From positions 1 through 42,179 of the forward strand of contig JANYKT010000194.1 in assembly GCA_025358085.1 (NCBI GenBank): a DNA stretch of 42,179 bases, read 5' to 3'. Below are positions 1 to 42,179 of the stretch, piece by piece. Every line of letters begins with the position of its first letter. Position 1 is the stretch's first letter. The DNA is from Deltaproteobacteria bacterium. GTDB taxonomy: Bacteria > Myxococcota > Myxococcia > Myxococcales > 40CM-4-68-19. A model generated the notes under the pieces. The model was not told where the DNA came from, ran no database searches, and was given only the letters and a program-made list of their open reading frames with translations. Both the position numbers and the translations under genes were made by a program.

Positions 1-2
1 GC

Positions 3-188
3 GTGGTGCTCGAGACCCTCGTCCTGGACGACCCGTGCGTCCACGTGAGCCGCGAACGCACCGCCCGCCTGGTGGACATCCTGAACACCCTGACCGCCGC
101 CGGCCGCGTCCAGGTCGTCGTCCTCACCCACCGCCAATCCGAGTTCTCAGGCCTCCTCGGCACCGCGATCGACGTCTCGGCGGTATGA
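3..188 (+). CDS. C-terminal end of an SMC/AAA-type ATPase (partial)
   Basis: Only the last 61 residues are inside the window; the gene enters from the left edge. The visible part begins with a hydrophobic strand running into LVLDDP, which reads as a Walker B aspartate pair. It is followed by a short helix and a second strand, QVVVLTHR, that ends with the switch histidine. This order is what Rad50/SMC-like and YhaN-like ATPases show at their C-terminal ATP-binding lobe. The family level is inferred from these two motifs only; the substrate and any partner cannot be read. The stop lies at 186-188 and the next supported gene starts 275 bases on, so no operon link is visible. Confidence 0.55.
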   Translation: MVLETLVLDDPCVHVSRERTARLVDILNTLTAAGRVQVVVLTHRQSEFSGLLGTAIDVSAV

Positions 189-463
189 AGCGTCGTCGGC
201 GTTCGGCCGACCTCGCGGCGCTGGCGCGGGGGTGACGTGAGGGAGTTCTGCGATCTCTCCCGGCGTTGCCCTGACTGGAAGCGATACTCCAAGACCGCGG
301 ACTCGCAATCGCCCGAGGTGCGGGGAAAGGCGTCGCCCATCCATTCAATTCCAGTAACCAAGGATGAAGCGGGCGGTCGCGCTCAGCGCCGGTCCGAGTC
401 ACGCGCTTCGTCGAAATCGCTTCCACAAAACCGACGTGATGAACTCGTGGTACTGCTCGCAAA

Positions 464-916
464 ATGCCACCCCGGCCCTACCGGCTCGCATTCTATGTGG
501 ACGCGGGTGGTGACTCCCCCGTCGAGCGCTGGCTCCAGGAGCTCGACCCGGTCGCGGCCTACGCCTTGGGCTCGGCCATGGACGGACTCCTCCAGCAGAG
601 CGGTCCGCTCCTCTGCGTGCTCCGGCCACAGTACGCGAGCTCGCTGGGCGGCGGCCTGTTCGAGTTCCGGTTCCAGGACCTGACCGAGGACCTGCTCCGG
701 CAACTCGGGAAGAAGGCTCGCCGGAGCCTGCTCGAAGCCCAGCAGAAGGTTCTGTTTCGCGTCTTCTTCCACCCCCACGGCGACAAGGTTCTCCTGCTCC
801 TCGCCGGCTACGACAAGGCCAAGCATTCGAGCCCGACGTATCAGAACGCCCAGATCCAGCTTGCGCGGAAGCGCCTCGCGGACTGGCAAGCTCGACACCG
901 CCAACGGCGGAGGTAA
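464..916 (+). CDS. HigB/Gp49-like (RelE superfamily) toxin
   Basis: A 150-residue protein that looks like a phage Gp49-like/HigB toxin, a family that cuts mRNA on the ribosome. Seen in the sequence: an N-terminal strand (RLAFYVDA), helices around residues 18-45, then LFEFRF, later the strand RVFFHPHGDKVLLLLAGYDKA, and a basic C-terminal helix with many Arg and Lys. The order 'LxElR, then RvFf, then iLLLhgF.K' is the usual Gp49 arrangement. It is longer than the common 100-120 residues because of an extra stretch near residues 70-95. The following XRE-type gene starts 16 bases after the stop, which gives toxin-first order as in higBA modules. The catalytic residues cannot be assigned with certainty. 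Confidence 0.72.
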   Translation: MPPRPYRLAFYVDAGGDSPVERWLQELDPVAAYALGSAMDGLLQQSGPLLCVLRPQYASSLGGGLFEFRFQDLTEDLLRQLGKKARRSLLEAQQKVLFRVFFHPHGDKVLLLLAGYDKAKHSSPTYQNAQIQLARKRLADWQARHRQRRR

Positions 917-932
917 GGCGGCTTGACTGTCC

Positions 933-1307
933 ATGTATAAAGCCCATATTGTGAAGTGCATGGCCAAGACGTGGAACCAGTTCATGAAGGGGCTCGAGTC
1001 TCGGGCCAAAGCCGGTGGGGCCGAACACCTTCGGACTCTACGAGCCCTCCGCAGCCACTACCGGCGCATGGGCCAGGAGCTTGCCGAGGAGCGAAAGAAG
1101 CTGGGCATGAGTCAAGAGAGGCTCGCCAAGACCACCGGCATCGACCAGGCCGAGATCAGCCGCATCGAGCGAGACATCGTGGACCCGAGGCTGGGCACCT
1201 ACGTGAAGCTGCTCGAGGGCGTGGGCCTTGGGCTCCGGGTCGAGCGTCTGAACAAGGGCGCGATCTCGAGACCGCGCCAGGTTAGCGCGCGCCGGGTCGG
1301 TCGGTAA
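933..1307 (+). CDS. XRE-family HTH antitoxin
   Basis: A 124-residue protein (115 if the ATG at 960 is used) with a helix-turn-helix of the XRE/Cro-C1 type around residues 48-102. Visible features are the helix ELAEERKKLGMSQERLAKTTG, the recognition helix QAEISRIERDIVDPRL, and the closing helix TYVKLLEGVGLGLRV. It would act as the antitoxin and autorepressor of the upstream Gp49-like toxin gene, with which it is probably co-transcribed. The start is uncertain: no good ribosome binding site precedes either ATG, and the strongest purine run (GGAGGTAAGG, 908-917) overlaps the toxin stop. The basic tail after residue 108 is of no known use. Confidence 0.75.
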   Translation: MYKAHIVKCMAKTWNQFMKGLESRAKAGGAEHLRTLRALRSHYRRMGQELAEERKKLGMSQERLAKTTGIDQAEISRIERDIVDPRLGTYVKLLEGVGLGLRVERLNKGAISRPRQVSARRVGR

Positions 1308-1513
1308 GCCCGACACGGGAGCGTCGCGCTCGTAGGGCGCGCGCAGCACTTCGGGTCAGAAACCCGATCACAATGTTGACGGTTCTTTGACGTAAACAGA
1401 GGAGAATGGCGTCAACTCGAGGCCACTCCCGGCAACGTCAACGATCGTCGAAACGTCTGAATCTGAAGCGAAATGCTTGCGCGACGCCCGCTTGGAAAAA
1501 CTACCTTCTATCC

Positions 1514-1555
1514 CTCATAACCCGAAGGTCACAGGTTCAAATCCTGTCCCCGCAA
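1514..1555 (+). repeat. tRNA-Met-like 3' half (probable attachment-site remnant)
   Basis: From 1514 the sequence reads as the 3' half of a tRNA: anticodon loop CTCATAA (anticodon CAT), the 3' side of the anticodon stem CCCGA, a five-base variable loop, a perfect T arm (ACAGG, loop TTCAAAT, CCTGT), the acceptor strand CCCCGCA and discriminator A. The 5' half is absent: the bases just upstream do not pair with the anticodon stem, and no D arm is present. Homology that begins exactly in the anticodon loop and runs to the 3' end is the usual shape of an att core left by an element that integrates into a tRNA gene. The full tRNA is not in this window. Confidence 0.72.
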
Positions 1556-1689
1556 CTCCTTCCAAGAATACTTTGCGGCCGCTCTGGGCAACCAGGGCGG
1601 CCGGCTCTACTTTCAGAGCTGTCTTCATCAGCCACGCGTCGGCTGTGGGAGTCAGGACGATCGGCTCGAAGCGTGCCCGCAACATCGTG

Positions 1690-1847
1690 TTGACCTGAAC
1701 TGGGTCACCCTTCGAGTGATTCGCGGCACACTTGAAGTTCCGATACTTGCCCTTGGCCTGCCCAGAGATCTGCATGCCGTGACCGGACACTCCGCAGACA
1801 ACCAGTCCGCTGTCGACGGCACCATCGTGTGGGCAAAACTTGTCGAG
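1690..1847 (-). pseudogene. Serine recombinase zinc-ribbon remnant
   Basis: On the minus strand, the residues from a stop codon at 1848-1850 read SGLVVCGVSGHGMQISG, then KYRNFKCAANHSKGDPV. This matches the C-terminal zinc beta-ribbon of large serine recombinases, whose usual form is 'sGLl.CGvCGh.M...G....ryf.C...h.kGd.vC'. Two of the expected zinc cysteines are missing here (S in place of the second C; Q after PV in place of the last C), and no catalytic domain is present. The open frame then runs on through the tRNA half and ends in it, as real recombinase genes next to tRNA att sites often do. The family call is from motif memory; no alignment was run. Confidence 0.55.
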
Positions 1848-2346
1848 CTAGGGAAACACTTTCGGAAAAGACCAGTTCAGCAGCAAAGCCCTGCCCTACA
1901 ATCTGACCGACGACTACGGCGGCCGTTGAACGAACTGCGGGACCTTTTCTGGAGCGCCCCGCGGTTTCCTCTGCTCCAAACCGGGGACGCCGATCTTCAG
2001 CGCGCCATCTTCAGCGCGGTTCAGGAAGGCAAGTTTCGGTGGTCGGAGAGGACGACGGCGACCGGGCCGCCACCAGGCCATCGGACATCGCGGTGGGCTC
2101 ATCCAAAACTCGCGCGTCCGCAGTCCGACGAGAGGCCAGAAGATAAGGCGGGCGCCGGCGATCAGAAGACGGGAACCGACGGCCAGGGTCGAGGAGGAGA
2201 GAAGGTTGCAAGGGCGAGACCGTCAAAGCGCCGGTGACGGGCGGAGGACCGACCTCAACGCCGTTTAAGGAGGTACGGGTGATCAGCCTGCCTGATGTCG
2301 AGGTCACCACCGGGCTGGGGGGTTATGAAGGCAAGAGCCGCTTTGC

Positions 2347-2370
2347 GTACATGTACATCCAGATGTACAT
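2347..2370. promoter_or_regulatory. YefM/Phd-type operator: two TGTACA palindromes 12 bases apart
   Basis: Two copies of the palindrome TGTACA stand at 2352-2357 and 2364-2369, a centre-to-centre distance of 12 bases. The first lies inside a larger palindrome, GTACATGTAC (2347-2356). They end eight bases before the antitoxin ATG at 2378. Twin TGTACA cores at 12-base spacing are the described operator form of yefM-yoeB units, where the antitoxin binds both sites. The site therefore supports Phd/YefM autoregulation here, even though the adjacent toxin is of PIN type. Confidence 0.8.
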
Positions 2371-2377
2371 TATCAGT

Positions 2378-2659
2378 ATGACGAAGCGATATTCCATCGC
2401 GGACGCAAGAGCCAAGCTCCCGGCCATCGTCAATCAGGCGGAAGCCGGGCAGGAGATCGAGCTGACCCGCCGCGGAAAGCCCGTCGCCATTCTGCTCTCT
2501 CTGCAAGAGCTGGCGCGGCTTCGCGGCGCGCACGTCCGGTTTGCCGACGCTTATCAGAAATTTATCGCCGGGCATCGGCTGAAGGAAGTCGGCCTTGAGA
2601 AGGGGTACTTCGATTCGTTTCGCGACCGATCCATCGGCCGAAAAGTCGATCTCGACTGA
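2378..2659 (+). CDS. Phd/YefM-family antitoxin
   Basis: A 93-residue antitoxin. The N-terminal DNA-binding fold is clear: YSIADARAKLPAIVNQAEAG, then EIELTRRGKPVAILLS, followed by a helical C-terminal tail (about residues 46-93) that would wrap the toxin. The ATG at 2378 is chosen because it starts exactly at the family N-terminus and sits just behind the twin TGTACA operator; an in-frame extension upstream to 2234 would run through the operator. Its stop overlaps the start codon of the toxin remnant (TGATG), showing a translationally coupled pair. The antitoxin looks intact while its toxin is not, so it may be a solitary repressor or simply not yet eroded. Confidence 0.85.
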   Translation: MTKRYSIADARAKLPAIVNQAEAGQEIELTRRGKPVAILLSLQELARLRGAHVRFADAYQKFIAGHRLKEVGLEKGYFDSFRDRSIGRKVDLD

Positions 2660-2897
2660 TGCGGTATCTCCTCGACACGAACATCGTCTCTTCGCCGATT
2701 GCAAAGGAGCCGAATCCGCACATCGTCAAGCGCATCGGGGCGCGCGGCTCCAGGATCTGGGGCGCCCCGCACCGTATGTCGATGGGCAGATCGCCGCGAT
2801 TGCCCACGTGAACGAGCTGGTGGTCGTGACCGCAAACACCGCGGACTTCTCCCGCTTCAAGGATCTCGCCGTCGAGGATTGGTCGAGGCCCAGATGA
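2659..2897 (+). pseudogene. VapC-like PIN-domain toxin, collapsed by internal deletion
   Basis: The N-terminus MRYLLDTNIVS, with the first PIN acidic residue (DTN), is read from the ATG at 2659. After about 34 residues this frame runs out of PIN-like sequence and stops near 2810. The PIN C-terminus continues in another frame from about 2757: PYVDGQIAAIAHVNELVVVTANTADFSRF, then LAVEDW. The two pieces together make about 80 residues against roughly 130 for the family. About 50 residues from the middle, including the central acidic site, are missing and the reading frame is shifted at the junction. The toxin should therefore be inactive. The mid-domain deletion is inferred from the family's usual length and motif order. 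Confidence 0.72.
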
Positions 2898-2959
2898 CGG
2901 CGGTAGCGCCTGTCGTTGGCCAAAACTCGATCCGATAGCTGTCGATTATATGAGGGCTC

Positions 2960-3407
2960 GATCGGCGCCCTCGATTGTGGCCTCCTCACGCTCGTCCATC
3001 TAATCTTAGTCGGTTCCCACCATGCGATCGCGCCCCCAAGCGAATTCGCGAACGCCATGGTGCGGACGAAATCGGCAAACTCGGAGCCCACCGTTGGCCG
3101 ATCGGTTCGCCCGCACTGGGACTTGCAGGTCCAGAAGGCGCGCGAAAAACCTGCCGGTGCCAGCGAATTACGGTCTCGGGGCGAACGATGTGGAGCGTCT
3201 CTCGCCACCCCAGCGGGAAAGCCACGCCCAAAAGGCACGGCCGAGGATCCCGAGTCGCGGTCGCGTCAAGCGACGGCGGAGCAGGGCGAGCTGCTGCCGG
3301 AGCGCCAGGTTCTCCGGTGCCAAAGCAGCGCGAGTCCTGAAGGCTGCGCGCATGGCGCCCCCAAGAGCGAGTACGAGAACATTCGTTCTGAACGTCGCTC
3401 GCCGCAA
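2960..3407 (-). pseudogene. Integrase-core transposase remnant (IS3/IS481-like)
   Basis: Minus-strand fragments in three frames line up with the N-terminal part of an integrase-core transposase. From about 3353: ENLALRQQLALLRRR with RPRLGILGRAFWAWLSRW. Next, in another frame from about 3240: TLHIVRPETVIRWHRQVFR. Then, in a third frame near 3050-3140: DRPTVGSEFADFVRTMAFANSLGGA, matching the family's 'GRP.v..ei.dLirrM..eNp.WGa'. Two frameshifts break the gene, and the DDE catalytic half is absent. No terminal inverted repeats were recognised. It is an old, non-functional copy. The rest of the stretch up to 3651 shows no gene. Confidence 0.65.
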
Positions 3408-3651
3408 CCTTCTCGTCCAGCCTCATCATTGAGTGGCAAAGGACAGGCCGCGTGGCCGGAAGATCAGCGGCAGACGACGCGGCCCCATACCGAGCGAAGG
3501 CGACGTTGCCGCCAGCAGGACGCACGCCCCGAAAACCAGGGAGGGGCGATGGCGAGTTGGAAAACGAAGGTAATGCGCCGAGCCTTGACTTCGATTCTGG
3601 GCCGGCGTACGCGGCGCCGTGGGACGACCAATCGTCTTGAGAAAGGCTCAA

Positions 3652-5784
3652 ATGCGGAAGGCCACGTTGTGCTGCCTGCTGGGTGTTCTCTTCAGCCTGC
3701 TCACCGGTCGCGCCGAGGCGCGGGTGACGAGAATCGTCGTCTCGTCTCGGGAGACCATCGGCGGGGGTGTGGCCTTCGGCCCCGCCGGTCCGTACGAAAA
3801 GCTGAAGGGCACCGTCTTCTTCGAGGTGGATCCCGACGACCCGCGCAACGCCGTTGTCTTCGACCTCGACAAGGCGCCGACGAACGAGGACGGCAGGGTC
3901 GAGTTCTCGGCCGACATGGTCATCCTCAGGCCGCTCGACCGGTCCAAGGGCAACCAGGAGCTGTTCTTCGAGGTGAACAACCGCGGAAACAAGATCGCTC
4001 TCACGATGTTGAACGACACGCCACCCACCGCCAATAACAACGAGCCGACCACCGCCTCCGATTTCGGCAACGGCTTCCTGATGCGACGCGGTTACACCGT
4101 CGCCTGGGTCGGATGGGGCGCGGATATCGCGCCGGGAAATAGCCGCCTGACCGTGAATTTTCCCATCGCCATGGAGGACGGGCGCCCGATCACGGAGCGA
4201 ATCCTGACCGAATACTCCGATCGCAACTTCGGTGGGAAAACGCCCTTCACGTTGCCCTTGAGCGGGGGCACGGCGTTCAAGAGCTTTCCGGCGGTATCAC
4301 CCGATCAGGGCATCGCCGAAGCCGAGTTGCGCGTGCGTCCCAGCGACTCGCCGCGGCCGAGCGGACCCGCAATTCCCACAGGCGAGTTGGTGTCGCCGTC
4401 GCAGTGGTCCTTCGCGAACTGCCCCTCGGGTCCGCCCGGCGTTCCCAGCGCGACCGACATCTGCCTCGCCGGGGGGTTCCAGAACAACCGGATCTACGAG
4501 CTTCGCTATCGCGCCACGAACTCGCCGGTGATGGGGCTCGGCTACGTGACCTCGCGTGATTTCGTGTCCTTCCTGCGCCATGCTCGCGCGGATGACGCGG
4601 GCAACCCCAACCCGGCGGCGGGCGTGACCACCACCATCTGCGACGGGATCTCGTCGAGCGGGATGTATTACCGCGACTATCTCTATCAAGGCTTCAACGA
4701 GGACGAGTCGGGCCGCCGCGTCTGTGATGGCGTCCACATCGACATCCCCGGCGTACAGAAGCTCTTCCTGAACTACCGGTTCGCGCAGCCCAATCCATTC
4801 ACGGTACAGCACCGCGAGCGCTACGTACCCGATGACAACTTCCCGCGTGCGTACGCCGTCCGCAACAACCCGCTCCTGGGCACGGACGAGGACGAGGAGG
4901 GTGACGACGCAGTCGCCGCAGCGCGAGACGGGATCCTCAAGCGCCCGCGCACCGACCCGAAGGTGATCCACACCGACAGCAGCACGGAATACTGGCAGTT
5001 CCGTTCGTCCTTGGTCGATACCGACGAGAACGCCACTCAGGACATCCCCCAGCCCGAGGGGGTGCGCCGCTATCTCTTCTCCGGCACCCAACACTTCGTC
5101 CCGAAGGGTGCCACCCCGACCTTCGGCACCGGCAACCGCCAGTGCCAGCAGCTCTCGAACCCGACCCACTATGGCGCGAGCGCCCGGGCGCTCATCGTGG
5201 CGCTCAACGATTGGGTCCGGCAGGGGTTACCGCCTCCGCCGAGCCGTGTGCCTCGCATCGCCGACGGCACGCTGGTGCCCCCGGACCAGGCGAGCACCGG
5301 CTTCCCGAGCATTCCCGGTGTGACCTACACGGGGCGGTTCAACGCGTCGGGAGACCGCGACTTCGGACCGCGCGTCGTGGGCAACTCGGGCGTCATCGAC
5401 AACCTGATTCCTATCGTCCTCAGCACCCACCGGGTACTGGTTCCAAAGGTGGACGCGTTCGGCATCGACGCCGCCGGAATCCGGCAGCCCGAAGCAGCCG
5501 TGCCGGTCGCCACGTTGACAGGCTGGAATACCCGCCGGGCGGAATTCACCGACGGAGACCTGTGCGATCTCAGCGGCATGTTCGTCCCGCTCCACCGCAA
5601 CCGGGCGGACCGGCTGGCGGCTGGAGACCCGCGGCCCTCCTTGGAAGAGCTCTACGGCACCCACGACGGGTACGTTGCCGCCGTAGCCGCGGCCGCGCAT
5701 GCGCTGCAGGCCGACCGGCTGATGCTGCAGGCGGATGTCGACGAGTACATCCAAGAGTCAAAGGACAGCAACGTCCTTCGCTAG
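3652..5784 (+). CDS. Secreted alpha/beta-hydrolase domain protein (Abhydrolase_10-like)
   Basis: A 710-residue exported protein. The ATG at 3652 is preferred over the GTG at 3619: a GAGAAAGG purine run stands just ahead of it, and it opens a clean signal peptide (MRKATLCCLLGVLFSLLTGRAEA, cleavage after AEA near residue 23) [shown in two parts by a basic start and a leucine-rich core]. The body resembles the alpha/beta-hydrolase family of large periplasmic proteins of unknown substrate: FFEVNNRGNK near residue 115, a GYTVAWVGWG strand, and GISSSGMYYRDYLYQGFNEDE around residue 340, where GISSSG would be the nucleophile elbow. The predicted role is hydrolysis of an ester or similar substrate outside the cytoplasm; the substrate is unknown. 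It stands alone, with no close co-directional partner. Confidence 0.78.
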   Translation: MRKATLCCLLGVLFSLLTGRAEARVTRIVVSSRETIGGGVAFGPAGPYEKLKGTVFFEVDPDDPRNAVVFDLDKAPTNEDGRVEFSADMVILRPLDRSKGNQELFFEVNNRGNKIALTMLNDTPPTANNNEPTTASDFGNGFLMRRGYTVAWVGWGADIAPGNSRLTVNFPIAMEDGRPITERILTEYSDRNFGGKTPFTLPLSGGTAFKSFPAVSPDQGIAEAELRVRPSDSPRPSGPAIPTGELVSPSQWSFANCPSGPPGVPSATDICLAGGFQNNRIYELRYRATNSPVMGLGYVTSRDFVSFLRHARADDAGNPNPAAGVTTTICDGISSSGMYYRDYLYQGFNEDESGRRVCDGVHIDIPGVQKLFLNYRFAQPNPFTVQHRERYVPDDNFPRAYAVRNNPLLGTDEDEEGDDAVAAARDGILKRPRTDPKVIHTDSSTEYWQFRSSLVDTDENATQDIPQPEGVRRYLFSGTQHFVPKGATPTFGTGNRQCQQLSNPTHYGASARALIVALNDWVRQGLPPPPSRVPRIADGTLVPPDQASTGFPSIPGVTYTGRFNASGDRDFGPRVVGNSGVIDNLIPIVLSTHRVLVPKVDAFGIDAAGIRQPEAAVPVATLTGWNTRRAEFTDGDLCDLSGMFVPLHRNRADRLAAGDPRPSLEELYGTHDGYVAAVAAAAHALQADRLMLQADVDEYIQESKDSNVLR

Positions 5785-6029
5785 GTCGAGGCCATGCAGA
5801 GGGATGGCCCCCGCGTGGACTTCGGTGGACTTCCAGCTAGCACAACTCCTCGGAACGACTGAAAACAGGAGTGGCGACGCCCGTCTGCCGGTTGGGTGAA
5901 ATCGCCCTCCCGCGCAGCGGGCCCGTGGGGGTCCGCTCGACACGCCCGTAGCCCTTCGAGCAGCGAGGGTGAGCCGGGTTCGACTGCCGCGCAGCCTACT
6001 CGCATTTTTGACCGACCGTTTGCCCGCGG

Positions 6030-8285
6030 CTGGGAGCGCGGGTCGGCCGCTTCGAGCTCCTGCGGGAGCTGGGCACCGGGAGCTTTGGCACGGTCTTCGA
6101 GGCGAGAGACACCGAGCTTGGCCGGAACGTAGCCATCAAGATCCTGGGCGCCGATCGTCTGAGGGCACCGGGCTCGCGGGGTCACACGGAACAGCTCGCG
6201 CTCTTCCGGAGCGAAGCGGAGACGAGCGCGAAGCTGCACCATCCGAACCTGGTCACCTTGCACGACTCCGGCGTGCACGAAGACCAGCCCTATCTCGTGC
6301 TCGAGCTCTTGCGCGGCGAAACGCTCGATGCCCGTCTGGCTCGCGGGCCGCTGCCGCCTTTGGAGGCGCTGCGGGTGACCGTGGGCGTCTGCCGGGCCCT
6401 GGTGCACGCCCACGCCGCGCGCGTGCTGCATGGGGATCTCTCGCTGACCAACGTCATGGTGCTCGAGGACGGCACCGTGAAGGTGCTCGACCTCGGCCTC
6501 TCGCGGCTGATAGCCTTTAACGACCTCCGCGGAGGCGGCACGCCTGGCTTCATCGCGCCCGAAAAGCTGCTGGGCGAGATCGCCGACGCCCGCAGCGAAG
6601 TCTTCTCGACGGGCGTGCTGCTGTTCTGCCTCTTGCGAGGAGAGCGCAGCCCCCCGCGAAGAGAGCCGCTCTCGAGCGCGCTGGCCGACGAGGCGCGGCG
6701 CTCGCTGCCACGAGCGCTTGGCGCGATCGTGGCGCGGGCGCTGGATCCGGAGCCGGCCCGGCGCCAGCAGAGCGCGCGGGCGCTGCTCGACGCGCTCAAG
6801 CACGAGCTCCGCTCACCTAAGGTCCCGGCTCGCTTGAAGCTGGTGGCGCTGGTGCTCGCCGCCGGACTGCTCGTCGGGCTCGCGTTCGTCGCCCGCGGCG
6901 TGGCCCCCCGTGACGCGCCACCCTCGGTCGCCGTGTTGCCTTTCCTCGATCTGAGCGCGCCTCAGGATCAACGGTATTTCGCCGACGGCATCGCTGAAGA
7001 AATTCGCGGGGCGCTCGCGCGGGTCGAGGGGCTGCGAGTGATCGGGCGGACTTCGTCGCTCGCGGTGAAGCAGAGCGAGGACCTGCGCGGGGCCGCACAG
7101 GCGCTTGGGGTGTCGAGTTTCCTCGAGGGCAGCGTCCGCGAGGAGGGCAACCGCGTCCGCATCACCGCGCGGCTGGTCGCCGCGGCGGACGGCGCCAACC
7201 TCTGGTCGCAGAGCTTCGATCGGGAGCTCAGCAGCGTCCTCGCGGTGCAGGAGGAGATCGCGCAATCGGTCGTGGCCGCGCTGCGCATTCGACTGCTGCC
7301 CGGGCGGCAGCTCACCGCTACGGCGCAGCAGACCGCGAGCCCGGAGGCCTACAACCAGTTTCTGCTGGGGAGACGCTTCGCCGAGCGCGGCGGTCCCCAG
7401 GAAGCGCGGCTGGTCGCGGCGGCGTTCGAGAGGGCGCTGCTGCTCGACCCCGGTTATGCGCCGGCGTGGGCGGGGCTCTCGACCGCTACGTTCGATGTCG
7501 AGATCGGGTCAGGCAATGCCGCCGACCTTCCGGAGAGCCGGCGAAAGGTCATCGAGGCGGCGGAGAAGGCCGTGGCGCTCGGGCCGGATCTGCCGGAGGC
7601 GTACGTCGCGCGGAGCGTGCCTCGCATCCTGGTCACCCGCGACTGGGCCGGGGCGCGCAGCGATCTCGAGCGCGCGCTCGCCCTCAACCCCGGAAGCTCG
7701 ACCGCGTGGATGCGCTATGCGCAGCTCCTCGCCGAGCTCGGGTCGCTGGGGCGCTCCATCGGAGCAGCGACCAAGGCAACCGAGCTCGACCCGCTCTCGG
7801 CGCAGGCCTTCTGGGTGCTCGCCAATTCGCAGCTGCGGGACGGGCGGCTGGTGCAGGCCGAGGCGACTGCCCCGCGAGCTTTGGGGGTATCCCCCGATCA
7901 CGTTCGCGCCCAGCGCGATCTCGGGTTTGCGCTGCTGCTCCAGGGCCGGCTGCCGGAGGCGCTGGCCACGTTCGCGCACTCGCGCGAGGAGATCTGGCGG
8001 CTGACCGGAACCGCGGTGACGGAGCACGCGCTCGGGCATATGAGGGAATCGCAGGCTGCGCTGGATGCCTTGATCTCCCGCTCTGCCAACGCAGCCGCCT
8101 ATCAGGTCGCGCAGGTCTTCGCCTGGCGCGGCGACCGCGACCGCGCCTTCGAGTGGCTGGACAAGGCCTATGCAGGGTTTGATCCCGGACTCAACTACCT
8201 CAAGAACGATCCGCTGCTGGCCAGGCTGCGCGCCGACCCCCGTTATGCGGCGCTGGTGGGAAAGCTCAAGCTGCCTCCGGACTGA
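6030..8285 (+). CDS. Ser/Thr protein kinase with TPR C-terminus
   Basis: A membrane-anchored signalling protein of about 750 residues. The kinase domain starts well upstream of the first ATG (6258). Its glycine loop (ELGTGSFGTVFEARD) is at about 6072, the VAIK lysine codon at 6138, the catalytic loop HGDLSLTN at 6429, DLG in place of DFG near 6493, and GTPGFIAPE near 6540. The catalytic loop is a non-RD type with Lys and Pro of HRDLKPxN both changed. A transmembrane helix lies at about 6837-6895. It is followed by a TolB/FlgO-like segment (SVAVLPFLDLS, then YFADGIAEEI, RVIGRTSS, FLEGSVREEGNRVRITARLV) and TPR repeats to the end. No ATG or GTG exists in frame between the stop at 6009-6011 and the glycine loop; CTG at 6030 is the only candidate seen. 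A sequencing or natural frameshift near 6035 is an alternative. Confidence 0.85.
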   Translation: MGARVGRFELLRELGTGSFGTVFEARDTELGRNVAIKILGADRLRAPGSRGHTEQLALFRSEAETSAKLHHPNLVTLHDSGVHEDQPYLVLELLRGETLDARLARGPLPPLEALRVTVGVCRALVHAHAARVLHGDLSLTNVMVLEDGTVKVLDLGLSRLIAFNDLRGGGTPGFIAPEKLLGEIADARSEVFSTGVLLFCLLRGERSPPRREPLSSALADEARRSLPRALGAIVARALDPEPARRQQSARALLDALKHELRSPKVPARLKLVALVLAAGLLVGLAFVARGVAPRDAPPSVAVLPFLDLSAPQDQRYFADGIAEEIRGALARVEGLRVIGRTSSLAVKQSEDLRGAAQALGVSSFLEGSVREEGNRVRITARLVAAADGANLWSQSFDRELSSVLAVQEEIAQSVVAALRIRLLPGRQLTATAQQTASPEAYNQFLLGRRFAERGGPQEARLVAAAFERALLLDPGYAPAWAGLSTATFDVEIGSGNAADLPESRRKVIEAAEKAVALGPDLPEAYVARSVPRILVTRDWAGARSDLERALALNPGSSTAWMRYAQLLAELGSLGRSIGAATKATELDPLSAQAFWVLANSQLRDGRLVQAEATAPRALGVSPDHVRAQRDLGFALLLQGRLPEALATFAHSREEIWRLTGTAVTEHALGHMRESQAALDALISRSANAAAYQVAQVFAWRGDRDRAFEWLDKAYAGFDPGLNYLKNDPLLARLRADPRYAALVGKLKLPPD

Positions 8286-8291
8286 GCTTGA

Positions 8292-8747
8292 TCACCTCTC
8301 CACTCGCGGTGCCCCCTCCGGGACGACGATGGCGGAGGCGCTCTTCCAGTCTGCGGGAAGGAGCTCGAAGTTGATCAGCTTGACTGGCTCCTTTCCGTTG
8401 TTCACGGCGGTATGGGAGACGTCGCCCGATTCGAAGAAGCAATCACCAGCCTTATAGATGGTCGTCTTGCCCACCTGGATATAAGTGAGCTCCCCCGAGA
8501 CCACCATCCGCACGCCGGGGCCCGCGTGGTGGTGGTCTCCGATCTTTCCCCCCGGCACATAGACGCTCTCGCTGACCCGCAGTTTGTACTTGCCATTCAG
8601 CTCTGCCAGCTTTCCCTCGACGAGGTGCTCGTAGAGCGGTTGACTGGTCATTCCGTTGCGGTGCACCTCGGCGCCCTGCTTTGTGGAAACGTCCGCGCCT
8701 AACGCGGCTGACGAGATCAGAATCGGCACCATCCAGGCGTTGCGCAT
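8292..8747 (-). CDS. Exported cupin-domain protein
   Basis: A 151-residue small cupin with a signal peptide (MRNAWMVPILISSAALGA). The start at 8747 is backed by a near-perfect ribosome binding site, AGGAGGAAG, four bases upstream. The cupin core shows motif 1 as GGKIGDHHHAGPGVRMVVSGE, with three consecutive histidines plus the later Glu as metal ligands, and motif 2 as KAGDCFFESGDVSHTAVNNG. A single beta-barrel of this size usually binds a divalent metal; the ligand or reaction is unknown. The gene is convergent with the kinase-TPR gene, only six bases separating the two stops, so a shared or read-through end is likely. Confidence 0.85.
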   Translation of the reverse strand: MRNAWMVPILISSAALGADVSTKQGAEVHRNGMTSQPLYEHLVEGKLAELNGKYKLRVSESVYVPGGKIGDHHHAGPGVRMVVSGELTYIQVGKTTIYKAGDCFFESGDVSHTAVNNGKEPVKLINFELLPADWKSASAIVVPEGAPRVER

Positions 8748-9452
8748 GAGTCTTCCTCCTCGAGGCCTGCCAAGGCCCTGTCTTCCGGTAGTCGAAGCCG
8801 GCGGCATTTGTGACCTGGGCACCGCGCTCCACCGTAAGCGCGGCGGTCGCACCGATGTCAGCAGCCTCGTGACATCGCTTCATCAACCTCAAGAAACCCG
8901 GGGTTAGTGCACCCGCAAAAGGTGCGCAGGGCCGAGAGAGGCTTTCCCCCTCGCCTACGCGGGGACGGCTCATGCTCGGCCGCAAACGTCTTGCGATCGA
9001 CTATTCCATTCAGCGGGTGGCACGCGTGCTTTCGTGGCCAAGGCGCCGTGCCGTTGGGCGAGGTGCCATGGGAGCTCATCGTCGCTCCAACCGAAACCAT
9101 GCTTGCCTCCAACACAACGCCAGCCGTTCCGGCGCGCTCCAATCTTCCGGACGGCGAGACCGGCTCGCAGCACCGGGCATGCTCTTGGTCGACACCGGCA
9201 CCACGCTACTCAAGGTCCGCACCCAGCTCACGCGGACCAGACAGATCTCCTTTTTCGCCACGTTGCAGAAGGGCGATCTGCTGATCGAGGCGTTTCGCAT
9301 GAGGCCACATACGTTTGAGGCAGCACGAGCAAAGAGAACCCCACTCAGGAGGCGGTCGATCCTGCGCGCGGCGTGACCACGTCCAGCCAGTCCGTTGCTC
9401 GCCGCGCGCTATAAACCCTGATGGAAGCGGTCCTTGACTGAAGCAGGCTTTC
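8748..9452. other. Intergenic stretch, no gene supported
   Basis: About 700 bases between the cupin start and the end of the SGNH hydrolase gene. Several overlapping frames are open on both strands, as expected for GC-rich DNA, but none has a convincing start with ribosome binding site, a signal peptide or a recognisable motif. The part next to 8747 should hold the cupin promoter on the minus strand. Nothing else is seen. Confidence 0.4.
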
Positions 9453-10691
9453 CTACTCTTTACCGAAAAGTCTAAGGTCGACCGACTGTGCCATGACGTT
9501 GTATCCGGCATCGTTTGGATGCAGGTGATCTCCGCAGTCGTAGGCGGCCAACATGCGCGTGGGGTGAGCCGGGTCGCGGAGCGCGCGGTCGAAGTCGATC
9601 ACTGCATCATATCCGCCCGAGTTGCGGATGAAGCGATTGACCGCCTCCCTGATCGGCTCTTTCGCAGGTGTATAGTAACCAGGGAAGGTAGTCCCCTCGA
9701 ACGGCGTCAAGGTGGCGCCGTAGATCTTCAGTCCGGCGGCGTGTGCTCTGAGAATCAGCTGCTTGTGAGCGCCGATGATCTCGTCCGCGGTGACCGCGTT
9801 CTCACCCGGCGGCTGGAAAGCCAGGCCGACAAACCCGATGTCGTTGATACCCAGCAGGACCGTGACCCAGCGGACCCCTGATTGAGCGATCACGTCGCGG
9901 TCGAACCGCTCCAACCCGGAGGGGCCGGCGACGTTGTGCAGCAGGCGGTTGCCGCTGATGCCCTGATCGACCACGGTGACGACTTTTTCACCGCGGCCGG
10001 AGTCGTGCAGACGTTGGGCCAAAAAGTCAGGCCACCTGTGATTGGCATCGACGGTGGAGCAATACCCGTCGGTGATCGAATCGCCGAAGGTCACCACCGC
10101 GTCGGCCTCGTCGGCGACTGAGACTTCGACGTCAGACAAGAGGTATCGAGAAAGAGAGGTCGATTGAATTGGAAGCGCGGCGCTGGCGGTGAAGTCCCCG
10201 GCTGGGGAGATGTACGCAGTCTGGACTCCGAGCGCGTGGACGGTCAGCGGGCCGCTGTCTCCCGGCAGATAGATGCTGATCGCCAGCTCTCGAAGTGAAT
10301 CAATCGCGAAGTGGACCGGGTCACTGACCGCGAGCGCTCCCGGAGGGATGGTGATGGACTTCGCGCCGCCGAAAGTGACGCTTCGATCGGTCGACGGGAC
10401 GATGGCGGCGCCCGAATCCTGCAGCGCAACGTGGACTGCCCCCACCACCAGCGACTGGGTTCCAAATCGATTGGACAGCCGGAGACGTATGCGGTTGCCG
10501 CCAACGCTGACGCGGACGTGCTCGCGAATGGTCTGACTGGACACTTGCGGCGCGGGGTCGGAGGGGCTGGCACCCCAACTGGCGATCCACTCGCGGTCGC
10601 CGTGGCCGTCCGCACGGGCAATATTGGGGATGAGCATTGATACCAACATGATCAGAGTCGCAAACGGTAGAACCTGTTGAGTCGATTTCAT
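9453..10691 (-). CDS. Secreted SGNH/GDSL hydrolase
   Basis: A 412-residue exported esterase or lipase-like enzyme. The start at 10691 gives a signal peptide (MKSTQQVLPFATLIMLVSML, cleavage near ARA, residue 27). An N-terminal beta domain follows (about residues 30-185, with IRLRLSNRFG). The SGNH core then begins at block I, VVTFGDSITDGY, where the Ser is the nucleophile. Block II is GISGNRLL, block III is LLGINDIG (Asn), and block V is DHLHPNDAGY, with Asp and His of the triad. Enzymes of this layout remove acetyl or acyl groups from sugars or lipids; the true substrate cannot be read. It stands alone on the minus strand, with an AT-rich upstream stretch near 10740 that could carry the promoter. 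Confidence 0.88.
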   Translation of the reverse strand: MKSTQQVLPFATLIMLVSMLIPNIARADGHGDREWIASWGASPSDPAPQVSSQTIREHVRVSVGGNRIRLRLSNRFGTQSLVVGAVHVALQDSGAAIVPSTDRSVTFGGAKSITIPPGALAVSDPVHFAIDSLRELAISIYLPGDSGPLTVHALGVQTAYISPAGDFTASAALPIQSTSLSRYLLSDVEVSVADEADAVVTFGDSITDGYCSTVDANHRWPDFLAQRLHDSGRGEKVVTVVDQGISGNRLLHNVAGPSGLERFDRDVIAQSGVRWVTVLLGINDIGFVGLAFQPPGENAVTADEIIGAHKQLILRAHAAGLKIYGATLTPFEGTTFPGYYTPAKEPIREAVNRFIRNSGGYDAVIDFDRALRDPAHPTRMLAAYDCGDHLHPNDAGYNVMAQSVDLRLFGKE

Positions 10692-10873
10692 TTGGGGGTC
10701 TCTTTCAATCCGGGTTGTTTGAAGAGGTAAGGAAGTCTCATTTATTTTTTTCGGCCAGCGGGCTTGCGGAGCGTCGCGGACACTGAGCGGCGAGGCGATC
10801 AAGATCAAGTCGGCTTGCGTCAGCGGTGGCAACAAACTCAAAGTTTAAAAGGCCCTTGGGCGGACCGCGGCGC

Positions 10874-12109
10874 TCACCCGCCTTCGGTGGGCGCGACCAG
10901 CCCCGCGACGCCCAGCAGGCGCGCGTCGTCGCGGGCGATCAGCTGCAGTCCCAACGGCAGACCGAGCGGGCCTTGCAGCAGCGGCAGCGAGCAGGAGGGC
11001 GCGCCGAGCAACGACCAGATGCGCGAGAAGAGAGGGTCGCCGGTGGCCCCGAGGCCGGGCGGCGCTTCTCCGGCGGCGGCCGGTGTGAAGATCGCGTCGA
11101 CCTGGTCCAGCAGCGCGCGCAGCCGCGCGCGCCCCTGCGCCGCGAGCGCGTGCGCCGCGCGCAGCCGCCCGGACGAGACCTCGCGGCCCGCGGCGAGGAA
11201 CGCGCGCAGCTTCGGGCTCAGCTGGTCCTGCGGCTTGTCGCGCAGCGAGACGGCGGCCTCTGCGCCCATGATGTCGATCTGCGCCTGGACCAGCCCCTCG
11301 GGCAGCGCGACCTCGCGCACCTCGGCGCCGCCGGCGGCGAACCGCGCGGCGGCCGCTTCCACCGCCGCGTGCGTCGACGGTTCAGCGCGGTCCCACGCCT
11401 CTGTCCTGCACAACGCCAGCACGGGTCGCGAGAGAACGGCGGCGACGGTGCGCGCGCCGGTGAGCGCTTCGAGCACCGGCGCCACGTCGGCGAGCTCGCG
11501 CACGAAGAAGCCCAGCGTGTCGAGCGAGGGCGACAGCGGGTGCACGCCATCGAGGGAGACGGCGCCGTGCGCGAGCTTCCAGCCGATCACGCCGCAGAAC
11601 GACGCTGGCCGCACCACCGACGCCGCGGTCTGCGTGCCGAGCGCGAACGGGACCATTCCGTCGGCGACCGCCGCCGCGGAGCCGCTCGACGAGCCGCCCG
11701 GCGTACGCGCGAGGTCGCGCGGGTTGTGCGTCTTGCCGGGCTGGTACACCGCGAACTCCGTCGTCACCGTCTTGCCCAGCACCACCGCGCCCGCGCGCCG
11801 CAACGCCGCCACGCACGCTGCGTCGAAAGCGGGCTGGTGGCCGCGATGGATGGGCGAGCCGTACGCGGTGGGCAGATCCTTCGTGTCGATCAGGTCCTTC
11901 ACCGCCACCGGCACTCCGCACAGCAGCGGCCGCCGCGGCATCGCGTCGATGCGGCGCGCCTCGCGCAGCGCGCCCTCGGCGTTGACGATCTCCCAGGCAC
12001 GCACCGCGGGCTCGCGCTCGGCGATGCGCGAAAGGCACTGGCCCACCAGATCCTCCGCGGAGAGCGCGCGACGCTCCAGCAGCGCCATCGCGCGCGCGAC
12101 GCCCATCAT
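10874..12109 (-). CDS. Amidase-signature family amidase
   Basis: A 411-residue hydrolase of the amidase-signature family (GatA-like), which uses a Ser-cisSer-Lys triad. Seen: the catalytic Lys in GVPVAVKDLIDTKD (about residue 71), the Gly/Ser-rich signature PGGSSSGSAAAVADGMVPFALGTQTA (split here at its centre) with the cis-Ser and, further on, the usual nucleophile region near SVVRPASFCG. In most relatives this last part reads 'GSiR.PA..cG', so TAASVVRPASFCG has Ala-Ser where the family has Gly-Ser; activity is probably kept. It could act on an amide, an amino-acid derivative or a peptide amide; no gatB or gatC lies nearby, so a tRNA amidotransferase role is unlikely. The start lies in a 29-base tandem duplication that separates it from the upstream gene. 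Confidence 0.85.
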   Translation of the reverse strand: MMGVARAMALLERRALSAEDLVGQCLSRIAEREPAVRAWEIVNAEGALREARRIDAMPRRPLLCGVPVAVKDLIDTKDLPTAYGSPIHRGHQPAFDAACVAALRRAGAVVLGKTVTTEFAVYQPGKTHNPRDLARTPGGSSSGSAAAVADGMVPFALGTQTAASVVRPASFCGVIGWKLAHGAVSLDGVHPLSPSLDTLGFFVRELADVAPVLEALTGARTVAAVLSRPVLALCRTEAWDRAEPSTHAAVEAAAARFAAGGAEVREVALPEGLVQAQIDIMGAEAAVSLRDKPQDQLSPKLRAFLAAGREVSSGRLRAAHALAAQGRARLRALLDQVDAIFTPAAAGEAPPGLGATGDPLFSRIWSLLGAPSCSLPLLQGPLGLPLGLQLIARDDARLLGVAGLVAPTEGG

Positions 12110-12153
12110 CGCCTTCGCGCGGTCGCGATGCCCATCATCGCCTTCGCGCGGTG
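12096..12153. repeat. 29-base tandem duplication at a gene junction
   Basis: The unit at 12096-12124 is repeated at 12125-12153 with about two mismatches; the core GCCCATCATCGCCTTCGCGC occurs at 12101 and 12130. The amidase ATG lies in one copy and the stop codon of the upstream gene in the other. In a single copy, that stop and start would overlap as ATGA. Confidence 0.88.
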
Positions 12154-13292
12154 ACGAGGACCGCGAGCTCGTCGTTGCGCGGGTTGATGAAATCCAGCCG
12201 CACGCGGCCGTCCTGCTCGCTCACGGTCGCGGGCACGCTGCTGTTGGTCAGCATCCAGCCCGCGGGCAAGACCACCGCGTTGGCCGGCCGGCCGAAGCCG
12301 CGATCCCAGGTCAGCTCGCCGTCCTGCAGTCGATAGCGCGCGGGGTCGGTATACGTCTCGGACACCCGCAATCGCATGCTCGTGCCCGGGGCGATGGGCG
12401 CGAAGTGGAAGAGGACGACCTCGGTGTCGGGCTTGATCTCCTTCACGTCGAGCCCGGCCTTTTTGATTGCCTGGCCTTTGACCAGCTCCCATTTCAGCTC
12501 CTCGCCGGTGTCGAGGTTACGTGCGGAAGGCTTCGACGCGCTGCTGCCAGGCCGCACGACATTGACATAGGTCGAACTGCCGGGCCGCGATTCCGTGTAA
12601 TCGTGGAACAAGTCGAAGGCGTGCGTGTCCGGCTGCTGCAGGAGATAGACGATCTCGCGATCCTGGTGCGCCCGCTCCTCCAGACGCACGGACGATTGCC
12701 TCGCGGATACGGGCCGGGCCTTGAGCAGCAGCGGCGCCTCGGCCGGCGAGGTGTTCCAGAAGCTGATGGCGATGCGCCCGTCGGCCTCCTGCAGGACCTG
12801 CGAGGGATAGTTGCAGGCGATCAGCTCATATCCCTTCGGCAGCACCACCGCGTTGCGCTTGATGCCCAACCCGCGCTGGAAGACCAGCACCGGCCCCTCC
12901 GAATAGTAGCTCTTCGAATCCTGATAGGTCTTGTCGATCAATAGCCGCGCCTGGCCGCCGTTGGCCGGGACCGGCCGCGAGAGCTTCACCCGGATGAACT
13001 TCTGGTCCGCGTCGCCCGATTCTCCCGCCTTTCCCGCAACGTCCATTCCCACCACGTCGAACGCGAGCGGCTTCCCGGTGGCGCGATCGGTCACGCGCTC
13101 GTCGGTCGCGATGCTGCCTTTGCGGATGGGATTGAAATAAGCGGTGGCGCCCGGAGTGGTCGCGGTGATCTCGTAGAGAATGCGAAAACTCGCCGAGCCG
13201 GGCGCGAGCAATTCATAGCGCGTATAGGCGCCCGTCTCGTTCTGGGCCGCAAACGCTGGTGCGGCGATGCAAAGCAGGAGTGCGAGTCGCAT
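12135..13292 (-). CDS. Exported protein with two repeated beta-domains, unknown function
   Basis: A 385-residue protein with a short signal peptide (MRLALLLCIAAPAFA, cleavage near residue 16). I do not recognise the family. Two halves repeat: near residue 140 a block RGLGIKRNAVVLPKGYELI is followed by ADGRIAISFWN and a hydrophobic end. Near residue 330 the same pattern returns as RGFGRPANAVVLPAGWMLT, then QDGRVRLDFIN and LAVLVTARRR. Each half also carries a YQDSKSYY or YTDPARYR segment before the block. The layout suggests two similar beta-sandwich domains of a periplasmic or surface protein. The amidase gene follows 25 bases after the stop, and the two were probably once overlapping, so they are likely co-expressed. 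Confidence 0.75.
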   Translation of the reverse strand: MRLALLLCIAAPAFAAQNETGAYTRYELLAPGSASFRILYEITATTPGATAYFNPIRKGSIATDERVTDRATGKPLAFDVVGMDVAGKAGESGDADQKFIRVKLSRPVPANGGQARLLIDKTYQDSKSYYSEGPVLVFQRGLGIKRNAVVLPKGYELIACNYPSQVLQEADGRIAISFWNTSPAEAPLLLKARPVSARQSSVRLEERAHQDREIVYLLQQPDTHAFDLFHDYTESRPGSSTYVNVVRPGSSASKPSARNLDTGEELKWELVKGQAIKKAGLDVKEIKPDTEVVLFHFAPIAPGTSMRLRVSETYTDPARYRLQDGELTWDRGFGRPANAVVLPAGWMLTNSSVPATVSEQDGRVRLDFINPRNDELAVLVTARRR

Positions 13293-13376
13293 ACGACGAC
13301 GCTACCGCGGGTCCATTTCCTTCACCAGAGCTTCGTGTTGGTGCCCATGGTGAGGAGCGGCCCGGGCCACTCATTG

Positions 13377-13393
13377 CGCGGGTCTAACCCGCG
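13377..13393. other. Short perfect hairpin between two minus-strand genes
   Basis: CGCGGGT at 13377-13383 pairs fully with ACCCGCG at 13387-13393 across a three-base loop. No T run follows on either strand, so it is not a standard intrinsic terminator. It sits between the end of the permease/peptidase gene (13505) and the start of the exported-protein gene (13292). Confidence 0.35.
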
Positions 13394-13504
13394 GCACGGG
13401 CGAACGCCTTGCGTACCGCTCTCAGGCCACCCGCAGATCGAAGAGCACGCTGGTATGAAGACCCAACCCGTTGCGGTTCCCCGCAACCAACAAAGAACGC
13501 CGAC

Positions 13505-16500
13505 TTAGCGCAAAAGCTCGGTCGGAGTTCTGCTTTGCCGGGCCACTTCTGCCACCACCTTGGTCAGGTTGTCGTCGGAGTTGCGGTCGATGCGCTCGTT
13601 ATAAGGGTCCACGCCCACGATCCGCGGCTCGCTCCTGGTGAAGAGCGTGACGCTCTGTCTACCGCTCTTCAATGGCCGCCGCTCCACCAGCAGCATCGAC
13701 TCTCTCTTATATCCCTTCTTGCCCGGCTCTTCGGTGAAGGCGCCCACGTCGAACGGCTCATCGAGCGGCGCCTCGGTCTCCTTGCCCTTGCCGTCCGCAT
13801 AGAGCTTGCGACCCTCGACGGTAAAGTCGGTCTGGTAGCGGCCGTCGGGGAGCTTCTTCGAGGAGGCCGCGCTGGCCTTCATGTCATAGAGAGTGATCTT
13901 CTCGAAGAGATCGCTGATCAGGCCGTCGTACTGCGGCCCGGCCTCCGCGCGCAGGAGCCGGAGAAAGTCAGTCGACGAGGGATAAGGAGGCGGCTTGAAA
14001 GCAAACTCTGCGAGCAGCTTTTGCAGGGCGCGATCGACCTTCTCCTGCCCGATCGACTCCTTCAGCCAATACATCGCCAGCGAGCCCTTTGCATAATGGA
14101 TATAAGATTGATTCTCCACCCGGTTGAGCGGCAGCTCTTCAACCACCTCGCCGCCACGGCTGCGCAGGTACTTGTCCAGCTCGCCCTTGAGGAACTTGCG
14201 GAGCTGCTCCTTGCCATAGAGCTTCTCCATCACCAGCAAGGCCGAATACTGCGCGAACGACTCGGAGAGCAACGTCATGCCCTGCTTGTCGGCGCCGACG
14301 ATCTGGTGCCCCCACCACTGGTGGCCCATCTCGTGGGCGGTCACGTAGGTGACGAGGTCGATGGTCTCGTCGGCTCTCGTCTCGTCATAGTCCTGGATGA
14401 AGCCGATGCCCTCGGAGTAGGGAATGGTGTTGGCGAACGACTGGGCGAAGTTCGCGTAAGCGGGAAACTCGAGAATGCGCGCCTGGCGGAACTGGAACGG
14501 AGAGAAGCGCTCGCTGAAGACCTCGAGCGAGACCTGCATCGCTTCGAGCATCCTCTGCACGTTCTTCTCGTGAGGCGCGTGATAGTAGACCGCCAACTCG
14601 ACCGGCTTGCCGTCCTTGCCCGTCCAGGTCCGGGTCTTCACCGAATAGAAGGCTGATTGAATGGAAAAGAAATGGAGGATGGGCGCTTCGGTGCGCGTCA
14701 GCAGCGTGCGGCGGCCAGCTGAGATGGTATCGCTGACCGTAGTTCCCGGCGCGATCGGCGTCTGATCGGCGTCGGTGGTCACGCGCAGCTCCGCGGTGAC
14801 CCAGTCGCTGTCGTGGCGCAGGTAGTTCCAGCCGGCCGCAGCCGCATTTTCCAGCTTGGCGGGGCGAAGCTCGGCCGGCAGACCCTGCTTGCGCCGCTTC
14901 GCCCTGTCCTGCAGCAGCGAGTCGCGATCCATTCCCAGCAACGGCGCGATCTGGTTGTGGTCGAGGAACGTCCCGTTCTCCACGATGCGAGTCTGGGGAG
15001 CGCCGTTGGTGAAGCCGCGCTCCTCGAGCACCGTGCGGAAGCGCAGGGTGCGCCGCTCGCCCGGCTGCATCGGAACCTCGAAAGCGTAGATGCGATAGTC
15101 GAAGTCGCCAAAGTCCTTCTGCAGCTTGGCGCCCGGCACCTCCAGCGAGGTCATCTGCAGCGGCTTCGCCCAGCGGAGATGAACGGCAGGCAGGGGCGCG
15201 CTGGTGCGGTTCTCGATCACGTAGCTGCCCACGGTCACCGCGCGCGCCTCGCGCGGGTAAAGCTCCACGTCGAGCTTCACCTCGATGACGCGCGGCTGCG
15301 GAACGGTCTCGAACTGCAGGAGGGTTCTTTCATAGTTGGCCAGCCGCTTCTCCTGCCCTGGCTGCGGCCGATACTCATTCAGGAGATTGGTATTATAAAA
15401 GATGAAGCTGCCGGTGCCGGCCCAGACCAGCGTCGCGGCAAGGAGGACCAGGCCAGCCCTTCCCGGCAGGCGGCTGCGCAGGCGCGCAAAGCGCGGCGCC
15501 AGGCGGGTCTCGACCCCGCGCCGCCAGAGCAGGTGTGAAAAGACCAGCAGGCCCAGGGCAAATGCCAGCCAATAGGCCTGCAGCCAGGCGCGGCCGATCC
15601 AGAAGTGCCCCATTCCGTTCATGTCGGAGAGAGGGACTGTCGCGTCGGCGGCATAGTTATAGAGGTTGTGCTCGAACCCCAGGGTACTGAGCGTGATGCT
15701 CGCGATCAGATAGAGCAGCATCACCGCCCAGCCCAGGAACTTGTGCGGCACCAGGGCCTGGACGAAGACGGCGAGCGCGGCGAGGAGCAGCGCCGAAATG
15801 AACGCGGGCAGGATGAACCAGAGCAGATAGGCCGCAGGCTGAAGCCGCGTATATCCGTGCGAAAGCTGGAAGAGCGCCGCGGTCACGGCTCCCGCGGCGG
15901 AGGTCGCGAGCAGGACGAGCGCGATCGCCAGCACCTTGGGGATCAGGAAGGCCCAGTCGGGGGCCGCGGTCGCGTCGACGATCTCGTGGATGCGTCGATC
16001 GCGATCGCGCCACACGAGCTCACCCGCATAGTAGATGGCGATGATGATCGGGATGATAGTGAAGGAGCCGAGCAGCGCCTGCACCATCACGCGCGTCACT
16101 GGCGAAAAGGTGGTGCCGCGAAACTCAATGGTCCCGATCATCGCCGCAAAGCTGTTGAAGACGCCGATGGCGAGGAGCACGAAGAACGCCGGGCTCTTGA
16201 AGACGAAGCCCATGTCGAAGCGGGTGAGGGCAACGAACTGGCGCCACCGGGTCTGCAGGCTGGCATCGGGCATCGCCGTGAAGACCGCGAGCGGCGCCGG
16301 GCGGGCTGAATGCTTCTCTTCGCTCTTTGCCGACTTCTCACTGCTGCCCTTGCTCTCGAATCGAAAGATGAAGAAAGCGAGGACGAAGAAGAGGAGTGCG
16401 ATGCCCAGCCAGAGAAGCCGATTGTAGAGGATCAGGCCGGCGATGGCCGGAAGCTGGGTGTTGCGGTCGGAGGCGGTCCAATATTGGGTCGCCTTGGTCA

Positions 16501-17143
16501 AAGCGCCGATGCCGAACGGGTCGGAGAGGGCCGAGAAGGTGTCGTGCGCTGGATCGCGCAGGAGGAGGCGTGAAGCGATGAAGAGCACCAGGAAAGCCAC
16601 GACGCCCAGATAGGTCCACATCATCGAGCGGGTGGCGGTGGCGAGGGCGAAGAAGCCGGCGCCCATGACGAGCAGCGTGGGCAGGCAATAGACGAAGAGC
16701 CCAAAGAGGTAATGCGTGACGACCAGCGGGCCGACCTTCTCGGGGTCGAGCCAGGGCATGAAGGAGCCGATTAGCATCGCCAGCGGCACGCTCGCCATGA
16801 CCAGGAAGGCGACGACCATGGCCCCGAGAAAGCGGCCGAGCAGATAGTCGAGCTTGCGCACGCGGGTGGCGCGCAGGATGGACGCAAAGCCGGTCTCGTC
16901 GTCGCGGATGACCACGTTGGCGACGAAGGCCGTCACCACGAAGAGCGCAAAGACGTTCATGAGGGCGACCGTCTGCAGGATGGCAAAGGGCGAGTTGACG
17001 TTGACGTTGCCCCTGCCGCCGATCTGGATGTTCTCGATGGTGACCGAGCCGAAGGTCAAAAGGAAGAAGATCGCGGCCGCCACCCCGAAGAGCGGCGAGC
17101 GCAGCTGGTATCGGATCTCGAACGCGGCGATCTGCCTGAGCAT
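13505..17143 (-). CDS. ABC-2 permease fused to M1 aminopeptidase
   Basis: A 1212-residue fusion. The first 560 or so residues hold two sets of hydrophobic segments typical of ABC-2 export permeases: one begins FGVAAAIFFLLTFGSV, with others in VVAFLVMASVPLAMLIG, VVAFLVLFIASRLLL, VLLAIGVFNSFAAMIG, IIPIIIAIYYAGELV and LVLLAATLVWAG. A beta-rich segment follows, then an M1 metallopeptidase domain. Zinc site VTAHEMGHQWWGHQ is near residue 936 (HExxH), and the third ligand lies in LLSESFAQYSALL about 18 residues on. Fused ABC permease/M1 proteins are known in several Gram-negative phyla; the transported or cleaved substrate is not known. It starts 11 bases after the stop of the ATPase gene, and the two form one transporter operon. 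Confidence 0.9.
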   Translation of the reverse strand: MLRQIAAFEIRYQLRSPLFGVAAAIFFLLTFGSVTIENIQIGGRGNVNVNSPFAILQTVALMNVFALFVVTAFVANVVIRDDETGFASILRATRVRKLDYLLGRFLGAMVVAFLVMASVPLAMLIGSFMPWLDPEKVGPLVVTHYLFGLFVYCLPTLLVMGAGFFALATATRSMMWTYLGVVAFLVLFIASRLLLRDPAHDTFSALSDPFGIGALTKATQYWTASDRNTQLPAIAGLILYNRLLWLGIALLFFVLAFFIFRFESKGSSEKSAKSEEKHSARPAPLAVFTAMPDASLQTRWRQFVALTRFDMGFVFKSPAFFVLLAIGVFNSFAAMIGTIEFRGTTFSPVTRVMVQALLGSFTIIPIIIAIYYAGELVWRDRDRRIHEIVDATAAPDWAFLIPKVLAIALVLLATSAAGAVTAALFQLSHGYTRLQPAAYLLWFILPAFISALLLAALAVFVQALVPHKFLGWAVMLLYLIASITLSTLGFEHNLYNYAADATVPLSDMNGMGHFWIGRAWLQAYWLAFALGLLVFSHLLWRRGVETRLAPRFARLRSRLPGRAGLVLLAATLVWAGTGSFIFYNTNLLNEYRPQPGQEKRLANYERTLLQFETVPQPRVIEVKLDVELYPREARAVTVGSYVIENRTSAPLPAVHLRWAKPLQMTSLEVPGAKLQKDFGDFDYRIYAFEVPMQPGERRTLRFRTVLEERGFTNGAPQTRIVENGTFLDHNQIAPLLGMDRDSLLQDRAKRRKQGLPAELRPAKLENAAAAGWNYLRHDSDWVTAELRVTTDADQTPIAPGTTVSDTISAGRRTLLTRTEAPILHFFSIQSAFYSVKTRTWTGKDGKPVELAVYYHAPHEKNVQRMLEAMQVSLEVFSERFSPFQFRQARILEFPAYANFAQSFANTIPYSEGIGFIQDYDETRADETIDLVTYVTAHEMGHQWWGHQIVGADKQGMTLLSESFAQYSALLVMEKLYGKEQLRKFLKGELDKYLRSRGGEVVEELPLNRVENQSYIHYAKGSLAMYWLKESIGQEKVDRALQKLLAEFAFKPPPYPSSTDFLRLLRAEAGPQYDGLISDLFEKITLYDMKASAASSKKLPDGRYQTDFTVEGRKLYADGKGKETEAPLDEPFDVGAFTEEPGKKGYKRESMLLVERRPLKSGRQSVTLFTRSEPRIVGVDPYNERIDRNSDDNLTKVVAEVARQSRTPTELLR

Positions 17144-17154
17144 GGGAGTGGACC

Positions 17155-18057
17155 TCAGGCTGCGATTGCGTCAAGGCGGCGGTTTTCGAGCAGCGTCGCG
17201 AAGTAGAGATCTTCGACGCTGGCCTCTACCGGCTCGAACCCCGGCCCCGGCGGCGACTCCGCGCCCGGCTCCGCCAGGACGTGAATGACCGTCTGGCCAG
17301 CGCGCAGCCGGGTGGAGATGACGGCCAGGCTCTGCTGGTGATCGATCAGCTCCTCTTTGTTCACCGCGCGCCGCCAGACCCGCCCGCGCAGGCTGCGCAC
17401 CAATGCGGCCGGCTCGCCCACCAGGACGATGCGGCCTTCATTGATGATGGCCATGCGCGAGCAGAGATCGGCTACGTCGTCGACGATGTGGGTCGAGAGG
17501 ATGACCACGACGCTCTCGCCGATCTCCGCGAGCAGGTTGTTGAACCGATTGCGCTCCTCGGGATCGAGCCCGGCCGTCGGCTCATCGACGATGATCAGCT
17601 GTGGACTGCCGATCAAGGCCTGCGCGATTCCAAACCGCTGCCGCATTCCGCCCGAGAAGCCCGCGACGGCTTTCTTGCGGACCGCCCAGAGATTCACCTG
17701 CTGGAGCAGCGTCTCGACCGTCTCCTTGCGCTGCGCGTGATTGCCAATTCCCTTCAGCACCGCGAGGTGATCGAGCAGAACCTCGGCAGAGACGCGCGGA
17801 TAGACGCCAAAGTCCTGCGGCAGGTACCCCAGCGTGGCGCGCAGCCGCTCGGGCTCTTTCACCACGTCGATCGCGCCGAAGCGGATGGTGCCGCTCGAGG
17901 GGGTCTGCAGCGTGGCGATGCAGCGCATCAGCGTGGACTTGCCGGCGCCGTTGGGCCCGAGCAGACCGAACATGCCTTTGGAGATCTCGAGCGTGGCGTT
18001 GTCGAGCGCCTTGGTGCCGTTGGAATAGACGTGTGTGACACCCGAGAGAGTGAGCAA
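17155..18057 (-). CDS. ABC transporter ATP-binding protein
   Basis: A 300-residue ABC ATPase for the permease/peptidase encoded directly downstream. Walker A is GLLGPNGAGKST, the Q loop YLPQDFG, the signature FSGGMRQR, Walker B LIIVDEPTAGLD and the switch STHIVDD; all key residues are present. The C-terminal 80 residues are a variable extension. The start at 18057 is a TTG preceded by GGAG at good distance, placing the family N-terminus (LTLSGVTHVY) at residue 2. A GTG at 18153 would add 32 residues unlike the family. The MRQRFGIAQALIG segment and the short linker are typical of ABC-2 export ATPases. Confidence 0.9.
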   Translation of the reverse strand: MLTLSGVTHVYSNGTKALDNATLEISKGMFGLLGPNGAGKSTLMRCIATLQTPSSGTIRFGAIDVVKEPERLRATLGYLPQDFGVYPRVSAEVLLDHLAVLKGIGNHAQRKETVETLLQQVNLWAVRKKAVAGFSGGMRQRFGIAQALIGSPQLIIVDEPTAGLDPEERNRFNNLLAEIGESVVVILSTHIVDDVADLCSRMAIINEGRIVLVGEPAALVRSLRGRVWRRAVNKEELIDHQQSLAVISTRLRAGQTVIHVLAEPGAESPPGPGFEPVEASVEDLYFATLLENRRLDAIAA

Positions 18058-18872
18058 GGGAACTCCAGGACAGAGTGGTGAGATGAGGATGACGAAAGCA
18101 GACGACGCGCATTTCAGCGAGGAGCGTGAAATCAACCCGCCGCTCACGGCCACCCTCGCATCTGCCCGGCACGGGGCTCTGCGCCGCCCGCACGCCTGGG
18201 GTGGTAAAGGCCCAGACGAGGATTGCTGGCAGGTCCGGTTCCGCTCGGAACAGCGGGTCCCCGCAGTTACGTTGCGTCGACCAGCTGCAGCCGAGTGGAC
18301 TTTTCGCCAACTACGCCGAGTGCTCGTTGTCGATCAACTTCTCGAATCGACGCGTCACAACCGGGACGGCTCGCTGCGGTGCCCACTGATGCTGCGAGGC
18401 GAGACGCAGTGGAGCTGCATGTGCTCTCCTTAAAATGGTGCGGCAGGCGCGGCCCAGTCCCCCCTTCCTTGCTCACTGGGTCCGCGCTGCCGTACCTCGG
18501 CCGCCGTGTACGCTCCCCCCGGCCTTCATCAGGAAGTCTGCCCCCAGGTGTGATTTTAAGTCAATACTGTAACGCTCAAATACTGTAACGCACGTGTCCA
18601 GATGCAGGAGTTGGCTCGAGCGACTCCGGTTCCTACCGTTCGTCTGGGTGACTTCCCCGCTACTCCAGACAATCTTGATGAGCCGGGCAGGCCGTAAATC
18701 CCTGCGCCCGGCGGTGTCGGCGACCACCATCCCCCCCTTTTGTGGTGGATACTTCACCGCCAGCGTCGGCTTCGGATTCGACGGCAGGGCGTGGGCGCTG
18801 ACTTGGATGCCGCCGGAGGCCGGCGCAGTGACGACCACGGCGTTCGTGTTCGAGGAGCGTTGATTGCAGCCG
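18058..18872. other. Intergenic stretch with a short direct repeat, no clear gene
   Basis: The 815 bases between the ABC ATPase start and the end of the GH28 gene hold no gene that I can support. A minus-strand frame (18473-18928) has a partly protein-like middle (VKYPPQKGGMVVADTAG, IKIVWSSGEVTQT) but no good start and it overlaps the GH28 end, so it is left as doubtful. The promoter of the ABC operon should lie next to 18057. A pair of 13-base repeats is noted separately. Confidence 0.4.
18563..18591. repeat. Two direct copies of AATACTGTAACGC
   Basis: AATACTGTAACGC occurs at 18563-18575 and again at 18579-18591, 16 bases apart start to start. It is AT-richer than its surroundings. Two closely spaced exact repeats may be a regulator site or a small slippage duplication; no adjacent gene start is close enough to decide. 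Confidence 0.6.
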
Positions 18873-20282
18873 CTATGGGCGAGCCGCCGGCCCCGCTGGT
18901 GCGGGCGGGCCTCGCGCCGCCTCGCCATTGATGGTCACGTCATGGAGCACGACGCCAGAGGCGTTGCTGATCCGGTTCTCGCGCGACCCGATGCGGGTAA
19001 AGCGGGAGCTGTCCAGCGTGACCGGTCCGTTCGGGCTTGCGGCCGCGCCCTTCAAGTCCACCACGCGCGGGGCGCCGTCCACCAGCAGATTGCGCAGGTG
19101 CAGCTCGCCAAAGCCGGGAGTGAACTGGCCGCGCTGGCCGTCGTATTCCATGGTGATCAGCACTGCAGCGCCGCGCAGGTCCGACCCGGTGAAACCGTCG
19201 ACGTGTACGTTCCAGGTCCGGCCACCGCGCCGCGTGTTCGACTTCACCCAAAGCACGTTCCCAACCCCCCGCCCGAAGCTGCGCAAGTTGAACGCATATA
19301 CATTCCGGATACCGGCGCTTTGCTCGCTGCCGCAGGTAATGAAGCCAAAGCGGCCCTCGGCCTGGCAATCGAGGATCACGATGTTCTGGCAGGGCACGGA
19401 CAGGCGCCGGCCATCCTCGTCGCGCCCCGACTTGATGGCGATGTTGTCGTCCCCCGACGCGAGCGTGCACCCGCGGATGACGACGTGGTCGCACGACTCC
19501 GGATCGCAGCCGTCCGTGTTGGGTCCCGCTACGCGGGTAGTCACGCCATCGATGGTTACGTGCGTGCACAGCGTGGGGTGGAGCTGCCAGAATTGCGCGC
19601 CGGTGAGAGTGATGCCCTGTAAAAGCACGTTCGCGCATCGATAAGGCTGGACGAAGCTGGTGCGCAGCCGCCCCGTGACGATTCGCTGGCTGGCGGGAAC
19701 GCCGCGTGCGACCTGCGCCTCCAGGTCTTCGCGATCCGAGCCGCTGTTCCAGGCAGCGGTACGCGTCGCATCGAGCGTCCCATTGCCGGTGACCGCGATG
19801 TTCTTCTCGCCGTACGCGTAGATCATCGGCGAATGATTCACGCATTCAATGCCTTCATAGCGCGTCAGCACGGGGGGATAGAGGGCGGCGTCTTCGCTGA
19901 ACAGAAGCGTGGCAGATGGGTCGAGGTGCAGGTTGACGTTGGTGCGCAGCCGCAGCGCCCCGACGAGCCACGCGCCTGCGGGCACTGTGACCCGACCGCC
20001 GCCGGCGTCGCTGCACGCAGAGATGGCCCGGAGAAAAGCCACGGTATCGTCGCGCCGCCCATCCCCCCTGGCGCCGAAGCTGGTCACCGGGAAAATGGCT
20101 GGAACGAACTCCGGTGGAACCGTGGCGGCGAGGATTTCGTTCGCCTCAGGCCAGGGCGTGGTGCGCGCCGTGCTCACCGGGAGCGGCGGCGGGACCGAGC
20201 CCCGGAAGCACCCCGGCACGGCCGCGGCGGTCGCGGCGACCAGGCCAGCTTTTAATACCTGCCTGCGAGAGAGCTCATCCAT
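18873..20282 (-). CDS. Exported GH28-family glycoside hydrolase (polygalacturonase-like)
   Basis: A 469-residue enzyme of the right-handed beta-helix GH28 type, likely acting on pectin or a related uronic-acid polymer. The N-terminus has a Tat-like SRRQVLKAG motif followed by a hydrophobic stretch ending AAAVPGC, so it may be a Tat-exported lipoprotein. SFGARGDGRRDDT opens the helix near residue 68. The catalytic Asp residues are in GPNTDGCDP (about residue 252) and SGDDNIAIKSG. The third motif reads ITCGSEQSAGIRNV, and the usual RIK site is WVKSNTRRGG; both are variants, the first of the kind found in exo-acting members. The start lies inside a repeat also found at 22781. Confidence 0.85.
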   Translation of the reverse strand: MDELSRRQVLKAGLVAATAAAVPGCFRGSVPPPLPVSTARTTPWPEANEILAATVPPEFVPAIFPVTSFGARGDGRRDDTVAFLRAISACSDAGGGRVTVPAGAWLVGALRLRTNVNLHLDPSATLLFSEDAALYPPVLTRYEGIECVNHSPMIYAYGEKNIAVTGNGTLDATRTAAWNSGSDREDLEAQVARGVPASQRIVTGRLRTSFVQPYRCANVLLQGITLTGAQFWQLHPTLCTHVTIDGVTTRVAGPNTDGCDPESCDHVVIRGCTLASGDDNIAIKSGRDEDGRRLSVPCQNIVILDCQAEGRFGFITCGSEQSAGIRNVYAFNLRSFGRGVGNVLWVKSNTRRGGRTWNVHVDGFTGSDLRGAAVLITMEYDGQRGQFTPGFGELHLRNLLVDGAPRVVDLKGAAASPNGPVTLDSSRFTRIGSRENRISNASGVVLHDVTINGEAARGPPAPAGPAARP

Positions 20283-20343
20283 GCGGGGCGCTGCGTAGCA
20301 CGCCGCGCATGTGTTCTTCTACCCTTGGTCGAGTGCAGCCGAG
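20280..20343. repeat. REP-like palindromic repeat, copy 1
   Basis: The 30-base core at 20280-20309 matches the core at 22781-22810 in 27 positions. Both carry the same 11 bases, GTGCAGCCGAG, further on (20333-20343; 22820-22830), at different distances (53 versus 39 bases). Copy 1 contains the ATG of the GH28 gene. Its palindrome has two mismatches (TGCGTAGC, then ACGCCGCGCA). Confidence 0.7.
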
Positions 20344-20411
20344 CCAGGAGCGAGTCGAGCCCGCGACGCTCGACGCCGCAGTCGTCCTCGACTCCAGCAA
20401 TGCTTGAGCCC

Positions 20412-20457
20412 GCAAAAGCAGAGAGCCCGGGCTGGCTGCGCCCGGGCTCCCTTTTTG
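20412..20457. terminator. Bidirectional intrinsic terminator
   Basis: GAGCCCGGGC (20423-20432) pairs perfectly with GCCCGGGCTC (20440-20449) across a seven-base loop. A run of T follows on the plus strand (CCTTTTT, 20450-20455) and TCTGCTTTTG follows on the minus strand. The stem sits 27 bases past the stop of the minus-strand lipoprotein gene, so it is likely to end that transcript and to shield the divergently placed GH28 start from read-through. Confidence 0.88.
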
Positions 20458-20475
20458 CTGCTCGCTGCGGCGACG

Positions 20476-22650
20476 CTAGTTCAGGGTGGCGTCGTCGAAC
20501 AGCGTGTACGTCGGGTCGCCCGCGTAGTTGTCGTCGTGGCTGGTCAGGGTCAGCGTGTAGCTGCTGCCGGCCGTGACCGCGGCGGTGATGTTGGTCCACG
20601 CGTTCGTGGTGCAGGTCTTCGGGACCATCACGGTGCCATTCAGGGTGATGGTCACCCAGTCGTAGGTCACGCTGTCCGGGCAGGTGCTCTTGTACCAGAC
20701 GCTGACCTGGCTCTTGCCCGCCGGGACGGTAAAGGTCTGCGAGAAGCTGCTGTCCCCGTTGGTGGGGCTGGTGCTGCCGGCCTGGGCGCAGTGGGTTCCG
20801 CCGTGGCAGCCGCTGGTGGCGATGCTGTTAGTGCCCGCGGTGGTCCAGCCGGTGGCGCCGCTCTCGAAGCCGCCGTTGGTGATGCCCCCGCCCCCGCCCC
20901 CGCCGCCGCCGGTGCTGATCGTCACGTCGTCAAAGAGCGTGTACGTGGGGTCGCCGGTGTAGTTGTCGTCGTGGCTGGTGAGGGTCACGGTGTAGCTGTG
21001 GCCCGCCGTCAGCGGCGAGGTGGCGTTGGTCCAGGCGTTGGTGATGCAGGCCTTGGCGATGACGGTCGCGGTGGTGCCGGCGGTGTTGTCCTTCAGCGTG
21101 GCGAGCGCCCAGTCGTAGGTGACGGTGTCCGGGCAGGTCTCCTTGTACCAGACGCTCAGCCCAGTGGCGCCGGTGGGCGCGGTGAAGGTCTGCGCGATGC
21201 TGCTGTCGCCGTTGGTCGGTGCGGTGCTGCCCAGGCGGGCGCAGTAGGTGCCACCGTGGCAGCCCGAGTTGGCCACCGATTCCGACGCGCCCGTAGAGGT
21301 CCACCCGCTCAGGCTGCCGGTCTCGAAGCCGCCGTTGGTGATGCTGCCCCCGCCCCCGCCGCCGCTGATGGTCAGCGTGACAGTGGCGGTGTGGGTCGTG
21401 GTGCCCTCGGTGCCGGTCACGGTGATGGTGTACGGGCCGGCGACCGCGCTGCCCGCGTTCACGGTCAAGGTCGAGCTGCCGCCCGCCGTCACCGAGGTGG
21501 GGCTCACCGACGCGGACGCGCCGGAGGGAACGCCCGAGACGGAGAGGCTGACGGTGCCGGCGGTGCCCGCGGTCACCGCGGTGGAGATGGTCGAGGAGCC
21601 CGAGCCGGTCAGGCTGTTGGGGCTGGCGGCGATGGAGAAGTCGTTGGTGGTCCCGCCCCCGCACGACGGCGAGATGCTGACGCAGTTGTTCTGGGCGTTC
21701 GAGAACTCGAGTTGGTAGGTGTACGACTGGCCGTCGCAGCCGGCGAAGGTGCCCTGCTGGGCGTTGCAAATGTCGCCGTTCTCCCCATTGGTCGAGTCAT
21801 ACCAGGCGAGCGGCGGCCCAATGGGGCCGGCGAGCCCGACTTCGGCGTCGGTCATCATTTCGGCCAATTCGTGCGAGGCGACCGAGCAGTAGTTGCCGAA
21901 GGTGGTGCTGTTGCCGCAGCCGGTGGCGCAGCCCGACCCGGCCTGCATGTCGGGGTGCACGCCGTAGTAGTATTCGTTGTGCCCGCCGCCGGAAGCGACC
22001 GTGCCGTGGTAGGCGCAGAATCCGCCGGCAACGCACGAGCTGGAAGTGCCCTGGGTGATGGTGATGCCGGGCGGGAAGAACAGCGCGTAGTAGGTGACGG
22101 CGTTGCCCTGCGCGTCAGTCGCTGGTGCAGGCAGGTGGCCCGCCGCGATCTGCGCGGTGATCTCGTTCTGGATGGCGCTGTCACCGACCGTTGAGCCGCC
22201 GGTTGAAGGCGTGATCGTAAATTGGTTCGAGAAGGCGCCGCTGGTGAAGGTCTGGCCGGTTCCGCCGGAGGCGGGCGTGTTGTACTGCTGCATGTAGCCG
22301 CTGATGAGCGTCGTCTTGCTCAAGAACTGCTGGTAGAAGCTAGCCACAGATGGCGTGCCGGTGCTGGAAATATGGGTGTCGTAGCTGCCCGTGCCCCAGA
22401 GGACCTGCACCACCTGGGTGTTCGCGTTGACGCGGCCGCCGTAGTAGGTCAAGTGGGCGCCTGCTGGAGCGGAGTAGGGGATCGGCGTGCTGCTGTCGTG
22501 CATCGGCATCTTGTGCACGCGGGTTGGCTGGACGAGTGCCTGGTCGTTGGAGGCCCCAGGAGGAAGCGCGCTCCCGCAAGCGAGCGCGAGCAGCGCCGCC
22601 GTTGACAGGGCGAGCAAAGGAATGCGTGCCTTCGGTGCTCTCTTCATCAC
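20476..22650 (-). CDS. Large lipoprotein, metalloprotease-like head and two repeated binding domains
   Basis: A 724-residue secreted lipoprotein. The signal ends in LLALACGS with a lipobox Cys near residue 25. The head domain (about residues 60-330) contains YYGGRVNANTQVVQVLWG and a motif ASHELAEMMTDAEVG near residue 270, which looks like a metal-binding His-Glu site and is similar to those of secreted EXORDIUM/protease-like proteins; function is inferred only. An Ig-like section follows (about residues 335-435). Two tandem domains of about 140 residues then repeat the same plan: NGGFE, GCHGGT, NGDSS, SVWYK, CPD, VTYDW, LTSHDDNY, GDPTYTLFDD. They are joined by runs of six and nine Gly. Such domains commonly bind carbohydrate. 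The gene ends in an intrinsic terminator. Confidence 0.8.
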   Translation of the reverse strand: MMKRAPKARIPLLALSTAALLALACGSALPPGASNDQALVQPTRVHKMPMHDSSTPIPYSAPAGAHLTYYGGRVNANTQVVQVLWGTGSYDTHISSTGTPSVASFYQQFLSKTTLISGYMQQYNTPASGGTGQTFTSGAFSNQFTITPSTGGSTVGDSAIQNEITAQIAAGHLPAPATDAQGNAVTYYALFFPPGITITQGTSSSCVAGGFCAYHGTVASGGGHNEYYYGVHPDMQAGSGCATGCGNSTTFGNYCSVASHELAEMMTDAEVGLAGPIGPPLAWYDSTNGENGDICNAQQGTFAGCDGQSYTYQLEFSNAQNNCVSISPSCGGGTTNDFSIAASPNSLTGSGSSTISTAVTAGTAGTVSLSVSGVPSGASASVSPTSVTAGGSSTLTVNAGSAVAGPYTITVTGTEGTTTHTATVTLTISGGGGGGSITNGGFETGSLSGWTSTGASESVANSGCHGGTYCARLGSTAPTNGDSSIAQTFTAPTGATGLSVWYKETCPDTVTYDWALATLKDNTAGTTATVIAKACITNAWTNATSPLTAGHSYTVTLTSHDDNYTGDPTYTLFDDVTISTGGGGGGGGGITNGGFESGATGWTTAGTNSIATSGCHGGTHCAQAGSTSPTNGDSSFSQTFTVPAGKSQVSVWYKSTCPDSVTYDWVTITLNGTVMVPKTCTTNAWTNITAAVTAGSSYTLTLTSHDDNYAGDPTYTLFDDATLN
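20479..21345 (-). repeat. Internal tandem domain duplication in the lipoprotein gene
   Basis: The 20479-20888 and 20922-21345 sections encode the same 140-residue domain and share strings such as CCGTTGGTGATGC and AGTTGTCGTCGTGGCTGGT. They are separated by G-rich linker codons (a run of CCC-GCC on the plus strand near 20887-20912). The two copies have similar sequence but not identical, so the duplication is not recent. Confidence 0.85.
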
Positions 22651-22780
22651 TTGAGACCTCGTTGTTGGTAGCTGCGCGGGCGTCTACCCGAGCCGGCGCG
22701 AAAAGATCGGTCTTTCGCGCACAGGAAGCAATACGGTGCGATAAAGGCACACTGATTGTTTCGCTGCTTGAAAGTGCGTT

Positions 22781-22830
22781 CATGCGCGGCGCTGCGTGGC
22801 GCGCCGCGCACGGGTTCGGGTGCAGCCGAG
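22781..22830. repeat. REP-like palindromic repeat, copy 2
   Basis: The core holds an exact palindrome, TGCG-T-GGCGCGCC-G-CGCA (22793-22810). The outer arm ends at GTGCAGCCGAG (22820-22830), which is also where recognisable YceI sequence stops (22833). It lies 130 bases upstream of the lipoprotein start. Confidence 0.7.
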
Positions 22831-22832
22831 TT

Positions 22833-23075
22833 GTCGAGCTTGCTGTTCCAGCTCTCGCCGAACTCCTGCCGGTCGATGGTCGCCCGCGCAGTGGAACCGG
22901 CGCGGACCTTCGGGCCCCTGTCGACGTTGCCCTCCCACCACGGCGTGGACCAGCTCCGCAGGTAATGCACCTCCAGCTGCACCGGGCGCGTCACGCCGCG
23001 GAGGGTCAGCTCGCCGGCGACGGTCCAGTCGTTCGCGCCGGTGCGCCGCGACGAGCGCCCGCGATAGAGGATCAT
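22833..23075 (-). pseudogene. YceI-family fragment (both ends missing)
   Basis: From the ATG at 23075, which overlaps the glycosyltransferase stop as ATGA, 81 residues match the C-terminal half of YceI, a periplasmic lipid-binding beta-barrel. Seen: DWTVAGELTLRGVTRPVQLEV, then WSTPWWEGNVDRGPKVRAG, then ATIDRQEFGESWNSKLD. The first 90 or so residues, including the signal peptide, are absent. The closing strands are also missing: after NSKLD the frame runs into the REP-like repeat. It can be translated but cannot make a barrel. Confidence 0.72.
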
Positions 23076-24262
23076 GCAGCCTCGTGCAGCGCGTCCAGGA
23101 CCCCGGCCTCGACTGTCGCCGTGCTGTCCTCCACCGGGACGAGCCAGCTGTCCCGCTCGATCCGCATCACGTTGCCCCGCCAGTTCACCGTGCGGCGGAA
23201 GGCGCCGACCATCCAGATTCCTGCGATCAGCAGATCCTTGAACGGGATCACCAGGAGCTGCGCAAGCCGGGGAGCCGGCCCCAGCCTGCGCAGCACCAGC
23301 GCGTCCGCCGCGCACTTCACGGCGATTCCCAGCGCGCCGAGCGCGAGCAGGCGAACATCGTGGGCGACCGTGGCGGCCGCTGCGATCCAGAGCACGGGGT
23401 TCAAGAGCAGCTCCCCAAGAAAGGCGGCCGGAGACAGGCGCCGCCGCATCTGCGCCCAGCGCAAGTGCCGGTTGACGAACCGCTCGACCGTCCAGCCGTC
23501 ATTGACGGTGCAGATGACATAGCGGCTGACCGCCACCCGGTATCCCGCCAGCTGGAAAGACCGGCCCAGGATGTAATCCTCGGCCAGCACGCTGCGGAGC
23601 GGCCACCAGCCGCCGAGCTTGTCGAGATCGCGGCGGCGGAAGAGCATGGACTTTCCCACCACGCAGGCGCGTCCGCTCCCGACCCGCGCCAGGCTCGTTG
23701 CCCCCGCGACGAACGACGCGAGGTGCAGATTCTCCAGCAAAGCCCCCAGGCCTTCGCCTTGTCCGACGATGACGTTTGTGACCAGCCCGACCTCTGGATC
23801 GGCAAGCTCCGCCGCGGTCTCGCGCAGGTACTGCGGTCCGGCGCGCACGTTGGAGTCCGAGATGAGAAGATGCTCGTGCGAGGCGTGGTCGCTCAGCGCC
23901 GCGAGCAGGTTGACCTTGGGATTGAGCCCCAGATTGCGCGCGCCGCTGAGCACTCGAATGCGGGCGGCCGGATGGTCGCGCTGGACCTGACGCGCGATCT
24001 CGAGCGAGCGGTCGCGCGGGTCGTCGGCGCCAATCAGGAGCTCATATTCCGGATAATCCTGCCGCGCGAACGAGGCGAGGTTTTCATACAGGCCGGGATC
24101 TTCTCCCTTCACCGGTTTGAGAACCGTGATCGGCGGCGTGTGATTGCTTCCGCGTCGTCGCGGGGCGAGTACCAGGAACACCGCCGCGTGGGCGAGGAGC
24201 GTGACGGCGAGCGAGATAGGGGCGAGCAGGAGAAGCAAGTACCCGACTTGGCTGGCGCTCAT
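23072..24262 (-). CDS. hpnI: Membrane glycosyltransferase, HpnI/GT21-like
   Basis: A 396-residue glycosyltransferase of the ceramide-glucosyltransferase family, as in HpnI of hopanoid modification. The start at 24262 has GGAGGT six bases upstream. A membrane segment (VGYLLLLLAPISLAVTLLAHAAVFLV) opens the protein. The catalytic core shows ITVLKPVKG, LIGADDPRD, LLISDSNVR (the DxD-like motif) and LAEDYILG. The RHLRW motif, the (Q/R)xxRW signature of GT21, is near residue 280. Three hydrophobic C-terminal segments follow. No hopanoid genes lie next to it, so the acceptor (hopanoid, ceramide or another lipid) is open; the symbol is a family guess. It is followed by a YceI fragment whose start overlaps its stop. 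Confidence 0.82.
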   Translation of the reverse strand: MSASQVGYLLLLLAPISLAVTLLAHAAVFLVLAPRRRGSNHTPPITVLKPVKGEDPGLYENLASFARQDYPEYELLIGADDPRDRSLEIARQVQRDHPAARIRVLSGARNLGLNPKVNLLAALSDHASHEHLLISDSNVRAGPQYLRETAAELADPEVGLVTNVIVGQGEGLGALLENLHLASFVAGATSLARVGSGRACVVGKSMLFRRRDLDKLGGWWPLRSVLAEDYILGRSFQLAGYRVAVSRYVICTVNDGWTVERFVNRHLRWAQMRRRLSPAAFLGELLLNPVLWIAAAATVAHDVRLLALGALGIAVKCAADALVLRRLGPAPRLAQLLVIPFKDLLIAGIWMVGAFRRTVNWRGNVMRIERDSWLVPVEDSTATVEAGVLDALHEAA

Positions 24263-24288
24263 GTGGACCTCCATGAGCGCCAGCATGA

Positions 24289-25026
24289 GTGAAGTCGCGT
24301 GGCGCGCGGGTACCACCTCCGCAACGATTAGAACCTTCGTTCGTGCCGAGCTCCGCGGCGTGCAGCGGAGACGCGTGGGCGACGGCGACGCTCCGCGATG
24401 GCAACGGCGGTGCATCGTTAGAGCATCGGTTCTTGATTCCGAACTGCGCGCCTACCTGCAAGGAGCTGCGCGGCGCCATGCCCTGGCTGGGCGATGGCGT
24501 CTACTCCATCCAACCGCCCGGCGCGACGCGGCCGATCCCTGTCTATTGCGATATGACCACCGACGGAGGCGGCTGGACTTTCCTCGCCCACGTCTCCAGC
24601 AAAAGCACCCACGACCGGTTCTTCAGGACCGCCCTGGGCCAGTACCAGACCTCGCGCGTGGGAGGTGCCACTTACAGTCTCGGGATCCTGCCGCAGGTCG
24701 ACGCCACAGAGTTGATGTTTGCCCTGGACAGCCCGCAGCGAACAGCTGCCAGCGGGTCGCTGATCTTCTTTCGATATCCAGTTTCACATTCGAGCTTCAA
24801 TGAAGGACCGGGGCTATGCACGTCGGTCGACCCGTTTGCATATCGGACCTCGGCGAGCGGTCCCTATACGATTTCCTATACCTGGGGTTGTACCGCCGCG
24901 CTCTGGGCACCGCTCGATGCAGCGGGCCAGCCTCTGCTCGAGCTTGGCGCCGGAGGCGCGTTCGCTGGAAGCGGGCTCGGCGGCGACGGCGGTTGGGGCC
25001 ACGAGGCGTGGGTCTATTTCCGCTGA
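24289..25026 (+). CDS. Fibrinogen-like domain protein, probably 5'-truncated
   Basis: The C-terminal 200 residues form a fibrinogen-related domain. They show CAPTCKELRGAMPWLGDGVYS, then PIPVYCDMTTDGGGWTFL, the family's most conserved block, and at the end CTSVDPFAY and GHEAWVYFR. In animals such domains bind sugars; in Myxococcota-like bacteria they occur on secreted proteins of unknown use. The first 45 residues have no signal peptide and look random, the frame overlaps the promoter of the divergent glycosyltransferase gene, and no ribosome binding site is seen. The ATG at 24289 is therefore formal, and the real 5' part was probably lost. The stop at 25026 is 62 bases from phoU, which is convergent. 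Confidence 0.68.
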   Translation: MKSRGARVPPPQRLEPSFVPSSAACSGDAWATATLRDGNGGASLEHRFLIPNCAPTCKELRGAMPWLGDGVYSIQPPGATRPIPVYCDMTTDGGGWTFLAHVSSKSTHDRFFRTALGQYQTSRVGGATYSLGILPQVDATELMFALDSPQRTAASGSLIFFRYPVSHSSFNEGPGLCTSVDPFAYRTSASGPYTISYTWGCTAALWAPLDAAGQPLLELGAGGAFAGSGLGGDGGWGHEAWVYFR

Positions 25027-25087
25027 ACCGCGAGCCCGGTTCCTGCCCTACCGCGTGGCGCGCGAGCCGTGCCTCGGCCAAGCGCCT

Positions 25088-25767
25088 CTACTTCAAGCCA
25101 CGGCTGTGCGGGTGCCGGACGTCCGTTCCGCGGACCATGTAGATGACCATCTCCGCGACGTTGGTGGCGTGGTCGCCGAGTCGCTCGAGGTGCTTGGCGA
25201 CGAACATCAGGCTGTTCGCGCGCCGGATGTTCCGCGAGTCCTCCATCATCAGCCCGAGCAGTTCATTGAAGAGGTTGTGGTAAAGCGCGTCCACCAGATC
25301 GTCGTCTTTGATGACGGTCTCGGCCCGAGCCGCGTCGCCGTCGACGAACGAGTCCAGCGCCGCCCGCAGCTGCTTCTGGCACAGCTCGGCGAGCTTCTGC
25401 AGGTCGTGCACCGGCCGCAGCGGCGGCGACTGGTTCAGGTCGATGGCGCGCTGGGCGATGTTGACCGCCAGGTCGCCGATGCGCTCGAGATCGACGACGA
25501 CCTTCAGCGCCGTGGTGATCAGGCGCAGGTCGCTCGCCGCGGGTTGGCGCAGCGCGAGCAGGCGCCGGCAGGTCTCGTCGACGATGACCTCCAGCCGGTT
25601 CACCTCGCGGTCGGCGTCGAGCACTTCTTCGGCAACTTTGGAGTCCCGCTCGGCGAGCGCCCGCATCGACAGCGCGATCTCGTTCTCCACCTTACCGCCC
25701 AGCGTGAGCAGCTTCGCGCGCAGCTCGTCCAGCTCCTTGTCGTACGACTTGTCGGTGTGAACCTTGG

Positions 25768-25771
<4 letters not shown>
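25088..25771 (-). CDS. phoU: Phosphate signalling regulator PhoU
   Basis: A 227-residue PhoU. It has the two-fold three-helix repeat of the family, with metal-binding ExxxD patterns in RLEVIVDE near residue 65 and [13 protein letters not shown] near residue 195, and [12 protein letters not shown] in the first half. PhoU inhibits PstSCAB-driven signalling through PhoR when phosphate is sufficient. Its ATG (25771) overlaps the pstB stop as ATGA, so it is the last gene of the phoBR-pst cluster. Length and sequence look complete. Confidence 0.93.
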
Positions 25772-26510
<739 letters not shown>

Positions 26511-26514
<4 letters not shown>

Positions 26515-27347
26515 CGTGCCGTCCCGAAGCGGTTGCGCGCGAGCGCCTTGGCAATGAGCGACAGCGCGCCGACCAGCAGCAACAGCACCAGCGCCGCGCC
26601 CCACGCCTTCTGGTGCCAGTCTTGGTAGGGACTGACGGCGTAGTTGTAGATCTGGACCGTCAGTGAGGCGGTCGGCTGGTCGGCCTTGAAGTTCCAGTAT
26701 TGATTGTTCAGCGCGGTGAAGAGCAGCGGCGCGGTCTCGCCCGCGGCGCGCGCGATGGACAGGAGCACCGCGGTGACGATGCCGCCCAGCGCGGTTCGCA
26801 GCACCACGCGCAGCGACGTGCGCCACTGCGGCACGCCGAGCGCCAGCGACGCCTCGCGCAGCGAGCCCGGCACCAGCCGCACCAGCTCCTCGGTCGACCG
26901 CGCGAGGGCGGGGATCATCAGGACGGCGAGGGCCACGCCGCCGGCCAGCGCGGAGAAGCGATGCATCGGGAGCACCACGAGGCCATAGGCGACGATGCCG
27001 ACCACGATTGAGGGAACGCCCGAGAGCACCTCGGCGGTGAAGCGGACCGCGTCGCCGGTGCGGCCGTTGCCGCGCTCGGCGAGAAAGACGCCCGCGCCAA
27101 CTCCGACCGGGACACCCAGGATGCAGCCGATGCCGACCATGGAGAGCGTCCCGAGGATGGCATTGCCGACGCCGCCGCCGGTCTCGCCCACCGGCGCGGG
27201 CAGCTGGGTGAAAAAGTCGAGGTTGAGCGCGGGAGCGCCCCGCGAGATCACCAGCCAGAGGATCGAGCCGAGCGGGATCAGCGCCAGCAAGAGTCCGAAG
27301 CCGCAGAGCGCCGTCATGAGGTGGTTGACCAGCCGGCGCCGCTTCAT
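26511..27347 (-). CDS. pstA: Phosphate ABC transporter permease PstA
   Basis: A 278-residue inner-membrane permease. Six hydrophobic segments are visible, the first at [18 protein letters not shown]. The coupling loop is [22 protein letters not shown] near residue 175, and [16 protein letters not shown] is the typical PstA loop ahead of the permease core. Its start overlaps the pstC stop (ATGA, 27344-27347). With PstC it forms the channel that takes phosphate from PstS. Confidence 0.94.
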
Positions 27348-28312
27348 GCCGCCACCCGAGCGGGGCCCTTTTGCGACACGCGCACCAGCAGGCGCGCGAT
27401 CACGTTGAGCAGCAGCGTGACCGCGAAGAGGATCAGGCCCAGCGCCGCGAGCGCGCCGGTCTGCAGCGAGCCGCTTGCCTCGGCGAACTCGTTCGCGATC
27501 ACCGCAGGCAGCGAATAGCCCGGGGCGAAGAGCGACGCAGAGATGGTCGGCGAATTGCCGATGACCATGGTGACCGCCATGGTCTCGCCGAGTGCGCGGC
27601 CAAGCCCCAGGATGGTCGCGCCGACGATGCCGGCGCGAGAATAGGGAAGGACCGCGATGCGGATGGCCTCCCAGCGCGTCGCGCCCAGCGCCAGCGCGGC
27701 CTCGCGCAGCGATCCCGGCACCGTGCGCAGCACCTCGATGCTGATGGTCGTAATCGTCGGAAGGATCATGATCGCCAGGATCACGCCCGCGGCGAGATAG
27801 CCAAGCCCGATGGGCGCTCCCGAGAAGAGCGGAAAATGCGTGCGGGCGAGCCACGGCTCGATCGGCTTGCGCAGGAGCGGCACCAGCACGAACAGTCCCC
27901 AGAGCCCATAGACGACGCTGGGAATCCCGGCGAGCAGGGAGATGGGAAACGACACCACGACGCGCAGCCTCGCCGGCGCCATCTCGGTGAGGAACACCGC
28001 GAGCCCCACCGATACGGGAAGCGCGATGATCAGCGCAACCGCGCTCGTGACCAGCGTGCCGTAGATGAAGGGCAGGGCGCCGTACAGGTCGCGCGTGACA
28101 TCCCACTGGCGGCTGCCGACGAAGTTCCAGAGGCCGAGTGTCTTCACCGCGGGCGCGGCCACGAACCAGAGCGCGCCGACGATGACGCCCGCGACCACCA
28201 GCACGGCCGCGCCGAAGACCGTCAGGGAGACGGCCCAGGCGCGGTCGGGAAGGTTGGTGCGCGAAGAGCGGCCGCCGGAGGGCTCCGCGTGGCGCGCTGC
28301 CACCTCGCCCAT
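27344..28312 (-). CDS. pstC: Phosphate ABC transporter permease PstC
   Basis: A 322-residue permease with six or seven hydrophobic segments. The N-terminus is cytoplasmic up to about residue 25, then [20 protein letters not shown]. The region W.FV.S..WDV.....G..PFIYGTL, and [22 protein letters not shown] with [16 protein letters not shown], are PstC hallmarks. The start at 28312 (ATG) lies four bases after the pstS stop; a TTG at 28333 would overlap pstS and is less likely. Confidence 0.94.
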
Positions 28313-28316
28313 GAAG

Positions 28317-29336
28317 TTACTTGCCGGCCGCAAGAACAGGCTTCCCTTGCACCGTCATCTTCCTGAGCGTGGCATCGACCTTCTTGGTCAGCGCGTGCGG
28401 CAGCGGAGAGTAATCGAGTGACGCGGCGCTCTTCTGCCCTTCATGCTCCGCCCACGAAATGAACTTGAGCAGGGCCGCGCCCTTCGCGGCATCGGCTTGA
28501 TCGCGATAGACGAGCAGATAGGTGAAGGCAGCAATGGGATATGCGCCGGAGCCGGAGGAGTCGGTGATCGAGACGCGATAGTCCTCGGGAACCTCGACCT
28601 TCGCGGCGGCTTCCGAGACGCTTTCGAGCGACGGCTTGACGAAGTGGCCGTCTTTGTTCTTCAGCTCAGCCATCTCGAGCTTGTTCTCGTTTGCATAAGC
28701 CAGCTCGACATATCCGATCGAACCCTCGGTCTGCTTCACGATGCCCGTGACGCCATCGTTGCCTTTGCCGCCCAGCCCGGCTGGCCAGCTGACACTCTTG
28801 CCCGCGCCCGGCCCACTCTTCCATTCAGGCGAGACCTTGGCGAGGTAGTCGGTAAACACCGAGGTGGTGCCAGATCCGTCCGAGCGGTGCGCGACGCTGA
28901 TGACCGTGTCCGGCAACCCTTGGTTGTTTTTGGCCAGCGCCGGGTCGTTCCACTTGGTGATCTTGCCGAGAAAGATCAAGGCCAGCGTCTCGGGGGTGAG
29001 CTTGAGGTTCTTCACGCCCGGCGCGTTGTAGACCACCACCACGGCGCCCATCACCGTAGGGATGTGCTGGATGCCTGCGGCCTTCTTCATCTCGTCTTCG
29101 GTCATCGGCGCGTCGCTCGCGCCAAAGTCGACGGTCTTCTCGGTGATCTGCTTGATGCCGCCGCCCGAGCCGATCGCCTGGTAGTTGATCTGCACCTCGG
29201 GGTGCGCCTTGTTGTAGTCGCTGAACCACTTCGAATAGAGGGGTGCCGGAAAGGTCGCTCCCGCGCCGGTGATGGAGAGCGTATCGGCGGCGACAGCGGG
29301 AAACGCAATCAGCAGCGCGAGAATGAGCTTTGTCAT
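28317..29336 (-). CDS. pstS: Periplasmic phosphate-binding protein PstS
   Basis: A 339-residue substrate-binding protein with a signal peptide (MTKLILALLIAFPAVAA, cleavage near residue 17). Phosphate-binding features are complete: TGAGATFPAPLYSKW, GSGGGIKQI, DFGASDAPM, and the loop HRSDGSGTTSVF near residue 155. The start at 29336 is chosen because it opens the signal peptide. A Pho-box-like site lies at 29362-29379, just upstream. A second, degraded PstS-like gene lies at 32838-33668. Confidence 0.95.
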   Translation of the reverse strand: MTKLILALLIAFPAVAADTLSITGAGATFPAPLYSKWFSDYNKAHPEVQINYQAIGSGGGIKQITEKTVDFGASDAPMTEDEMKKAAGIQHIPTVMGAVVVVYNAPGVKNLKLTPETLALIFLGKITKWNDPALAKNNQGLPDTVISVAHRSDGSGTTSVFTDYLAKVSPEWKSGPGAGKSVSWPAGLGGKGNDGVTGIVKQTEGSIGYVELAYANENKLEMAELKNKDGHFVKPSLESVSEAAAKVEVPEDYRVSITDSSGSGAYPIAAFTYLLVYRDQADAAKGAALLKFISWAEHEGQKSAASLDYSPLPHALTKKVDATLRKMTVQGKPVLAAGK

Positions 29337-29361
29337 AAGCGGGGCTTGTAGCGTTTTCGGT

Positions 29362-29379
29362 GTGGCGGTCTTGTGACAG
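29362..29379 (-). promoter_or_regulatory. Candidate Pho box upstream of pstS
   Basis: On the minus strand CTGTCAC (29379-29373) is followed, 11 bases start to start, by CCGCCAC (29368-29362). The first half is a full match to the Pho-box heptamer CTGTCA(T/C), the second a five-of-seven match. The spacing equals one helix turn, as PhoB dimer sites need. No third unit is seen. It stands 26 bases before the pstS ATG, which is close, so the role is less certain than for the site at 36542. Confidence 0.5.
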
Positions 29380-29392
29380 GGTTGCAATCAAT

Positions 29393-30562
29393 TCATGACG
29401 GCGCGCCGGGAAGCTTTACCCAGAACCGGCTGCCGCCCTGGCCGCTCTCGACGCCAGCGCGCCCGCCCTGCGCTTGCGCCAGGTGCTTGACGATGGAAAG
29501 GCCAAGCCCCGTGCCGCCAGCCGCACGGGCGCGTCCGTTGTCTGCCCGGTAGAAGCGCTCGAAGACTCGTTGCTGGTGGCGAGGCTCGATGCCGGGCCCG
29601 GTATCGATGACCGACAGCACCACGCTCTGTCCGCCGCCGTCGGCGAGGACGGTCACGCGGCCGCCCTCCGGTGTGTACTTGATCGCGTTGTCGAGCAGGT
29701 TGACGAGGATCTGCTCGAGCGCGCGGCGATCGGCGACGGCGCGCAAGGCAGGCGGGCCGTCGAACCCGAGCGCGATCTGCTTCGCGGTGGCCTTGTCGCG
29801 CACCAGGTCGAGGCAGGTCTCGCAGACAGGCCCGACCTCGAGAGGCCCGAGTTGGGGACGGAAATCCCCGGACTCGAGGCGCGAGAGGTCGAGCAAGTCG
29901 TGCGTCAGCCTCGAGAGCCGCTCGGCGTGGCGCGCGATGATCTCGATGAAGCCGCGCACGCCGTCGTCCAGCTGCAAGGAGCCCGTCAGCAGAGTCTCGG
30001 CCGCGCCGCTGATGGCGGTTACGGGAGTGCGCAATTCGTGGCTCGCGTTGGCGATGAAGTCCCGGCGCACGCCTTCGAGGCGCTTGCTCTCGGTGAGGTC
30101 GCGCACCGTCAGGAGCGCGCGACTATGAGAAAGGGGCGAAAGCGTCGCCTGCACCAGCTTCTGCGGCGAGGGCAAGTTGAACTCGCCGCGCGCCGGCCAT
30201 CCGGCGATGGCGCGCTGCGCAGCTTCCGCGAGCTCGCCGCTGCGCGTCGCCTCGAGCAGCGTGCGCCCCAGCGTGCGCCCCTCGCCGAAGAGGTTCGAGA
30301 GCGGCGTATTTGCCACCGCGATCCGGCCCGACGGGTCGAGAATGCCGGCCGGATCCGGCCAGCCATCCACGAGCTCCTGCGCGCCTGGCTGCGGCGCTCC
30401 CGCGACGTACGACGCAGCCGGAACCTCGGATTGCAGGAGCCGCGAGAGCTGCACGATTTCGACCGGCGGCTTGAGGCGAACCTCGCCGCTGGCCAGCTCG
30501 GCCTTGACCGCTTCCAGCGCCTCCTCGAGTGTGACCCGCCGCCAGAAGAGAGCCATGGTCAC
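29393..30562 (-). CDS. phoR: Histidine kinase PhoR
   Basis: A 389-residue sensor kinase that pairs with PhoB. A PAS-type domain (AGILDPSGRIAVANTPLSNLF, about residues 73-93) is followed by the dimerisation helix with the phosphoacceptor motif FIANASHELRTPVTAI (His near residue 173). The N box is ILVNLLDNAIKYTPEGG, the G1 box VIDTGPGIE, then FERFYR, and the G2 box GGTGLGLSIVKH. No transmembrane helix is present, which differs from most PhoR proteins, so it must sense PhoU/Pst in the cytoplasm or lack the usual membrane anchor. The GTG at 30562 overlaps the phoB stop; an ATG at 30556 is equally possible. Confidence 0.92.
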   Translation of the reverse strand: MTMALFWRRVTLEEALEAVKAELASGEVRLKPPVEIVQLSRLLQSEVPAASYVAGAPQPGAQELVDGWPDPAGILDPSGRIAVANTPLSNLFGEGRTLGRTLLEATRSGELAEAAQRAIAGWPARGEFNLPSPQKLVQATLSPLSHSRALLTVRDLTESKRLEGVRRDFIANASHELRTPVTAISGAAETLLTGSLQLDDGVRGFIEIIARHAERLSRLTHDLLDLSRLESGDFRPQLGPLEVGPVCETCLDLVRDKATAKQIALGFDGPPALRAVADRRALEQILVNLLDNAIKYTPEGGRVTVLADGGGQSVVLSVIDTGPGIEPRHQQRVFERFYRADNGRARAAGGTGLGLSIVKHLAQAQGGRAGVESGQGGSRFWVKLPGAPS

Positions 30563-31257
30563 TTCTCGCTGGGGTCGATCATGCGGTAGCCGGCGCCGCG
30601 GACGGTCTCGATCAGGTCGCGCGCCTCACCCAGCTTTTCGCGCAGGCGTTTGACGTGCGTGTCCACGGTCCGCGTCTGGAGGCCGGTAGAGAAGCCCCAC
30701 ACGTCGCGCAGGAGCGTCTCGCGCGGCTGCAGGCAGCCGACGCGCGACATGAACGTCGCGAGCAACTTGAACTCCAGCGCGGTCAGCTGGATCTCCTCCG
30801 CGCCGACGTAGGCGCGATGGGCGTCGGCGTCCACGCGCACCGGGCCGACCTTGTCCTGGAGGCTGTCCGCCTCGCCGGAAGGGCCGCGCCGCAGCACGGC
30901 CTTGATGCGCAACAGCAGCTCGCGGACGCTGAACGGCTTGGTGACGAAGTCGTCCGCGCCCAGCTCGAATCCCACCACTCGATCGATCTCTTCGCTGCGC
31001 GCGGTGACCATGATGACCGGCACGTGCTTCGTCCGCGGCGAGGTTTTCAGCTGCTTGCAGATCTCGGTGCCCGAGATGTCCGGGAGCATGAGATCGAGCA
31101 GCACCAGATCCGGGACTCTTTCCTTGATGCGCTCGAGGGCCTGCTCGCCGTCCTGCGCGAAAGACGTCTCGTGCCCGGCCTGCCTGAGATTGAATTGCAG
31201 CAGATCGACCAGGTCACGCTCGTCTTCGACAATCAGGATCTGGGCCATGGGGGTCAT
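30559..31257 (-). CDS. phoB: Response regulator PhoB
   Basis: A 232-residue OmpR-class regulator. The receiver domain has the acidic pair (VEDERD), the phosphorylated Asp in LVLLDLMLPD (about residue 55), the TAR motif and the Lys in DDFVTKPFS. The winged helix (about residues 130-228) has ALEFKLLATFMS and TRTVDTHVKRLREKLG. It binds Pho boxes upstream of pst and phosphatase genes when phosphorylated by PhoR. A direct repeat with 11-base spacing (ATGTGGC 31272-31278; ATGTGCC 31283-31289) sits just ahead of the gene and could be an autoregulatory site, though it lacks the TCA core. Confidence 0.93.
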   Translation of the reverse strand: MTPMAQILIVEDERDLVDLLQFNLRQAGHETSFAQDGEQALERIKERVPDLVLLDLMLPDISGTEICKQLKTSPRTKHVPVIMVTARSEEIDRVVGFELGADDFVTKPFSVRELLLRIKAVLRRGPSGEADSLQDKVGPVRVDADAHRAYVGAEEIQLTALEFKLLATFMSRVGCLQPRETLLRDVWGFSTGLQTRTVDTHVKRLREKLGEARDLIETVRGAGYRMIDPSEK

Positions 31258-31405
31258 CGTGTAACGGGTTCATGTGGCAGCGATGTGCCATTGAGGAAAC
31301 TTGTCTGGATCGGCGCCAGAGCCGACGCGCACTGTTCGCAATACCCGCACGCAGACGCCACGCGGCCTCTGCGAGATTGAGTAAAACCAGCACGCGGAGG
31401 CGAAG

Positions 31406-32209
31406 ATGAAGATCGCTCATCTTTCGGATCTACATATCGGGCAGAACGCAGCGCGGGTTGCGGCGGCGCGCCAACTGGTCGAGTCGCTGCGCGTCGAGGA
31501 CGTCGATCTCGTGGTGGTGAGTGGCGACGTCACACACCGCGGACGGTGGAGCGAGTTCTGGGAATTCTCGCGCATCATGGCGCCCATCGTCGGCAAGATC
31601 GTCACCGTCCCCGGCAACCACGACCGTCTGGGGGATGACGTGGGCGAGGCGTTGATGCCCGGCTTCCGCGTCCACGCACGAGCCCATGGGGCGGCGTGGG
31701 TGGTGCGCTTCAACTCGACGGGTCCGCACAACCGCCGCTGGCTCGATGGGCACGGGCTGCTCACGCAAGGCGATGTCCAGGACATCGAGCAGGCGTTGCG
31801 CGCCGGTCCTCGCGGCGCGGCGCGGCTGCTCGTCATGCACCACCATCCCCTGCCGCTGCCCGACGAGCACGTCATGGAGAAGCTCGTGACCAGGCTGGGC
31901 TGGCCCAACGCACGCGAGCTTGCCCGCGGACCCGAGCTGATCGAGAAACTTCGCTTCTCCTGCGACGCCGTTCTCCATGGTCACCGCCATGTGCCCGCGG
32001 AGACCGCGCCCTTCCCCGGCGAACCGCTCCGCGTCTTCAACGGCGGCAGCAGCACCGAGCTTTTGCGTTGCCGCATCCTGCGCTGGACCGGCGGCGAATT
32101 CGAGTCGCGCTGGCTCGAGGGCAGGTCGATCCCGGAAGCATCGCCCCGGTCCGCGGCCGCGGACCTCGTCGAGCTGCCCGGTGCCGATGGGCAGCTCCTT
32201 CCCTGCTAG
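31406..32209 (+). CDS. Calcineurin-like metallophosphoesterase
   Basis: A 267-residue cytoplasmic phosphoesterase with all metal motifs: DLHIG, GDVTHRG, GNHDR, HHHPLPLP and HGHRH. Enzymes of this form (CpdA/UDP-diacylglucosamine hydrolase-like fold) split cyclic nucleotides or other phosphodiesters with two metal ions; the substrate is not known here. A GGAGG run 5 bases ahead backs the ATG at 31406. The gene is divergent from phoB, sharing a 148-base intergenic space, and is followed after 31 bases by the PhoR-like fragment gene, with which it may form an operon. Confidence 0.9.
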   Translation: MKIAHLSDLHIGQNAARVAAARQLVESLRVEDVDLVVVSGDVTHRGRWSEFWEFSRIMAPIVGKIVTVPGNHDRLGDDVGEALMPGFRVHARAHGAAWVVRFNSTGPHNRRWLDGHGLLTQGDVQDIEQALRAGPRGAARLLVMHHHPLPLPDEHVMEKLVTRLGWPNARELARGPELIEKLRFSCDAVLHGHRHVPAETAPFPGEPLRVFNGGSSTELLRCRILRWTGGEFESRWLEGRSIPEASPRSAAADLVELPGADGQLLPC

Positions 32210-32240
32210 AGCGCCGAACGTTTTAACTCGAGGAAAATCC

Positions 32241-32807
32241 ATGCACGCAACAGAGCCCAACCTCGTCGATTTCACCGCTCTGCTCCCGGTGATCCATGCG
32301 CTCCCCGAAGCCGCCGGGCTGGTGGACTCGCATGGACGCCTCTGTGCTGCCAACTCCCAGCTGGTGCAGCTCTTCGGCGCGCCGTTCTGCGGACGCACCC
32401 TCCTGGAACTCACCGGGAGCGAACCGCTCTTCGAGGCTGCGGCGCGCGCGCTTGGTGGCGCCGGCTGCCTGCTCGCGCTGGAGCTTCCTCTGCTCGAGCG
32501 AACCTGGCAGGTGCGCCTGGCGCCGCTGCGGCCCGGCGTGGTTTTGCTCGTCGTACGTGACCTGACCGGACCGCGGCGCGCGGCGGCGCTGCGCGACCGG
32601 CTGCTGGAGGGAGCGAGCGAAGAAGCTCGGGCGGCACTCTCCCGCATCACCGTCGCGACCGCGGCGCTGGGTGAGCTCGACACGCGCGCGCGGACGTTGG
32701 CGCAGATCGGCGCGCGTTCAGCCGAGCGACTCCAGGGCGTGATCGACGAGCTGATCGGGCTTGCGCGAGAGATGGGCGCGCCGCAGGTCGAGCTCTTGCG
32801 CAGGTGA
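32241..32807 (+). CDS. PhoR-like PAS protein lacking kinase function
   Basis: A 188-residue protein that looks like the first half of PhoR. The PAS part reads AAGLVDSHGRLCAANSQLVQLF, then GRTLLELTGSE and LLVVRDLTGPRRAAALRDRLL; the chromosomal PhoR has AGILDPSGRIAVANTPLSNLF, GRTLLEATRSGE and LLTVRDLTESKRLEGVRRDF in the same order. The dimerisation helix follows (residues 118-178), but the phosphoacceptor box SHELRT is replaced by SEEARA; no His is present there. The ATPase domain is absent, with a stop after residue 188. The ATG at 32241 has an AGGAAA run upstream. It could bind PhoR, PhoB or PhoU without phosphorylating; equally it may be a decaying duplicate. Confidence 0.72.
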   Translation: MHATEPNLVDFTALLPVIHALPEAAGLVDSHGRLCAANSQLVQLFGAPFCGRTLLELTGSEPLFEAAARALGGAGCLLALELPLLERTWQVRLAPLRPGVVLLVVRDLTGPRRAAALRDRLLEGASEEARAALSRITVATAALGELDTRARTLAQIGARSAERLQGVIDELIGLAREMGAPQVELLRR

Positions 32808-32837
32808 AGCAGCCAGGGCCGCGAAGCTGCGCATTCT

Positions 32838-33668
32838 TCAGTTCCGAATGGTGCCGAGTCGCTCGTCGACGAGGAGCACCACGAGCCCCGGCAACGGCGC
32901 CCAGCCCAGGGGCACTAGCCACCGCTGGCCGTCGTGGATGGCCCAGCGAAGATAGTCCATGACGGCCGCGGCGTTTTCAGGCTGCGAGGGGATGAGCGCG
33001 TACGCGAAGGCGGCGAGCGGATAGGAATCTGCTCCGCTTGCGTTGACAATCGAGACGCGGGAATCGGCTGGCAGCCGAAGCCCGACCGCCGCGCGTGTGA
33101 CGCTGTGCATGTTCGGCTGTACGAAGAATCCGTCATGGTTGCGAAGCGAGGCGATGTACAGGCTGGCGCGCCGCGCCACCGCCGCGTCGATCGCTCCCAG
33201 CGAGCCCTCCACTCGGGCGACGGCCGCCACGCCAGAATCCTTCGAGCGCGTCGCGCGCGGGCCCGCCCCGCCGTAAGGCGTAAGCCAGAGATCGAGCAAC
33301 TCGAGCGCCGCCGCGTCCTCGCGCACGATGGTGACAGGCACATCCGGGAGCTTCATGTCCGGGTTCTGGGCGGCGATGCGCGAGTCGCTCCACCGGGCGA
33401 TCTTTCCCTGATAGAGCGCCGCGAGCAGCTCGGGCGTGAGCCGCAGATCCCCAGCGACAAGCAAGTTATACGCGAGCGCCACGGCGCCTACCGCGATGGG
33501 AAGCTGCATCATCCCGTCCCTGGCGGGCGGAATCTCATCGGTCAGCGAGAGCCCTGTGCCCTCGCGCGCGCATTCGAAGCCCTTGTGCTCCAGGGACCAG
33601 CTTTGGGCCAAAGGCTGAAGCGAGGCGGCGCAGGGACCGTGGAGGATGAGTGCAATCAGGAGCAGCAT
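32838..33668 (-). CDS. Degenerate PstS-like exported protein
   Basis: A 276-residue protein with a short signal peptide (MLLLIALILHGPCAA). It aligns with PstS from the hinge on: VGAVALAYN, then LTPELLAALYQGKIARWSD, HDGFFVQPN, and SGADSYPLAAFAYALI in the C-terminal lobe, matching the PstS stretches MGAVVVVYN, LTPETLALIFLGKITKWND, KDGHFVKPS and SGSGAYPIAAFTYLLV. The N-terminal loop (TGAGATFP, GSGGG) is missing, and the phosphate loop RSDGSGTTS is replaced by REDAAALEL. It should not bind phosphate as PstS does. Its start codon at 33668 is 142 bases from the divergent sigma-factor fragment. Confidence 0.75.
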   Translation of the reverse strand: MLLLIALILHGPCAASLQPLAQSWSLEHKGFECAREGTGLSLTDEIPPARDGMMQLPIAVGAVALAYNLLVAGDLRLTPELLAALYQGKIARWSDSRIAAQNPDMKLPDVPVTIVREDAAALELLDLWLTPYGGAGPRATRSKDSGVAAVARVEGSLGAIDAAVARRASLYIASLRNHDGFFVQPNMHSVTRAAVGLRLPADSRVSIVNASGADSYPLAAFAYALIPSQPENAAAVMDYLRWAIHDGQRWLVPLGWAPLPGLVVLLVDERLGTIRN

Positions 33669-33810
33669 CCGCGGATTAGAACCCGAAGCGGGCGTGGCAA
33701 ACGCAACGGTCTCGTGTCGCGACGGTTACAACGGATCCAGGACGGCGGCCGCTGACCGCAGCCTTGGGAAATTGTAAGGCTTGGCTGCGCGGCGGCCACT
33801 CACCTCTCCG

Positions 33811-34146
33811 ATGCCCCCGCCAGCCGAAAATCTGCCCTTGTTCCAAAGCTGGCTGTCGGCTCATCGCGGGATCGTCGTCAAGGTCGCGCGCTCCTTCGCC
33901 TCGTCGCCCGCAGACGTCAAAGACCTCCAGCAAGAGCTGCTTCTGCAGCTGTGGTTGTCGCTGCCGAATTTTGCCGGCCAAGCCAAGCCGTCCACCTGGA
34001 TCTACCGCGTCTGCCTCAACACCGCGCTGATGTTCCGACGCGGAGCTGCGCGGAGGGACCGGCGCCTCGCTCCGACGTGCCCTTACTCCTCGTCTCCCGG
34101 GACGACGCTCTCCATCAACTTGAAGAAGACGTCCGTGTTCCTTTGA
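33811..34146 (+). pseudogene. ECF sigma factor fragment (region 2 only)
   Basis: About 85 residues match region 2 of an ECF sigma-70 factor: FQSWLSAHRGIVVKVARSF, ADVKDLQQELLLQLWLSL, and STWIYRVCLNTALMFRR, the core- and -10-binding helices. Region 4, needed for -35 recognition, is absent. Around 34075 the sequence changes to a tail that is only the reverse complement of the alkaline phosphatase end. So the 3' part was lost at a rearrangement junction; the fragment is unlikely to work as a sigma factor but could bind RNA polymerase or an anti-sigma factor. The start at 33811 (ATG) is tentative. Confidence 0.72.
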
Positions 34147-36062
34147 ACGCCAACGAATTTACGCCAGGCTTGGCTCCCGGAGCTGTAAGCGGAGATCGGA
34201 ATGTCCGACGCAGTGTGAACGGCGTTCGTCACGCCGCCCGCCTGCCCGCGAATGAAGAATCCGTTGGCGTCTTCCCGGTTTCCCTTGGTACCGCGTTCGG
34301 CCGGCTCTTTTACATATGCCTTGCCTGTCAGCTCGGTCTTGAAGCTGGCCGGAAGAAGGCTGTCGATCACCGGCTGTGGGCGCGTCAGCCAGGTCTCGTA
34401 CCGATCGGCGCTCGCGCCGTAGCCGAACAGCAGCTTTCCGTCGATATCCTGCGAGGCCGGAAAGCCGTCCGGTTGAATATCGTAATGCGGAAAGCCCGCC
34501 GCATCGTAGGTGCCGACCACCTTCTGCCGTTCAGGCGTCGCGGTCGGGTCGTTGTTGGCGGCGTCGGAAGGGAGCGCCTGGAGCGCAGCGACGCCGCCGT
34601 GCAGCGCGCCGATGATGCTGAAGCCAGAGCACTCGTGATCCGCAACAACGATTACGACCGTGTTGCCAAGCTTGTCGGCCCAGTTCTTCGCCACGCCGAC
34701 GGCGCGATCGAACTCGATCACCTCGCCTACCGCCCGCTCCGCGTCCATCAGATGCGACTGCTTGTCGATGTGCGCGCCCTCCACCATGAGGAAAAAACCC
34801 TTCTTGTTCTTGCTCAGCACCTGCAGCGCTGCGTCCGCCATCTCGTCCAGCATCGGCTGGTCAGGGGCGTGATAGTCGTCCACGATTCCGCTCTGGCCGG
34901 GGTTGCGACGCTTGGCGATCTTGTCGAGTGCGACGTTCATATTGCCGTACCCGAAGAGGCCGAGCAGTCTGGAAGGAGACCTGCCAGCAGCGTTCGACAG
35001 GTTGCTGGCGGTATCTGCGTAATCAAAGCCTGCCTTCTGAAAGTCGGCGATCAGATCGCGATTCGGGTCGATGGCGCCCGCGCCGGGGATGTTCCATGCT
35101 GCCCGCAGGTCGGCAGGCAGTCCGTCATAGTCGTTCTTGCTGCCGCGGCTGGAGCCCACCTCGGTCGAGGGCAGAAACCAGCGCCGCCCGCCGCCCATCA
35201 ATACCCTCAAGCCGGTGTTCTCGCTCTCGTCGAGATACTGGTCCACGATTCCCTGGCCCAGGTTGCGATCGCCGGTGTGGACGGCATTCGCGGCCGGAGT
35301 CGCATCCTCGATGTCGGCGGTGGTGATGATTCCTGTCGTGGTGCCCTTCACGCGATGCAGGTACTCGGCCATATACTCGATACGAGGCTGGTAGAATGGA
35401 TTGATTACGTTGGCTGGATACACGCCCTCCTGGCCATTCTGCGAATGGTTGCCCGTGGTGTAGCAGGCCATTCCCGGAGCGGAGTCCGTCACAATGCTAT
35501 TGAGGGAGTGCGTGCTGACCAGGCCTGTGCCGGGAAACTTGTCCATATTCAGGTAATCGTTCGGATCGCCCGCGGTGACCCCGTAGCGGACCAGCCGCGC
35601 CGCCGTCCGGTGCGCGATGCCCATGCCGTCGCCGAGCATGATGATGACGTTGCGCGTGCGCCCTTCGCCGTCCTCCTTCGGGCCCGCCGACTGGACCGCG
35701 AACGTCGCGCTCGCCGCCGCCGAACCGGTCGCATCGGTCACGGTAGCACTGACGGTGTGCCGGCCTGGGCGGCCGCTCGAGAAGCCGCGCAGGTTGAAGC
35801 CGCCAAACCCAGGCTTGGTGATGCCGTCGGTCGCGGCGGTCGGAGTGCCAGCGCTCAAAGGGGAGGTAAAGTCCTGCGTCTCGCCATCGATGTTTAATGT
35901 TGCGGAAAAGGGCGGCGTGCCCTTGGCCTCGACCCGGATGTCGAAGCGTTGACCGGGGAAGAAGCGTGCGCCGGACGGGGGCGTGACGGTGACGGTGGGG
36001 TTGGCGGCAGCCGCGCCGGCCAGGGCCAGAACGGCGAGCAACGAGTACAAGAGGGCTTTCAT
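34083..36062 (-). CDS. Alkaline phosphatase (PhoA-superfamily) with N-terminal Ig-like domain
   Basis: A 659-residue secreted phosphomonoesterase. The signal peptide (MKALLYSLLAVLALAGAAAA) is followed by a bacterial Ig-like domain (about residues 22-126). The alkaline phosphatase core follows: metal-binding IIMLGDGMG (Asp145), nucleophile in TDSAPGMACYTTG (Ser194), EGAHIDKQSH near residue 445, and VVADHECSG near residue 480. It frees phosphate from organic esters under starvation, matching its place next to the phoBR-pst cluster. It is translationally coupled to the upstream 146-residue gene (ATG at 36062 overlaps that stop as ATGA). It is convergent with the sigma-factor fragment. Confidence 0.9.
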   Translation of the reverse strand: MKALLYSLLAVLALAGAAAANPTVTVTPPSGARFFPGQRFDIRVEAKGTPPFSATLNIDGETQDFTSPLSAGTPTAATDGITKPGFGGFNLRGFSSGRPGRHTVSATVTDATGSAAASATFAVQSAGPKEDGEGRTRNVIIMLGDGMGIAHRTAARLVRYGVTAGDPNDYLNMDKFPGTGLVSTHSLNSIVTDSAPGMACYTTGNHSQNGQEGVYPANVINPFYQPRIEYMAEYLHRVKGTTTGIITTADIEDATPAANAVHTGDRNLGQGIVDQYLDESENTGLRVLMGGGRRWFLPSTEVGSSRGSKNDYDGLPADLRAAWNIPGAGAIDPNRDLIADFQKAGFDYADTASNLSNAAGRSPSRLLGLFGYGNMNVALDKIAKRRNPGQSGIVDDYHAPDQPMLDEMADAALQVLSKNKKGFFLMVEGAHIDKQSHLMDAERAVGEVIEFDRAVGVAKNWADKLGNTVVIVVADHECSGFSIIGALHGGVAALQALPSDAANNDPTATPERQKVVGTYDAAGFPHYDIQPDGFPASQDIDGKLLFGYGASADRYETWLTRPQPVIDSLLPASFKTELTGKAYVKEPAERGTKGNREDANGFFIRGQAGGVTNAVHTASDIPISAYSSGSQAWRKFVGVQRNTDVFFKLMESVVPGDEE

Positions 36063-36499
36063 TGCGTCTCCTTGTGAGGTTTGGAATGCTTCGGCTTGCG
36101 GGAATGGGCGACATCCAGGACGATGCGGAAAAGCGAGACAGTGCCGTCGGGTTTCTCCATGCGGCCCACCTCCAGCTTCCCCTCGACGCTCAGCGGCCCG
36201 CGCACCGGTGCGACTGGCTGCGAGCCTGAAGGAGTCAGCACCACGAGGATGCTCTCGAGGGGAAGGTCGCCGGTTCCCGCGCCCCCCTCATCAATTTCGA
36301 GCGGTTTGCGGCAGAGCCAGAAAGCACCGCGGGGCGGCTGCTCCATGCTCGCCATGAAGCCATTGACGCGGACCCGTTTTCCGGCGAGTTGCTGAACCCG
36401 TTCGGAGGGGAGCGGCCGGGTGCTCTTCGCGAAGAGCTCGCCGAAGGTGAGTTGCGTGATCGCAACGGCGAAGAGGGCGGCAAGGATTGGCATGGGCAT
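36059..36499 (-). CDS. Small exported protein, unknown function
   Basis: A 146-residue protein with an N-terminal hydrophobic stretch (PILAALFAVAITQLTFG), possibly a signal peptide or anchor. The body has an OB-like strand pattern: LAGKRVRVNGFMAS, FWLCRKPLEI, ILVVLTP, PLSVEGKLEVGR, SLFRIVLDVAH. It ends in a Lys/His-rich tail (KPKHSKPHK). I do not recognise a named family. It is the first gene of a two-gene operon with the alkaline phosphatase, starts 43 bases from a triple Pho-box-like site, and may be part of the secreted phosphatase complex or its processing. Confidence 0.7.
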   Translation of the reverse strand: MPMPILAALFAVAITQLTFGELFAKSTRPLPSERVQQLAGKRVRVNGFMASMEQPPRGAFWLCRKPLEIDEGGAGTGDLPLESILVVLTPSGSQPVAPVRGPLSVEGKLEVGRMEKPDGTVSLFRIVLDVAHSRKPKHSKPHKETQ

Positions 36500-37052
36500 G
36501 GTTCCGAGGCCGTGGTTTAGCCCCCAGCCGGAGTGGCGTCGGTGAATCCTGCGTGACGGATCAATGAAGATTCAATGCGCCGCGAAAGAGCGCTAATAGG
36601 GCGACCTGCCGACCGGAAGTCCGGATTTGCCATGCGCGGTAATCGGCTCCGCGGAAGCCTCGATCAGGAGATTCCAATGAGCCCATGCGCGAGCACGCCG
36701 CAGCCACCGCCGAGCAAGGAGCCCACCGAGCCGGCACCGCCGGCGGCCGCGGCCGCGAATTTGCGACGCCTTCCAATCGATGGTCACGGCGTCGGCGTCG
36801 GCGTCTGCATCGCGGCGCCGCTTGCACAGCCAATGTTGGCGGTGGCGCCATCGAGCATGGTGGCGGGCGCAACGACCGCCGGGTAGCTCAAGCTGAAAGG
36901 CCGACAGCTACAGGCATCTCACCGCCGTGACTAACGCTCAGCTCAGGAACGCTTTTTGATGTCGAAGGGTCATCCGATACAGGTAGTCGAGATCAGCCGG
37001 AAGCCGAGGCCCGACAATCATCAAGATAGGCGCGGATGCGTGGAACGGCAGC
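36500..37052. other. Intergenic stretch with Pho-box-like site, no gene
   Basis: No gene is supported in these 550 bases. The left end holds the Pho-box-like triple repeat (36542-36567) that would control the minus-strand operon. Open frames on both strands are short, rich in Arg and Ala and lack start signals. Confidence 0.45.
36542..36567 (-). promoter_or_regulatory. Candidate triple Pho-box upstream of the alkaline phosphatase operon
   Basis: On the minus strand, TCAT (36567-36564), TCAC (36556-36553) and TCAC (36545-36542) recur at exactly 11-base spacing, the helical step of PhoB direct-repeat sites. The middle heptamer, CCGTCAC, matches CTGTCAC in six of seven places; the outer two keep the TCA core and the last base. 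The array lies 43 bases ahead of the operon's first ATG. The phosphatase downstream gives a reason for PhoB control. No binding was shown; the call rests on the pattern and context. Confidence 0.6.
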
Positions 37053-37723
37053 ATGACGGCAGCCAAACCGGCAACAGCGGACGATGCGGGGGCGCGGCGC
37101 GCGACCGAACGCTACGACATTCTCGACACGCCGCCCGAGGCCGCCTTCGACCGGCTCACGAACATGGCCGCCTGCATCTTCAATGTGCCCATGTCAGTGC
37201 TGGACATCGCGCACGGCGATCGCGAGTTCTTCAAGGCGCGCCACGGTATCGGCGTGACCGAGATTGCGCGCGACCAGTCATTGTGCGCCCACCTGCTCGG
37301 GGCGGGCGAAGTCATGGTCGTCGGTGACGCGCGAAAAGATCTGCGCTTCGCCGACAAGCAGCTGGTCACGGGGCCCACCGCCATCCGTTTCTATGCTGGC
37401 GCGCCGCTCACCACCGGCGACGGGTTCAACGTCGGCTCCATCTCCATCGCCGACACGGTGCCAGGTCGCCAACGCCATCGAGCGCAAGAGGCAGACGATT
37501 CGCTGGCCGAGAGCGAGCAACGCTCACCGGCATGGACTTCTACGCGGCGCTGGAGAAGGAGGCGCCCGAGATGGTGGACCGCGTGACCTTCCTGACCGGC
37601 GGGGCCTTCACGCAGGGGGCGCGCGACTTCCTCGAGCGCACTGCGGCCCGCACAGTGGAGAAGCCGTTCGACCTCAAGTCGCTGCGCGCCTTGGTGACAG
37701 ACTGGCTGCGAGAGCGGGGCTGA
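37053..37723 (+). pseudogene. Collapsed hybrid sensor kinase (GAF start, receiver end)
   Basis: Three pieces of one large protein survive in different frames. From 37053 to about 37466 there is a complete GAF domain: ERYDILDTPPEAAFDRLTNMAA, then SVLDIAHGDREFFKARHG, DQSLCAHLL, RFYAGAPLTT and GFNVGSISIAD. Next a helical linker of the kind leading to a kinase (QVANAIERKRQTIR, then LAESEQR), with a frame change. From about 37526 a receiver-domain C-terminus follows in a third frame: TGMDFYAALEKEAPEMVDRVTFLTGGAF, ending with the Lys motif VEKPFDLKSLRALV. The kinase HisKA/ATPase part and the receiver's Asp half are gone. The set is what a long internal deletion of a GAF-kinase-receiver gene would leave. 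Confidence 0.75.
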
Positions 37724-37726
37724 TTT

Positions 37727-37993
37727 TCAAATCCGCGCCGGATCGGTCCGTTCGGCAACCCGCGTCTCCGAGTAATCACCCGGCAGCAAAAAGCTGGCTA
37801 GCTTGGTCCGCATCTCTTTCGCGTGCTCTGCGCAACGGGGAAGCCCCGTCAAGGCCGAACTCGGAATATTGAAGACCACCAGCACCGGAGCGCGGCATCG
37901 CTCGACTGTCCCGAAACGGCGACCGCAGCATGGGTCCACAGTTTCGACGCTGGTCGATGGGCCCACCGGCGCCACCTCAACGGTTGCTCGCAT
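37727..37993 (-). CDS. Small Cys-containing hypothetical protein
   Basis: An 88-residue frame that could be a real gene. The ATG at 37993 has a GGGGGGTG run four bases ahead. The middle section reads CCGRRFGTVERCRAPVLVVF, followed by ALTGLPRCAEHAKEMRT; four Cys and one His (CC, C, CxxH) could bind zinc. The final 25 residues look polar. I do not recognise a family, and codon use alone does not prove it. It is the last frame before the ChrA gene on this strand, 120 bases away. Confidence 0.4.
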   Translation of the reverse strand: MRATVEVAPVGPSTSVETVDPCCGRRFGTVERCRAPVLVVFNIPSSALTGLPRCAEHAKEMRTKLASFLLPGDYSETRVAERTDPARI

Positions 37994-38112
37994 GCTGCAC
38001 CCCCCAGTGCACCCGTGATGAAACACGCCAAGGCACCTCGCCACAAGCTGCGAAGTTCAATATGTTGGTCTGACAACGAAATTCGCTTGCTGCGTCTCCG
38101 AGCCCGATCCAA

Positions 38113-39285
38113 TCAGCCGGTCGCTCCATGCCGAAACGCGAGACCGACAGCCGCGGCGGCCAGGATCAGCACCGGCTCCGGTATCTTTCTGGTGCTGGTC
38201 AGCACAGCGAGCGCGACGAGGCCAATGGCGGCGGTCGGCACGTCGACGATCGCGCGCCGGCCGAGCACGAACGCAGCGCCGCCGATGGCCCCGGCCGCCG
38301 CGGCCGTGACGCCGCCGACAAAAGCGCGGACGCGCGGGTCGGCGGCCCACTTCCGCACCGCGGGCGCGAGGACGATGACGAACAGGTACGGCGGCAGGAA
38401 CACCCCGGCCGATGCGATGAGCCCACCCGCGGCTCCGGCCACGAGGAAGCCGATGAAGGCGACCGTGATGACCACCGGGCCGGGGGTGATCATCGCGACT
38501 GCGACGGCGTCGAGGAATTGGCGTTCGGTGAGCCAGTGGAAGCGGTCCACGACGCCGCCGTGGAGGAACGGCACGATGGCAAGACCACTGCCGAAGACGA
38601 AAGCTCCCGCCTCCGTGAAGTACCATCCCAGCCGCAGAAACTCGGCTTGGCCAGGACCATGGAGCCCGGAGAAGATCCACGCGAACGGCGCCGCAATCGA
38701 TGCGAGCGTCGCCTTCGGGCGCAGGCGCGTCAGGCCGAGCGCGAGCATTCCCGAGCCGAGAAAGACGAGCAGGAACTCCGTCTCGCTCCACGCCGTGATC
38801 AAGCCGCTGGCGAGGCAGATGGCGAGCAGCAAGCGGTCCTTGCCGACCGTCGTCTTCGCGAGTTTCCACGCGCTGCGGGCCACGATGGCGATGACGCACG
38901 CACCGACGCCGTAGAAGGCGGACTGCATCCATGCGAGCCCGCCGAAGCGCAGGTAAAGCGACGACAGGATCGCCACCATTGCGAATGATGGAAGGATGAA
39001 TGCGGCGGCGACGAGCGTAGCGCCGGACCGGCCAAAGCGGACCCACCCGAGGTACATGGCCAGCTGCGCGGCAAGGGGCCCCGGCGAAAGCTGCGAGAAC
39101 GCGAGCCCTTCGTGGTAGTCCTGCGCCGAGATCCAGCCACGCGCCTCGACCAGGTCGCGCTGCATATGCCCGGCGAGCGCGATAGGACCGCCGAAGCCAA
39201 ATGTGCCGAGGCGCAGGAAGTAGAGCAGGAAGTCCCGAAGCGTGCAGGGAGGCGCTGGCAGTGCTGCGGAGGCGGGAGTGTCCAT
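38113..39285 (-). CDS. chrA: Chromate transporter, ChrA family
   Basis: A 390-residue inner-membrane protein with a two-fold internal repeat, typical of long-chain CHR proteins that export chromate. The first half has FLRLGTFGFGGPIALAGHMQ, SQLSPGPLAAQLAMYLG and a LPSFAMVAIL segment. The second half has FTEAGAFVFGSGLAIVPFL, AVAMITPGPVVITVAFIG and FLPPYLFVIVLAP. The pairs (GTFGFGGP with GAFVFGSG; SPGPLA with TPGPVV) are the family signature. No regulator is seen nearby. It is divergent from the DUF1259 gene across a 126-base space. Confidence 0.9.
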   Translation of the reverse strand: MDTPASAALPAPPCTLRDFLLYFLRLGTFGFGGPIALAGHMQRDLVEARGWISAQDYHEGLAFSQLSPGPLAAQLAMYLGWVRFGRSGATLVAAAFILPSFAMVAILSSLYLRFGGLAWMQSAFYGVGACVIAIVARSAWKLAKTTVGKDRLLLAICLASGLITAWSETEFLLVFLGSGMLALGLTRLRPKATLASIAAPFAWIFSGLHGPGQAEFLRLGWYFTEAGAFVFGSGLAIVPFLHGGVVDRFHWLTERQFLDAVAVAMITPGPVVITVAFIGFLVAGAAGGLIASAGVFLPPYLFVIVLAPAVRKWAADPRVRAFVGGVTAAAAGAIGGAAFVLGRRAIVDVPTAAIGLVALAVLTSTRKIPEPVLILAAAAVGLAFRHGATG

Positions 39286-39411
39286 GGCCGTGGTCTCGAA
39301 GCGGTACTGTATCGTTTGCCGAAGCGGAGCGCTCTGTCCGGCGCGCGCCGTGCAAGGCAGCGGCGATGACGAAGGCGATCAAAACCCTTGAGCGGACTCA
39401 ACGAGGTACCG

Positions 39412-40275
39412 ATGATGTACGGCCTTATCCCCGCTCTCACAGCCATTCTCCTCGCAGTTCCCGCCAACTCGAACTTCGACACCGCGAACATCGAGCAACT
39501 CACCGGCGTGAAGGGGGCGCTCAACGAGAAGGAGGGCGTCTTCAAAGTGTCGTTCCCGCGCGCTGACCTGCACGTGGTCGCGGGCGGCGTGCATCTCACG
39601 CCACCCATGGGCCTGACCGCCTGGGCCGCATTCACCAAGGTCGGCAGCCACACCGCCGTGATGGGCGACATGGTGCTCACCGAGGACCAGGTGAACCCGG
39701 CCATGAGCGCCGCCCTCGACAACGGTCTCGAGGTCACGGCTCTGCACAATCACTTTTTCTGGGACCAGCCCCGCGTCATGTTCATGCATATCGGCGGGAT
39801 GGGCGATGAGGCCAGGCTTGCAGCCGCCGTGGGCAAGGTGTTCGCGCAGATGAAGGTCAACACCGCGCCGCCGCACGCCGAGATCGATCCGGCGAAGAGC
39901 ACGCTGAGCCCCGCCAAAATCGAGGCCGTGCTCGGCCACAAAGGCGAATTCGCCAAGGGCGTCTACAAGGTCACCATTGGCCGCGAGACGAAGATGGCGG
40001 GCCACGCCATGGGCAACGCCATGGGCGTGAACACCTGGGCCGCGTTCGCCGGGAGCGACGACGAGGCTGTGGTTGATGGCGACTTCGCCATGTTGGAGAG
40101 CGAGATGCAGGGCGTACTCAAGGCTCTGCGCGGGTCGGGAATCAACGTCGTTGCCATCCACCAGCATATGACGGGCGAGAGCCCGCGCGTACTGTTCCTG
40201 CACTACTGGGGGGTCGGACGTACCGTCGATCTTGCCAAGGGCCTCGCATCCGCGCTCGCGCAAACCCGCTCGTAA
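39412..40275 (+). CDS. Exported DUF1259 (LppY/LpqO) protein
   Basis: A 287-residue exported protein of the DUF1259 family, of unknown function. The start at 39412 has a GAGGT run before it and opens a signal peptide (YGLIPALTAILLAVPANS). Two halves repeat: VFKVSFPRADLHVVAGGV, then GLTAWAAFTKVG, VMGDMVLTEDQVNPAMSAL and ALHNHFFWDQPRVMFMHI. The second has VYKVTIGRETKMAGHAMG, VNTWAAFAGSD, VDGDFAMLESEMQGVLKAL and AIHQHMTGESPRVLFLHYW. The paired His-x-His (HNHFF, HQHMT) could bind a metal. This strong duplication is a family feature. It is divergent from chrA. Confidence 0.88.
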   Translation: MMYGLIPALTAILLAVPANSNFDTANIEQLTGVKGALNEKEGVFKVSFPRADLHVVAGGVHLTPPMGLTAWAAFTKVGSHTAVMGDMVLTEDQVNPAMSAALDNGLEVTALHNHFFWDQPRVMFMHIGGMGDEARLAAAVGKVFAQMKVNTAPPHAEIDPAKSTLSPAKIEAVLGHKGEFAKGVYKVTIGRETKMAGHAMGNAMGVNTWAAFAGSDDEAVVDGDFAMLESEMQGVLKALRGSGINVVAIHQHMTGESPRVLFLHYWGVGRTVDLAKGLASALAQTRS

Positions 40276-40327
40276 GACCCGGGCGCCGCTTTGTTTCCGA
40301 CCGTCTCCGGGGCATATCTTCGCCTCC

Positions 40328-42055
40328 ATGCGGATCGATCGCGCCACTTCTCCTCGGAGTGACAAAGCACTCTATGTGTTTGCCGCGCTGCTGCTGGCGG
40401 TGACGACAAGCATCCTCTCGATGGCAGCCTTCGGTATGGAGACGTTGTCCGAGGTGCGCGCCTACGTCGGAGGCGAAGGTTGGTGGATCAAGGGACAAAA
40501 GGACGCCGTCTATTTCCTGGCCAACTACTCGGCGTCGCACGACGAGCACGATTACCAAAAGTATCTCGCCAGCCTCGAAGTGCCCATCAGCGATGCCCGG
40601 GCCAGGCTCGAAATGAACAAGCCCGTCTTCGACAAGAAGACGGCACGAGACGAGCTTGTCGCGGGACGGAATCATCCGGAGGATGTACCGGGGATGATCC
40701 GGCTTTATCGCAACTTCAGGAGCCTTGAGCGGCTGGCTAGTACCGTCCGCATCTGGGAAAAAGGCGATCAGGAGATCCAATTGCTGCAGGTCGCCGGCGA
40801 ACGGATTCATCGCGAAATTGTCTCGGGCCGACCCGACGCCCCGGCACTCCAGCGCGCGTGGCAGGATATCAATCACATCAATCAGCGTACGACTCTGCTT
40901 GAGAGTCAATTCTCAACGACCCTCGGCGAGACCGCGCGCTGGTTCACGCGCCTCTTGTCGCTCCTGAACCTGCTCGTGGGGTCGCTGCTCGTCTCGTTGG
41001 CGGTGTGGCTGTCGCGAGGCCTGCTGCGGCGATTGAGGCAAGGAGAGGAGGCGGTACGCCAGTCCGAGCTGATCTACAAATCACTGGTCGAACAGTCGCC
41101 CTTCGGAATCTTCCGCAGCACGCCCGACGGCCGGATCCTGAACGCCAATCCGGCGATGGTCGCGATGCTCGGCTATGAATCCGAGCCCGAGCTGCTCGAG
41201 AAGAACTTGCCGCGCGACATCTATGTGGACGCCGAGGCGCGCAATCGAACGATTGAAGCGCTCGCGCAGGGCAAGCGCACCAGCGAGAACCTGTGGCGCC
41301 GCAAGGGCGGCAGCACGATCAGCGTGCGCCAGTCCGCGCAGGTGGTGCTCGATGCGTACGGCAAGCCCGAGCAATTCAACACCATCGCCGAGGATGTGTC
41401 CGAGCGAAGGGGACTGGAAGCGCAGCTGCGCCAGGCGCAGAAGATGGAAGCAGTCGGCCTGCTTGCGAGCGGCGTGGCGCACGACTTCAACAACCTGCTC
41501 GTCGCCATCCTCGGGCCGGCGGAGATTCTCCTCGAGGAGCTGCCGGGGGACAGCAAACATCGGGACGATATGAACGAAATTCGCCAAGCCGCGCTGCGTG
41601 CCGCCGAGCTGACGAGCCAGCTCCTCGCCTTCGGTCGCAAGCAGGCCCTGGCGCCTAGACTCATCAACCTGAACGCGGTGGTCGAGGTCACCGAGAAGCT
41701 GTTGCGCCGGACGCTGGGTGAGGACATCGACCTGCGGACGTTCCTGTCACCCGATCTCGGGACCGTACAGGCAGACCCCAATCAGCTGGAACAGGTGATC
41801 ATCAACCTGGCGGTGAATGCCCGGGACGCGATGTCCAACGGAGGGAAGCTCACCGTCGAGACGGCCAACGTGGAGCTCGAACCTTCCTACGTTGCGCGGC
41901 ACCCGATGGTGCAGGCAGGCCGATACGTCATGATCGCCGTCAGCGACACGGGTGCCGGCATGAATGCGGACGTGCAGGCGCGCATCTTCGAGCCCCTCTT
42001 TACGACCAAGCCGCGCAACAAGGGGACGGGTCTAGGCCCAATGCCGCTCAGTTAG
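40328..42055 (+). pseudogene. Membrane histidine kinase truncated by an IS insertion
   Basis: 575 residues are readable. A first membrane segment (ALYVFAALLLAVTTSILSMA) and a second (LLSLLNLLVGSLLVSLAVWLS, about residue 215) frame a periplasmic sensing domain of about 170 residues. A PAS domain (FGIFRSTPDGRILNANPAMVAMLGY) is next. The HisKA box is GVAHDFNNLLVAILG, the N box VIINLAVNARDAM and the G1 box VSDTGAGM; then FEPLFTTK. The G2 box starts as GTGLG and then switches to PMPLS and a stop, where an IS4-type element begins. The rest of the ATP-lid and the end of the domain (and any receiver domain) are lost. The product should be without kinase activity. The ATG at 40328 follows the DUF1259 gene by 52 bases. 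Confidence 0.88.
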
Positions 42056-42179
42056 CGCGCCGGCCCTTGCTGACTGCGGTCGGGCGCTTGCGGGCGTAAT
42101 TGCTCATCTTGATTTTAACAGCGCGTGGATAGAGACGTTCTGATCTGCGCGGTGGCAGCACGAAGCGCGCGATGTTCTC
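42035..42179. mobile_element. Left end of an IS4-family insertion sequence (partial)
   Basis: Kinase coding sequence stops at about 42034 and changes to GGCCCAATGCCGCTCAGTT, which looks like an insertion-sequence terminal repeat. A transposase gene on the minus strand ends 13 bases inside it. The element leaves the window on the right, so its other end and target-site duplication cannot be seen. The exact boundary is an estimate within a few bases. Confidence 0.78.
42048..42179 (-). CDS. IS4-family transposase C-terminus (partial)
   Basis: The last 43 residues read [20 protein letters not shown] and then [18 protein letters not shown] with a short basic tail, the typical C-terminal end of IS4-type DDE transposases ('Fv.PPRrseR.yPRavK.K.s.y.rk'). 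The catalytic DDE core lies outside the window to the right. The stop is at 42048-42050, just inside the element's end. The gene is intact as far as visible, so the element may still be mobile. Confidence 0.85.

Follow-up and report, generated by a model that had tools for sequence, protein, structure and literature searches.

The window analysed in this study, a contig of 42,179 bases (C107; 66% GC) from a myxobacterial genome of 5.4 Mb in 217 contigs, contains a complete Pho system and, close to it, two genes for partial paralogues of Pho components, which we refer to as PASX and PstX. PASX is a PhoR-like protein that lacks the phospho-accepting histidine and the ATPase domain, and PstX resembles PstS, except that each of its four phosphate-binding segments has been deleted or substituted. 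In both proteins, conservation is split by domain, unlike the uniform loss expected of neutral decay. Our best explanation, to which we assign a rough probability of 0.42, is that they are old paralogues of the Pho circuit in which the catalytic or ligand-binding half is gone and which have been retained as lineage-specific, binding-only modules. Alternatively, they may be fragments of an old phoR/pstS duplication that are slowly decaying and have stayed intact by chance, stop codons being rare in a high-GC genome. We consider such decay the less likely of the two, though by a small margin: for the pair as a whole, a function has a somewhat higher probability.

The genes of the Pho system are arranged on the minus strand in the order phoB-phoR-pstS-pstC-pstA-pstB-phoU, from position 31257 down to 25088. 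The phoB gene (30559–31257), the phoR gene (29393–30562; a soluble-type PAS-HisKA-HATPase protein) and the pstS gene (28317–29387) are all intact and are followed by pstC-pstA-pstB-phoU (25088–28333). A metallophosphoesterase gene (31406–32209, plus strand) diverges from phoB and lies 31 bp upstream of the PASX gene (32241–32807, plus strand; 188 aa, query P0001); judging from this arrangement, the two may be co-transcribed. The PstX gene (32838–33668, minus strand; 276 aa, query P0002) is convergent with the PASX gene, and 30 bp separate their stops. Both genes have full open frames, as described in the initial annotation. That annotation had also put forward a decayed duplicate of a phoR-pstS block as the plain alternative; however, the convergent orientation on opposite strands is unexpected for such a block, and the pair is therefore not a simple copy of it. 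The GC3 values of the PASX and PstX genes (0.81 and 0.82, respectively) and their codon bias are like those of the neighbouring genes, and this normal codon bias also argues against decay. On the side of decay, scans for the Pho-box consensus and for sigma-70 promoters yielded nothing above chance.

The PstX gene is adjoined by a fragment of an ECF sigma factor gene (33781–34146, plus strand), which encodes region 2 (Pfam Sigma70_r2, 48 bits) without region 4 and whose end overlaps a convergent alkaline phosphatase gene (34083–36062, minus strand). This is the third partial gene in the series, and its presence fits a region that gathers gene fragments, as the decay explanation would have it. 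The alkaline phosphatase gene is unmatched in 11 family members, and the block may therefore have been gained recently.

PASX and the PhoR of the window share 38% identity across 166 residues (E=1e-23). Among curated families, PASX matches phoR (TIGR02966) best, although the score of 24.8 bits is far under the cut-off of 334. A PhoR-type PAS domain (32280–32564) is present and matches PAS_4 with an E-value of 4e-4, close to the 1.5e-4 obtained for the window's own PhoR. It is followed by the two dimerisation helices (32565–32774), which are strongly diverged. The H-box of PASX reads GASEEARAALSRI, as against NASHELRTPVTAI in PhoR. The site of the phospho-accepting histidine is occupied by Glu127 (GAA codon, 32619–32621), within ASEEARAA in place of ASHELRTP, and the H-box has additionally undergone the changes F to L, N to G, L to A, T to A and P to A. 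The helix that follows the H-box, where ordinary kinases contact the response regulator, has not been retained either, a point against the binding-module explanation. PASX ends at the boundary between the dimerisation and ATPase domains, after the second dimerisation helix; no HATPase_c match to Pfam was found in the protein, and no remnant of a PhoR ATPase was detected in the downstream DNA or near PASX. These results bear out the initial description of a PhoR-like PAS domain and dimerisation helix with SEEARA in place of SHELRT and no ATPase. The PASX gene is preceded by a ribosome-binding site, and the AlphaFold model of the protein consists of a PAS fold and two long helices (mean pLDDT 84).

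PstX is 35% identical to the window's PstS over 247 residues (E=6e-44) and scores 131.5 bits against TIGR00975 (cut-off 205). The replacement of RSDGSGTTS by REDAAALEL (33297–33323, minus strand), which had been recognized at the outset, is accompanied by the loss of three further phosphate-binding segments, GAGATF, GSGGG and GASDAP. Only 5 of the 29 conserved columns of the four phosphate-binding motifs are kept in PstX, and no remnant of a PstS lobe I was found near the gene. AlphaFold nevertheless predicts with confidence a two-lobe class II binding-protein fold with a hinge (mean pLDDT 84). The model matches solved PstS proteins throughout, including PstS-1 of M. tuberculosis (7dm1; TM 0.88), and also matches 9k3x, the pretranslocation form of E. 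coli PstSCAB. In the model, residues 38–52 replace a lost helix and strand.

The signal peptide of PstX claimed in the initial annotation is doubtful. The N-terminus contains a short hydrophobic run, but no lysine or arginine precedes the hydrophobic stretch. No alternative ATG, GTG or TTG start is present upstream, and no clear ribosome-binding site was found. Residues 9–14 (33627–33644, minus strand), which form part of the claimed signal peptide, are modelled as strand beta1 of lobe I; therefore, the putative signal peptide is probably, at least in part, mature sequence. Export of PstX is uncertain, and this, like the poor start region, counts against the binding-module explanation.

We then expressed conservation as the retention of those columns that are conserved among ordinary PhoR or PstS proteins. 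The PAS domain of PASX retains 21 of 26 such columns, a figure that depends on few columns, and four ordinary PhoR proteins retain 72–87% in the same test. Its dimerisation helices retain only 20 of 47, whereas the same ordinary PhoRs retain 93–96% (91% for L016); the difference between the two parts of PASX is significant (p=0.0028). Trees of the separate domains give the same contrast: the end branch of PASX is 0.80 in the PAS tree, inside the PhoR range (maximum 1.13), and 2.47 in the tree of the dimerisation helices, where the PhoR maximum is 0.29. PstX, which the initial annotation had correctly described as keeping the hinge and C-lobe, retains 17 of 20 conserved columns in the hinge and first half of lobe II (77–100% in seven ordinary PstS proteins) and 22 of 34 in the return and C-terminal part. 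In its ligand-bearing segments, however, 9 of 61 conserved columns are kept (p=1.2e-9 versus the rest), a count that is partly due to a few deletions, each taking many columns, although the substituted columns there agree. Under plain decay, all domains should suffer alike, and this domain-split retention in both proteins is not what would be expected. The very long branches of both PASX and PstX in the whole-protein trees fit decay better. The PstS tree was built without row L051, which is badly cut. The AU test (p=0.25) could neither confirm nor reject PstX as sister of the window's own PstS; the long branch of PstX blurs its position in the tree.

The chance survival of the two frames was estimated by neutral simulation, in which the window's own phoR and pstS drifted to 65–42% amino-acid identity with frameshifts uncounted. 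The PASX region stayed stop-free in 6–43% of the runs, the upper value being reached at 75% GC; this gene, taken alone, could thus have stayed free of stops by chance. For the PstX region the proportion was 0.3–15%, and when the two ranges are combined, the joint chance does not exceed a few per cent, even before frameshifts are considered. Because of the domain-split retention, these simulations and the normal codon bias, we regard plain decay as less likely than a kept partial function; it retains some probability, mainly because few columns underlie the PAS figure.

The two genes need not share one fate. PASX alone may be functional, as a free PAS regulator that is perhaps co-transcribed with the metallophosphoesterase gene, with PstX being a decaying neighbour that has lost its signal peptide. 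The ribosome-binding site of PASX, its clean truncation at a domain boundary and its ordinary PAS conservation are in line with this possibility, as are the lack of a clear ribosome-binding site for PstX and the modelling of the PstX N-terminus as a strand. However, the evidence against neutral drift is stronger for PstX than for PASX, and PstX has a confident two-lobe fold; we therefore regard a function of PASX alone as rather unlikely.

Searches for truncated relatives of PASX and PstX covered 60 relatives, the 11 members of the family, 145 genomes from the order, 195 Myxococcota genomes and, at close range, the named genome collection (queries P0002 and P0004); all of them returned only ordinary PhoR and PstS proteins. 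The pair has thus been seen in one genome only. The initial annotation had taken close relatives lacking both genes as an argument against its proposal, and at the family level this is what we found: both are absent from 11 of 11 family members, a distribution that favours decay. Orthologues of the metallophosphoesterase gene are present in two family members (53–56% identical), and PASX is absent from beside the metallophosphoesterase gene in G011 and G008.

The communication between the Pst transporter, PhoU and PhoR is still disputed (PMC5775613, PMC12301784). Several findings bear on the possible role of a free PhoR-type PAS domain. In an E. coli two-hybrid assay, a PhoR fragment consisting of the N-terminus and the PAS domain, without the dimerisation and catalytic domains, binds PhoU, and residues 141–146 and 157–162 of the PAS domain are required for this binding (PMC4423584). 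In Salmonella, on the other hand, the PAS domain alone is insufficient for PhoU binding (PMC9239213). The mycobacterial orthologue of PhoR functions without a membrane part and requires its PAS domain (PMC12301784), and the PhoRs of this order likewise start without an evident membrane segment. Where PASX aligns with these PhoU-binding regions, 5–10 of 15–17 positions are kept, which is about the level of ordinary PhoRs (7–13 of 15–17). Given these retained segments and the literature on the PhoR PAS domain, PASX, a presumably cytoplasmic protein consisting of a free PhoR-type PAS domain and a dead pair of dimerisation helices, would most likely either cover the surface of PhoU to which the PhoR PAS domain binds or pair with PhoR via its PAS domain and dimerisation helices. 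In either case, it may alter the balance between kinase and phosphatase activity in the neighbouring PhoR or in a second PhoBR system encoded on another contig (C71; see below). We infer that the proteins are produced and that they bind partners at all; the direction of the effect is likewise inferred and would differ between the two modes, neither of which is favoured by the sequence. The default state of PhoR is kinase-on (PMC5775613). By holding PhoU, PASX would favour kinase-on PhoR and raise Pho output, whereas dampening would be expected if PASX paired with PhoR.

Judging from its residue losses, PstX is a PstS fold that would be unable to hold phosphate, while its hinge and lobe II are kept. 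Docking on PstCA, where it would be a partner blind to phosphate, is possible only if PstX is exported. The proposal of repurposed pseudo-components made in the initial annotation thus stands in part: it is favoured over decay by the domain split and by the low probability of stop-free drift in PstX, whereas its two specific roles are conjectural: for the decoy that dampens PhoR, a PhoU-bound PAS domain would be expected to raise PhoR kinase output instead, and for the periplasmic plug of PstCA, export is doubtful. The more elaborate scheme of a paired pseudo-sensor under selection, with PASX acting on PhoU or PhoR and PstX on PstCA to retune the Pho circuit jointly, appears distinctly unlikely to us. 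If it were true, it would place pseudo-enzyme regulation on both membrane sides of one two-component system. Very improbable, in our estimation, is a role outside this circuit, in which PASX would respond to its own ligand or redox state, signalling independently of PhoR and PhoU, and PstX would bind another ligand. The kept PAS core of PASX with its kinase parts lost, and the kept hinge and fold of PstX with its phosphate site lost, could be accommodated by such a role; however, the location beside phoBR-pst and the Pho homology of both proteins favour a Pho link, and PASX carries no output domain.

PASX and PstX fall outside the PhoR and PstS families, because the defining features of both families were tested and are lacking. 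With PhoR (TIGR02966; PAS-HisKA-HATPase), PASX shares the PAS domain and the two dimerisation helices, but not the phospho-accepting histidine, the proline, threonine, asparagine and phenylalanine of the H-box, or the ATPase domain. With PstS (TIGR00975, Pfam PBP_like_2), PstX is predicted to share the two-lobe fold, the hinge and lobe II; in contrast to PstS, its lobe I is shorter, in addition to the missing phosphate-binding segments and the uncertain signal peptide. Among known systems, DivL retains its ATPase domain, with tyrosine replacing the histidine, whereas PASX consists of the PAS domain and helices only. DivL-type repurposed histidine kinases, in which a kinase relative is reused for binding or sensing instead of its ordinary output (PMC4211667), are analogues only. 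The analogy with the small DUF1127 proteins, accessory tuners that bind PhoR and adjust Pho output (PMC12501420), is functional only: the sequences are unrelated as far as known, and PASX is derived from PhoR itself. Literature searches on decoys formed by pseudo-histidine kinases and on the contact residues of PstSCAB returned nothing usable. PASX and PstX may represent dead paralogues reused as regulators, a kind already known; if they are under selection, the pair would exemplify such reuse for a bacterial nutrient sensor. A natural, kinase-free PhoR-PAS protein, encoded next to a PhoR from its own family, would also offer a ready test of whether a free PAS domain titrates PhoU or PhoR.

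The genome contains a second intact phoBR pair (L061:8532–10337; genome G000, contig C71), whose PhoB and PhoR are 66% and 59% identical, respectively, to those of the window, and the PhoR paralogy is therefore three-way. In the family, phoB without an adjacent phoR was observed in G002 and G010 (beside pstS in both) and in G008 (beside the metallophosphoesterase gene), at L064:7490–7963, L067:7920–8609 and L196:2697–3395; these three genomes have phoBR elsewhere. It is likely that phoR has been lost repeatedly within the family. In addition, phoR at L197:3726–4723 (G008, contig C69) is in two pieces in different frames, representing either a frameshift or a sequencing error.
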